Assembly (NCBI GenBank): GCA_028829895.1
Contig: CM054181.1
Coordinates: forward strand, 113,855,360-113,919,359
Origin: Sinotaia quadrata
Lineage: Eukaryota; Mollusca; Gastropoda; Architaenioglossa; Viviparidae
Direction of reading: 5' to 3'
DNA: 64,000 nucleotides
Position 1 is the stretch's first letter. Every line of letters starts with the position of its first letter. The notes beneath the pieces are model-generated. The model worked only from the letters and a program-made list of their open reading frames with translations, was not told where the DNA came from and made no database searches. The position numbers and the translations under genes were made by a program. Below are positions 1 to 64,000 of the stretch, piece after piece.

Positions 1-1070
1 GAGAAAGACATTAAGAAGAAGGTACGAAAGATGGCAAACTACTCACAATACATAAAGCCTTACACCCCAAAGCAGACGTAGACAGGCTCTATGTATCTCG
101 AAAAATGGGAGGCCGAGGTCTCAAGAAAATCAAACATGTCATTGAAGGATAAGTCATTGGTCTTGTTGACTACATTTGGAATAACAACAAAGATGATCCA
201 CTGATAAAAGCAGTAAAGATGAGTGGACTATTCCAACCCCCAGAAACAGACAAAGAAACATGGAAGAAAACAACGAAGCAAGAACTAGCACATACCTGGA
301 GCCAGAAACCTCTGCATGGCCAATATGTACGACAAACCGACAAAATATCAACAAAGCAATCAACGTACAAATGGTTGAAAGAGGCAAGATTGAAAGCAGA
401 AACAGAAGCACTCATAACAGCTGCACAAGATCAAGCACTCAACACCAAATCACACAAAACGAAAATCATGAAAATTTCAAATGATTCCAAATGTAGACTC
501 TGCAAATCCAAGGATGAGACAACAGAACACATACTATCTGGATGTCAGGTTCTGGCTGGAACAGAATACACCAAACGACACAATGAAGTGGCAAAACACA
601 TACATAGAAATCTGTGTGAGAACTATGGCATACAAACCCCAGAAAGAGCATGGATGCATCAACCAGAAGCAGTCACCGAAACAGAAGAAGTCAAAATACT
701 GTGGGACTTCGAGATAAGAACAGATCGGATGATTCCTGCACGAAGACCAGACATTGTAGTTCTCAATAAGTCCAACAGAACAGTAATAATCATTGATGTC
801 GCTGTTCCAAGTGATAGAAACATAAAAACAAAAGAAAGAGAAAAAATAGAAAAATACCAAGACCTCAGATTAGAAATCCAGAGACTGTGGAATGTAAAAG
901 CAGAAGTGATACCTATAGTGATAGGAGCCTTGGGGAACATAACATCTGAATTGGAAGGCTACCTGAATAAACTCCCTGGAAACCACAGAATCGCTCCACT
1001 ACTCAAAGCAGCGCTCCTCGGAAGTGCCCACATCCTCCGTAAAACCTTGGATCTCCCAGAATCTTGGTAA
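1..1070 (+). pseudogene. Broken reverse transcriptase C-terminus plus RLE endonuclease of retrotransposon copy 1
   Basis: The frame open from 153 to 1070 encodes a CCHC knuckle (CRLC...H...C, codons starting near 492) and then the endonuclease core with RPDIVV and IDVAVPSD followed by a Lys-rich helix. Upstream homology to copy 2 continues but is broken. A TAA at 150-152 replaces the GAA of copy 2, and the thumb-region sequence before about base 37 is in a different frame. The copy is therefore dead at the protein level, although its C-terminal domain remains open. It would bind and nick target DNA in an intact element. Confidence 0.85.
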
Positions 1071-1124
1071 GATTCCGAGACTTTGGATCACAACCGACAG
1101 TCAAGCAGAAGTCGTGGAAAGAGG

Positions 1125-1127
<3 letters not shown>
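1..1127 (+). mobile_element. R4/Dong-like non-LTR retrotransposon, copy 1 (3' part, left end off window)
   Basis: This is the 3' portion of a non-LTR retrotransposon whose 5' part lies left of the window. It carries the C-terminal region of the ORF, a 3' UTR of about 57 bases and then an AAT microsatellite. It is nearly identical to copy 2 at 1187-2789, including the common ending LPESW-stop and the same UTR. A CCHC knuckle followed by a restriction-like endonuclease places it among the RLE-bearing clades (R2, R4, NeSL, CRE). The AAT tail favours R4/Dong, whose members are known to insert in TAA repeats. The clade is an inference. Confidence 0.85.

Positions 1128-1186
<59 letters not shown>
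1128..1186 (+). repeat. (AAT)n microsatellite between two retrotransposon copies
   Basis: About 19 perfect AAT units join the 3' end of copy 1 directly to the 5'-truncated start of copy 2. In this frame the run reads as poly-Asn and artificially fuses an upstream open frame to the second element's ORF. Confidence 0.97.
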
Positions 1187-1187
<1 letters not shown>

Positions 1188-2789
1188 TCTCTCAGTCACG
1201 TGATCCAGAAAACAGGGTTAGGATACAAAATGAAAGCAGGACAGGTTATCAGCCATCTACTGTACATGGATGATCTCAAGCTGTACGGTAAAAATGAAAG
1301 TGACATCACATCACTGATCAATACTGTCAAGATCTGCAGTGAAGACATCAACATGAAATTCGGCCTTGAGAAATGTGGACGAATTGTCATCCAGAAAGGC
1401 AAGGTCAAAACAACAGAGGGCCTGCAATTCGACATCGGAAAAATCAATGATGTTTCAATAGAAAATGGATATAAGTATCTTGGGATACTACAACATCAAG
1501 AAAATATGCAGAGAGAAGTGAAGTCCAAAGTTAAGAGAGAATATGAAAAACGTGTTAGACAAGTCCTGAAATCCAAGCTAAATGGGGCGAACAAAATACA
1601 AGCCCTTAATGCATACGCAATACCTGTAGTAAGCTACACTGGAGGTATCATAGATTGGACAGCAAATGAAATAAATGAACTGGACAGGAAAACAAGAAAA
1701 CTACTCACAATACACAAAGCCTTACACCCAAAAGCAGACGTAGACAGACTCTATGTATCTCGAAAAATGGGAGGCCGAGGTCTCAAGAAAATTAAACATG
1801 TCATTGAAGGAGAAGTCATTGGCCTTGTGGACTACATCTGGAATAACAATAAAGATGATCCACTGATAGAATTAGTAAAAAGGAGTGGACTATTCCAACC
1901 ACCAGAAACAGACAAAGAAACATGGAAGAAAACAACGAAGCAAGAACTAGCACATACCTGGAGACAGAAACCTCTACATGGCCAATATGTACGACAAGCA
2001 GACGAAATATCAACAAAGCAATCAACGTACAAATGGTTGAAAGAGGCAGGATTGAAAGCAGAAACAGAAGCACTCATAACAGCTGCACAAGATCAAGCAC
2101 TCAACACCAAAGCACACAAAACGAAAATCATGAAAATTTCAAATGATTCCAAATGTAGACTTTGCAAATCCATGGATGAGACAACAGAACACATACTATC
2201 TGGATGTCAGGTTCTGGCTGGAACAGAATACACCAAACGACACAATGAAGTGGCAAAACACATACATAGAAATCTGTGTGAGAACTATGGCATAAAAACC
2301 CCAGAAAGAACATGGATGCATCAACCAGAAGCAGTCATCGAAACAGAAGAAGTCAAAATACTGTGGGACTTCGAGATAAGAACAGACCGGGTGATTCCTG
2401 CAAGACGACCAGACATTGTAGTTCTCAATAAGACCAACAGAACAGTAACAATTATTGATGTCGCTGTTCCAAGTGATAGAAACATAAAAACAAAAGAAAG
2501 AGAAAAAATAGAAAAATACCAAGACCTCAGATTAGAAATCCAGAGACTGTGGAATGTAAAAGCAGAAGTGATACCAATAGTGATAGGAGCCTTGGGGAAC
2601 ATAACATCAGAATTGGAAGGCTACCTGAATAAACTCCCTGGAAACCACAGAATCGCGCCACTACTCAAAGCAGCGCTCCTCGGAAGTGCCCACATCCTCC
2701 GTAAAACCTTGGATCTCCCAGAATCTTGGTAAGATTCCGAGACCTTGGATCACAGCCGACAGTCAAACAGAAGTCGTGGAAAGAGACTG
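1187..2789 (+). mobile_element. R4/Dong-like non-LTR retrotransposon, copy 2 (5'-truncated)
   Basis: The element begins abruptly inside the reverse-transcriptase palm domain immediately after the AAT run, as expected for 5' truncation during target-primed reverse transcription. It ends with the same 3' UTR as copy 1 and a second, degenerate AAT tract. It lies in intron 6 of the minus-strand FREP-like gene, in antisense orientation, and its tail ends about 27 bases from that intron's 5' splice site. Confidence 0.88.
1188..2732 (+). CDS. Truncated reverse transcriptase with restriction-like endonuclease (retrotransposon ORF, 3' part)
   Basis: The open frame of about 514 codons lacks the N-terminal half of the protein. 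In order it shows the catalytic YMDD box (1263-1274), the GLEKC motif after it, the thumb region with a DRKTRKLLT segment, the CCHC knuckle near 2154 (C-x2-C-x7-H-x4-C), and the endonuclease core with RPDIVV near 2404 and IDVAVPSD near 2449. It ends LPESW. These features define the RLE-type non-LTR elements (R2/R4 group). The frame has no internal stop, so the insertion may be fairly young, but the missing fingers and palm motifs mean it cannot be autonomous. There is no cellular promoter or start; reading through the upstream AAT run is an artefact. Confidence 0.88.
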   Translation, partial: SLSHVIQKTGLGYKMKAGQVISHLLYMDDLKLYGKNESDITSLINTVKICSEDINMKFGLEKCGRIVIQKGKVKTTEGLQFDIGKINDVSIENGYKYLGILQHQENMQREVKSKVKREYEKRVRQVLKSKLNGANKIQALNAYAIPVVSYTGGIIDWTANEINELDRKTRKLLTIHKALHPKADVDRLYVSRKMGGRGLKKIKHVIEGEVIGLVDYIWNNNKDDPLIELVKRSGLFQPPETDKETWKKTTKQELAHTWRQKPLHGQYVRQADEISTKQSTYKWLKEAGLKAETEALITAAQDQALNTKAHKTKIMKISNDSKCRLCKSMDETTEHILSGCQVLAGTEYTKRHNEVAKHIHRNLCENYGIKTPERTWMHQPEAVIETEEVKILWDFEIRTDRVIPARRPDIVVLNKTNRTVTIIDVAVPSDRNIKTKEREKIEKYQDLRLEIQRLWNVKAEVIPIVIGALGNITSELEGYLNKLPGNHRIAPLLKAALLGSAHILRKTLDLPESW

Positions 2790-2822
2790 AATAATAATAA
2801 TAGTAATAATAACAACAATAAT
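2790..2822 (+). repeat. Degenerate AAT microsatellite at retrotransposon 3' end
   Basis: AAT/AAC units follow the 3' UTR of copy 2, marking the right edge of the double insertion. Unique sequence with the FBG exon begins a few bases further on. Confidence 0.9.
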
Positions 2823-2849
2823 CTAATTTTCTATCTTTAAGGACAATAC

Positions 2850-2965
2850 CGTCCACCCGCGGTCACAGAAGACATTTATCATTGTGAAGGTATTCAAGAC
2901 GAGGGAATAGACACCACTCTGATTGTTGTATCGCCATACGTCTACGCAGGATTCCGCCATTCTTA
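2850..2965 (-). CDS. FREP: FREP-like gene, exon 6: first FBG segment
   Basis: After acceptor ACAG the exon reads SCVDV, then SGVYSLVL, VFCD and RGWT, the usual start of an FBG domain. It enters in phase 1 and leaves in phase 0 with GT after ACG, as in the other FBG genes here. The stretch between CD and GWT is contracted to a single Arg. Confidence 0.88.
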
Positions 2966-4418
2966 CTGTGTTGGGGAAAAAAAGGTGAAAGTTAAAACAT
3001 AAATGAAAATCACTACATATGCATTTTAGATGCTATAATTTTGTATCTTTATATGGAGTCGCAGCGCAATCGCTGAAAAAGAGGGGAGGACAAATATATA
3101 ATTTTTTGCTCGTGTTAAAGTGCCAAGTCTTTTACACCTGAAATTTCTGCCCATCTGCAAATATGTACCGGAATAAAAGAAAGCAGAACAAACATTCTAT
3201 CGTAAACTGAATATTTTTAAGTCAATGCTTATTGTTATCACGTGATGTAAACAAGTTTTAAACTTTCATACAGCAACAGAAATTCTTAACACTACATAAC
3301 GTGACGTCCACACGCAATTTAATTTTACCCCATCCATATTATGAGTAAATAAAAACTAAAATTGTCGGTGTTTCTGTTAAATTATTGTAATGGCATGTGT
3401 TAAATGTTGTGCAATTAATATTACATCACTCCTCATCCAACCGCAGCATTAAATTAAAGAGCTCAACTCCTCAGTCATAATCTCATTTAATGCTAATTCT
3501 CAAATTGTGTAATTGTTTATCTCAGTAAACGCCACACATACAAGTCTAGTGCTCTGGAATAATTCTGTTGGCCAGCGCGAGGTGTGCCATTTTCCGGCTT
3601 TAAAGGGAGGGTACTCCTTAAAATAAAATCGGTTAAGGTGACATACGAAAAACATATTTCAACTCGTTACAAGGAATCATGTACGCAGACATCCAGATAG
3701 ATAAAGGGACAGACAGAAAGAGAACGTCCTGAAAAAGATGAACAGAATTGTATTATTTTTATTTTTATTTATAGATAAGTGTCAAATATAGAAAACTGAA
3801 TAAACAATATCATAAAATTATATACATTAAGCAAACAACTCGTCATAAACAGATGATAATTGCTGAAAATATTACCATTATTTGTCTGAAGAGCTTTTTT
3901 ATCAATCGTCAAGCTTTCACCTTTTGTCTGAAGGCCAAGAAGTCTATGTGACATGTTGTGGATGTCGTTTTCAAGAGTGCTCACTAATGCTTTCAAATTT
4001 TTATTTTCATTATGCATTTCGATTGTTATATTTTCTGTTTTAGCGTTCAGGATGTTAACACCAGCCTCGTTGTTTTTAGTTTTAGTTTCAATTTCACCGA
4101 CAGTCTTGTGGAGATTATTCAGTGGACCACTCAATTTAACGGTCTCTTCCCTCAGCGACTCCAAGCCACCCTCAAGAAGTGATAGCCGGGTGTTTAGCCC
4201 GTTTACTTGAACTGTGGCTACTCTATGCAAGGAAGAATGCTCGTTGACACATTTTGTTGCCGGGGACGCAGTGTCCAGTAAACAAGAGTACGCTCCCTCT
4301 TGGACAGGTTTGGACTGTACCAATGTGAACGTGTTGTTGATGTAGGAAGTACTGTTCACTACGGCACTGGATGGCGTCTGCACAATTTACTGCATTAGAT
4401 AAGTGTGTCTTTATGAGT

Positions 4419-4456
<38 letters not shown>

Positions 4457-7400
4457 CTGCATGTATGTATATACGGTGACACAGAAACTTATGTACACAG
4501 TCTGGTAGTCTGCATTACATTTACGAGTAAATTTGCTTTTCCTATAGAAAGAATAGTAGTAAATTATTTTTTTATGTCAAATGGCTGTATTTAATATAAA
4601 GCATACTAAGTTATTGACTGCACCAACAGTAAAGTTAGTATTTCTAATGAGATCCATTTTCGAATAAAAACTAACTTTCTTAAATGGGGAGAAAGCCCCT
4701 TGATGAACAGTGAAACAGAAAATGGACACAGTAAAGGACAGACTATATTATTAGATAGGATTAATTGTTGAGTTGTAATTGTTATATACTTTGATTAACT
4801 ATGTTTTCTTTTTTCATAAATCTTTTTTTAAAATTTTCATTCATTTTTAGTGCCTTTCTTTATTATCGCCATTTAATGTAAAATCCATCTTGTCATATGC
4901 ATGTTGTTATCGATATTATTTTATTTTGGCCGGTGACGACTTCGACTTGGGGCTTGAATGAGTCGCAGTACTGGTACATCATTCTTAGTCATGTTGTTCT
5001 AGATTTCAATAATTTACGTGTGCCAAACACCATTATATATTCTGTTTTGTGATTAATTCTTCGTAAGCCAAAATACTTTTAAATATGTTAAATATTCAAT
5101 ATTTTGATTATAAATAAAGTGATCACATACTTTCCAAACCACTGATACCGGGGGCTGCCCCAGTGAGAGAAATTTTCCACATGATAACTGCATTTGCAAT
5201 TGCCCATCTGCAGCTGGATAATCACCTATTGGCTGCATGAACACATGAAGATTGCCATCTATAGTTACTGGTGCCTCTGAAAAGAACGAAAAGAAGATAT
5301 TAAAATATACTGATGTATATTGATGTCGATACACGAGGCGGGGGGGGGGGGTTGAAGACGCGCCAGTTCAATCACGCGTGTTTAATTCAGACAGCGATCG
5401 CTCATTTTAATATAAACTAAAATACTCTCTCCATGATAGAAATAAGGAAACGAGAGAAGTTCAGCCCCGATACTTATGGTGGAACACAACACAGCCAAGG
5501 CACAGACGTCCTTTATTCAGTTCAGCAAAATAAAATTTGAATCCTCTAACTTGCGCTAAATCATTTTTTGTCGTGTTTATTCTACTCTGTGAATGTTTTT
5601 GTTACCAAATACACAGTGCCTCGAGTGGTCGAGCATGTTTCACCTACTCACTTTCATGTTGGCCACTTCACCATTAAATTTTTGTGTGGTGGGAAGACTC
5701 AAGGTGAGTCGATACGCATGGCCGAATTTACGTCGTCTGACGTCTATGACTGACCATGATGCCAACTGTGGAATTTCTAGTGCCATTAGCAGAATGCTAA
5801 TGCAAATTACAATTCTAATTTTAGACCGTATGTAATGATAGCATGAACCTGTGTCACATGATGGGAAATCCTCCCATATCTTTTTAATATAAATGTTCAT
5901 GTTTTTTATTTATAATTTTTAAATGAGATACTATTTGTAATTTTGTATGATTTGGAAATTTTGTATAAAGTTTATTTCTGAAGCAATTGTCCAGGATGGA
6001 CAAGGGTGGAAGGGGAGATAAGCTGTTTGAGTGAGTGTGCATTTAGTAGCAGGAGTAGGATAGGGCTATTGCTATTGTTTGTGAGAACCCTAGCTCCCTA
6101 GTATCTACCTGATAGCAAGGTCGCTTTGAACGGTTTAGGCCAGCAGTCCTTTGATCCAGTCACGTGGTTATGCAACTCTTAGGCTGATTCGACTGTGAAC
6201 TGGTTTTGGGACAGATGACACGTGTTTGGACATAATGTAGGTGTGGAAAATGAGAGAAAATCATAAATATTAATTAGTTCTAGATGTATTAAATTTGATT
6301 GATTAAAATAGCAAGTCTAGGTAGAAATGGGCGTGGTTTATAGTCTGAGAAAACCAGGATGAAAATTCAATTTTTACACTTTGCAAACGACCTCTTGGCG
6401 AGCGTACGAGTTTCTCCCATAACGGTTTGTGAAAGAAACAGGCAGACCACTGTCGCCGTATATAGTGTGAATGGTTGAGTTTTATTAGGAATGTTAATCT
6501 ATTCTAAATATGTTTGCCCCGTTTTGCTTCAAGGTGTCACATGTGGTGTTATTGTAGCGACCCTATCACAACATTAACTAACTGAATTATTAAATATTAA
6601 TTTGATTTTTAATGCTGATGACAGTAACACGGCCTATCTACTCTTACAGTCCCTATGTTAAATTCTACCCCTTTAATTATGGGACAGTTAAATATTCGAA
6701 ATACTTACAAGTAAATTAGTTGTCGTGCCTTCTGGAATCGGCAATATCATCATCCTCTTAATTAATTAACTAACTTTCATCCACATACGGCCTCCCCCCC
6801 AGCTGATCCCAATTAATGGTCATTCCAAATAATTAATTAATACGTTGGATAAAATAACAAGAATTTAATAATGAAACAATAAAATCAAAATGATCCATGG
6901 ATTCAGCCTTTACAATGATAGAACACTGCTACAAGAAATTTATACCAATGGAGTAAGAACGTAGAAATTCGTCTTGGAGACAATGCTTTACGAGAGGCTG
7001 TGCATTGCACGGTTTCACCTGACACTTATGTAACCAGTGCTACGAGTTAATCTTTTGTATGATGACTTTTGTATGATGACTTTTGTATGATGACAGCAAT
7101 TCCAGAATGTAAAGACCGACGTCTCCTGTCAGGTAGACGGTCACCCAGATTCTTCTCCAGCAAGTGCCAACTTCCAGAAGATAATACAGAATATTCTCAG
7201 GTTGACAATGGTAAAACGTCGTGTCCAGAGAAACACAATTTTCTTGGCGTAGACAGGTACAAACATGTAATTTCGTCCCGTTGCCGATTTATCGAATGAA
7301 CGAAGAAAGAAAGACGCGGAAGTACGTCCAAGCAAAATTTTAATTAATAGAAAGGGCTTGGTGCGCTGTCAAGGAATATTCCATTAAGAGTATATTTTTA

Positions 7401-8599
7401 ATCCCATTTTATCTTGTCTCTCTTTCTCTCCTTCTCTCTCTCTGACATAAACATTTTAAATCTATACCTGTAAAAATTATAACTTGATTTTAACATATCA
7501 ACTGAGTCACGATAAAAACACCTTAGAGCATAATTGATTAATTTCTCCAACTATGAATTTCCGCCTCAGACTTAACACATACACACACACACACACACAC
7601 TGTTTAAGCTACATACAGCAGTGGGCTTACAATTGCTAAAAATATAGATGCTGGATTCATTAAATAACTTTCACACCTTTCTTCTTATTAAAAGAAAGCG
7701 ATTTTACAAATCCATTGGCGATAAGAGGAATAGGGAATGTAGCAGTTAATACAAGATCTATGACAATAACGTAGTGCAGAAGGCACCAAACAGCAATGTC
7801 CATAGTCTTTAGTTCAAGACTTTTGATAACATGTTTTCAGCTTAAGTGTCGGTTATCTGAGACTGAAGTCACCTGAGCCACATTGTGAGTACAGAAATTA
7901 GGTATGTAAATTATGCTAGCGTTACCCCAGACTTGCAGGAATGCAGTTTGTGAATAAGTCTCAGATGATTCCCACAGGTGAAGGTGAACACTGTAGTGAC
8001 CCGTGTCAGTGAGGGCCACTTCTGGCAGTCTGAGACCAGCATTAGGTACAAATTCCACCCGTCGTGCTGTAGGGTCATCCTGGAGAAATCTATTTCGATA
8101 TGAGTGGGCTAGAACCATTTCCTGCCCGTCTGCAACATATACAAGAGAGTTTATTTGTATATGTGTATATGAGTGTGTGCGTGTCTCAAGCGGTACACTA
8201 TTAACTGATTTCTTTTTTTTAAAATTCATATTATAACGACCAAATATACATTTCATCAATTTAACATTCAAAACAGTATATATATATATGTATAAAGTAA
8301 GTTTCATTTAAAAGTAATTATATTTAGCAATATTTTATATTATTATTAACATTTTATCTTTAAATATGCAGTAAAATGTATTTCTAATTTTGAATATAAC
8401 TTTTGGTTGGTACCTTCAGATACCTTTAACCATTCAGCAACAAACATAGTTTGAGATGACGTGACATTAAACATCCAAGGAAAGGTTACGTTGTCTCCCA
8501 AGCATGCCTGAACAACCGTGCCGTTTGGGAAAATGGATGATGATGTCCATTGCCGAGCTAATGCTCCTGTAATGATATATGCACTATATAAATACGTAA

Positions 8600-8632
<33 letters not shown>

Positions 8633-8944
8633 TGCTCACTCTTTCCCAAACACACAAACACTATGCGTGGTGTAACTCACATCACTGTCTATGTAGGCCT
8701 AATTTACACATTCGTATATGATTATAAAACAAACTGTAACCCATAGCATCATTTCTCCATCAAAGAGCCTGCTTGCGGTAAATATGTTAAAGCATAAGTA
8801 AACAACATCAGCACACAAGAAACAATATAAAGAAAAGATACTTAATAAAAAGAAATATATAACGCCACTTGACAATAGCAAAATTAACTACAACTGATAA
8901 ATTTGCTTACCGGAAATCGTTATCAGAACGAGAGAGATTATCAT
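2850..8944 (-). CDS. FREP: FREP-like gene (IgSF-IgSF-coiled coil-FBG), 3' end missing
   Basis: Six minus-strand exons are joined by consistent phases: 8944-8911, 8566-8414, 8129-7926, 5276-5131, 4377-3876 and 2965-2850 (1155 nt, 385 codons so far). They encode a signal peptide, IgSF1 (about residues 12-130), IgSF2 with a canonical Cys pair (131 to about 225), a coiled coil (about 240-340) and the first FBG segment. The product is a secreted, probably oligomeric, recognition protein of the snail FREP family. The three later FBG exons are not in this window. Immediately past exon 6 the intron is occupied by two R4-like elements, so the gene either continues left of the window or is disrupted. 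The first FBG exon is five codons shorter than in the neighbouring genes (116 against 131 bp), removing residues between the CD and GWT motifs. Gene status is therefore uncertain, while the exon calls are strong. Confidence 0.9.
2966..3875 (-). other. Intron 5 of FREP-like gene
   Basis: AT-rich intron with no recognisable gene, RNA or repeat array. Confidence 0.6.
3876..4377 (-). CDS. FREP: FREP-like gene, exon 5: second half of IgSF2 plus coiled coil
   Basis: It begins TPSSAVVNSTSY and contains the IgSF F-strand motif EGAYSC with a further Cys after ASPATK. A heptad-rich helix follows (RLSLLEGGLESLREE onward) for about 100 residues. The donor is the GT after AATAATG, phase 1. An open frame runs on to 3769, but the phase match with exon 6 favours splicing here. 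Confidence 0.88.
4418..4453 (+). repeat. (GA)n microsatellite
   Basis: GA dinucleotide run about 40 bases upstream (on the minus strand) of the exon 5 acceptor. Confidence 0.95.
5131..5276 (-). CDS. FREP: FREP-like gene, exon 4: first half of IgSF2
   Basis: It encodes EAPVTIDGNLHV, then the B-strand Cys in LSCGKF and the C-strand Trp in VVWK. Phase 1 in, phase 0 out, 146 bp, the same length and phases as the corresponding exon of the plus-strand FREP (40990-41135). Confidence 0.92.
5277..7925 (-). other. Intron 3 of FREP-like gene
   Basis: A 2.6-kb intron. It holds a G-run near 5339-5351, a short direct repeat of TTTGTATGATGAC near 7055-7093, a pyrimidine-rich stretch near 7417-7443 and a CA microsatellite near 7570-7601. 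Open frames on both strands near 7069-7335 show no recognisable domain. Confidence 0.6.
7926..8129 (-). CDS. FREP: FREP-like gene, exon 3: second half of IgSF1
   Basis: It encodes DGQEMVLAHSY, FVPNAGLRLPEVAL and the F-strand segment DTGHYSVHLHL, ending SQTAFLQVW. It is 204 bp, phase 1 to phase 1, exactly as the paralogous exon at 38969-39172. The usual F-strand Cys is replaced by Val. Confidence 0.92.
8414..8566 (-). CDS. FREP: FREP-like gene, exon 2: first half of IgSF1
   Basis: It encodes FPNGTVVQACLGDN, VTFPW and EWLKVSE. It is 153 bp, phase 1 to 1, identical in length to exon 4 of the plus-strand FREP. Where a V-type domain normally has its B-strand Cys it has the W of VTFPW; a Cys occurs seven residues earlier. 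Confidence 0.92.
8598..8625 (+). repeat. (CA)n microsatellite in intron 1 of FREP-like gene
   Basis: CA run between the leader exon and the first IgSF exon. Confidence 0.95.
8911..8944 (-). CDS. FREP: FREP-like gene, exon 1: signal peptide
   Basis: ATG followed by IISLVLITISG, a short hydrophobic leader. The GTAAGC donor follows directly in phase 1 and matches the phase of exon 2. Cleavage probably falls close to the exon junction (SGALA). Confidence 0.85.
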
Positions 8945-10315
8945 TTTTCAGTTATATCCTGAAAGCTCTGAACAATGCTTGTTAGTAACACTAGCGCTAT
9001 CAGGATAAGATTTTAGCAGTAAAGCAGTAGTTACAGAAGTCACAGTTGGTGAGAATGTGTTATGATCCTCGATGTAGTACGCATAAAGACAAGACTCTTA
9101 CACACGTGACTGTTCGTCAGTCAGACTCATCGTTGTCAATGGTGGTAGTCGTTGTCTCATTGCAACTGGTAGAAATTAAATAGGGGAACTCGCATATGAT
9201 TACTAGTCAAGAGGTAAGGAAATGACCAAGTCCGGTATGTGGATGTGATGGCCATACAATAACGGCAATTATGTTTGCAACTTGAAGTTACACCCTATGT
9301 GCTATTCCTGTAAATGCGTGTTCTTCCAAAGCTTTAGTCACTCTACTTTACAAGCTAAGTATCAAAGAGTGTTTACTTCCTGTCTGCGCAAGATGGAAAC
9401 TTGCAACCACATTACTATCCAATCAAGTTCACGTTTCCTACACACGAAATTGACATAAACAGGAAAAATCTGATTTGCAGAAACTTTTATTTCGAAGAGC
9501 ATCATCACCACCACTATATATATATACCCCCACTTTTGTCACACAATTTACGCAAGCTAGTCTTCAGTGTAGCATTATAGCGTTCAACCATCTCATCGCA
9601 CTGTGGATTATAGGATGTAGATAAAGTGTCACCGAAAAAAGGGGGATAATCAAGAAAAAAAATTTTTGTCTTTTATTATCTCCACTTGCCCATCACGTGA
9701 CGTAACAGACGTTTGCAAATGTCATCTGCGAGCAAAATGACGTATCAATTACGTGCACTGTCAGCGATTTTGTGTCAGCGAGTTTGCTTATTTTGTCAAC
9801 ACTTTAGAAAAAAATCATTTGATTAATTAATTATGTTAGATGTTGGATAATTATGTTAACAATATGTAGAAATCTGCAAGCAATGTAACTAAATTCGGTC
9901 GGTAACTCTCCAAAACCCTTTCGCGTATCAATTCTCCACGTATCCCTTCCAAATTACGAGCATACCTACCACATATGTTCTTATCAAGTTTATTATCTCT
10001 CTGTCTGCTTTCTTTTTATATTTATTTCTCATTCCTCTTTATAATCACTTCTCATTCCTCTTTATAATCACTTCTTATTCCTCTTATATTTCTTCCTGCT
10101 TCCTCTTTGTTTCTCTGCCTGATTCTTTTTATTTCTCTGTCTATTTTCACTATATCTCTCTATCTACTTTCACACTATCTCTCTATCTACTTTCACTTTA
10201 TTTCTCAATCTACTTTCTCATTATATCTCTATCTACTTTCACATTATCTCTCTATCTACTTTCACTGTATCTCTCTTACTTTCACTTTATCTCTCTATCT
10301 ACTTTCACATTATCT
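8945..10315. other. Intergenic: 5' flank of FREP-like gene
   Basis: The first few hundred bases above 8945 should contain the minus-strand promoter, but no convincing TATA box was identified. Only short low-complexity stretches are visible (TATATATA near 9517-9526, pyrimidine-rich sequence from about 10000). Confidence 0.5.
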
Positions 10316-10318
10316 CTT
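10135..10318 (+). repeat. Pyrimidine-rich minisatellite, ~21-bp unit
   Basis: Repeated units resembling TATCTCTCTATCTACTTTCA, abutting the start of a dispersed-repeat copy. The open frame across it is artefactual. Confidence 0.85.
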
Positions 10319-11390
10319 AGCTTATGGTAAGTTAAGTGACTGATATAGAAAGAATGGACTTAGAAATATTTCGTACATGTTTGTTATTAATCTTTGATTA
10401 GAATTGGAGAATGCTTTTGCATTTGAACCATTATTTCTACGTTAAATAATTTGATTACGTTGTACATTGTGTTGTACATTATGTTGTACATTATACTTGT
10501 GAATTTTGATTGATTCTATATTTCTTCAGCTGAGAGTGTAATGGGCTAATGAAATTGTTGCAGGATTTGTAAGTTGAGAATGTTTGTAAAAGTAAAAAGA
10601 AATTTAGAGATGAAATATGCCTGAAATTTAGTGCTGCCTTAATTTGACTTTTGCAGACATGAGCGTGCCTTTATTTTTGCTTCATGCTACAATGACGTCT
10701 GTATTCCAGAGGTACATTGGTGTGTGTAGCCAATGTTGACGAACTTATCAGTAATGTGTTGCTGTAAGTTGATTCTTGTGAATTTTGTTCGAGAGCCAAT
10801 ATGGCGACATATAAAGGCTTTAGTTTGGTCTCGAGAAGTCATGATGAATATTTGTAAGATTCTTCGAAAATTCGGGAACATTCCTCCTGATGTGCTTGAT
10901 AAAATATACGAATTTCTGGATGATTTGTGAGCACATCAAAGATTCTGGAACAGTTGTATAAAGTGCCTAGAAGAGGTCAAGTCACCTAAATAAGAATGTC
11001 AGTGACTTGTTGCAACATGCGTGATTGTGAAGACATGCCAGCGACAGTTGCCATCTTTGAAAACGTTATGTACATTGACTATAATCTCTCTGAAACTCCA
11101 CTTTATTTTATGATGAATGATATCCACGAACATGATTATGGAGATGTGGCAGAATAAATTTGCCTACTCCTATTTCTAAACTTAATTGTTAAATTGGTGA
11201 AGTGGCCATGTGATGGTATTTTGTAAGTGTCCGAGTTGGGGGTAAACACTCGAGTTGAGAATATGCTAGAAATTGCTGATGTAATGCAAACCAGAGAGAT
11301 TATAGTCAATGTACATAAAGTTTTCAAACATAATGTACAACGTAATCACATTATTTAACGTAGAAATAATGGTTCAAATGCATTTTAATT
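10316..11390 (+). repeat. Dispersed repeat family, copy 1, with fold-back ends
   Basis: It shares long blocks with the copies near 15540, 33960-35525, 42795, 47870, 49795, 51130 and 63325, for example the block with TTAGCTTATGG, the block GTTGATTCTTGTGAATT, and the block AGAAATTGCTGATG. The segment 10418-10468 reappears inverted at 11332-11382. No protein typical of an autonomous element is visible. Class unknown. Confidence 0.75.
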
Positions 11391-11919
11391 CATAAAGATC
11401 ATTTATCATTCATTCAAAACAGGAAATGACTATTTTTGTTTCAAAATAATAACTTTTGTAACTTTTGTTTTACACTTTTACGAACAAATAGTTGGAAACA
11501 ATATTTAAAAGTTAATGCATAATATTGTATATTCATATTAATTTTGCTAATGCTATCTTAATTTGTTTGCAACAAAAATATAATGTCATAGCTATTACTG
11601 TAACAAATTTCGTATTTTCGAACTTTAGTGCACATGCTGGTGATCCTTGGATATCATAATACTCAGCTCTTAAAAAGCCCTTGAGAAACCTTTAAATATT
11701 TTTACTTTAATTTGCCTAGAAATCCTGTGTTAAGATTGTTTGGTGAATGCCAAAGACTAACTTATAATGTTCTTTGCCGCTGCTAAGATTGTTTGATGAA
11801 TGAGAGAACTACTTTATAACGTCATTGCTGACTCAGGACTATTCTATTGTGATTAATAAGTAAAATACTTCTAGAACTGTAATAGCACACAAGACATTGC
11901 ATTCAACCTATTTCAATGT

Positions 11920-11921
<2 letters not shown>

Positions 11922-11958
<37 letters not shown>

Positions 11959-12038
11959 CGTGCGTACGTATATGTGTGTGTGAGTATGTGTGTGTGTGCA
12001 TATGTGTGTGAGTGAGAGAGAGAGAGAGAGGGGGGGGA
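11922..12038 (+). repeat. Compound (GT)n/(GA)n/G-run microsatellite
   Basis: GT-rich run grading into GA repeats and a G homopolymer. Confidence 0.95.
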
Positions 12039-12794
12039 TAGTATTGTGTATTCTTTAACAGTAACGTAATCGTTTTATGCCATTTCCATAATTATATTAT
12101 AATAAAATGACAATATTGTTCATTAACAAAATAAGAAATATATATTTTTGAATAGAGAAATATGAACACATTATTAGTTTTACGTTTTATTTGAATGTCT
12201 GAAGAATTACTAATATAAAACATTTTGATATCTTAGTTTACATGAAGATTTTGCAAGATTCAAAGATTATGCTTACAAATACCAATGCAATATAAGAATA
12301 ATAACACAGATTCAGTGGAGGTAACATGATACATTAGTCAATAATGGGAACCAGTAAAATTAGTGTTTCCTGAGTGCTAAAATTCCAACTCTATTAAGCA
12401 TCCTTGGCTGTTCTAAATCTGACATGCGTACTGACTGGTCGGAAACTAACGTCATTTCTAACTAGAGCATGACGGGTGGAAAATTAAAATGAATGCATTG
12501 CTTGGAACAGAAATGATTATTATTTATTGGATTGCATGATTATAAGACACATTCCAAGTGAAAATTTGAGCATCATTTAACAAATCGATTTTTATGAGTA
12601 CTTTGATGTTGTCTCTGTTTTGTGAACATGACAATGCAACATAAAGCGACTAATACAACGCCGACAACAATGCACGTATACATTTACCTTAAAGGTTGCA
12701 CAGAACGCAGTAAGGCACTGCATAATGGTACTGTATTAGAAGTATTGTTTGGTGTATGCTAGAGACGTTCTTTATAAAGTATAGTTTTATTATA

Positions 12795-13088
12795 GTTCAG
12801 TGCATAATTCTTTCTCTTCCTGAACTGATTGAGTTCAGTGCATAATTACTTTCTCTTCCTGAACTAATTGAGTTCAGTGCATAATTCCTATCTCTTCCTG
12901 ATCTGATTGAGTTCAGTGCATAATTCCTTTCTCTTTCTGAACTGATTGAGTTCGGTGCATAATTCCTTTCTGAACTGATTGAGTTCAGTGCATAATTCCT
13001 TTCTCTTTCTGAACTGATTGAGTTCGGTGCATAATTCCTTTCTGAACTGATTGAGTTCGGTGCATAATTCCTTTCTGAACTGATTGAG
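12795..13088 (+). repeat. Minisatellite, 29-39-bp unit
   Basis: Eight or so units beginning GTTCAGTGCATAATTCCTTT and ending GAACTGATTGA. Shorter units lack an internal TCTCTTTC block. Confidence 0.92.
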
Positions 13089-13300
13089 AAAGCAATATAC
13101 AGCCTACGATGACATCGGCACTAAAGTGGTTAACATGTATAACAAAATGTTGAATGTAAATTCATTTTGAAGGAAAAACAACGAAAGTTTGTTACTGTCA
13201 GTATCATTTCGTAGCTTCAGACTAAGTTAAATTTGTATTTATTTTCTCTGCTATGCCAAGAAAAGTTTATGCAAGGCAAAGAACTGGCGCTTTTATACTT

Positions 13301-13490
13301 TTAGTCAATGATTGCAAGAAATTCTGTTAAGCAGTAAAGAAAGGCATAATGGACATTTTATCTTTTAGTCAATGATTGCAAGAAATTCTGTTAAGCAGTA
13401 AAGAAAGGCATAATGGACATTTTATCTTTTAGTCAATGATTGCAAGAAATTATGTTAAGCAGTAAAGAAAGGCATAATAGACATTTTCAG
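13301..13490 (+). repeat. Three 64-bp direct repeats
   Basis: TTAGTCAATGATTGCAAGAA recurs at 13301, 13365 and 13429 with almost no divergence, in the 3' flank of the PAN-FBG gene. Confidence 0.95.
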
Positions 13491-13694
13491 GTTGTTCTGA
13501 CTACCCAACGATAAACACCCTGAAAATGAAACTGTTTACAATTTAATACAATATCAAAACGCGTGTGTATCTCAAGACAACAATGGCAAATGTCACAATG
13601 AAATATTTCTCCTAGTAAAGGATAATGTGCTCCAGGGACATCCTGTATGACGTTTGATTTTTGCTTAACCTCCATTTATCTGCGTTCCAATTTA

Positions 13695-13939
13695 CTACCT
13701 TATTTTCATCTCGACTCTTTTGAAAGACCGGAAATCATTCTTCCAGGAAAACCAAACAATGCCATCTTCACCAACAGCGCCATCTTCCTTGTAAAGACCG
13801 TTCAGGTTGGAATCATGGCAGGCTTCGTACCACCACGCTGCCGAGAACAAAAGAGCGCAGTTTTTCAGACTCGTGTTGTCGTTGTCGTTGTCGTACGTTG
13901 AAAATTGCATCGTGTTGTGGTGTGTTGTTAAGCTGTCTC
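13695..13939 (-). CDS. PAN-FBG gene, exon 5: C-terminal FBG
   Basis: It encodes GDSLTTHH, the acidic loop [27 protein letters not shown] and the terminal FKRVEMKIR before TAG. The acceptor CCGCAG gives phase 1 entry. Confidence 0.95.
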
Positions 13940-16900
13940 CTGCGGTGAAACATAAGACGTCATTGAATCACGACGTCATTTCAACAAGAATTCAAGGAAC
14001 AAAAGTAACATCCATTATGGACACGTGGGTACATATTGATAATTCATACTCGCATTAATATTATTAAATCATGCGTGCACAAATGCATGTAAATGTAGGT
14101 AAATAAGTTTATGAAATGCATGAATTCGTTTCAAAGCTGGATAAAAGGAAATATCACTCCCTGGGGCTGGCTGGTAAACATGATGTTGAAGTTATAATAT
14201 ATTGTATTATGTTTACCGTTAGTTGATATATAATAAACCTACTTTATTGAACAAAGTCAGTTTCGAGGCCGGATTGATTTAATTTCATTTACTGATAGGT
14301 GTTCGGTTCAATGTGCGTAATATTTCTAACAGTTCGTAGAACGCATATGGTTTGTTAAGTAAATATATCCTCTTATTAGAGTATTCATTCGAATTTGAAC
14401 ATGATTTAACATAAGGTTTGTTAAGTAAATATATCCTATTATCACAGTATTCATTCGAATTTGAACATGATTTAACATAAGGTTTGTTAAGTAAATATAT
14501 CCTATTATCACAGTATTCATTCGAATTTGAACATGATTTAACATAATATTTTCCAATAGCTAAGGGTAGTCGAAGCATCTCCAGAGCCATATGTCGTTTA
14601 TTGTTATTGATTTGTTCTTTGTGTGGGGCTTAAAGTAATCAGAGTATTGAAAAAGATAATAATTGTAAAGTAAACAAATACATATAAATCGAGCATTTGT
14701 TTATGTTTCATACGTTATCATTTCAAGCCAAACAAATAATAATGATCAAAACATTTTCACGTTTTGTATAGAGGAAAATAAACGTCACCTGCAGTCCCAC
14801 TATAGTCCCCTATCTGTAAACGTTATTTATAGAGAGGAAAAAACGTCACCTGCAGTCCCACTATAGTTCTATATCTGTAAACGGTATTTATAGAGAGGGA
14901 AAACGTCACATGCAGTCCCACTATAGTTCTATATCTGTAAACGTTATTTATAGAGAGGAAAAAACGTCACCTGCAGTCCCACTATAGTTCTATATCTGTA
15001 AACGGTATTTATAGAGAGGAAAAAACGTCACCTGCAGTCCCACTATAGTTCTATATCTGTAAACGGTATTTATAGAGAGGAAAAACGTCACATGCAGTTC
15101 CACTGTAGTCGCCTATCTGTAAACGGTATTTATAGAGAGGGGAAAAAACGTCACATGCAGTCCCACTGTAGTCGCCTATCTGTAGACGGTATTTATAGAG
15201 AGGAATTTAAACGTCACCTGCAGTCCCATTGTAGTCGCCTATCTGTAGACGGTATTTAAGAAGAGGAATTTAAACGTCACCTGCAGTCCCATTATAGTCG
15301 CCTATCTGTAAACGGTATTTATATATAGGAATTTAAACGTCACCTGCAGTCCCACTGTAGTCCCCTATCTGTAGACGGTATTTGTCGGACGCGTTGGAAA
15401 CGCTGAACTGTGAGTATGTAGCATAGATAGATGAGCCATTGAAGTCCTCCAGGTCGATACGGAGGGTGACATTTACATCTTCAGTCAAGATATATAGTTT
15501 TTCAAGTCCTGCAAAACCAGTAACAACATACAGCAGTCACTTACCCATAGGTATTTTCAGTTTGTGGCAGAGTACATTTGCCTATCCTTATTTTAATACT
15601 TCATTGTTTAAATTGTCAGAGTAATCCTACCTTGGGCACTCCTTATGATGGTATTTTTGTATCAGAGTTGGAAGTAAACGTTCGAGTTGAGAATATGTTA
15701 GAAATTGCTGATATAATACAAACTAATCCCAAATGAGTGAGTAGTTTTTAATTATCCAATGATTATGCTTTAGAAAATGAAACCAGCCAGTGGGCTGAGA
15801 TTAAAAAGTTTACTTGCTAATTCTATTGTCTAATCACTTGAATTTGGTGTGGCAAAGAAGTCTGGTTATGAAAGGTGGTCGTTAGCTTAATGATGAGTTA
15901 ACTGGCTAATTGAAAGAAATTGGACTTAGAAATATGTTTTTCAATTTTGCTATTGATGTGCTATACTTGTCTTTTATGTAGAGATGTATTATGTGAGTAG
16001 ACTATTATTTCTACAAACGTTTAAACTATGATACTTATATGTAGTATGCTAAAACTTGACATTGTTCTAGTGAAACCGCTAATAAAAATTAAATTATTAT
16101 TTATTTATTTTATTATTTTATTTTATTATTTTATTTTATTATTTTATTTTATTATTTTATTTATTTATTTATTTATTATTCTGTACATGTGTGTCGGGTT
16201 AATAAATACTGTTGCAGGAAACTGTAAGTAGAGATTTGAATGATGAAAGAATGGAATTAAAAGTAACAAAGTGGAAACTAGAATTTGCTCCCTGATTATA
16301 TTTTTTAGATTAAAGCAGCCTTTCATTGTATGATATGAATCTTCTGGTTTATTGATTTTAAACCGCTACAACCAGGGTAGATGCAGGAATAATCTGTTGC
16401 AGTGTATGTATAAGTGTAAGGAATACGCTACACTCCTTTGATGTATGGTGGCAAAGTATGCTGACTACACTGAACGATTTCTGGTACAGAAGAGTTACTA
16501 GAAATCACTATAATTGTTGCTCTGCTTGAAGGAACTGGTACAGCAAACTAAAGGTGCCCAGGTTGGCTTTGAGAGAACAAGCAGAGAATATGTTTACAGT
16601 GTGAGGAGAAAAACATATGGAAATTGAACTGAACCATAACTTGTTACATTGTTGCAAAACTGTGTGAAGACTATCAAGACAGTCCTTAATTCAGGTTATG
16701 TAAAGAACTATCCTGTGATTTGTATTGACACTAATGTTGAAGTGTATTTTACGATATATGACTTTGAAATATAGAAATTATTTGCCTGTGGTTTCGTGGA
16801 AATATTGATATCAAGTAATCTTACCCACATATATTCTCAGGTCAAGAGATGTAGCAATCACTTACCCACATTTATTCCCATGTCAAGAAATGTAGCAATC

Positions 16901-19184
16901 ACTTACCCACATATATTATCTGGTCAAGAGATATAGCAATCACTTATCACAAATATGCTCAGTTCAAGAGATATAGAAATTACTTACCCACATATATTCT
17001 CAGGCCAAGAGATGTAGCAATCATTTACCTACATATGTTCTCAAGACAAGAGATGTAGCAATCACTTACCCACATATATTATCTGGTCAAGAGATATAGC
17101 AATCACTTATCACAAATATGCTCAGTTCAAGAGATATAGAAATTACTTACCCACATATATTCTCAGGCCAAGAGATGTAGCAATCATTTACCTACATATG
17201 TTCTCAAGACAAGAGATGTAGCAATCACTTACCCACATATATTCTCAGGTAAAAAAAATGTAGATTTTCATGTTCTGCAATAGCACTAATAATACTCAGT
17301 AAACACTTACCAATAAAATATTTTCATTCCACACTCGATTCATTCGTTTAATAACATAATCGTCAATTACGCATGCGTAATGTATTTAAGCCACTAAACA
17401 GGTGTTCGTGCTAAATACAGGATGATGAATAAAGTCTAACGCACAAAAAGATTTCCATGCATAAAATTAGCATGACAGTCAGTGTAAAAACATCTTTGAT
17501 TGGATAGGTGCGATATAAGATTTTAAGAGAATTAAATGGAATTCACTACATTACCAATCCAAAACTCATTCATCAATTCTCCAAAGCCAAGTTCGTATTG
17601 CCACCAATTTCGGTAAAAATTTTCTGAGCCGTCCTGTCTTCGTTGTATCAACTGCAACAACGGTTAGTGTAGTTTATATTATTATACATAAATAAGTTAG
17701 TTTTGTAATATGAGTATTTAAAACAGTTTATTATCTTATTCATGTATGCATAGTACCTGCAATGTTTGTATATTTAGACTGGCACATGTTTGCTATGCTG
17801 TGTGCTTAATAAATATCGTCCGTATGTATATAAATACATTCTTTCGCACAAACAAATATTTAATAAATGAACGAATAGAGTAACTGAATGAGTGTAATAA
17901 TACCGTCCAGCCGCCATTATCAGTCGTCTGATCACAGTACACCTTCAGCCTTCTGGAGTTCCTCAGGTAGAGTGTATGGATGCCATTTTGGAAGCAATAT
18001 TTCTTAACATCCAAACAAGATGTCGGTTTCCTTACTAGAATGCAAAAGGGAAAATGTTTTAATATGTACAACTTTCATTTTTGTTCAAACGTATTTTTAA
18101 TTTTCTTTACTTGTATCTTGTTTTTTATTTGTTTTGTTATGAGTTTTCTGGAAGCAGTAATCAAAGTCCCTAAAGGACTGATTAGCATCTTGCAATGAAA
18201 GGATCAGTAAAAATAATTTGCTCACCTCCGTCCAGGGTTATCGGAAATTGTCTACGGAAGTATTATTTCAAGTCTGCATTCGTCTACATCTAAGCCTGTA
18301 GTGTTAGCCTATGTCGAAATAGATTCGTCCATCACTATGCATTTCGTTATGAACATCTACTGCCTATGTCTACATAGTCATTTGATCACGTCTACATGTG
18401 CTTTGGATAATGTCTTCACTTTTATTCATCAGTGTGTAAATAGCAATCAATTCAGATTTTCCCCCTCCTCAAATTCTACATAGCTTTTCGCCCATGTCTA
18501 CATATTTATTCGCCTGTGCCTACATAGTTATTCACTCATATCTACATAGCTATCCCCCCACCCCGGCTACTTAGTTATTTAGCCATACCTACATAGTTAG
18601 TGAGCCATATCTTCATAGATATTCACGCATATCGCCCATATCTTCATAGTTATTTGCAATATTTGCATAGTTGTTTGCCCATATCTACACAGTCATTTGC
18701 CCATATCAACATAGTTATTTGCCCATTCCTATATAGTTATTTTCCCATATATATAAATGCTATTTTCCCATATACACATAGCTATTCGCTCATATAGATG
18801 CAGAGTTATTCACCCACATAAACATATTTAATCGTCGATGTATTCCCCGTTATTCGCCCAGGTCAGCAAGGTTATTCAACCATGAGCGCCTCGTCAATTA
18901 TATGTACCTTTTTCTGTGTAGGCTTGCAGATTATCTCCCCCACCATCTGCAGCTTCTGAGAACGATGGCTGAAGATAGCAGGCCCGAGTGCTCGTGTCAA
19001 AAGCAAACGACGTACAGGCGTGCAGTTTCCTGCATACACTCGCGCATTCAACCTTTGACCGAGTCACCAACGTCTTCCCTTGCACGGAAACTCTTTGCTC
19101 AGAAAGTCTAGAAAACGTGGCCACGTCACATGCTCTGAGTCTCGTGACCAAGGTCAAAAGGACGATGAGGAACGACACGGCCAT
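13695..19184 (-). CDS. Secreted PAN/apple-like plus fibrinogen-domain lectin, 304 aa, complete
   Basis: Five exons (19184-18908, 18034-17904, 17651-17555, 15508-15344, 13939-13695) join in phases 1, 0, 1, 1 to give 915 nt ending in TAG. Residues 1-18 are a signal peptide. Residues about 19-90 have a Cys pattern (C47-x3-C51-x5-C57-x11-C69) like PAN/apple domains. Residues about 98-304 are a full FBG domain: SCLDV near the start, [21 protein letters not shown], then an Asp/Asn-rich Ca-site-like loop (YDNDND), NCA, WWYEAC, SNLNG and VEMKIR at the end. The FBG family binds acetylated sugars or protein ligands outside the cell; a pattern-recognition role is inferred. There is no IgSF domain. Intron 4 is occupied by copies of the exon 4 splice junction. 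Confidence 0.93.
14347..14546 (+). repeat. Three 66-bp direct repeats in intron 4 of PAN-FBG gene
   Basis: GTTTGTTAAGTAAATATATC recurs at about 14350, 14416 and 14482. Because 66 is a multiple of three, open frames persist on the minus strand; they are not genes. Confidence 0.95.
14762..15390 (-). repeat. ~62-bp minisatellite built from the exon 4/intron 4 junction of the PAN-FBG gene
   Basis: About ten units. The rightmost contains the real 3' end of exon 4 (sense strand ...[12 protein letters not shown], donor GTGACG at 15343). Each of the other nine or so repeats the last ~40 coding bases (TACCGT, CAGATA, AGTGGGACTGCAG) plus the start of the intron. Four or so units carry an in-frame TAG after CAGATA. 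Each unit keeps a GT donor-like site. Confidence 0.93.
15344..15508 (-). CDS. PAN-FBG gene, exon 4: FBG middle
   Basis: It encodes [20 protein letters not shown], then [15 protein letters not shown] and [14 protein letters not shown]. It is 165 bp, phase 1 to 1, the same as the FREP exon at 53524-53688. Confidence 0.94.
15540..16270 (+). repeat. Dispersed repeat family, copy 2 (partial)
   Basis: 15550-15725 matches 11145-11290 of copy 1 and, inverted, 35390-35525 of copy 3. Further matching blocks follow near 15905 and 16205. An ATTTT-rich stretch interrupts it at about 16088-16182. Confidence 0.65.
16088..16182 (+). repeat. (TTTTATTA)n-like low-complexity tract
   Basis: Repeated TTTTATTATTTTA and TTTA units. 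The open frame of about 67 codons is artefactual. Confidence 0.9.
16815..17262 (-). repeat. ~41-bp minisatellite with donor-like GTAAGT in most units, intron 3 of PAN-FBG gene
   Basis: About ten units. On the gene's sense strand each reads approximately GTGGGTAAGTGATTGCTACA followed by a TCTTGACCTGAG segment. A block of four units (about 16905-17060) is itself duplicated at about 17065-17225. The array starts about 290 bases inside the intron from the true exon 3 donor. Confidence 0.9.
17555..17651 (-). CDS. PAN-FBG gene, exon 3
   Basis: It encodes [17 protein letters not shown], then [14 protein letters not shown]. It is 97 bp, phase 0 to 1, acceptor TTGCAG and donor GTAATG. The paralogous exon 49569-49665 has the same length. 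Confidence 0.95.
17904..18034 (-). CDS. PAN-FBG gene, exon 2: FBG start
   Basis: It encodes [25 protein letters not shown] and GGWT. It is 131 bp, phase 1 to 0, acceptor TTCTAG. Confidence 0.95.
18482..18850 (+). repeat. Degenerate ~22-bp minisatellite in intron 1 of PAN-FBG gene
   Basis: Imperfect units like GCCCATATCTACATAGTTAT. Short open frames across it are artefacts. Confidence 0.85.
18908..19184 (-). CDS. PAN-FBG gene, exon 1: signal peptide and PAN/apple-like domain
   Basis: The ATG at 19184-19182 starts [19 protein letters not shown], a clear leader. The single-exon PAN-like domain follows with [14 protein letters not shown] and ACYLQ, closing at AYTEK. The donor GTACAT leaves one base, and joining to exon 2 gives a Val codon in frame. 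Confidence 0.93.
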
Positions 19185-20419
19185 GATCGGATGGGACTGG
19201 ACGAAAACTAAGAGAGAGAAAAACTCTTAATAGATATCAGTACACGCACGCTCGTACACACACACACACACTGTCGCCGCTATACTTTGGGGTGACTTTG
19301 TAATAATGACTTATACCAACTCTGTATAATTAGCTATGATACAAGACATCTACAAGTGCCGGTGCAGAGTATGGGTCACTGGTTAAATATGTATATCCGC
19401 AACTGTTACGCTGATATACTGGTACGTCGCCAATTTGGCTCCGCCCCCAACTCAGAATCAGCTGAGATTTAATGTTTATATATAGAAACGATTATAATTA
19501 AACGAACAGAGGACAAGACGTAATCATTACATTATCATTTGAACTACGAAAATAACGATAGAACTAACAAACACGCGTTTAAAATAATAACAAGAAATTT
19601 AAGATTTAGAAAATTCAGTTCATCCTAAGCCAGTTCATTTCTACTGAAGTCACTGTCCGAATAGACACTTAGCTTAAGCACAGAAATGACGTCAGTCTTG
19701 TAGACTTGAAATTTTCCAGTCAATAAATCGACACGTCCCAATTCAGCCGGGACAAGTAGAACGGCCACACAGGCACAGCCACACAGGCAAACAACAGGCA
19801 GCTATAAACGAGCAGCCGAGAATACACAATAACAAGAAAAAAACCCTGCAACACAAACAATTGCAAAAGCCTAAGTGTCCAGTCCAGTGCTCGATTAATA
19901 ATTACTAAGTTTGGCATAGGCCTCTCAAAGGAAGAATATTAATATATTCAAAATAAAACATAGTATATATCATCCTAATAAAACTTAACCATTCACACAA
20001 ATACAAAGACGCTTTTACCTATATAGCCAGGGTTTTCTTCTCTCATATACGACCCAGTGTTGTTTTGGGCGGACTACCCTTTCAGTCGTCACCCTCAGAC
20101 GATTTTTCAGGAAGTAGTGAAGATAACATTTTCACTGTGGTTTTTATTACCCTGCTTAGACCAGCTTCTGACCTGTTCAATTCATTAGCTCTAAGATGAT
20201 TATGTCCCTCTAACAACTCTAACCACCCGCTAAGCGTACACACTGACCACACGCTGACCGCCGCGCTCGCAGACTTCAAACGCCAGTCCCTAAATCTTCC
20301 ACACATGTCTCTCATTCATTTCAGGGCTTCCCTTCTCTGTAAACAGGACGCAATACGCACTCATTCCACAAATGAAAATTTATATAAAATATATATGTGG
20401 GAACATTTTCCCATCATAC

Positions 20420-20466
<47 letters not shown>

Positions 20467-20790
20467 CACACTACTCTTTTCTTTCTTTCTACTCTTATAA
20501 AACATTTTAAAAGTAAAATGAAACTGCATAGCTATTAAATAAATGTAAATCAGAAATATTAAATAATGGTAAATCAGAATTTAAATGATCTATTCTTGCT
20601 AATTTATTTTTTTTAAAGTGTGTACAAGAGAGGGAGAGAGAATTTAAACATTTTCTGTGCAAACTTGATATCTTACTCACGTCTGTACTCATGTATTTCC
20701 TGCAAGTAAAACTTTTGTGATAATTACGTTCGTTGTTTGCTGAAAATATTCCACCGGTTTATTTGCTGCATGCATACTTCACATGCTAAA
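19185..20790. other. Intergenic: 5' flank of PAN-FBG gene
   Basis: It probably contains the minus-strand promoter. A TATATATAG tract lies near 19478-19486. A minus-strand open frame at 20082-20315 has no recognisable domain and no splice or coding support. Confidence 0.45.
20418..20467 (+). repeat. (CA)n microsatellite
   Basis: Uninterrupted CA run for about 45 bases. Confidence 0.97.
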
Positions 20791-21130
20791 ATATTAGTTT
20801 TCACCCTCTTATCTCTATGTTTAATACTGTAACTCACATGTATAAAACATTAGTTTTCAACCTCTTATCTCTATGTTAAATGCTGTAACTCACAAACCTG
20901 AAACATTAGTTTTCAACCTTTAATCTTCTGATGTAACTCACACAATTAAAACAATCGATTTCAACCTTTCGTCTTCTATATTTTCAGATGTAACTCACAC
21001 AATTAAAACAATCGATTTCAACCTTTCGTCTTCTATATTTTCAGATGTAACTCACACAATTAAAACAATCGATTTCAACCTTTCGTCTTCTATATTTTCA
21101 GATGTAACTCACACAACTAAACCATTAATA
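20790..21130 (+). repeat. Minisatellite, about 60-bp unit
   Basis: Units combine AACTCACACAATTAAAACAA and TTTCAACCTTTCGTCTTCTA. Three near-identical copies occupy about 20935-21115, with degenerate flanking units. Looser derivatives with GTAATTCACACAGCTA continue to about 22290. Confidence 0.9.
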
Positions 21131-21520
21131 ATCAGTTTATTAATTTATTTGTTTATTGTCAAGTGCAAGAAGCTAGATCGTTAGTTTTCAACCTTCTATA
21201 TTTACTGATATAATTCACACAGCTAAAACATTAACAGCCAGTCGATCATTTTCTTTGTTTATTGACAAATGTATTAAGCATGCCGCTAGAACTTTAGCAG
21301 TCATCCTGTTCACGTTTGCGTTCACTGATATAATTCACAGGGCGAGACCCATTCGATTTTGTCCCCTTTATTTGAGTTTACTGAAGTAATTCATTCAGCT
21401 AGAACTTAAATATTTAATCTACTGACCTCTTTATTTACTAATGTAACTCTGACATCTAAACCGTTAGCATTAGATATATATTAGTTAATGTAACTCGTAC
21501 ACGTAGACCGTTAACATTAG

Positions 21521-21751
21521 ACCCGTTTATATAGGTTTTCTAATGTAATGTTATTGTTCTGTTTGTATGAATTACATTAGACCTGTTTATATAGGTTTTT
21601 CTAATATAATGTTAATGTTCTGTTTGTATGAATTACATTAGACCTGTTTATATAGGTTTTCTAATGTAATGTTAATGTTCTGTTTGTATGAATAACATTA
21701 GAAAACCTATATAAACAGGTCTAATGTAATTCATACAAACAGAACATTAAC
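21521..21751 (+). repeat. 60-bp direct repeats ending in a perfect 56-nt inverted repeat
   Basis: Three direct units contain ACCTGTTTATATAGGTTTT and GTTCTGTTTGTATGAATTAC. 21696-21751 is the exact reverse complement of 21611-21666, leaving a 29-nt loop. Confidence 0.95.
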
Positions 21752-22489
21752 AATCGACCTGCTTACGTCTTGTTTTTACCACTTATAGATTATTAACATT
21801 CGGCCTTTTCAATTCTTATCTTATTGACGTAATTCGTACATCTAGAAAGCAACATTTGATCTGTTTACTGAAATGTACACCAATTTAATTAGACATAGAG
21901 CATATTGCAATCTTTTCTCTTCTTTGTGTATTGATGTAGTTCTCGAAGCTCTCATCATTCGATCTATTAATTTCTGTGTATACTGATATAATTCAAACAG
22001 CTAGAACATTATTTTGCAATCTATTCACTTCTTTGTATACTAACACGCGCAGTTAGACGATTAGCATTCGGCCTGTGTATTTGTGAGTTTATTGATGTTT
22101 GTCACACAGCTAGGACTTAAGCGCTTAACCATCCTTTTTTTTTATTGATGTAATTCACACAGCTAAGACTTAAGCGCTTAACTGTCCCATTTTTTGTATT
22201 AATGTAATTCACACAGCTAAGACATAAACGATTGGTCTTTTCCTTTTCTTTATTGATGTAATTCACACAGATAAGCGTTAGCTAGAACGCTATGGGTATA
22301 AACGGGAACTCTTCACTTTCTTAATTACTGATGAAATTGATTCACACATTAGCAGAGAACAGAGTTGTCATCCTTGCACTAATTGACATTTTTAGTATTG
22401 TGTTTGAATTTCCCCCGACTCTTATTATCTAATCGCGACGTAAATGAGTATATTATAATTCATATATGTTTAACAAGTGAGCGTCAAAA

Positions 22490-22490
22490 A

Positions 22491-22582
<92 letters not shown>
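22490..22582 (+). repeat. (CT)n(CA)n compound microsatellite
   Basis: CT run followed by a CA run. Three open frames across it on the two strands are artefacts. Confidence 0.97.
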
Positions 22583-22589
<7 letters not shown>

Positions 22590-22699
22590 ACAATCAAGAA
22601 CACTCACATATCCTGTCTGTAAAACTGAACATATTGTTAGAAATAAGTCCAATATATAATATTTAAATAAAAAATGGAATAGGCATCTCTTATTTAAAA

Positions 22700-23150
22700 T
22701 ATTTTACTCTAGTATTTTGGTAGGTAATTAAAATCAGCAAAACAGTATTTCAGTAAGTAATTTAAATCAGAAAAATAGTTTTGTAATAGGTAATTTAAGT
22801 CAGCAAAAGAGCGTAGTATTAGGTAATTTAAATCAGTAAAATTTGTTGTAACAAGGTAACTTAAATCAGTAAAATTTGTTGTAGCAAGTTAATTTAAATC
22901 AGTAAAATTTGTTGTAGCAAGTTAATTTAAATCAGTAAAATTTGTTGTAGCAAGTTAATTTAAATCAGTAAAATTTGTTGTAACAAGTTAATTTAAATCA
23001 GTAAAATTTGTTGTAACAAGTTAATTTAAATCAGTAAAATGTGTTGTAGCAAGTTAATTTAAATCAGTAAAATTTGATGTAGCATTGGTAATTTAAATCA
23101 GTGGTAATTTAAAATTTGTAGTAGTAGGTAATTTATAAATGTTAAAATTT
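22700..23150 (+). repeat. ~32-bp minisatellite
   Basis: About ten units like TTTAAATCAGTAAAATTTGT followed by TGTAGCAAGTTAA; the outer units are diverged. Confidence 0.93.
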
Positions 23151-23859
23151 GTGATAGTAAGGAAATACAAATCCCTGGCAAGTTATTTTTTTGCTTGCGT
23201 TCATCTGATAGCGGGCAATGTGGTCTGTCTCAATCACACATGCTTGACACTCAAAACTTTGAATTTATTTCTGTTTTTAATAAAAGTGAACAATGACTAA
23301 ATTAATATCAAAATGTGAAAATATCGATGCTTGAAACAAATTTTAAATATTTACCTTTTCTGCATCCGTCGTCAGATCTGAAGCAAACGTGTGATAGGCT
23401 ATCACGGTCGACTGCGCTGCTTAAAAGAAGCGAGAGGGAAGAGAGAGGAGGGGGGGGTGAGAGAGAAAGCGCACGCATTATCGATTAATTATGCCAAAGC
23501 CAAGCAATAACTCAACCATTGTTGTTTTACTGGTGTACAGTCATCTGTCATGTTTCAGAGATCCAAAATATTTGCACAAAATCCACTGTGGCTCTGGGAG
23601 ACGACAGGTTTATTTGTAAATGTGTACCTGATATAGTGTTTCGCTCAAAATAGAAACGGCCTGTAAATTCCACGCCATGACGGTTGCAATATTAAGAACG
23701 ATTAATGTCAGTCGAAGTAATAATCATTATAAGATAATAATAACTCTAATATTATAATGGTGACAGTGACTTTATTGATTTGTATTACACTCGATAGTGA
23801 AACTTGTAAAGAAATATCCATCTAGCCTTTCGAGAAAAAAAGAAGGTTCGCTTAAAATG

Positions 23860-26020
23860 GAAGACAAAAATGGTTTTTGAAAGATTAAGGACAGGATGGA
23901 GAAGGGTGGCTGAAGAGGAAGGCGGTACAAAGGGGAGCAGATTGACAAAAATGTGGATTGATAAGTAGTTGCAATGAAGGGCAGAGAAAAAGGAAGAAAA
24001 AGAAAGAGCTAGGAAAAAACATAGCTTTAGACATGGAAAGGATGGAAAGGAACTTAGAATACAAAACGGAATTTGTGGCTTTAAAAAGCTAAAGGTTAGG
24101 ACTCGTGAAGGAATGAGCAGATACCTTTTGTAATTAAACTCCGCTGTCTTGGATAGACAGAACAGCGACTCAAAAGAGATCTTGATGAACTCAGATAAAT
24201 AGAAAATGAGTTAGAAGCAGAACACTCTGAAATGCATAGATTAATCTTAGAACTTGAAAGACTGAAAGGAAGAAACTAGATGACAGATTAGAAAAGATAA
24301 GAAGTGATGATGAAAAGAAAAGCAATTTAGACAGGAGTTGGTTAGGACGTGAAGTCGAGAGTCTGGTTGTAGAAGCTGATAAGGGAATCGGTAAGGTTCC
24401 CAACCTAAGCGCGGTAAGGGAAGAAAGGTTGCTATAAGAAAGTTAGAGGACACATGTAGAGGCAGTTACTATGGAAATCAGTGACACAATGATGGATAAA
24501 GGCAGTGATCCAGTGAAGGATAAAAGCAGTGAAACAAAAAGATAAAAGCAGTGACACAGTGATGGATAAAAGCAATGACACAGTGATGGATAAAAGCAAT
24601 GACACAGTGGTGGATAAAATCAGTGAAACAATGATGGATAAAAGCAGTGACACGGTAATGGATAAAAGCAGTGGTGACAAAGAGATGGATAAAAGCAGTG
24701 ACACACTGATGGATAAAAGCAGTGACACACTGATGGATACAGTGACAGTAAAATTAGCAATCAACCAGCGGACACACAGACATATGCCGTAAAAGACAGT
24801 GATGCAGCTAGTAAACAACAGACAAGTGTACAGACAATCGTTGTGATAAACACTGACAGTCATCACAAACACTGCAAGCAAAGTAGTAAGACAGAGAGAG
24901 TTGTGAATGAGAATAGACAGGATTAAAGACAGCAGTCTGGATGACAGAAAAATGTCATGAAAGGATGGTAAACCTTGCCGAATGCATACGCTATAGTGTG
25001 GTAGAGATACATTCCAAAATTGAGTATGTTTTAATTGTAACAAGCCAGGGCATTTAAGGAAGGATTGCCCTCACCGACCTCAAGATCAAGCTTTTGCCCA
25101 AAAGGTAAGCGTGAAAAAAGATGATTTGTTAGTCGAAACAATGCATGGTTTAATTAATTAAAGAAGGAAAAAATTTCCAAAACACAAGACAGAAATTTTT
25201 AGTATTTTGTGATACAAACATTGTAAATGGTGAACCTTTGACAGTGGGTGAATGCAGCACAGACAGATGATAAAGCAGAGGTGACAAGAAAAATTGCCAC
25301 CGGTAAAAATGTAAGTGAATGTTAAAGGATGCATTGAGTATCAGTGTAAAGATAACATTTTGACTGCTTGGCCAGTCAGACAGAAACAAAGAGGATGAAC
25401 ACTGTAAACTAGTGACCATAGTTAAAGTTAAAGAGGAGGGAACTCCTACTGTAACTCATGACAGTTTGACAGGTGGGGGGACTCATGAGTGATAAAGAGG
25501 TTACAGAAGAAATAAAGGAAGACTTAGTTCAGCCAAGAGTGACATGTGAACGAGATTGACTCAGTACGCCATGTAGCACAGGGAGACAAGTGGTGAAGGG
25601 GAGACAAGTGACAGCTTCCACTAGTGAGATGAAAACTCCACAGTTTTGGCATAGATGAAACGTTGGCATTACCACAAAAGCCTGACTATATTAGTTGTGA
25701 TGGAAAGTGTATGTGATCCAGATTATAAATTGACAGTGAATAAAGAATGCAGAGAGAGAGAGAGAGACAGAGACAGAGATGTTCCCTTAGTCACCACAGT
25801 CACAAAAGAAATGACTAGCGCTGATGTAGGAGAAGCCAGTGTGTTACCCAGCTACCCACTGGGGAGTACAGAAATGTACGATGATGAAAAACTTGGTGAC
25901 GAAACTCCAGATGACCCAAGAAGAAGATAAAGCAGAGTTTAGTGATGTGTACAGTGATAGGCCGGAGGAGTTAAGATAAGGAGTTTTGACATATTGACAT
26001 ATTGACAAAACTCTGATGAT
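23860..26020 (+). pseudogene. Decayed LTR-retrotransposon gag(-pol) remnant
   Basis: Purine-rich, frame-broken sequence resembling the charged coiled-coil gag of Gypsy-like elements. Short readable stretches include ERMERNLEYKTEFVALK near 24035-24090 and ELEAEHSEMHRLILELERL near 24210-24260. A clear CCHC knuckle at about 25029-25075 reads CFNCNKPGHLRKDCP (C-x2-C-x4-H-x4-C). A further acidic open stretch lies at 25655-25930. Stops and frameshifts are frequent. No LTRs or reverse transcriptase were recognised. The region also contains an internal tandem array (24480-24750). Confidence 0.55.
24480..24750 (+). repeat. ~24-30-bp minisatellite inside the gag remnant
   Basis: Units like GATGGATAAAAGCAGTGACA, about ten copies. 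Mostly multiples of three, so long open frames appear on both strands (the minus frame 24432-25043 is a shadow). Confidence 0.9.
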
Positions 26021-26354
26021 AGTAGTACCATTAAGATGAACACAGAGATACACATTGACGTATTTCTTGATAGCGAGTTGATTCAGACGCAAATGACGAA
26101 AATAACGGGCATGCTAGCTGAATTGAGTTACATTTTGGGTGGAAATGTTTAGAGAGAGACAAACAGTATATGACAATAGAATAAAACACAGGTTTACAAC
26201 TGACAGGTGTGTAAAAATGAAGGACACCAACACGTACTATCACATAGCGATGAAAACTAGATATAAATTAGCGATGAAAACTAGATATAAATTAGCGAAA
26301 GAAAATTGCATATAGACAGATTCAGCAAGAGACTTGAGTTTTGAAAGGCGCTCA

Positions 26355-26655
26355 GTGAAGCGATGTAGTTAGAAAATGAAAGTGATGTAGTTAGAAAATG
26401 AAAGCGACGGAGTTAGAAAATGAAAGTGATGTAGTTAGAAAATGAAAGTGATGTAGTTAGAAAATGAAAGTGATGTAGTTAGAAAATGAAAGTGATGTAG
26501 TTAGAAAATGAAAGCGATATAGTTAGAAAATGAAAGCGATGTAGTTAGACAATGAAAGTGATGTAGTTAGACAATGAAAGTGATGTAGTTAGAAAATGAA
26601 AGTGATGTAGTTAGACAATGAAAGTGATGGAGTTAGAAAATGAAAGTGATTCGGG
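26355..26655 (+). repeat. 22-bp minisatellite
   Basis: About 13 units of GATGTAGTTAGAAAATGAAA plus GT, with small variations. Confidence 0.95.
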
Positions 26656-27060
26656 TAGCTGTATTATTGTTAAAGAAGTCAGGTAGCGGTACTGTTGATT
26701 CGGGTAGCTGTATTATTGTTAAAGGAGTCAGGTAGCGGTACTGTTGTTAAAGGATTCGGGTAGTTGTATTATTGTTAAAGGAGTCAAGTAGCGGTATTGT
26801 TGTTAAAGAAGTCAGGTAGCGGTACTGTTGTTAAAGAGGCAGGTAGCAGTACTGTTAAAGGATTCAGGTACTGTTGTTAAATGATTCAGATAGTTGTATT
26901 AGTAGTAAATTAGTAAGATAGTGGTACTATTGTTAAAGGAGTCAGGCAATGGCACTGTTGGTAAAGGTGTCAGGTAGGGATACCGTTGGTAAAGGATAAT
27001 AGTAGTGGTACTGTAGGTAAAAGGGTCAGGTAGTGGTACTTTTGGTAAATAAGTCAGGTA
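26655..27060 (+). repeat. Minisatellite of GTTAAAGGAGTCAGGTAGCG type
   Basis: Ten or more units of about 28-45 bp built from TTGTTAAAG, GTCAGGTAGCGG and TACTG. It directly adjoins the 22-bp array. Confidence 0.88.
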
Positions 27061-27565
27061 TTTACCGTGGGTGCATCTGTGAGTCCATCCAAGAAATCGC
27101 TCTGTTCGTCTACCCACCGCCAAACCACCAATTGTCTGTTTATTTATATAACTATCAAATTACCTTTCGGCCTATTTATTAATATATCTTACAAAGTGTG
27201 AACCTGTCTGTCTATTTACATATCTACCTTTTCACCAGTCTGTTTGTTACATATGTATTCCAAACTACCTACTTCTGAATACCGGTCGGTGTGCCTTTCT
27301 TTCTTTGTAGCTATTTGCTTATTTTTCTGCCCATTTGTCTAACTAACCTTATAATAGTCTACTAGTTTGTGTGGATATCAAATGCATAATTAGTCACAAT
27401 ATTAATATTTCACTGAAGAATGTACACACATAGTAAGACATGCGGGGAGCAGTGAATTCTTTCTTGAAACGAAACAATACGAAGAGCTTACGTAATTACA
27501 ACCAACTCCACACAATGAATGGATAACATTTAGAATAAGCGAAAAAAAAATATTTTAATCAGGCA

Positions 27566-27785
27566 ACAATTGCACGTCATTCTTCCGACATGTTGACAAC
27601 GTCATTAAACACGAACAAAACGTAGTTGCTAGGATCTGATTGGGATCTTGTTCCTTAACCGCAGTTATTCACTCGCTACCGTGACGTTGAAAAGTGTCAG
27701 AGAAGCAGCAACCCTTGCTTTAATTAGTGAAAAGATAAACTTTCACAGTTTAGTGATCGGCTCGCACAGTGATGGTTTCGCCAGC
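27566..27785 (+). promoter_or_regulatory. Putative promoter/5' UTR of FREP gene
   Basis: The 200 bases before the ATG are shared with copy B (59445-59637). Common elements include TCTGATTGGGATCTTGTTCC (an inverted CCAAT) and CCGTGACGTTGAAAAGTGTC. No TATA box is obvious and the start site cannot be placed. Confidence 0.4.
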
Positions 27786-27834
27786 ATGATTTTTCTAGCG
27801 ATCACCTTTCTGGAATTCCTCGCCTTGTGCTCTT
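27786..27834 (+). CDS. FREP: FREP exon 1: signal peptide
   Basis: ATG then [15 protein letters not shown], strongly hydrophobic. Donor GTAAGT, phase 1. The frame is open upstream but this is the first ATG in it. The duplicate at 59638-59686 differs by one base (Thr to Asn). Confidence 0.85.
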
Positions 27835-30800
27835 GTAAGTGGCTGTTGATATTTATCTCTGATCTGTAACGGAAACAGAATAGAAGGTGATATGGGTAAA
27901 TCAAGTTTGGCGTGTACTTAGTGGCACGTAGATTTGGAAATGCATTATAAGGTCTTGCCTTCTTTGTCGAGTAGCCTCTATAGGTTAAACTCAGTAAAGC
28001 GATTGAAATATGGCCTTTCAGTGGTTAAAGGTTTTCCGGTGTCTTTGTATTGAGATTTTTTTTTAAAAATGAAATGCTGCTCTTAACACCAAGACATAAG
28101 CTGTAAGTTCACGAAGTACGACGCTTGTGTACATAATGATTGTGAGGGTGTTAATGAGACCTATGTGTGTAATTCCTTACCCTTCTCAGCGAGAAATAAG
28201 CTGACACTATTATAATAAAACTAAACAATTAGCATCAATATCGATATTATGAAGAATTATCATATATTATCATATAATTGTATATTATATACACTCTTCA
28301 GGCTAGTAACAATTCTACAAACCGCAATTCTAACAACGTTTATAATTTAATGAGTCAGTAGTAGATTTTAAATTTTTTGTTATTTTCAATTTTGCATCAG
28401 CAACTACATCCTACACACAGGTTTCATTTACAGCCTGAGTGACGCAATAATTGGTACTTCTCTCAACTTGGCATGAAGTACGTCACATCCGCTCAAACGT
28501 GTCAGTCTGAATTGTTGACTATTCATGCCCTGTTTTTCTTGCGTTTAATCTTTGTAAATCAGAATTTCAAACGTTACGGTACTGACGTCACCAGTTTTGA
28601 TCACATCTGTTTTGACGTCACCAGTTTTATCACAGCAATTTTTAAGTCACAAGATTTGATAATAGCAGTTTTGACGTCTCCAGTTTTGACCACAGCAGTT
28701 TTGACTGTCACCTGTTTTGACCACAGCAGTTTTTGACGTAACCAGTTTTGACCACAACAGTTTTGATCACAGTAGTTTTAAATCACAGCAGTTTTAACGT
28801 CACCAGTCTTGACCACATCAGTTTTGACGTCACCAGTCTTGACCAAAGCAGTTTTGGCGTCACCAGTTTTGACTAAAGCAGCTTTGAACGTAGGACCTGT
28901 GAATCTATAGACTTTTCCCCTAAAACCCTAAGCGCACAGCTTGTAAGTTTCAGAAGAGTTATTCACATGTATTTAGCTTTTGATCAACAGCAATATATTT
29001 TTTCATTTTGTTGCTGTTATTAATGCATATAATTCCTCTCACCACTCTCATTTTAATTGCAAATACGTCCACATTTGAAATAAATATAATAACAGGTTGT
29101 AATCTATTATACGCAAGCCTTGTATTACTGGTCACATGCTTTCAAAACCTGAATATTTGCTCTCTCTATGATCTTAAAACTTTCTTAAGGTGAAACGTGT
29201 CTGCAAACGTTCTTTAGAAACACTTTTCATTCATAAATAACACTTCTATCCTGGTGCAGGCCCCGGAGTGGACGGAGTATTTATTCCTAATGCGGAATCA
29301 GGTCAGTGATTTATCAGTTTTTGTGATTCATAGAAATATATCACTTACTTGTGGTTAATATAAATATATCAATTTTTGTGGTTCATAGAATTTATAGCAT
29401 TTTCAGACAATTCATTGTGTGCACTATTGTTTATTAGTACATGTTTGCAACATTCTGCGCAAAATAATAATTAATTACAAGAGTACATCTGGACTTTGCC
29501 CTTTTGTTTATTGTGTATTAAAAAAATATTTTTCTTACAGGTTCACCTTTAGGGCTCTCCTCCAACTTTTCTTGTTTTGCTAAAACGGAATAATTAAGAC
29601 AGTACAAGAATATTGCATCATAAAGCATTATAATATCATTATTGAACTTCAATTTGATTACTACTAGTGTGCAGTAATAAAGAATACGAATACATCACAC
29701 ACACACATCTGTTCAAAGTTATTAATCTAAGAATTGCAACTTTAAAAAGCAAAAACATAGCTTCTTTATTTGGAATTCGTCCGTTAGATTTCATATTCTA
29801 TTGTTGCTACATTTATCAGTACTCATCATATGAATTTGTAGCATATACAAGTTCAATTTATTACATAATCAAAATTTTGCTACATTTATTGCGTATTCAT
29901 TTTTCTATATTTATTTATTTTTGCTACATTTATTGTCAATTTAACACGCTGCTTAATTTATTACGTAATCAAAATGTTGCTACGTTTATTGGTGTATGTG
30001 TATGTTTCTATGTTTATTTCATACTAAATGTGTCGCTAAATTTATTTTGAATGTAACATGTTGTTTAATTTATTACATAATCTAAATTTTGCTATATTTT
30101 TGCCAATTTAAAAAGCTGTTCAATTTATTACATTAAAAGAAATGTTTCCAATTTTATTGTATATTCAAAATGTTATTAAATATTTAATATGTTGATTTTA
30201 TTACATAATCATAATGTTCCTACATTTATTGCAGAATTTATTGCATAATCAAATGTTTACTGCATTTAATGCATATTCATGTTTCTAATTTAGTACATAG
30301 TCAGTTTTTTTGCCATAGTTATTGAATATTCATCAGGCTGTTCAATTTATTATATAAATAGAATGTTGCTATCATAATTATATTTTCAGCATGTTGGTAG
30401 ATGTCTTGATATTCTTCAACATGTCAATGAATTTATCGATTTTCAACATGTTACTAATTTTTTTACATAAAAATATTGCCACAATTTTTTTTGCATAGTC
30501 ATGTTTCCGTATTTATTGCATTGTCATGTTTCAATATTTATTGCATAGTCATGTTTCAATATTTATTGCATTTTCATTTTTCAATATTTATTGCATAGTC
30601 ATGTTTCAATATTTATTGCATAGTTATGTTTCAATATTTATTGCATAGTCTTGTTTCCGTATTTATTGCATAGTCATGTTTCCGTATTTATTGCATAGTC
30701 ATGTTTCCTTATTTATTGCATAGTCATGTTTCCGCAATTATTGTATAGTCATGTTTCCGCAATTATTGCATAGTTGTGATGCCGCTACAGTTGTTCCTTA

Positions 30801-33800
30801 TTCTCGGCATTTTTTTTACATATGGTTGCACTTTTGTATTCAACAGTAATGTGTTGTTAGAAAGTAAATAATTTATTTTTTGAAATTCAAGAAATTAACG
30901 ACACGCTTAAGCCATATGTCTTGAAGAGTTTGTCTGAAATGGACTGCATTAAAAAAATAAATGGACCAGATTTTGAAAAATACTTGTTGAATCAATAAGA
31001 AAGAAAACACGCGAAGAAATTAAACACGGATGCAGATACAGGATCTGAACATTGATGGCCGAGGAATTACTGATTGAGAGACGTGTATGGAACATGACGA
31101 AAGCGTTACCATGAGATGACAAAGGCATAGACAGTAGGGCATACACACACACACACACACAAATCTTTTTAAATAAGAGCGTAAACGAAAACTAATCTTT
31201 TTTTCTTTCATTTCTCTTGCAGAAGCTGAAAAATGGGAAATATTGTCCAAGTTAAAGCCTGGTAAGTGTCGGAGAGGAGTAATCATTTGAAGTTCAAACG
31301 ATAAGCTTTTTTAATAAATTTTCATCAACAAAAATCCACTCGCTTACCTCCCCTCAACTGTCAAGCATATGCATATCACATTGCGCATGATTGTGGTTAG
31401 GTCTCAAATGAGTAAATGTGGAGAGCACGATAACACTCCACTCGCTTATCTCCCCTTAACAGTCAAGTACATGCATACCACGTACCATGATTGTGGTTAG
31501 GTTTGAAATGAGTAAATGTGGAGAGCACGATAACACTCCACTCGCTTATCTCCCCTTAACAGTCAAGTACATGCATACCACGTACCATGATTGTGGTTAG
31601 GTTTGAAATGAGTAAATGTAGAGAGCACGATAAAAGCAGATACCAAGTTCATATATGCTCTTATACTTTATTTTCATCATGAAGCACAAACACACACTAA
31701 TATCACACTTCCTACCACTGTTGTGCACTTTGAGATAAGAAGATACGAGGAAAGAACAAATACAGTTTAACGTACCATCACACAGATGTAACGAGTGTTT
31801 GAAACTAAGGAACTAATTAGCTGTAACAAGAAAAGACTTGTGTTCAGCCTTTGACTTGATACATTAAGTTCATATTGTGTTTTTAGACAATACAATTATA
31901 TCGTGTTCTATCTTTAGACGATGCATTATTGTCTTGTTTTGTCGTTAATTGTGCATTAATATCGTGTTCTGTGGTTAGACAATGCCTTAATGTCGTGCTG
32001 TCTTTAGACAATGCATTAATGTCTTGTTCTGTCTTTAGACAATGCCTTAATGTCGTGTTCTATCTTTAGACGATGCATTAATGTTGTGTTCTGTGTTTGA
32101 CTTGATGCATTAATGTTGCAACAGGTATTTTTATTCTATTACGAGAGAGCCTCTTTTAATCTCGAGAAAATTATCATCTCCACATCTACGATAATTTGCA
32201 CCTCTCATCTTGCGGGTGATGGACTGGAAGGGTGCCCCCTTGCATTCCGAGTATTTTAATGAACACTAATGAATGACCCTGACTGTATACATCCAAACAG
32301 AGAAGACAATACCCTCATAAAAAAAGCTATATCACCAGTCTGACTTATTATTAAGCTGTCATTCTATGCTAGCCTTTTAACCCAGTTATAATATAACACA
32401 GGTCAAGGGTTTTGACAAATAATGAAATAGAATTTATTAACAAATAATTAAATACACACTACATAGGAAGACATCGATTAAATACAAATAATTAAATGCA
32501 CACACACTACATAGGAAGACATTGATCAAATACAAATAAAGACATATACAATGAGGACATAACAAAAGAGGAATGTACAAACAAGAATAGAATAGAATCG
32601 ACCACCCAACAGAGTTTCCGATCTGATAAGGCTCTCTCATGAATTCTTAATAGAAAAGTTCTGAATGTATCTCTAGCTCTCTTCAGAGGCCTGAAAGTAA
32701 CATAAAACGATGATGTTATAATGACACAAACAAACATCACTGAGAGAATGAATGAGCAGTCAGATTCTTAAAAAGTCACATGACATTTTAGACGATGCTC
32801 GCTTGCTGTGCATGTCCTAGCAGTGAGACGAACTTGGCTCGAGCTGTGTGAGATGAATAATAGACTATGGAATGCTTGTGAAGTCGACAAGGCCAACAGG
32901 TTATTGCATGGATGACCAAGATGCAAGCAGGATCACAAGGAACAAAGAGGGTTTCAATAGGTCTTCAAAAAGAAGTCTTCAGAAAGATCTTCATAAAAGT
33001 GCTACCAGTCATTTCACCTGGAAATATAGTTCTTGTACTTGAGTGTTCAGACTCGCCTCTCATCTGCTCATCTACATTTCATTAATGTTCTTCAAAATTA
33101 ATTTAAGATTTAGAAAGTTCAATCATTTTGCTCTCTATCTTGACTGAACAGTCTTATTCTTTCACTACAGCCTTAAACAACCTTGAAATATTCTGCATGT
33201 TTCCCTTACTAATTGTGTACATATTGATACATGTTAAAATAACCAATGAGTAGCATTTCGTCCCATCATGAACATTTCCAAATCAATAGGAAACAGTTTC
33301 ACAGAGATTTGGATTCACTGCATTGGCTGCAACAAGTTTCTCAACATGAACTTACCAAATTAATAAAAAAAAATAGATTGGTCAACATTAAATTGCAGGC
33401 ATTTCTTCTAGTTAAAATAATATTACAAATATCTCTAGAGTTATCAAACAGCAAACTGAATTACACAGGGAAGTTAAAATACATCATCACTTGGCTGAAA
33501 AGAAAAGGCATAAAGGGTTCATTTTTCGTCAACTGAAAAAGAACACAAGTTAGGACTTATAACTTTGTGTTTACTGATGATGGCCTTATCCACACGAGTG
33601 TCAAAGCAGTGCCTCTTTTGAAGATGTGCCCTGAACCAATGCTTCAAAATGAGTGAAGATCCAGGGTTCCTCTTCACTAAGGTATCCTCATGATTTCCTT
33701 TAATGCCCATTGGCTAATTACAATCGACCAGTAGATGGCCATTTGGGTAACATCAAGTGATCAGTGCCACGGTCATTGGCCGAGCCTAATTGGCTCACTT

Positions 33801-36800
33801 CTTGCATTATACAAAAAGGCATTTTCCATCACAAGATTTGGGGTGGGTCAAGCGTTCTCAGGAATTTACACTATTGATTCTACTAGGAGTGACGACCAGT
33901 GTTATTCACTTTCCATAGTACTTCAGTGTGACACCTATGCCACACTAGTTATTGGTTATGATTAATAATGTTATTTAATCACCCATAACTAATTACGAGT
34001 AGTGAGAATCTTAATTTATGTTATTAGTAATTCTCCACTTGGTGGATATAGGAACACTGTAAATGTTTCTCTCTTCCATAACATTTAAGACAAACATTTA
34101 CCATCACACAATATTTCCGTAGTTGGAAAACTTCTTATTAAAAGAGAAGTTAAATCCATCTTTTAATCTATATTTAGCGAACCTCCACCCACCCACTTTC
34201 TTCACCAACATATGGTAATCAATATTGTAAGGTCAATAAATTTAATAATAAATCAACAATCAAATATACAGCGTAAGAATACAATCAAAAGAGTGTTAAC
34301 ATTTACATCACTTCACAACAATGTTCAATTAATGCTGAACAATCATTCATTTTATCCGAGTATATGCATTAGCAGTCATTTAACTTAATATATAATCGAG
34401 TTCACTGATATCATCACGGAAATGAGAATAGAGTTTCAGAGAAATAATTAAAGTCAACGCACATAAACAGTTCAAAGGTAGTTCCAAAGGTGTCACCAAT
34501 ACCAGTTTAAGAATCTTGCGGTTTGAACAAGTTAATGGCTTTCATATTTAGGCAATGCCTTACGTGTCCCTTCTAAAGGAATGTTACACAATTGTTCCAG
34601 AATCTATGATGCACTCTCCAAACCTGTAGAGAATCATCTTGAATTTCACCTGCTCTATCAAGGACAACAGGACAACACATCATGACATACATTCAAAATA
34701 TTCTTCGTAAATTCTCGAGACCAAACTGAAGCCACAAATCTCCATGGTATTGGCTCTTGAACAGAATCCACAGGAATCAACTTACAGCAACATGTTTTAC
34801 TGCTAAATTTGATGACAACGCTGGATGGACAAACCAATATGACAGAGCAAAGTTCAATAATCAGTGTAGCCTGACGTGGAAAAAAAAATGACATGGCCTC
34901 CTCTCCTGCAAAATTCAAATTGAGGCAGCACCAAATTTCAGGCATATTTCATCTCTAAACTATTTTTTCTCTTACATACATTCTCAACTTTCAAATCCTC
35001 CAACAATTTCGTTAGCCCCTTACACACACAACACATTAAATATAGCATCGATTAAAATTAACTAACATAACATATAATATAATCAAATTAGTGGATATAG
35101 AAATAATAGTTCAGTTACATAAAGCATTCTCAATTTATATCATAGATCAATAGTAAACATGTACGAAATATTCAAAGTCCATTCAGTTAACTTCCATAAG
35201 CTAACGATCACCTTTACTGCTGGACTCGAGTTATAAGTGATTAGTATAGTACTTGTTCAACAAAGAAACTTCCATTCCGTTCCCACTGGATGAATTTGAC
35301 ATGAACAAGTGTGAAACTATTAGTCAAAAGACTACTCATCCTGCTGGAACTGATTTGGATTGCATCAGCAATTTCTAGCCTTTCCTCGAACTGAGTTATT
35401 TACTTCCAACTTTGGCACTTATAAATATCAGCAAAAGCAGTTCCCAAGGTCGGGTCACTTTCACATTTAACACTTTATATAACAATTAAGTTTAGGGACA
35501 GGCAAATTTACTCCGCCATATCCGGGCAATGCCTAACAATCAGTTTTAGAAGCATTTTGTTTTTGTTCTACATTGTGCGTGTGTTATTAACGGTCAGTGC
35601 ACGATGTCTACTTTAAACACTACAGTGTGCGTGTGTAATTAACGGTCAGTGCACGATGTCTACTTTAAACACTACAGTGTGCGTGTGTAATTAACGGTCA
35701 GTGCACGATGTCTACTTTAAACACTACAGTGTGCGTGTGTAATTAACGGTCAGTGCACGATGTCTACTTTAAACACTACAGTGTGCGTGTGTAATTAACG
35801 GTCAGTGCACGATGTCTACTTTAAACACTACAGTGTGCGTGTGTAATTAACGGTCAGTGCACGATGTCTACTTTAAACACTACAGTGTGCGTGTGTAATT
35901 AACGGTCAGTGCAAGATGTCTACTTTAAACACTACAGTGTGCGTGTGTAATTAACGGTCAGTGCACGATGTCTACTTTAAACACTACAGTGTGCGTGTGT
36001 AATTAACGGTCAGTGCACGATGTCTACTTTAAACACTACAGTGTGCGTGTGTAATTAACGGTCAGTGCACGATGTCTACTTTAAACACTACAGTGTGCGT
36101 GTGTAATTAACGGTCAGTGCATGATGTCTACTTTAAACACTACAGTGTGCGTGTGTAATTAACGGTCAGTGCACGATGTCTACTTTAAACACTACAGTGT
36201 GCGTGTGTAATTAACGGTCAGTGCATGATGTCTACTTTAAACACTACAGTGTGCGTGTGTAATTAACGGTCAGTGCATGATGTCTACTTTAAACACTACA
36301 GTGTGCGTGTGTAATTAACGGTCAGTGCATGATGTCTACTTTAAACACTACAGTGTGCGTGTGTAATTAACGGTCAGTGCACGATGTCTACTTTAAACAC
36401 TACAGTGTGCGTGTGTAATTAACGGTCAGTGCACGATGTCTACTTTAAACACTACATATAGCTGTCCGAAATACAAGCAAGTGCTCCACAACTTGTCACA
36501 ACAAAATATTTCATAAATAATACATATATTGGTAGAAAGAAATATATCTGAAAAACAATTGATAAATAAAATTAGGGTATGGAAATATTTGTTTCATATG
36601 TCGTGCTGTCTTTAACATGATGTATTAATGTCGTGCTGTCTTTAACATGATGTATTAATGTCGTGCTGTCTTTAACATGATGTATTAATGTCGTGCTGTC
36701 TTTAACATGATGTATTAATGTCGTGCTGTCTTTAACATGATGTATTAATGTCGTGCTGTCTTTAACATGATGTATTAATGTCGTGCTGTCTTTAACATGA

Positions 36801-38679
36801 TGTATTAATGTCGTGCTGTCTTTAACTTGATGTATTAATGTCGTGCTGTCTTTAACTTGATGTATTAATGTCGTGCTGTCTTTAACATGATGCTTTAATG
36901 TCGTGCTGTCTTTAACATGATGCTTTAATGTCGTGTTGTCTTTAACATGATGCTTTAATGTCGTGCTGTCTTTAACATGATGTATTAATGTCGTGCTGTC
37001 TTTAACATGATGTATTAATGTCGTGCTGTCTTTAACTTGATGCTTTAATGTCGTGCTGTCTTTAACATGATGTATTAATGTCGTGCTGTCTTTAACATGA
37101 TGTATTAATGTCGTGCTGTCTTTAACTTGATGTATTAATGTCGTGCTGTCTTTAACTTGATGTATTAATGTCGTGCTCTGTCTTTAGATGAAATAGAAAT
37201 CGTGTGGACCTCGGCATCTACATTTCCAAATGGAACACTTCTACAAGTCTGCCTTAATGACAACATAACTCTGCCCTGGACTTTCAAGCTCAATCCTGGC
37301 TCAAAATGGTTTCTCAATGAATGGTATTTCACATCTACAGGTGTGTGAGCGAGTGGTATATTAACAGTAAAATAAATTATATTTTAAATAGAGTAACTTT
37401 ATTAATTAAATTACACAGCAACAATTACAGAGGAATGTGCATCGTTCAGATCACACAGCCAAAAATTAACGAAATAACAGGCCGCAGTGCAAAGTACGTA
37501 TGCTCTGCCACGCAAAAGTAGTCACGGGCAAGGCTCACTGGCTCAATGACACAATGACAGTCACAAAGCAAGGCTCAATGACACAATGACAGTCACAGAC
37601 AAGGCTCACTGGCTCAATGACAGTCACAGAGCAAGGCTCAGTGGCTCAATGACACAATGACAGTCACAGAGCAAGGCTCAGTGGCTCAATGACACAATGA
37701 CAGTCACAGAGCAAGGATCACTGGCTCAATGACACAATGTCAGTCGCGGCGCAAGGCTCACTGGCTCAATGACACAATGACAGTCACAGAGCAAGGCTCA
37801 CTGGCTCAACGACACGACAGTCACAGAGCAAGGCTCACTGGCTCAACGACACAAAGACAGTCACAGAGCAAGGCTCAAAAGCTCAATGACACAATGACAG
37901 TCACAGAGCAAGGCTCACTGACCCAACGACACAATGACAGTCACAGAGCAAGGCTCACTGACCCAACGACACAATGACGGTCACAGAGCAAGGCTCACTG
38001 GTTCAATGACACAATGACAGTCGCAGAGCAAGGCTCAATGGCTCAGTCACACAATGACAATTGCAGCCATCAAAATCTACATACGGTCTACACAGGCCAC
38101 TTTCATGACACAAGAGCAGCAGACATCTAGACACGATTGTTTAGCAACACGCAAAACTTACAGGGAGTCTAACAATGGCACATCGGGAAAGGATTGTGTA
38201 CAGACCAATAAAATCTGCAGTAATATTCAGGCAGTAGAGTCACATCACAGAGTGCATTGATACAGTCATACAACGACAGTCACAATATACTGATACAATC
38301 ACATAGTGCATTAATATAGTCGCACAGTCCACTGATACACTTGTACAGCGACAGTCACAAAGAATAATGATTAAATGCGTACACTGGTAGAATCACAGAA
38401 TACACTTATACAATCACCTAGTGCATTGATACTGTTGTACAGCGATATAATCACCTAGTGCATTAATACAGTTGTACAGCGACAATCACAGAATACACTG
38501 ATATAATCATAGAGTACATTGATACAGTTGTACAGCGATATAATCACCCAGTGCATTAATACAGTTGTATTGCGGTTCAATATCACCCAGTGCATTGATA
38601 CAGTGGTACAGCGACAATCACAGAGTATGCAGATACAATCACAGAGTGCATTGAAACACTTGCATAACGGCAGCTTGTG

Positions 38680-38710
<31 letters not shown>

Positions 38711-39202
38711 TGTGTGTGTGTGTGTATGTGTGTGTGTGTGTGTGTACGCGTAACTTGAGTTAAGAACAACTACATTTCTGAATTAAATATTCACTATAAG
38801 GCATTGAATATATTTTCTCTTTGAATTAAACGAAACTTTTCAGGCTTAAGACATTGTACTATATTACAACAAATTTATAAATGGTAAATAAACTTATATT
38901 TAAATTTAATAAACTAAATATGCACACACAAAAAAACCAAACAAAATTTACTCATTTAATATTTGCAGCTCCAAATGACAACCCTATTAATATAGCTTCC
39001 AATTATAATGGTTTTGAATCTCATTCAACCACACGGGAGGTGCTCAGCTTTGGAAATGCAGGCCTTTTGTTGCCAACGGCGACACAGGCAGACTCTGGCT
39101 TCTATGATGTCCACGTTCACATGCGTTCATCTCAAGTGATATACTCCCAGACTGCATTCGTTCAGACACTGGGTAATGCTTTGTAACCGTTAAATGTTGC
39201 TG

Positions 39203-39242
<40 letters not shown>

Positions 39243-42200
39243 TTTAGGGTTGTGTTCATCAGATGGAGCTTTATGGTCATTAGTAGGCTTTGTTTTAAAT
39301 CACTTCATTACTGTGTATTGCCTTAGTGCACCTCGATATTATTGTATATTGTTTTAGATTTTTTATTATTATGTATTGTCTTAGTTTATTTCATTATTGT
39401 GTGTTTAATGATTTTTCATTATTGTTTATTTTCTTAATGGATTTATTATTGCATATTATCACTGTGTACTTCCTGTCTTTTCTAAGTGTCCTTCATTGCT
39501 GTGCATTGTCTTAATTCTGTTAAATGTTGTGCACTATTCTAGTATTGTTTAGTACTGAATATTGTTTATTTTGTGCATTATGCTAATCCTAGTTTTGTTT
39601 AATATTGTGTATTGTTCTTGTATTGTACATTATCCTAGTGTTGTTTAATAGTGTGTATTGTTCTTGTACTGTACATTATCCTAGTGTTGTTTAATAGTAT
39701 ACCTTGCTGTAGTGATGATTATTTATTTGTATTTTTCAAGTGTTACTCACTAGTATATATTATAGTAGTATTGTTTATTAATGTGTATTATTGTCCTAGT
39801 GTTATTTATTATGTGATCTTTCGTTGTATTATTTATTAATATTTATTGTCTTTGTGTTCAGACCGAATGAATCAATGAAACATCATGCGAACTTGCAGAG
39901 AAGTTCAGACTCGCTATTTTTGGGCACAGACAAGTTCAGACACACTATATTGGGTATAGAGAAGTTCAGACTCATATTATTGGGTACAGAGAAGTTCAGA
40001 CTCATATTATTGGGTACAGAGAAGTTCAGACTCATATTATTGGGTATAGAGAAGTTCAGACTCATATTATTGGGTACAGAGAAGTTCAGACTCATATTAT
40101 TGGGTACAGAGAAGTTCAGACTCATATTATTGGGCACAGAGAAGTTCAGACACACTATATTGGATATAGAGAAGTTCAGACTCATATTATTGGGTATAGA
40201 GAAGTTCAGACTCATATTATTGGGTATAGAGAAGTTCAAACTCATATTATTGGGTATAGAGAAGTTCAGACTCATATTATTGGGTATAGAGAAGTTCAGA
40301 CTCATATTATTGGGTATAGAGAAGTTCAGACTCATATTATTGGGTATAGAGAAGTTCAGACTCATATTATTGGGTATAGAGAAGTTCCGATTCGCTATAA
40401 TGTGCATAGAGAAATTCAGATTCGCTATACTTGCCAAGGAAGAGGTCAGATTCTCGCTAAAATGTACACAGAGGTGTTCAGACTCGCTATACTGAAGTCT
40501 TCAGATTCTCTCTATATTGGGCATAGATGAGTTTAAACTCTCAGTAAATCTGCCACTATGTACGACTCATTCGTTCAGGACCTCACTTCCGAAACAAGCA
40601 TGATGCGGCGCACACGTCATTCAAATTACAAATAGCGTTTAATTTGAATTATACGTCATTCAAATTACAAATAGCGTTCAATTTAAATTACACGTCATGA
40701 AAATGTATATAAAATATATGGGAAAATTCCCCATCAAATAACATTCATTTAATTTTCTCACGTTCTTTTTTATTTCTAGGGGCAAAATATACTCAAACAA
40801 GAGCAACTAAAATTTAATTTAAAAATCTGAAAACAAACCCTTGGCAAATCACTACAAGTACAGAAATTGTCTTGAAAAACCAACCTAATCAATGACCAGT
40901 AAGAAAGATGGTTCTAAAGACGATATTAACAAATCGTTGCGTTATTGTTGATGATGATTCGTTTACAATGTTCTGTATGTTGTTGTCAGAGCAACCAGTC
41001 ACTGTAAATAACGACTTGGTGATCAGCCTGGAGAATGAAAGTTATTTCAAAGAAGAGGATGGAACATGGCCGATGACCTTAAAATGTGGCAAATTCTTAC
41101 AACTGGGTAATCCACCTGTTGACTTGGTTTGGAATGTAAGTTATTTTGCCTGACACACTTATAAGAAAGTTCACAGTTCATTTCAGGTATTTCATATACG
41201 CCATGCATTATTATCTAACACATTCGCATGTCCTTGGGGCCGACTTTCATGTTTGTTGTTGTTGAGCCGTTTCTTCTGTAATTTTTTGTACTCATTTGAT
41301 GTGCAGATGCAGTCTCTTTCTTGTTTCATTTGTTGTGTTGTCTTAGTTTCTAATGGTTGTTTCGTTCTTGATGGCTCTGTTGGTGGTTGTGGTGGTGTTG
41401 GTTCAGACAAGGGAGAAATAGAAGGAACCTCAAGCACTCTTGTGCAGTCTTCAGGGGTAGCCTCAATGACAGCTAGTGTGTTGGTCCCTTTCTGGCCCTT
41501 TTTTCTTTTGTCTTTTCTTTTCTCATTTGTGTTGGCTACTAGTTGTCTAGGACTGGTGGTGGCTTCTTTGGGTTTTTTCCTCAGTAGGAGTTGTTGTAAT
41601 CTGGACAATAGATTCTTTCATCTGAGGGGGATTACCCATTAATTCCGTGTGTTGATTACTTTCTGGCAGATACTTTTGGTGGTTGTCTGCGTTTCTTTCT
41701 CAGTTGTTGTCTTGTCAGCGATTACAAACTGTGCGTTTTGTTGTACAAAGATTCCACAAAACCCATAACGACCTCATAGTAAAAAGAAAAGGCTGACTTC
41801 TAACACACATCAGTCATGCCCATGATATGTTTGAAAGTGCAGCCATCAAAGTACACTCCTAATGGCAAAACAGGAGGACACTCCGGATAAAAAAGACCAT
41901 TAAAAATAGTTTCCGTTTTCTTAATTGTTTTCAAATATCAATTACAGCTAAATGCCTAAGAGGTATGTGGCCAATCAAGTATATAACGAAACTACTATGA
42001 TGATGCTTTCAAATACAACTTTTTACGATATACAACTACAACGTTCTTTTTACTATATACAACAACAACTTTTTTACTATATAGAACTACAAATACAACA
42101 TTTTACTATGTAGAACTACAAATACAACAGTTTACTATGTAGAACTACAAATACAACTTTTTTACTATATAGAACTACAAATACAACATTTTACTATGTA

Positions 42201-43369
42201 GAACTACAAATACAACATTCTACTATGTAGAACTACAAATATAACATTTTACTATGTAGAACTACAAATACAACTTTTTACTATATACAACAACAACATT
42301 TTTACTATATAGAACTACAAATACAACTTTTTACTATATACAACAACAACTTTTTTACTATATAGAACTACAAATACAACTTTTTACTATATACAACAAC
42401 AACTTTTTTACTATATAGAACTACATATACAACTTTTTTACTATATAGAACTACATATACAACTTTTTACTCTGTATATTTTAAAGAATTAGACCTACAA
42501 TAAAATAAAATGTGCGTTGGTTTCCTATAGGAAAAGCATTATCACATACATATATTATAAAATACACATAAAATCATGACATAAAACTACATCAATTGAA
42601 AATATAAACAATGTCCTTCACAAATGTAGAGACTTTTAATACAATAGTTAAGGATAACAGTGTGTAATAGAGCGCACACTGTACTCCAGCTAGTCATAAA
42701 TGCGTTTATTAATGTATAGCACAATCAGAAGCAAGAACTAGGGGAAATAACCAAGATTTGTCAAATCGTCACTAACTATTGTCTATCGCCCAACAATGCA
42801 TGTATTAATGTATAGCACAAACTATTAATGCTAGACAATTGTTCAATTTATCTTAATGTAGACATCAGCAATCACGTTAGTACATATATATATATATTCA
42901 TAGTTCAAGTTCATAGACACAATTTATCATCGTCATGAGAGAGGAGTTTTAGAGAAATGATTATTGTCAATGTACATAACATTTTCAATGATGGCTGCTG
43001 ACACTAGCATATTTTTACAATCACACAATGTGCAACAAGTCATTGTCATTCTTATTTAGATGACGGTCCCATGTACCCCTTCTAGGCATGCTACACAACT
43101 GTTCCCGAACCTTCAATGCTCTCACAAACACCATAGACGGCATAGAGAATAGTCCAGAACTTCGCATGCACTATCAAAAGCACATTATGAGGAGTATTTT
43201 AGAATCTTCATGTGAGCTACTCAACACACCACGAGGAATGTTCAAAATAATCCTTGTGAATTCTCGAGACCAAACTAAAGCCTCAATTTTCGCCATATTG
43301 GCTCTCGAACTGAATTCACAGGATTCGATTTACAGCAAATTGTTTACTAATATGTTCAATGATAACATT

Positions 43370-43418
<49 letters not shown>

Positions 43419-46400
43419 AAAATAAACAAATACCTTGTTTCGTACACTAAAAGATTAATTAAAAATAAAACAGAAGAAATTTGCTTGCATTCTTATTTCA
43501 CTGCCGACGTAGTGCATCACTTTGTTTCCTCCGTTTGAGGTCCACTTTATGAGGTCCACTTTATGAGGGCATTTTCTTCAATCAGTAGCAACTAAGTGAT
43601 GCTAGAGATATGGATCCAGTAGTGGACCCATGGCTGTAGTGGAGTTTTGTTAATATATGTGGTGCATCTTGTAATTGTTAAATGTTAATAACTGTCGTAT
43701 GATCTTATTAATAGCTGTAGTATGTTGTTACCAATTACTGTAGTATGTTGTTACCAATTACTGTAGGATGTTGTTACCAGTTACTGTTGTATGTTGTTAC
43801 CAATTACTGTAGTATGTTGTTACCAATTACTGTAGGATGTTGTTACCAGTTACTGTAGTATGTTGTTACTAATTACTGTAGTATGTTCCTGCTAATAGCT
43901 CTAGTATATTTTTACTAATAGTTGTACTATGTTTTGCTAGTACCTATTTTACGTTCTTATTTATAACTGTAGTATATACTTGCTACTATCAGTAGTATGC
44001 TCTTGCTCATAGATGCAATATGTTCAAGTTAATAGGTGTAATGTGTTCTTATTAATAGCTGTAATATGTTCTTGCTAATAGCTGTAATATGTTCTTGATA
44101 ATAGGTATAATAGGTTCTTGCTAATAGTTGTAATATGTTTTGCTAGTAACTGTAATATGTTCTGGCTAATAGCTGTAATATGTTCTTGCTGTTGGACATC
44201 CTTGAATGTATATGTGAGTGCTCATATACATATCTGAATCCCCATTCTCACCTCCTTCCCACCCACACTCACCTACACACGTTCCGTACATTTTGCTCTA
44301 TTTTCTTTTCTTTATTACATCTGTACAGATGACAAATAAAGCACAGGTCAATAGTACAACGTACGACAACGGGAATTTCATCTTAACGCTGACGGAGCCC
44401 ATACAAGAGGGAGACTACTCTTGTACATTAAAAGAGAATTCCGTGGCGTCAAAATGCCACCCTTCATTCGGCAAAAGCGATGGCGTCCGTATCAATGGAA
44501 CACTGACCCGTTTGTCGCTCGTCCAGCGGTTCCTGGAAGAGAGCAGCTACCAAATAATGACCACCCTGAGTCCGCAAAGCATAGCGAACTTTGCCCTTGA
44601 AAGCGATGCCAGGTTGAAACACCTGGAGAACAGGATTGCTAAGATTAACGACACAGAAGTCTTGCTGGACACTGAAATAAAAGAATATGTAAAAGCCTCT
44701 AATGCTGCCCTTGCTGATATGCAGTCAACCCTAAATGACCTATTGATCGAAGACGAGAGGGTCAAAAAGGACATCATTCGAACACGCAACGAGATTGTGG
44801 ACCTGGAGGACAAGTATCGGGCGCTGAAGGAGAAGCGGGCAACTTTGGAAGACGAGCTGGCGACTATGACAGCAGCAGCGACAACCTTCCACGCAGAGAT
44901 CCTTCAAGCAGAAAAGAACGAACTTTCAGAATCTTTCAGAGAGCGTCAAAACGAATCCATGACGCTCTCCGAACTGGTGATTAGCCATGATGTGTTACTG
45001 AAAAGTGTGAACGAGTTTCTGATAAATTTCAATAGATCTAGTGGAGAAGTAAACAAGCTGAAAATTGATCTCAAGACACACATAAACAGTTTCGACGATG
45101 AAAAGATCAATCTCTACATTGAGCGTGATGATTTATTAACAACAATCCTTGATCTGCAATTTGACAACAAATATTTTGACCCAGACCCATTTGGACTCTT
45201 CCGGAGACCATCCGTTGACACTCGTAAGTGTATAGATTTCATGTATATGTAATGTGTAAGTTGAAAGCATTTCATGCTTAAGTAATGTGTAAGTTGAAAG
45301 CATTTCATGCATAAGTAATGTGTAAGTTGAAAACATTTCATGCATAAGTAATGTGTAAGTTGAAAACATTTCATGCATAAGTAATGTGTAAGTTGAATGT
45401 GTATTATATTTTAGATAAGAGATAATATAATCCTCAAAATTAAAGGGCACATTGAAACAACAACACCAACAAACATATTAACAGAACGCCAGACTACAAC
45501 AACAACAGAACAAGGCCGAAAATGATAACGATGATGCCACCACAACACATCAACTACAATAGCGACAAAACAGAATCAACAACAGCAGCCACAACTACGA
45601 CAACAACAACAACGCCAACAAAACCGCCGCCGACAATGACAACAATGGAGGCCCAGTGAAAGGCAGTGCCTGCAGTGAGGTTACTTGAATCACCCCATTG
45701 CAGACATGATACAACTACTGCCCAGTCACCTTTACTGGCCACCAGCGCCCACCTTCATTCGTCCCAATGGGAAACCGGGACAACCACAACGACAGCGCAA
45801 ACAACAACGACAACACCTCTGGTGAGGGCAGGGGTTGAACATCTCGGGCGAACATACACACTAAGTACAGACTTGTGCTACTATCCTGGGCTCTGTTAAA
45901 CACCCCACCCCACCCCACCTCCCACCACAACAAGAATGGTGGCAACACACACAACAGTGCTTTAGTCCACGGATTAGCCCGCCTTTGCCGACCAGACTTG
46001 CTTTCGCTATGGACGAGCACACTCCGCAACCACTTCGACAACGCAACGCCGCAGAGCGAGCCAGCAACATGTACGGACACCCACAGTCTATAGAAAAGCA
46101 GGAAGTCGACATCAACACTTTTCAAAACGAGGACTACGTAACTCCCAAAGCTACGAACTACGTACTGCTACATTATATATAAAAGACTTCACAACGACAT
46201 GCTACAAATACCTCGACCAACACAGACTTCACAACGACATGCTACAAATACCTCGACCAACACAGACTTCACAACGACATGCTACAAATACCTCGACCAA
46301 CACAGACTTCACAACGACATGCTACAAATACCTCGACCAACACAGACTTCACAACGACATGCTACAAATACCTCGACCAACACAACACCAGTCTCCCCTC

Positions 46401-46846
46401 TCCCTAATCCAGTGAGGAGAGGAAGTCGCGCAGAAGCAACCAAGTTCGAGAATATCTCACGATAAAATGTTTAATGCGGCTTCTGGGGGGTGGGGGGTAG
46501 GAAACAGGCGGTCACAATGGATCACGAAACCAGAGAGGCACAGGGATGGAGTTCAAAAAGGCAAGCAAGGCCATAAGTCAACAAAATGAAAACGAGAAGA
46601 GGATAAGTTATGATGTCGAATATATATATAAATAAATTGAACTACATAATTTCCTTACAATGATTATAAATACATCATGCAAATAAACACTCAAACAACA
46701 ATAAATAAGATTCTACAAACATAAAATATACAGAGTTAAGGCCCGCTAGAAAACATTACACATTGACTTGCAAAATATAGTTTATAACAATTCACTTAGC
46801 GCGCTCTTCTCAATCAAAATAAAAAATTAGAAGACATCAGGATTAC

Positions 46847-46941
<95 letters not shown>

Positions 46942-49193
46942 TAGATATATATATATACAATTTATACATGTGCATTGGATGAAAAGGAAATCATGAAAAT
47001 TTACAATCTGAAATTTGTCACTTTGAATTTACTCACAAATACCAGCTTGAACCGAAAATTGAAAATTTGGAAGGTTCGATTTTACCCTCTACACCATAGC
47101 AATTCCCATTGGTTAATTTCAGTTGATTAGTACTCAGTCATTAGTTGATTATGACGTATCTCTCCATCTGTCACTTAATTATCATCAATAAAATGTCGCT
47201 GTCAGCTTACCTAATTCGGTCAGCGAACCTCAGGGCAAGTAGATATGCCTATTTTGGGAAATGCTGGCCATCAATATTTTATGCAACAAATGCTAATCCA
47301 TTTGGAGCCATTCCTCTCCACTCAGATTTTTAGGGTAAACAAATCTATGCTGTTTTTCTTTTAAATATAAGTGTTGCACCTAGTGTGCAGAGCATTTGTA
47401 CATTAAACATAACTAATTTATAAAGACTAATAACTGGATACATGTACTAAATTGTGTGCATATAAAAGGTCATATAATTAATGGTGACAACACTGGCAAT
47501 AGCGAAAATATTTGTCACACTATTATCAAGGTTACATTATTAGTACGTTACGCTAAGGTACTATTAACTAGGTCACATTACTCGTACATAACGTTACTAT
47601 AATCGTACATATTGCCAAGACACTTTTAACACAGTCACGTTAGTCGTACATAACGCCAAGACACTATTAACACAGTCACGTTAGTCGTACATAACGTCAA
47701 GACACTTTTAACACAGTCACGTTAGTCGTACATAACGCCAAGACACTATTAACAATCACGTTAGTCGTATGCTACAAACAACCATGTACACACGTTACAC
47801 AAAGTACGCATGTAAACATTTACTTTACACTGAATTGGATACCTAGCATAGTCCAACCAAACATTTATTAGTAACGAGTTGTGTAAGTTGATTCCTGTGA
47901 GTTCTGTTCAAGAGCAAATACAGTGAAAATGGTGGCTTGAGTTTGGTCTCAAGAATTCATGAAGATTATTTTGAATATTCCTCATGATGTCCTGAGTAGC
48001 ATGCACAAAAATTGGGGAACATTCCTCCTGATGTGCTTGATAGCACAAGAGAAATTCAGGACGATTCTCCATGGTGTGCTTGGAGAGCACTTCGAAGATT
48101 ATGGGATAGATTTCTAACATTCCTGGAAGGGATACATGAGGCCATGCCAAAATACGAAGGACATTGACATGCTGCAAACTGTGTGATTGTGAACACGTGC
48201 TAGTGACAGTGGCCATCTTTGGAAAGGTTGTTACGTACATTGACTTCAATTATTTCTCTAAATCTCCGCTTCAGACTCTCATAGCTATGAAAAATTATGC
48301 CTATGAAAACAATTTGACTGCTGGTGAATTTGCTAGGATAAATTGAACGATTGTCTAGCGTTAATCCAACATTGTTGTGAAGCAATTATAAATGTCAATG
48401 TTCTTTTGATTGTATTTGTTATATGTATATTAGATTGTTGATTTAATAATTTTATTGTTCAATTTATTGACCTTCTTACACATATTGATAACCATATGTT
48501 GGGGAGGTAGTGGGTGGATGGGAGCTCGCTAAATATAGCTTAAAAGATGGATTTGTCTTATCCATTGGTACAAGGTTTTCTACCTACAAAAATATCGTGT
48601 GACGGTGAATGTTTGTCTTTAATATCGTGGAAGAGAGAAAACATTTACAGCACCCACATATCCACCAAGTGAGAGACACGAGTGGTGTCATCTTGGAGAA
48701 TTATTAATAATTATTAATTATGAATAAGCATAAATTAAGATTCTCATCACTTGCAATTAGTTATGGATCATTAAATAATAATCATAAGAAATAATTAGAA
48801 TGACGTTTGTGTCACAAGTACATACATTAAAATGATATTGTTAAATGTTTGGTAAAAAGATACATAAGAACATTTATTGTAATGATTGATATTGGTATGT
48901 CCAGTGAAAAGACCTTTTTCCTGCAAAGATGTCCAGGAATATGACGATCGAAGTGGTATCCACACTCTCTATCTGCAGAACAGCAAAACTGTCCACGTCT
49001 ACTGTGACCAGTCCTTTGAAGGCGATGGATGGACGGTATTCGACTAAAATGTTTTTCTTCCTGTCCTTCTTTATTGTTTTATGTTTTATGTTATATTTTC
49101 ATTTACATCCTATTTATTGCCGTCGAGTTTCCTTCTTTTTAGTATGTATTTTGTAGTTTCTTTGTGTGTGTGTGTGTTTCTTTCTTTCTTTTT

Positions 49194-49225
<32 letters not shown>

Positions 49226-49335
49226 TCATTCATCCTTCCTTTTTTCATTTCTTTCTTTCATCCTTCCTTCCTTTTTTCATTTCTTTCTTCCTTCCTTCTT
49301 TCTTTCTTTCTTTTTTCTTTTTTCTTTCTTTTTTC

Positions 49336-49368
<33 letters not shown>

Positions 49369-52300
49369 CTCTCTCTCTCTCTTTCTTTCTTTAATTATTT
49401 CTTTCTTTAATTATTTCTTTCTTTAATTCTTTCTTTCATTCATTCTTTCTTTCTTTCACTATTTCTTTCATCCTTCCTAAGGATCCTTTTTTCATTTCAT
49501 TTTTTCTTTCTTTCTTTCTTTCTTTCTTCATAATTATGCTATTTATATGTTCAAATTAAATTTGACAGGTGATACAAAGAAGAATGGATGGTTCAGTCAA
49601 TTTTTTCCGGAACTGGACAGAGTACGAATTGGGCTTCGGAAACTTGGCGACGGAATTTTGGATCGGTATTTATCTTTCAGAAATATATTTTAATCGCTTA
49701 TTTTTGTTCTCTGAATAGTTTGCACTAAATAATCCGAACTAAGGATATATCTTAAATGGACAAGCAAATTGTCTGATTTTAAGTACTCGAATGGAATTCA
49801 CAGGAATCACTTATAGCAACATGTTTTACTGATTAATTGACGGCAACACTGGATTCACACACGAGCGTGACCACGCAAGTATAGTAGTCACTGCTCCTTG
49901 AAGTGAAAGGGAAAATGGTGCGCTTTCTCTGCAAAAGTCAAATTAATACAGCACTAATTTTCAGGCGTATTTCTTCTCTAAACTCATAAATATTCTCAAC
50001 TTACAAAATCTTGCAACAATTTCATTTGCCAGATACACACTGTTACATACCAGCTTTTATTTATAGATCCTGTCTTAAAATGAGAATTTAGAGATTATTA
50101 ATTTTAGCACTGCACTTAAGCTGATGACAGACTGATTGTCAGACTCACCTTTCAGTCTCTACAAGTTAATTACTTTCAACTAGGGCATTAAATGTAGCAA
50201 CAGATAAGTCCGTGTACAAAGCACAGGTTGGACTTAATATGACTAATTATGCACACAAAATAATTTATACGACTCAGCCTCCAGCCCAACTCTTTATGGT
50301 CTCTCTCTCTCACTAATAATTAGTCATTTTCAATTATTAAGATAACAAAGATAAAATTTTAATATTTAACAACAAAATAGTCTATCAATCAATTCAGCAC
50401 ACGAAATAAGAATGGTCTACCGGACCACCTACTCTGTCCATCAAATTCGTAATTGATAGTAACACGAATCTCAGATTTAGAGTTTATCAGAATCCCACAT
50501 AGATTTTGGCATAGGTCACCTAAGAAAGTCCTTGTCAATTTCACACATGTCAGTACGTCGCTGCGTGTCATCAGCCAACTTGTCTTTGTAACCACTGTCT
50601 CACACATCAGGGTTAGGTTCTTAGCCCAAAAGCAGACATAGAACCAGAAAATAAACCTGCTGAAAAATGGCGGCTAGACCTTCATTCATGGAATTAAATG
50701 CATCTTTCTGCAAAATAGGCACTGTCTCGTTGTGAATGAATTTCTAATTCAATTATCCCGTTATTTATACAAATCTACACGTCACTGGCGGGAAACATAT
50801 CTCTAACATACGTCACTGAGCGTCGGGCTAAGCAGACTGCCCCCTCCCTGCCCCCACTCCATGGCTGTTCATGCGTAATTTATAATCCGTTTATCATGAC
50901 AGTTATCTGTTTAACATGCCAATAATCCATTTAATGCGACATGGCATTGCACCACAGAGTTGCATTCGCCAACTTACAAAAATATACAATGCAAACAAAA
51001 AACATCTTATTGAATAAAAATAATTAATGAAAAAGAATAAATCTTTAGTTATTAAAATAAGCAGAATTTGTCAAAGACTCTCTGACACACACACACACAA
51101 CATAAAGAAATATAGCACCAGTCAAAATTCACACGTATAATGTACAATGGAATCAAATTAATGAACATAGAAATGGTTCAGTTACATAAGCATTCTCTAA
51201 TTCAAATCCTATTTTCATCAATATCAAACGTGTGAAATATTCTACGTCCATTCTTTCTTTATCATTAACTCACTCAAAGCTAACGAAAGCCTTTATGACT
51301 GGACTCGAGTTATGTTCAAATTTATAGACATTAGAATGGAGTAAAAGCGTCTGGTCCATCCCCATTGGATGACTGTGAGACTATTAGTCAGAAAAACGAC
51401 TCATCCAGTTGAAACTGGTTGGATAGGATCAGCAATTCTTTTAGCATATTCTCAATCCAAATTGCTTACTCCAACTCTGACACACAAATTACCCTCATAA
51501 GGAGTACCCAAGATCGGGTTCTCTTTGTCAATTTAACAATATTTATTTATAACGATTAAGTTTAGAAACACGGTTAGGCAAAATTTTTCTCCCTAGGTGT
51601 ATAAATAAACTGCAAAATGAAGGAAAGAATTAATTTTGATATTTTAATAATTTTAATTACAGAAACCATAATACTGACCTTCTACTGGCAAATACTGAAT
51701 TATAAAACCAGATTTTCGAACAAGTCCACGAACTTACAATGTTTTTCACTCCATAAACTTATAATGTTGTTCAGTCCACAAACTTATAATGTTGTTCAGT
51801 CAAACTTATAATGTTGTTCAGTCCATAAACTTATAATGTTGTTCAGTACACAAATTTATACTGTTGTTAAGTCCACAAACTTATTATTATGTTGTTCAGT
51901 CCACAAAATTATAATGTTGTTCAGTCCACACATTTATAATGTTGTTCAGTCCACACATTTATAATGTTGTTCAGTCCACACATTTATAATGTTGTTCAGT
52001 CCACACATTTATAATGTTGTTCAGTACACAAATTTATAATGTTGTTCAGTCCACACATTTATAATGTTGTTCAGTCCACACATTTATAATGTTGTTCAGT
52101 CCACACATTTATAATGTTGTTCAGTACACAAATTTATACTGTTGTTAAGTCCACAAACTTATTATTATGTTGTTCAGTCCACAAAATTATAATGTTGTTC
52201 AGTCCACACATTTATAATGTTGTTCAGTCCACACATTTATAATGTTGTTCAGTCCGAAAAAGATCCTATACGAGCCAATCACTCACTAGAGGAAATGCTA

Positions 52301-55300
52301 GAGTGGGAGTCCAAGGAAATCTCATCTTGGATATCTCTAAATCACTTATTTAAGCTTTCTGACATCTGTTGGCCAGATTCAATCTGCCGGGTTGATTCAT
52401 TTCCTATCCGGTCCTAGCTTCGCCGCCCAAGGACCAACAGTCCTCTCTTACAGAGTTGGTAATTAGATCGCACAGTCCTCTCTTAGAGACATTAGTACTT
52501 TAGGGCCCACTCTCTTACAGAAATTAGTGCTTTAGGACCCACTGTCCTCTCTTACTAATGTTAATACTTTAGGCAGTTTAGGGCCACTGTCCTCTTTTAC
52601 AGATGCTAATACTTTACTCCCAATGTCCTCTCTTACAGATGCTAATACTTTACTCCCAATGTCCTCTCTTACAGAGGCTAATATTTTAGGGCCGACTGTC
52701 CTCTCTTACAGACATTAGTATTTTAGGGCCCAGTCTCTTACAGACCCTAATACTTTAGGGCCCACTCTCTTACTGACGTTTGTACTTTAGGGCCCACTTT
52801 CCGCTCTTACAGACGTTAGTACTTTAGGGCCCACTGTCCTCTATTACAGACATTAGTACTTTAGGGCCCACTCTCTCACAGACATTAGTACTTTAGGGCC
52901 CACTGTCCTCTATTACAGACATTAGTACTTTAGGGCCCACTCTCTCACAGACATTAGTACTTTAGGGCCCACTCTCTTACAGACGTTAGTACTTTAGGGC
53001 CCACTCTCTTACAGACATTAATACTTTAGGGCCCACTCTCTTACAGACATTAATACTTTAGGGCCCACACTCTTACAGACGTTAATACTTTAGGTCCGCT
53101 TGCAGTGGCCAAAGCATGGACAAGTCAGACTGGAAATTACATAACCAGGGGAGTTGGAAAACTTGTGATTAATTAATATACCAGAAGTCACAATACTATA
53201 AGTTGAAATCACTACATTTATAATGATTTAAAGTAATTATTTAGTAATACTTAAATTATTATCATTAATGTTTAACATATTATTCTGGGTCCAGATATGT
53301 TTATCATTTATAAATTTAATAAAATTGTGAAGAGGGCAACATGCCAAAGTGGTGACCCATTGAACCATTATTACTACTAATTCTGTCAGTTTTGCTGCTA
53401 GCCATCATAACAGAAGTAAGACGAATAAAGAATCAATACAGTACGAATACTTACACATTTCTTATAAACGAAGACGTCTAGAAGATTCGTTAATTGTTAA
53501 TAATTCACTGCAATTATTTTCAGGGCTTGAAAATCTTCATCAGCTGACGATAAACCAAAACAGTATCCTGCGTATAGACCTCTTTGACTTTGATTACCAG
53601 CAAGTCTACGCCAACTACGACACCTTCTACATTTCAGATGCCACCGACAACTACCGAGTTTACGTTTCTGGATATAGTGGAAATGCGGGTATTGACCTTA
53701 ATTTTCTATAGTTATCGTTTATGTATGACGTTTTCTGTCAAATAATGTTTACATGTTCATGTGATGTTTGCTGCAAATAATGTTTATATGTTCGTGAGAT
53801 ATTTGCAGTCATGTAATAACATTTCCATGTCCACGTAATTATGCGATATTAGCTGTCAAATAAAAACTTTTACATGTAGACGTAACAATGAGATATTAGC
53901 TGTCAAATAAAAACTTTTACATGTAGACGTAACAATGGGATATTAGCTTTCAAATTATTACATGCACGTGCTCATGTGACAATGAGATGTTTGATGTTAA
54001 AGAATTACTTTATTTCGTAAGACTATTTTTTGTAAACTTTTGTAAAAGCTGGCATGGGGCATAATTGTACTGATTAGCATTATAATATGTTTTCAGAATT
54101 TAATATTGATATGTTATGATAAATATAATCTTGCTGTCAGAGAGAATGTTTAACCTTTCAGCAGCTTCATGTAAATTCAATGCCCAGTCAGCAAACTGAC
54201 AGCAATAAAGCAGTGTACCAACACTTCTCTAAGTTTGACCCTGCAGCAGAAATAAATTAATCGTGTCGTGTAAATGACCCTGCAGTGAAATACTCGAAGC
54301 TTCCTGCGTCAATGACACTGCAGATGAAATAAACGAAGCTTGCTCCGTCAATGACCCTGCACCTGAAATACACGAAACATGATAAGTAAATTACCCTGCT
54401 GTTAAAATAGACGAAACGTGATAAGTAAATGACCCTGCAGCTGAAATAAATGAAACATAAATGAAATGAATGGTAGGCTCAATTTTATTTTAAAATTCAT
54501 TGCATACAACTTCTTACCTCAAATTTTTGCTCTCATTGACCTCTCAGTGTCATGTGTTGTGCATTTTGTTTGGTATTTTTACGCTAATTGTTGAGTAAAG
54601 TTTAAAATGAAGTTTTAAACTGAAGTTTATAATGAGCACCTAAGGCTTGTTATAAACGACAGATGTCGACCACCGCCGACACTATGAATTTTGTTGTTGT
54701 TTTTTTACATCTATATATGTTCATCTTCGTCGTCGTTTTCACTCTCAAAATATAATCCCGCCACATTTAGAAAGTCATTAAATGCATTCACCTAATTCAC
54801 CATCGTAATTGTCACTCCCAAAATATAATCCCGCCACATTTAGAAAGTCATTAAATGCATTCACCTAATTCACCATTTCATTGTCATATTCATTACATTC
54901 ATTTTCACTTGGTCATAATAATAATATTCGTAGCATTTCTCATCTCAAAGCAATTTCTTGTATACGGATACAAATGATACATTCAGCTTTAGGAAGAGTA
55001 TTCACGCAGCCATTTGATATCTAATCATTATCGCATTACCAGAAAACTTATTCGTCTCCATCACTGTCACATTTTTTTGTAATCCATTAAAACTATCTGG
55101 AAATGTTAGATGATAACAACGCAAAGAACACAATAGCATCTGTGTGACGTCTGGTGGAGTGGGTGGTCACGCTAAATGTTAGTTACTGTAAATGCGCCCC
55201 TCCGCTTCCTGCATTAACTAAAATTACAAGAAGAGTCATGTTCCAGGATTGGACCGCTGGGTAAGTATGGATGGAAGATAGACAGTAGACTAACAGCATC

Positions 55301-56247
55301 TACTTCCCCACCCAGCCACCTAACAATTCTGATTGTTTAGAAGATTTTTAGACGAGTGGAAACAATTCTTGTCTGGGAATTAAAGTGGTGATTAGATCAG
55401 TGGGAGTAATTCAAGTGGCGATTAGATGATGGAGTAATTCATGTTTGGACAAAGTGGTAGTTAGACAACTAGTTCTTTGGGCGAGTTAGAGACGGACGTC
55501 ATATCTAGACCAGTGGTGTATTGGATTTTCCGGATGTCCTATGTAGACCAGTGGTGTATTGGATTGTCCGGATGTCCTATGTAGACCAGTGGTGTATTGG
55601 ATTGTCCGGACGTCCTATCTAGACCAGTGGTGTATTGGATTGTCCGGATGTCCTATCTAGACCAGTGGTGTATGGGATTGTCCGGATGTCCTATGTAGAC
55701 CAGTGGTGTATTGGATTGTCCGGACGTCCTATCTAGACCAGTGGTGTATGGGATTGTCCGGAATAATGCTAATTAAAGCAATCTGACGAACGGGTTGTTT
55801 GGACGATAAAGTTATTTTTAAGACAAAGATGGTTGGAAGAATATACTGTTGAGTGAATGGCATGGTTACGCGAATGAATTGCTTTGGGCAAACGGTGTGC
55901 GAAAGAAGGACTGGTTAATCACGTCGAGAGGAAAGAGTTCGGATCGGCAGTTCGTCTTTTTGTTGAACTAATTTCTTCCCTCTTTCTCATGATTTCTGTC
56001 ATCTCGCACAGGGGACAGCTTCGACTCTGGAAATCCTTTCTCAACCTTCGACAAAGACAACGACGATTCATTAGATAACTGCGCCGAGAAACTCAAAGGG
56101 GCGTGGTGGTACAAGAGCTGCCTGACTTCAAATCTGAATGGCCAGTACCAGCAGAACGTCACAATAAGTAGGGAAGGCGTCACTTGGTTCAATTGGAAAA
56201 AGAGTTGGGAATCTCTTAAATTCGTTGAAATGAAAATCAGACAATAG
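27786..56247 (+). CDS. FREP: FREP (fibrinogen-related protein): signal-IgSF1-IgSF2-coiled coil-FBG, 718 aa, complete
   Basis: Eleven exons: 27786-27834, 29260-29301, 31223-31261, 37188-37340, 38969-39172, 40990-41135, 44329-45223, 48905-49035, 49569-49665, 53524-53688, 56012-56247. They sum to 2157 nt ending in TAG, with every junction phase-compatible. Residues 1-16 are the leader; about 17-43 come from two microexons; about 44-162 are IgSF1, lacking the usual Cys pair; about 163-250 are IgSF2 (LKCGKF...VWN...GDYSC); about 260-500 are a long coiled coil; about 512-718 are FBG with [25 protein letters not shown], the acidic loop [25 protein letters not shown] and VEMKIR. This matches snail FREPs, secreted haemolymph proteins that bind parasite and microbial surfaces. 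The assignment of the first three exons rests on phase and on their conservation in the duplicate. Confidence 0.93.
28575..28890 (+). repeat. ~30-bp minisatellite with repeated TGACGTCA, intron 1 of FREP
   Basis: Units like GTTTTGACGTCACCAGTTTT and GACCACAGCA. At least three perfect palindromic TGACGTCA (CRE-consensus) octamers occur among diverged ones. The array is conserved at 60090-60385 in copy B. Confidence 0.9.
29260..29301 (+). CDS. FREP: FREP exon 2: 42-bp microexon
   Basis: Acceptor GGTGCAG, donor GTCAGT, phase 1 to 1. It encodes [14 protein letters not shown] with the split codons. The copy B counterpart 60760-60801 has two substitutions, both changing the residue, and identical splice sites. 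Without a transcript it could also be an alternative cassette exon. Confidence 0.65.
29800..30790 (+). repeat. AT-rich degenerate ~24-bp minisatellite, intron 2 of FREP
   Basis: Units like TTTATTGCATAGTCATGTTT, clearest from 30480 to 30770 and diverged before that. Also present in copy B (61390-62280). The open frame 29667-30050 is low-complexity AT sequence. Confidence 0.88.
31223..31261 (+). CDS. FREP: FREP exon 3: 39-bp microexon
   Basis: Acceptor TCTCTTGCAG, donor GTAAGT, phase 1 to 1, coding [13 protein letters not shown]. The copy B counterpart 62722-62760 has one Lys-to-Asn change. The strong polypyrimidine tract and donor support a real exon. Confidence 0.7.
31328..31640 (+). repeat. 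~100-bp tandem repeat, three copies
   Basis: The CCACTCGCTTATCTCCCCTT block starts near 31336, 31438 and 31538. Copy B has two units (62834-63030). Confidence 0.93.
31880..32115 (+). repeat. ~37-bp minisatellite with acceptor-like TCTTTAG, intron 3 of FREP
   Basis: About six units of the type GTGTTCTGTCTTTAGACAAT plus GCATTAAT. Each resembles the real acceptor of exon 4 (TGTCTTTAG at 37179-37187) and the 30-bp array at 36601. Confidence 0.85.
32116..33959 (+). other. Intron 3 of FREP, part present only in copy A
   Basis: AT-rich, absent from copy B. A short direct repeat of ACACTACATAGGAAGACAT occurs near 32456-32522. The open frame at 33246-33536 has no recognisable domain. Confidence 0.5.
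33960..35525 (-). repeat. Dispersed repeat family, copy 3 (inverted)
   Basis: Minus-strand orientation relative to copy 1. It includes the blocks CAGGAATCAACTTACAGCAA, CTCGAGACCAAACTGAAGCC and CATAAGCTAACGATCACC. 33960-34620 also matches the reverse complement of 48060-48790, making this one of the longest copies. Confidence 0.75.
35575..36456 (+). repeat. 52-bp minisatellite, about 17 copies, intron 3 of FREP
   Basis: Units like GTGTGCGTGTGTAATTAACG then GTCAGTGCACGATGTCTACT and TTAAACACTACA, almost identical to each other. The orthologous position in copy B has two units only. Confidence 0.97.
36601..37187 (+). repeat. 30-bp minisatellite ending at the exon 4 acceptor of FREP, about 19 copies
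   Basis: Units TCGTGCTGTCTTTAACATGA plus TGTATTAATG run without interruption into TCGTGCTCTGTCTTTAG followed by exon 4 (ATGA...). The unit resembles that intron/exon junction with the AG lost. Confidence 0.96.
37188..37340 (+). CDS. FREP: FREP exon 4: first half of IgSF1
   Basis: It encodes [31 protein letters not shown] and NEWYFTST. 153 bp, phase 1 to 1. Two N-glycosylation sequons (NGT, NIT). Confidence 0.93.
37515..38070 (+). repeat. ~40-bp minisatellite, intron 4 of FREP
   Basis: Units like GACAGTCACAGAGCAAGGCT plus CACTGGCTCAATGACACAAT, about 14 copies. The open frame at 37729-37977 is a by-product. Confidence 0.94.
38230..38660 (+). repeat. Degenerate minisatellite of CAGTGCATTGATACAGTTGT type
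   Basis: About ten imperfect units with TACAGCGACAATCACAGA, between the 40-bp array and a GT microsatellite. Confidence 0.85.
38672..38746 (+). repeat. (GT)n microsatellite
   Basis: GT run with a few interruptions. Confidence 0.97.
38969..39172 (+). CDS. FREP: FREP exon 5: second half of IgSF1
   Basis: It encodes [28 protein letters not shown] and the F-strand segment [12 protein letters not shown], ending SQTAFVQTL. 204 bp, phase 1 to 1. The F-strand Cys is again Val. Confidence 0.93.
39198..39241 (+). repeat. (CAT)n microsatellite
   Basis: About 14 CAT units just downstream of exon 5. Confidence 0.95.
39310..39860 (+). repeat. Degenerate T-rich repeats, intron 5 of FREP
   Basis: Imperfect units such as TTTAATATTGTGTATTGTTC and CATTATCCTAGTGTTG. 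The short open frames here are low complexity. Confidence 0.7.
39895..40500 (+). repeat. 30-bp minisatellite, about 19 copies, intron 5 of FREP
   Basis: Units GAGAAGTTCAGACTCATATT plus ATTGGGTATA. A 30-bp period leaves both strands open (223 and 184 codons), giving spurious proteins. Confidence 0.97.
40990..41135 (+). CDS. FREP: FREP exon 6: first half of IgSF2
   Basis: It encodes [13 protein letters not shown], the B-strand Cys in LKCGKF and the Trp in LVWN. 146 bp, phase 1 to 0, donor GTAAGT. Confidence 0.93.
41192..41850 (-). pseudogene. Unrecognised minus-strand open frame in FREP intron 6, possible gene or retroelement remnant
   Basis: A 138-codon open frame (41608-41192) is charged at the start ([21 protein letters not shown]) and Pro-rich in the middle, ending in a Lys/Asn-rich tail. 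Sequence just upstream on the same strand (about 41850-41640) reads as broken pieces such as [16 protein letters not shown]. The base composition is less AT-rich than the surrounding intron. I do not recognise a family, and chance is possible. Confidence 0.3.
42030..42475 (+). repeat. ~28-bp minisatellite, intron 6 of FREP
   Basis: Units like TTTTTTACTATATAGAACTA plus CAAATACAAC, about 15 copies in two subtypes. Confidence 0.93.
42795..43345 (-). repeat. Dispersed repeat family, copy 4
   Basis: The block CTTGTGAATTCTCGAGACCA and CATATTGGCTCTCGAACTG matches the reverse complement of 10770-10840. GATTATTGTCAATGTACATA near 42959 matches 11298-11316. Confidence 0.65.
43375..43416 (+). repeat. 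(CA)n microsatellite
   Basis: CA run at the edge of dispersed-repeat copy 4. Confidence 0.97.
43680..44195 (+). repeat. ~22-bp degenerate minisatellite, intron 6 of FREP
   Basis: Units such as ACTGTAGTATGTTGTTACCA, shifting to TAGCTGTAATATGTTCTTGC. Confidence 0.9.
44329..45223 (+). CDS. FREP: FREP exon 7: second half of IgSF2 and long coiled coil
   Basis: Acceptor CTGTACAG, then [20 protein letters not shown] and VASKC finish IgSF2. About 240 residues of heptad-patterned, charged helix follow ([14 protein letters not shown] through [12 protein letters not shown]). 895 bp, phase 0 to 1, against 502 bp for the same exon of the minus-strand gene, so the coiled coil is nearly twice as long. Confidence 0.94.
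45224..45410 (+). repeat. 33-bp minisatellite derived from the exon 7 donor of FREP, about five copies
   Basis: The real intron start GTAAGTGTATAGATTTCATG is followed by units GTAATGTGTAAGTTGAAAGC plus ATTTCATGCATAA at 45249, 45282 and so on. Each contains GTAAGT. Confidence 0.92.
45455..46186 (+). other. CAA-rich and GC-richer stretch in FREP intron 7
   Basis: 45455-45640 is made of AACAACAAC-like runs. The following 500 bases are less AT-rich and open in several frames, but no frame has a recognisable domain or splice context. Confidence 0.5.
46186..46385 (+). repeat. 40-bp minisatellite, five near-perfect copies
   Basis: Units ACAGACTTCACAACGACATG plus CTACAAATACCTCGACCAAC. Confidence 0.97.
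46386..47590 (+). other. FREP intron 7, largely featureless
   Basis: A G-run near 46485-46498 and a (CT)n(CA)n tract at 46850-46940. Otherwise AT-rich with no gene seen. Confidence 0.55.
46850..46940 (+). repeat. (CT)n(CA)n compound microsatellite
   Basis: CT run of about 58 bases followed by a CA run. Confidence 0.97.
47590..47770 (+). repeat. ~40-bp minisatellite, about four copies
   Basis: Units of AGTCGTACATAACGCCAAGA plus CACTATTAACACAGTCACGT. Confidence 0.94.
47870..48790 (+). repeat. Dispersed repeat family, copy 5
   Basis: It starts with GTAAGTTGATTCCTGTGAGT (compare 10763-10782) and contains the CCATCTTTGG...TACATTGAC block (compare 11051-11080). Its right part matches the reverse complement of 33960-34620. 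Confidence 0.75.
48905..49035 (+). CDS. FREP: FREP exon 8: FBG start
   Basis: It encodes [31 protein letters not shown] and GDGWT. 131 bp, phase 1 to 0, acceptor TGTCCAG. Confidence 0.95.
49170..49530 (+). repeat. (CTTT)n pyrimidine tract, intron 8 of FREP
   Basis: TTTC/CTTT repeats ending about 40 bases before the exon 9 acceptor. Ser/Phe-rich open frames are artefacts. Confidence 0.97.
49569..49665 (+). CDS. FREP: FREP exon 9
   Basis: It encodes [16 protein letters not shown], then [14 protein letters not shown]. 97 bp, phase 0 to 1. Confidence 0.95.
49795..50235 (-). repeat. Dispersed repeat family, copy 6 (partial)
   Basis: CACAGGAATCACTTATAGCA and ACATGTTTTACTG match 34769-34803. TTCTCAACTTACAAAATCTT and CAATTTCATTTGCC match 34980-35014. 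Confidence 0.7.
50236..51129 (+). other. FREP intron 9, no gene seen
   Basis: AT-rich. Small open frames at 50389-50641 on both strands lack a recognisable domain. A short CA run lies at 51088-51100. Confidence 0.5.
51130..51590 (-). repeat. Dispersed repeat family, copy 7 (partial)
   Basis: It aligns with 35070-35525: GAAATGGTTCAGTTACATAA, CTAACGAAAGCC, GGACTCGAGTTAT, GACTATTAGTCAGAA and the closing AGGCAAAATT block. Confidence 0.7.
51740..52255 (+). repeat. ~23-bp minisatellite, intron 9 of FREP
   Basis: About 22 units of TTATAATGTTGTTCAGTCCA plus CACA. A block near 51846-51930 is repeated at about 52125-52210. Confidence 0.95.
52435..53095 (+). repeat. ~33-bp minisatellite with acceptor-like CTCTCTTACAG, intron 9 of FREP
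   Basis: About 18 units of CCACTGTCCTCTCTTACAGA plus CATTAGTACTTTAGGG. Each has a polypyrimidine tract and CAG on the sense strand. The array ends about 430 bases before exon 10. Confidence 0.93.
53524..53688 (+). CDS. FREP: FREP exon 10: FBG middle
   Basis: It encodes [20 protein letters not shown], then [15 protein letters not shown] and [14 protein letters not shown]. 165 bp, phase 1 to 1, acceptor TTTTCAG. Confidence 0.95.
53750..53975 (+). repeat. Imperfect tandem repeats, intron 10
   Basis: A 56-bp unit with GATATTAGCTGTCAAATAAA and ACATGTAGACGTAAC occurs twice near 53850-53945, with looser copies before it. Confidence 0.85.
54195..54460 (+). repeat. Degenerate minisatellite around GACCCTGCAG
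   Basis: Six or so units combining AATGACCCTGCAG, CTGAAATA and ACGAAACGTGATAAGT. Confidence 0.8.
54745..54885 (+). repeat. Two ~65-bp direct repeats
   Basis: CTCCCAAAATATAATCCCGC through TTCACCTAATTCACCAT occurs twice almost identically. Confidence 0.93.
55490..55765 (+). repeat. ~39-bp minisatellite, about seven copies
   Basis: Units of GTCCTATGTAGACCAGTGGT plus GTATTGGATTGTCCGGAT, intron 10 of FREP. Confidence 0.95.
56012..56247 (+). CDS. FREP: FREP exon 11: C-terminal FBG and stop
   Basis: It encodes [13 protein letters not shown], the acidic loop [28 protein letters not shown] and FVEMKIRQ before TAG. Acceptor TCGCACAG, phase 1. Confidence 0.96.
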
Positions 56248-58084
56248 AACAAGTCTTCAACAATTGGAGGGTGGGGGTGGGCAGGGATAAGGGTGGGTGT
56301 AGCGGTCAAAGTGCATGATTCGTTATGGTACATGTCAGCAAGATTCATCAGAACATTGTTGCACTGTGTTGTAAAGCCACGCTTTCATAGCTCTGAAGGC
56401 AGTGGCCCACATTTATAATTCGAAGCTTAATCTAATCTCATATGTTAGTATCTGAGTAAATACTGTCAACTTATTTTTTATGATTACGTCGCCATGTTCT
56501 CTAAATAACCAATCCACTTTTCTGAATTGTGACATACGAATTTTTTTTCTAACTTCTCTGTAGCACTGTAGCACATACCTGTTTGGAAAATGACTCATGA
56601 ACAACCGCGTATCTTACGTTTCTAATAATGACATTTTCATTCCGTACCCTGTCTCACGCGTGTCGTAGAGGACATATTGGGTTTTTTCTAAATAACTCTT
56701 TTCCGTACCCTGTCTCAATGCGTGTCGAAGAGGACGTATTGATTTTTTTCTAAATAACATTTTTCGTGAAAGTGAGATAACTTCTTCTAATACATACTGT
56801 AATTTATTCTATTGCACGTCTTTCCCCCCCCCCACCACCACCATCATTTTGTTAACAACCATATTATCTGAGCTAATATGTTCTGCAAATTTGCTCTTTA
56901 AGAAACTATCGTCTTGTAATTTAAATAAAATTCTTCATTTTAATAATTACTATCAATACGTTTTTAATGCAATAAATTAAAGCATGTGAAATAATTATCT
57001 TGAACAATAGTAAAGAACTGACTAAATAATATATTGAGGAAATCTCATATTTCTATTCACTGTAAGGCCGACAATTAATTCCCCCAAACCCCACATTTTA
57101 TAAGCAATCACATCTGTTATATCCATGCAATGTCCTTCTGTCTACTAGTGACGCATTTCGTAAACACAGATCGGTCACTTAGTAGGTTTCTTAATGCCAT
57201 TTACTAAAGGGTATTATAGGAACTGAGTATTTGCAGTTAATATTAGCTATATGGCACAGTTTGTAATCATGCAGTCTGACCGGTAAAACCCACCCTTAAA
57301 GTAATAACAGTCAAATCACTGAAATGTGTTCAGAGTCCACCCCTTTATTAAAGTAATGTATTTTGTCAATCGCCAGATCTTTTAGTACATATTCCAAAGT
57401 CCACCCCTTTATTAAAATAATATATTTTGTCAGCGCCAAATCTCTTTGCGCTTATTCAAAGTCCAAACCTTTATCCAAAATGTATATTTCGTCAGGTAAC
57501 TTAATCACTAAGAATGTATTCCAGGACCATTACTTATATTCAATCAACACATACTGTAAATAATAATGTGTTGAGTTAACCATTACAAAACTGAGACAAA
57601 AATAGATGATACAAATAATTATTGTAAACAATAATGTGTTGAGTTAACCTAGTACAAAACAGAGAAAAAAATATAGGATCCAAATAATTATTGTAATTTA
57701 ACCTTGTACAAAACTGGGAAAATAGTAGATGATTAAAAAATAATGAGTTAGCCTAATGTGAAACTGAGCCAAAAATAAATTATTTTGATTCAATAAAATA
57801 TTTAAAATATCGGTATTTGTTAGATGAAGGTAAGCCAGCATATAAAGAAATCGCATACCTTACTGAATTGTGTTTTGTTTCTTGGAATTCCATGATTTAA
57901 TTTTGGTGAATATATATTTTTTTTAAATTGTGATGATTTTGTTATTGAATCAGTTTTACGTATTTTGGATTTTAATTAAATAAAACTGCTGTTTAATGGC
58001 GCCAACAACTTGTTTGTATTGAATATATTCATTTATAAGAATTATTTATACTATTTTTTTATTTAAATCAAGTTGCTTTCTTCC
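56248..58084 (+). other. 3' UTR and downstream flank of FREP
   Basis: No further gene seen. A candidate poly(A) signal lies at 56924-56929. Two similar blocks containing CCGTACCCTGTCTCA lie near 56642 and 56703. Confidence 0.55.
56924..56929 (+). terminator. Candidate polyadenylation signal AATAAA for FREP
   Basis: AATAAA about 680 bases after the stop codon. In AT-rich sequence such hexamers occur by chance. Confidence 0.3.
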
Positions 58085-58345
58085 AATATTGATTCCTTCT
58101 TTCTTTCCTTCTTTCTTTCTTTCCTTCTTTCTTTCTTTCCTTCTTTCTTTCCTTCTTTCCTTCTTTCTTTCTTTCTTTCTTTCAACCTTCCTTCCTTTTT
58201 TCCTTTCTTCCATATTTCCTTCCTTCTTTTTTTCTTTCTTTCATTCCTTCTTTTTTCTTTCTTTCTATGTAAATTTCTTTCTTTTTTCTAAACTTCTTTC
58301 TTTCTTTCTTTCTTTCATTCTTTCTTTCTTTCTTTCTTTCTTATT
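58085..58345 (+). repeat. (CTTT)n pyrimidine tract
   Basis: TTTC/CTTTC repeats for about 250 bases between the FREP gene and the duplicated copy. Confidence 0.97.
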
Positions 58346-58555
58346 AATGAATAAAACACATAAAGACAGAAGAAAATAGCTTCACAACTTTAATTGAGAA
58401 AGCACACGTGTATATCTTAAAGAAAACCAGACTGTACTCTCTCTCTCCCTCTAAAAGTTAAATAATTTATAAATGATTAAAACGAAGACCAAGCACTATT
58501 TGATAGAAAGACATTATTTTCATGTTCCTTAGAGTCATGCAGTTTTATTGTTCTG

Positions 58556-58830
58556 ATCGTAAAGATGAAATGAAGAAAGAAAAAAGGATGAAGAAAGCAA
58601 AAAATGACAGAATGAATTAAAAACTAAAAGAAAGAAAGAAAAAGAAATTTAGAAAGAAAGAAAAAATTTAGAAAGTAAGAAAGAAAGAGAGAGAGAAAGA
58701 AAAAAAGAAAGACAGTGAGAAAGAAAGACTGAAATAAAGAAAGAAAGAGAAAGAAAGAAAGAAGGAAAGAAAGAAAGAAAGAAAGAAAGAAGAGGAAGGA
58801 AGGAAGGAAGAAAGAAAGAAAGGAAGAAGG
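58556..58830 (+). repeat. (GAAA)n purine tract, inverted counterpart of 58085-58345
   Basis: GAAA/GGAA repeats complementary in type to the preceding pyrimidine tract. Confidence 0.96.
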
Positions 58831-58910
58831 AAATAAAAAGAAGTCAACAAGCATGCAAACATATATCAAAATAATTTTAATCGAATACAGTCCATCCACA
58901 TCAATCGACT

Positions 58911-58936
58911 GTGTGTGTGTGTGTGTGTGTGTGTGC
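58911..58936 (+). repeat. (GT)n microsatellite
   Basis: Short GT run. Confidence 0.95.
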
Positions 58937-59444
58937 ATTTCTTTCTGCTATTTTCTTTCATTTTTCGTTCATCCTTTATTCTCTTCCCGTCTTCATTCCT
59001 CCATCTGCTGAAGTTTTTGATTCATTTATATTCCGTTATATTTGAGGCTTAAGTTATAGAGGTTTTAATTTCATTCATTCTTACTCTCATTCGTTCATTT
59101 ATTCTTTCTTACTTTGTTTATTCAGTCGTTCATTTATTTACCTCTTTTCTGGACTAATATCGTGAGTATATTTTTTAACACGTAGCCCTTACCCCTTCAA
59201 TATCATGACAATTTGGCCGTCTACACACCATTTCTAAAGATGTATCTGTGAATTTACACCTGATTCAAGGTCCGAAGAGGAATAAAGAGAAGTAAGTAAA
59301 CAAAATTAAAGTTAAGAAATTCAACAGAGTTGTCTCCCTAATTATCCTTTTCGCTGTTTATTTTGTGCCAAATAAGCCGAACTTTAAGAAAATAACATTT
59401 TTTATTTTTTTTAAAGTCATCATTTGACTCTAAACACCTACACG

Positions 59445-59637
59445 ATTGCATGTTATTTCCGACATGTTGACTACGTCATTAAAAAGATGAACAAAACGTA
59501 TCTGATTGGGATCTTGTTCCTTAGCTGCTTCCGTGACGTTGAAAAGTGTCAGTGAAGCAGCAAACCCTGCTTTCATTAGTGAAAAGATAAACCTTGACAG
59601 TTTAGTGATCGGATCGCACAGTGATGGTTTCGCCAGC
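59445..59637 (+). promoter_or_regulatory. Putative promoter/5' UTR of second FREP copy
   Basis: It retains the inverted CCAAT block and the CCGTGACGTTGAAAAGTGTC block of copy A, with a short deletion between them. Confidence 0.4.
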
Positions 59638-59686
59638 ATGATTTTTCTAGCGATCAACTTTCTGGAATTCCTCGCCTTGTGCTCTT
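59638..59686 (+). CDS. Second FREP copy, exon 1: signal peptide
   Basis: ATG plus hydrophobic leader, donor GTAAGT, phase 1. The Thr at position 7 in copy A is Asn here. Confidence 0.75.
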
Positions 59687-61209
59687 GTAAGTGGCTGTTG
59701 ATATTTATCTGTGATCTGTAACGGAAATAGAATAGAAGGTGATATGGTAAATCGAGATATTATGAAGAATTATCATATATTTAATATAATATATTATATA
59801 CGCTACTCATGCTAGTAACTATTCTACAAACCACAATTTTAACAACGTTTATAATTTAATGAGTCAGTAGTAGATTTTAAATTTACCACATTGTTATTTT
59901 CAAATTTGCATCAGCAACTACATCCTACACACAGGTTTCATTTACAGCCTGACTAAGGCAATAATTAGCTCTTCTCTCAACTTGGCATGAAGTACGTCAC
60001 ATCCGCTCAAACGTGTTAGTCTGAATTGTTGACTATTCATGCCCTGTCTTTAACTTTTTCCTGCGTTTAGTCTTTGTAAATCACAAATTTACGGTACTGA
60101 CGTCACCAGTTTTGATCACATCTGTTTTGACGTCACCAGTTTTATCACAACAATTTTTAAGTCACAAGATTTGATCACAGCAGTTTTGGCGTCACCAGTT
60201 TTGACCACAACAGTTTTGAACGTCGCTAGTTTTGACCACGGCAGTTTTGACAGGCACCTGTTTTGACAAAAGCAGTTTTGACATAACCAGTTTTGACCAC
60301 AGCAGTTTTAATCACAGCAGTTTTGACATCACCAGTCTTGACCACAGCAGTTTTGACGTCACCAGTTTTGACCACAGCAGCTTTTGAACGTAAGACCTGT
60401 GAATCTATAGACTTTTCCCCTAAAACCCTAAGCGCACAGCTTGTAAGCTTCAGAAGAGTTATTCACATGTATTTAGCTTTTGGCCCAACAATATATATTT
60501 TTTCATTTTGCTGCTGTTATTAATACATATAATTCCTCTCACCATTCTCATTTTAATTGTAAATACGTACACATTTGAAATAAATATAATACCAGGTTGT
60601 AATCTATTATACGCGAGCCTTGTATTACTGGTCACATGCTTTCAAAACCTGAATATTTGCTCTCTCTATGATCTTAAAACTTTCTTAAGGTGAAACGTGT
60701 CTGCAAACGTTCTTTAGAAACACTTTTCATTCATAAATAACACTTCTATCCTGGTGCAGGCCCCGGAGTGGACGGAGCATTTATTCCTAATCCGGAATCA
60801 GGTCAGTGATTTATCAGTTTTTGTGATTCATAGAAATATATCACTTACTTGTGGTTAATATAAATATATCAGTCTTTGTGGTTCATAGAATTTATAGCAT
60901 TTTCAGACAATTCATTGTGTGCACTATTGTTTTTTTAGTACATGTTTGCAACATTCTGCGCAAAATAATAATTAATTACAAGAGTACATCTGGACTTTGC
61001 CCTTTTGTTTATTGTGTATTAAAAAAATATTTTTCTTACAGGTTCACCTTTAGGGCTCTCCTCCAACTTTTCTTAAAACGGAATAATTAAGACAGTACAA
61101 GAATATTGCATCATGAAGCATTATTATATCATTATTCAACTTCATTTGATTACTACTAGCGTGCAGTAATAAAGAATACGAATATATCACACACACACAC
61201 ACACACACA

Positions 61210-61255
<46 letters not shown>

Positions 61256-62577
61256 CTGTTCAAAGTTATTAATCTAAGAAATGCAACTTTAAAAATCAAA
61301 AACATATCACAGCTTTTTTTATTTGGAATTCTTCTGTTAAATTTCACATTCTATTGTTGTTTCACTTATTAGTACTCAGTATGTTCTTGAATTTGTAGCA
61401 TATACAAGTTCAATTTATTACTTAATCAAAATTTTGCTATATTTATTGCGTAGTAATTTTTCTATATTTAATTTTTGCTACATTTATTGCCAATTTAACA
61501 CGCTTCTTAATTTATTACGTAATCAAAATGTTGCTACGTTTATTGTGTATGTGTATGTTTCTATGTTTATTTCATACTAAATGTGTCGTTAAATTTATTT
61601 TGAATGTAACATATTGTTTAATTTATTACATAATCAAAATGTTGCTATATTTTTGCCAATTTAACAAGCTGTTCAATTTATTACATAATAAAAATGTTGC
61701 CAATTTTAATGTATATTCAAAATGTTATTAAATAATAATACGTTGATTTTATTACATAATCATAATTTTCCTACATTCATTGCAGAATTTATTGCATAAT
61801 AACATGTTTACTGTATTTAATGCATATTCATGTTTCTAACTTAGTACTTAGTCAGTTTTTTGCCATAGTTATTGAATATTCATCAGGCTGTTCAATGTAT
61901 TATATAAATAGAATGTTGCTATCATAATTATATTTTCAGCATGTTGGTAGATGTCTTGATATTCTTCAACATGTCAATGAATTTATCGATTTTCAACATG
62001 TTACTGATTTTTTTACATAAAAATATTGCCACATTTTTTTTGCATAGTCATGTTTCCGTATTTATTGCATAGTCATGTTTCAATATTTATTTCATTGTCG
62101 TGTTTCCGTATTTTTTGCATAGTCATGTTTCCGTATTTATTGCATAGTCATGTTTCCGTATTTATTGCATAGTCATGTTTCCGTATTTATTGCATAGTCG
62201 TGTTTCCGTATTTATTGCATAGTCGTGTTTCCGTATTTATTGCATAGTCATGTTTCCGTATTTATTGCATAGTCGTGATGCTGCTACAGTTGTTCCTTAT
62301 TCTCGGCATTTTTTTACATTTGGTTGCACTTTTGTATTCAACAGTAATGTGTTGTTAGAAAGTAAATAATTTATTTTTTGAAATTCAAGAAATTAACGAC
62401 ACGCTTAAGCCATATGTCTTTAAGAGTTTGTCTGAAATGGACTGCATTAAAAAAATAAATGTACCAAATTTTGAAAAATACTTGTTGAATCAATAAGAAA
62501 GAATTAATGATTGTCGAGACGTGTAAGGAACAGAACGAAAGCGTTACCACGAAATGACAAATGCATAGACAGTAGGG

Positions 62578-62622
<45 letters not shown>

Positions 62623-62760
62623 GCACGCACGCACATACACACACACACACACACACACAAATCTTTTTTAAATAAGAGCGTAAAAGAAAACTAATCTTTT
62701 TTGCTTTCATTTCTCTTGCAGAAGCTGAAAAATGGGAAATATTGTCCAAGTTAAACCCTG
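59638..62760 (+). CDS. Second FREP gene, 5' end only (leader and two microexons)
   Basis: Three exons equivalent to exons 1-3 of the upstream gene: 59638-59686 ([16 protein letters not shown]), 60760-60801 (CPGVDGAFIPNPES) and 62722-62760 ([13 protein letters not shown]). Splice sites, lengths (49, 42, 39 bp) and phases are unchanged. Four substitutions separate the two sets and all change an amino acid. IgSF, coiled-coil and FBG exons would lie right of the window. Whether this copy is a complete gene cannot be judged here. Confidence 0.7.
60090..60385 (+). repeat. ~30-bp minisatellite with TGACGTCA, copy B
   Basis: Same array as 28575-28890, again with at least three perfect TGACGTCA octamers. 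Confidence 0.9.
60760..60801 (+). CDS. Second FREP copy, exon 2 (42-bp microexon)
   Basis: Same boundaries and phases as 29260-29301; Val to Ala and Ala to Pro. Confidence 0.6.
61185..61255 (+). repeat. (CA)n microsatellite
   Basis: Long CA run at the position of a short ACAC run (about 29697-29706) in copy A. Confidence 0.97.
61390..62280 (+). repeat. AT-rich ~24-bp minisatellite, copy B
   Basis: Same family as 29800-30790; the last ten or so units are more homogeneous here. Confidence 0.88.
62578..62660 (+). repeat. (CA)n microsatellite near microexon 3 of copy B
   Basis: CA run with GCAC variants ending about 60 bases before the acceptor. The run is about 20 bases long in copy A. Confidence 0.97.
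62722..62760 (+). CDS. Second FREP copy, exon 3 (39-bp microexon)
   Basis: Acceptor TCTCTTGCAG and donor GTAAGT retained; Lys to Asn near the end. Confidence 0.65.
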
Positions 62761-62833
62761 GTAAGTGTCGGGGAGGAGTAATCATTTGAAGTTCAAACGA
62801 TAAGCTTTTTTAATAAATTTTCATCAACAAAAA

Positions 62834-63030
62834 TCCACTCGCTTACCTCCCCTCATCTGTCAAGTACATGCATATCACATTGCGCATGATTGTGGTTAGG
62901 TCTCAAATGAGTAAATGTGGAGAGCACGATAACACTCCACTCGCTTATCTCCCCTTAACAGTCAAGTACATGCATACCACGTACCATGATTGTGGTTAGG
63001 TTTGAAATGAGTAAATGTAGAGAGCACGAT
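62834..63030 (+). repeat. ~100-bp tandem repeat, two copies
   Basis: Counterpart of the three-copy array at 31328-31640. Confidence 0.92.
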
Positions 63031-63324
63031 AAAAGCAGATACCAAGTTCATATATGGTCTTATACTTTATTTTCATCAAAAAGCACAAACACACACTAAT
63101 ATCACACTTCTAACCACTGTTGTTCACTGAGATAAGAAGATACGAGGAAAGAACAAATACAGTTAAACGTACCATCACACAGAAGTAACGAGTGTTTGTA
63201 ACTAAGGAACTAATTAGCTGTAACAAGAAAAGAGGTGTTTCTCATATCGAGTTTCTGCTTTAACTGATGCATTCATATTGTGTTCAGCCTTTAACTTGAT
63301 GCATTAAGTCCATTATTTCTTTAT

Positions 63325-63665
63325 CAGTTAACTTACCATAAGCTAACGATTGCCTTTACTGCTGGACTCGAGTTATAAGTGATTAGAATATAGTACTTGT
63401 TCAACAAAGAAACTTCCATTCCGTTCCCACTGGATGAATTTGACATGAACAAATGTGAAACTATTAGTCAAAAAAACTACTCATCCTGCTGGAACTGATT
63501 TGGATTGCATCAGCAATTTCTAGCCTTTCCTCGAACTGAGTTATTTACTTCCAACTTTGGCACTTATAAATATCAGCAAAAGTAGTTCCCAAGGTCGGGT
63601 CACTTTCACATTTAACACTTTATATAACAATTAAGTTTAGGGACAGGCAAATTTACTCCGCCACA
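63325..63665 (-). repeat. Dispersed repeat family, copy 8 (fragment shared by the duplication)
   Basis: Same sequence as 35185-35525 of copy 3. The rest of copy 3 is absent here. Confidence 0.75.
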
Positions 63666-63718
63666 TCCGGGCAATGCCTAACAATCAGTTTTAGAAGCAT
63701 TTTGTTTTTGTTCTACAT

Positions 63719-63822
63719 TGTGCGTGTGTAATTAAGGGTCAGTGCATGATGTCTACTTTAAACACTACAGTGTGCGTGTGTAATTAACGGTCAGTGCACG
63801 ATGTCTACTTTAAACACTACAT
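63719..63822 (+). repeat. 52-bp minisatellite, two copies
   Basis: Counterpart of the 17-copy array at 35575-36456. Confidence 0.95.
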
Positions 63823-63964
63823 ATAGCTGTCCGAAATACGAGCAAGTGCTCCACAACTTGTCACAACAAAATATTTCATAAATAATACATATATTGGTAG
63901 AAAAAAATATATGTGGAAAAAAAGGGACAAATAGTAGGTTTGGAAATATTTGTCACATATATCG

Positions 63965-64000
63965 TGCTCTGTCTTTGACTTGATGTATTAATGTCGTGCT
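63965..64000 (+). repeat. Start of the 30-bp acceptor-like minisatellite in copy B
   Basis: TCGTGCTCTGTCTTTGACTT and TGATGTATTAATG at the right edge correspond to 36601 onwards. Confidence 0.85.

Follow-up and report, generated by a model that had tools for sequence, protein, structure and literature searches.

A minisatellite spanning the exon 4 donor junction of a PAN-fibrinogen gene in the gastropod Sinotaia quadrata, with arrays of the same kind in the gene family

The window, i.e. the whole stretch of 64,000 nucleotides of Sinotaia quadrata DNA that was analysed, carries on its minus strand a gene for which a five-exon model yields an open frame of 304 amino acids. In window coordinates, its exons are:

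18908..19184, minus strand: exon 1, encoding a probable signal peptide and the PAN domain (PAN_1 at residues 35-76)
17904..18034, minus strand: exon 2, where the fibrinogen domain begins; donor matched in ten cluster genes
17555..17651, minus strand: exon 3, from the gene model and the ten-gene cluster comparison
15344..15508, minus strand: exon 4, 165 nt; unit 1 of the array listed below begins with its final 40 nt (15383-15344)
13695..13939, minus strand: exon 5, coding part, TAG stop included

Pfam recognizes PAN_1 (E 9.6e-07) and Fibrinogen_C (E 2.1e-69) in the encoded protein, in support of the PAN-FBG identity given in the initial annotation. The best solved structure is ficolin-1 (E 2.6e-54), the alignment of which spans the join of exons 4 and 5 without an insertion of repeat length. 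The gene is probably a snail-like immune lectin gene. Ten fibrinogen genes, the PAN-fibrinogen gene included, lie in the 264 kb around the window (15,000 bases of which read N) and have a common exon layout. A fibrinogen gene cluster with one PAN-fibrinogen member is likewise found in Biomphalaria (PMC5440852), and published passages on these genes make no mention of junction minisatellites.

The start of intron 4 is occupied by a minisatellite, which was located with a repeat finder and divided into units by cutting at the donor position (a slash marks the exon-intron boundary):

14768..15383, minus strand: junction-spanning minisatellite, ten units of 60-63 bp, with no other match found in the genome
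15321..15383, minus strand: unit 1, very likely functional; 40 nt of exon 4, donor CAG/GTGACG at 15344/15343 and 23 nt of intron
15132..15320, minus strand: units 2-4, decoys; the intron part has the TTTAAATTCC form in units 2 and 3, as in unit 1, and CAT/GT is found in unit 4
14950..15131, minus strand: units 5-7, decoys; unit 5 with CAT/GT, units 6 and 7 identical and with an in-frame TAG
14768..14949, minus strand: units 8-10, decoys; unit 8 combines CAT/GT with TAA and TAG, unit 9 does not differ from units 6 and 7, and unit 10 has TAA

Tandem Repeats Finder reports the array at 14767-15383 (period 63, 10.0 copies, score 850), and the donor-to-donor spacings along it are 63, 63, 63, 63, 60, 61, 61, 60 and 61 nt. 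Each unit combines 40 exon nucleotides with 20-23 intron nucleotides and thus spans the exon-intron boundary, in agreement with the ~62-bp unit, made of about 40 coding bases, the donor and the intron start, that had been proposed from a first reading. The likeness among units does extend into the coding part, the exon side of units 2-10 being identical to that of unit 1 at 36, 38, 38, 36, 35, 35, 33, 35 and 37 of 40 positions, respectively. The interval originally assigned to the array (14762-15508), instead, comprises the array together with the whole of exon 4.

As had been noted for the downstream units, GT is present at the donor position, and this holds in ten of ten units, as does the longer GTGACG; the preceding triplet is CAG in seven units and CAT in three (units 4, 5 and 8). 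The in-frame TAG codons that had been noticed in several units are found in units 6, 7, 8 and 9, and TAA occurs on the exon side of units 8 and 10. Units 1, 2 and 3 have in common the TTTAAATTCC version of the intron part, and units 2 and 3 encode an S-to-N variant of the exon end. The identity of units 6, 7 and 9, in an array where the other units differ, suggests recent copying. Ten of the 40 exon columns vary among the ten units, and their spread over codon positions 1, 2 and 3 (4, 2 and 4 columns) carries no sign of coding constraint. The invariance of GT was rejected as a mark of selection or maintenance, as the remaining 30 exon columns are also invariant and six invariant columns have a probability of ~0.18 (0.75 to the sixth power); nor was the lower diversity of the exon part (0.115 vs 0.31 in the intron part) retained as a sign of constraint, the intron value being inflated by indel misalignment.

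Which of the ten donors works can be judged from the paralogues. The 60 junctions of the cluster (six per gene) were positioned by homology projected from one query, in a set from which one row corresponding to a decoy unit of this array and a broken extra copy of exon 5 at the far end of the region were left out. GT or AG is present at 60/60 of them, and exon 4 is bounded by AG and GT, 165 nt apart, in all ten genes; the equal length is partly imposed, because the positions were projected from one query, and it is the canonical signals that represent independent evidence. Since the exon 4 boundary is canonical in all ten cluster genes, unit 1, i.e. the exon-proximal, rightmost unit already proposed as the functional one, is very likely the real donor; the ten decoy donors that had been counted become nine decoys plus one real donor. 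Over positions -3 to +6 the real donor is identical to six of the nine decoys. The estimated U1 pairing energy is -8.6 kcal/mol for unit 1 and these six decoys and -2.0 kcal/mol for the three CAT decoys, the corresponding values for the donors of exons 1, 2 and 3 being -5.6, -4.4 and -6.4 kcal/mol. The local donor motif is, therefore, unable to single out unit 1, and the choice would have to rest on position and exon context.

With respect to the origin of the array, the best local alignment of the exon 4 junction with its own intron runs from exon -40 to intron +60 (score 165), and the 60-nt junction reaches a score of 100, whereas none of 50 dinucleotide shuffles exceeds 24, which rules out chance similarity. 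A search of the 984-Mb assembly with the unit as query gave ten matches, all inside this array, although the search passes over very common words and distant or degenerate relatives of the unit could escape it. A dispersed repeat that came to sit at the exon by chance is unsupported by this result; as the unit is matched nowhere else in the genome, the array probably arose in place. The reading that we favour, with a probability of roughly 0.86, is that of a ‘mirage’, i.e. a minisatellite that originated locally, out of an exon-intron junction. The anatomy of the units would be accounted for by a tandem duplication that took in the final 40 nt of exon 4 and the initial ~20 nt of intron 4; additional rounds of copying would then have produced the nine decoy exon ends that occupy the intron start. 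The copy attached to the exon would stay functional, since it alone continues the exon body and the reading frame, and the decoys would leave together with the intron. On a broader scale, the array may be one case of a dense minisatellite turnover around the fibrinogen-family genes, which would repeatedly overrun exon edges. Intron gain by tandem duplication was rejected, as the other nine cluster genes have their intron at the same position and a copied junction of this type was seen in none of them.

The array is a clear mirage and, as such, it belongs to a known kind of structure. The relevant passages of two reports on amphioxus (PMC3087553, PMC3902484) describe mirages as repeats over exon-intron boundaries in Adh3, in the globins BflGb6 and BflGb9 and in troponin C, with similar repeats in PGBD5; those of Adh3 show length and somatic instability, with regular splicing reportedly undisturbed. 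As in BflGb9, according to the same passages, it is the 3′ boundary of the exon that is duplicated in Sinotaia. The differences are that the host is a gastropod rather than a chordate, that ten units are found at one donor and that several genes of one family are hit; moreover, length polymorphism and regular splicing are reported in the amphioxus passages, whereas the present case is known from the sequence of one assembly. Variable internal tandem repeats at exon-intron boundaries are also described, in the part of the paper that concerns them, for human segmental-duplication genes (PMC2812944), which resemble the present case in having minisatellite units at the exon-intron boundaries of recently duplicated families, but there novel introns with transcript support are involved, whereas here the intron position is common to paralogues that lack the array. 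Available passages on other invertebrates place a minisatellite inside an intron in abalone (PMC6905558) and minisatellites in the first intron of an earthworm gene (PMC12783039). In the open-licence literature, surveyed mostly by title and abstract start, no molluscan array that spans a junction was recognised, which is weak evidence of absence. What is unusual here is the recurrence of mirages in several members of one immune-type gene family.

A different view of the same locus is that the decoys are used appreciably and give rise to early-stop transcripts, so that the array would act as a truncation or decay switch tunable by copy number, akin to that of human 6-16/IFI6. From the gene model, splicing at any of the nine decoys is predicted to add 63-555 nt and, for all nine, to lead to the same product, ending in ...GTAGDV followed by a stop at residue 227; an unrelated motif in exon 1 was left out of this series. 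This common stop and the strength of the six decoys that equal the real donor, with an estimated U1 pairing above that of the donors of exons 1-3, are in favour of such a use. The minisatellite unit of human IFI6 is short (12 bp), and the array was reportedly described by Turri in 1995 as containing multiple splice donors. Excerpts of a later paper state that the IFI6 mRNA uses downstream repeat donors (PMC4526556). Thus, in both genes a minisatellite provides a series of donors at one exon end, but in IFI6 the use of some of the downstream donors was seen in mRNA, according to these excerpts, whereas here they are identified from the genomic letters. The amphioxus mirages, which are described in the passages cited above as not interfering with regular splicing, argue against appreciable decoy use, and we regard it as rather unlikely. 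Independently of it, the locus offers a natural experiment in splice choice, with ten donors at one exon end, seven of which are identical over -3 to +6 and one of which keeps the frame, and with paralogues in the cluster that lack the array.

The mirage reading is also supported by further tandem copies that include splice sites elsewhere in the fibrinogen family. In the 264-kb cluster, where arrays of period at least 10 cover 22% of the readable DNA, such copies are found at three of the 60 junctions, and they include more than 2 nt of exon only at the exon 4 donor of the window. The other two are:

C5:113956345: donor array, 49 bp x 2.2, taking in 2 nt of exon
C5:113964264, minus strand: acceptor array outside the window, 75 bp x 5.1, whose end coincides with the AG of the working acceptor

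In the latter the coincidence is exact to the nucleotide, as though array growth had been halted by the exon edge. Near misses comprise two other exon-4 donors with arrays beginning 8-12 nt inside the intron and three exon-5 acceptors. One of these has an array at 6 nt from the exon, within the intron; in the other two the intron end is copied, from starts ~375 and ~195 nt upstream, but the copy falls 2 nt short of the junction. Three more of the 60 junctions exceeded 50 shuffles by just 1 to 4 points and were left uncounted (numbered along the 264-kb region, the exon-5 acceptor at 93482 and the exon-4 acceptors at 203579 and 115508; the copy at 203579 would cross the junction). When counted by site, arrays are present at two of the 60 junctions vs 16, 20, 19 and 21 of 60 positions at 200, 300, 400 and 500 nt into the introns, respectively. 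This lower frequency at junctions is a point against the mirage reading, and a genome-wide enrichment of arrays at junctions is not claimed; the growth of arrays across an exon edge may be costly in this cluster. As a separate observation, similar series of minisatellites, in the same order, are seen at window positions 28583-36456 and 60098-63849, ~31.5 kb apart at their start, which suggests a large duplication within the cluster.

Outside the region, 20 further equivalents of exon 4 were compared, drawn from the matches listed (at least 152 in number, from 150 scored candidates out of 581) in a whole-genome search and chosen by profile position rather than by repeats; 21 of the listed matches outside the region fitted exon 4, and one with two internal stops was left out. 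Tandem copies crossing the acceptor junction, with 9-54 nt of exon aligned and scores above those of 100 shuffles, are present in 12 of the 20 (L029, L031, L033, L034, L036, L037, L038, L039, L040, L043, L046 and L048). The acceptor of L044 is marginal (33 vs 29 in shuffles), and the remaining seven score 30, which corresponds to the self-overlap of query and target. The strongest acceptor array, which takes in 34 nt of exon, is that of L034 (55 bp x 8.9). Spacings of 68-69 bp or multiples thereof are seen in six genes, the acceptor copies of which probably derive from one ancestral event; judged by unit length, the independent acceptor events are perhaps four or five. At the donors of the same 20 exons, junction-crossing copies were found in 0/20. 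There, an array of 56 bp x 17.6 begins 7 nt inside the intron of L041, a 26-bp array lies 18 nt inside that of L042, and a GA microsatellite begins at the donor itself in L038, L039, L040 and L044. Both boundary types, as can happen in mirages, are affected in the family, i.e. a donor in the window and acceptors in genes such as L034 and in one gene of the cluster.

For comparison, 18 chaperonin (Cpn60_TCP1) exons without internal stop, hand-picked from 51 matches, were subjected to a measure common to both sets, with simple shuffles. An array overlapped the exon in 0/18 of them and lay within 20 nt in one (10 bp x 2.7, abutting), as opposed to 9/20 and 11/20, respectively, of the FBG exons; edges with an echo numbered 0/36 vs 18/40, the latter consisting of 13 acceptors, L044 included, and five donors, four of which are the GA stretches. 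Array coverage of the flanks was 0.4% for the chaperonin and 29% for the FBG exons. As the chaperonin edges are ends of profile matches rather than mapped junctions, with flanks of ~150-200 nt, and belong to another class of genes at other places, these differences represent a contrast and not its cause. Indeed, minisatellites can be rich near contig ends, and several FBG clusters are so located (C3 near 0 and 140 Mb of 146 Mb; C8 at 53 of 54 Mb; C5 at 133-134 of 134 Mb), so that chromosomal position may lie behind the richness in arrays.

These observations invite a wider proposal, which we consider unlikely in its full extent, namely that in the family of fibrinogen-domain lectins junction minisatellites recur, keep making decoy exon ends on both sides of exons, preserve old variants of the edges and may feed variation or tunable truncation. 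The preservation of old variants can be considered on its own. Among copies that align without gaps and match at 22 or more of 34 positions, a threshold that none reached in 14 of the 20 genes, the five decoys listed for L038, L039, L040 and L044 match the exon of L034 at 28, 33, 28, 30 and 32 of 34 positions and their own exon at 22, 26, 22, 26 and 24, L034 being on another contig; the eight decoys listed for L034 and L048, instead, resemble their own exon. The simplest reading seems to be that some intronic copies keep an older state of the exon edge, and their transfer back into the exon is possible. An archive of exon-edge variants that is rewritten into the exon by conversion or unequal exchange, to the benefit of lectin diversity, would be in keeping with the five of five decoys that are closer to L034 than to their own exon, and with the S-to-N variant in units 2 and 3 of the window. 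However, fossils of an ancestral exon, retained in the intron while the working exon underwent change, explain the pattern equally well, and all eight decoys listed for L034 and L048 match their own exon best, which makes an active archive very unlikely. An assembly artefact, by which one junction would have been expanded by misassembly, is hardly credible, since the units vary at 10/40 exon columns and in length, the array takes up merely 616 bp of a 134-Mb contig and other genes of the family have different arrays of the same kind. For the mirage reading, the recurrence in the family raises the questions of whether an exon edge can be defined by its position and the exon body by themselves, of the lifetime of such arrays and of a possible role of the intronic copies as a store of exon variants.

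Further arrays in the window include:

16820..17250, minus strand: separate 41-bp array in intron 3, with six GTAAGT motifs
45224, plus strand: likely donor CTC/GTAAGTG following a long open frame in a neighbouring gene
45236-45397, plus strand: 33-bp array, 12 nt past the 45224 donor, with five TGT/GTAAGTTG motifs
52440-53094, plus strand: array of ~32-37 bp in the intron before exon 4 of a plus-strand fibrinogen gene

For each of the six GTAAGT motifs of the intron-3 array a U1 pairing of -11 to -12 kcal/mol is predicted, i.e. stronger than that of the gene's four real donors. An origin of this array from an exon edge is unsupported, as no coding part was found in it; it is similar to the sequence lying 24-52 nt upstream of exon 4 (24/29 identical, score 33 vs a maximum of 30 in 500 shuffles). 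The 45224 region is possibly a second, degenerate donor array; the evidence that the donor itself is a degenerate unit is weak, the score being reached by 9/2000 shuffles with a query that included part of the array. In the 52440-53094 array an acceptor-like CTCTCTTACAG motif is repeated many times, and no coding part was seen within it.
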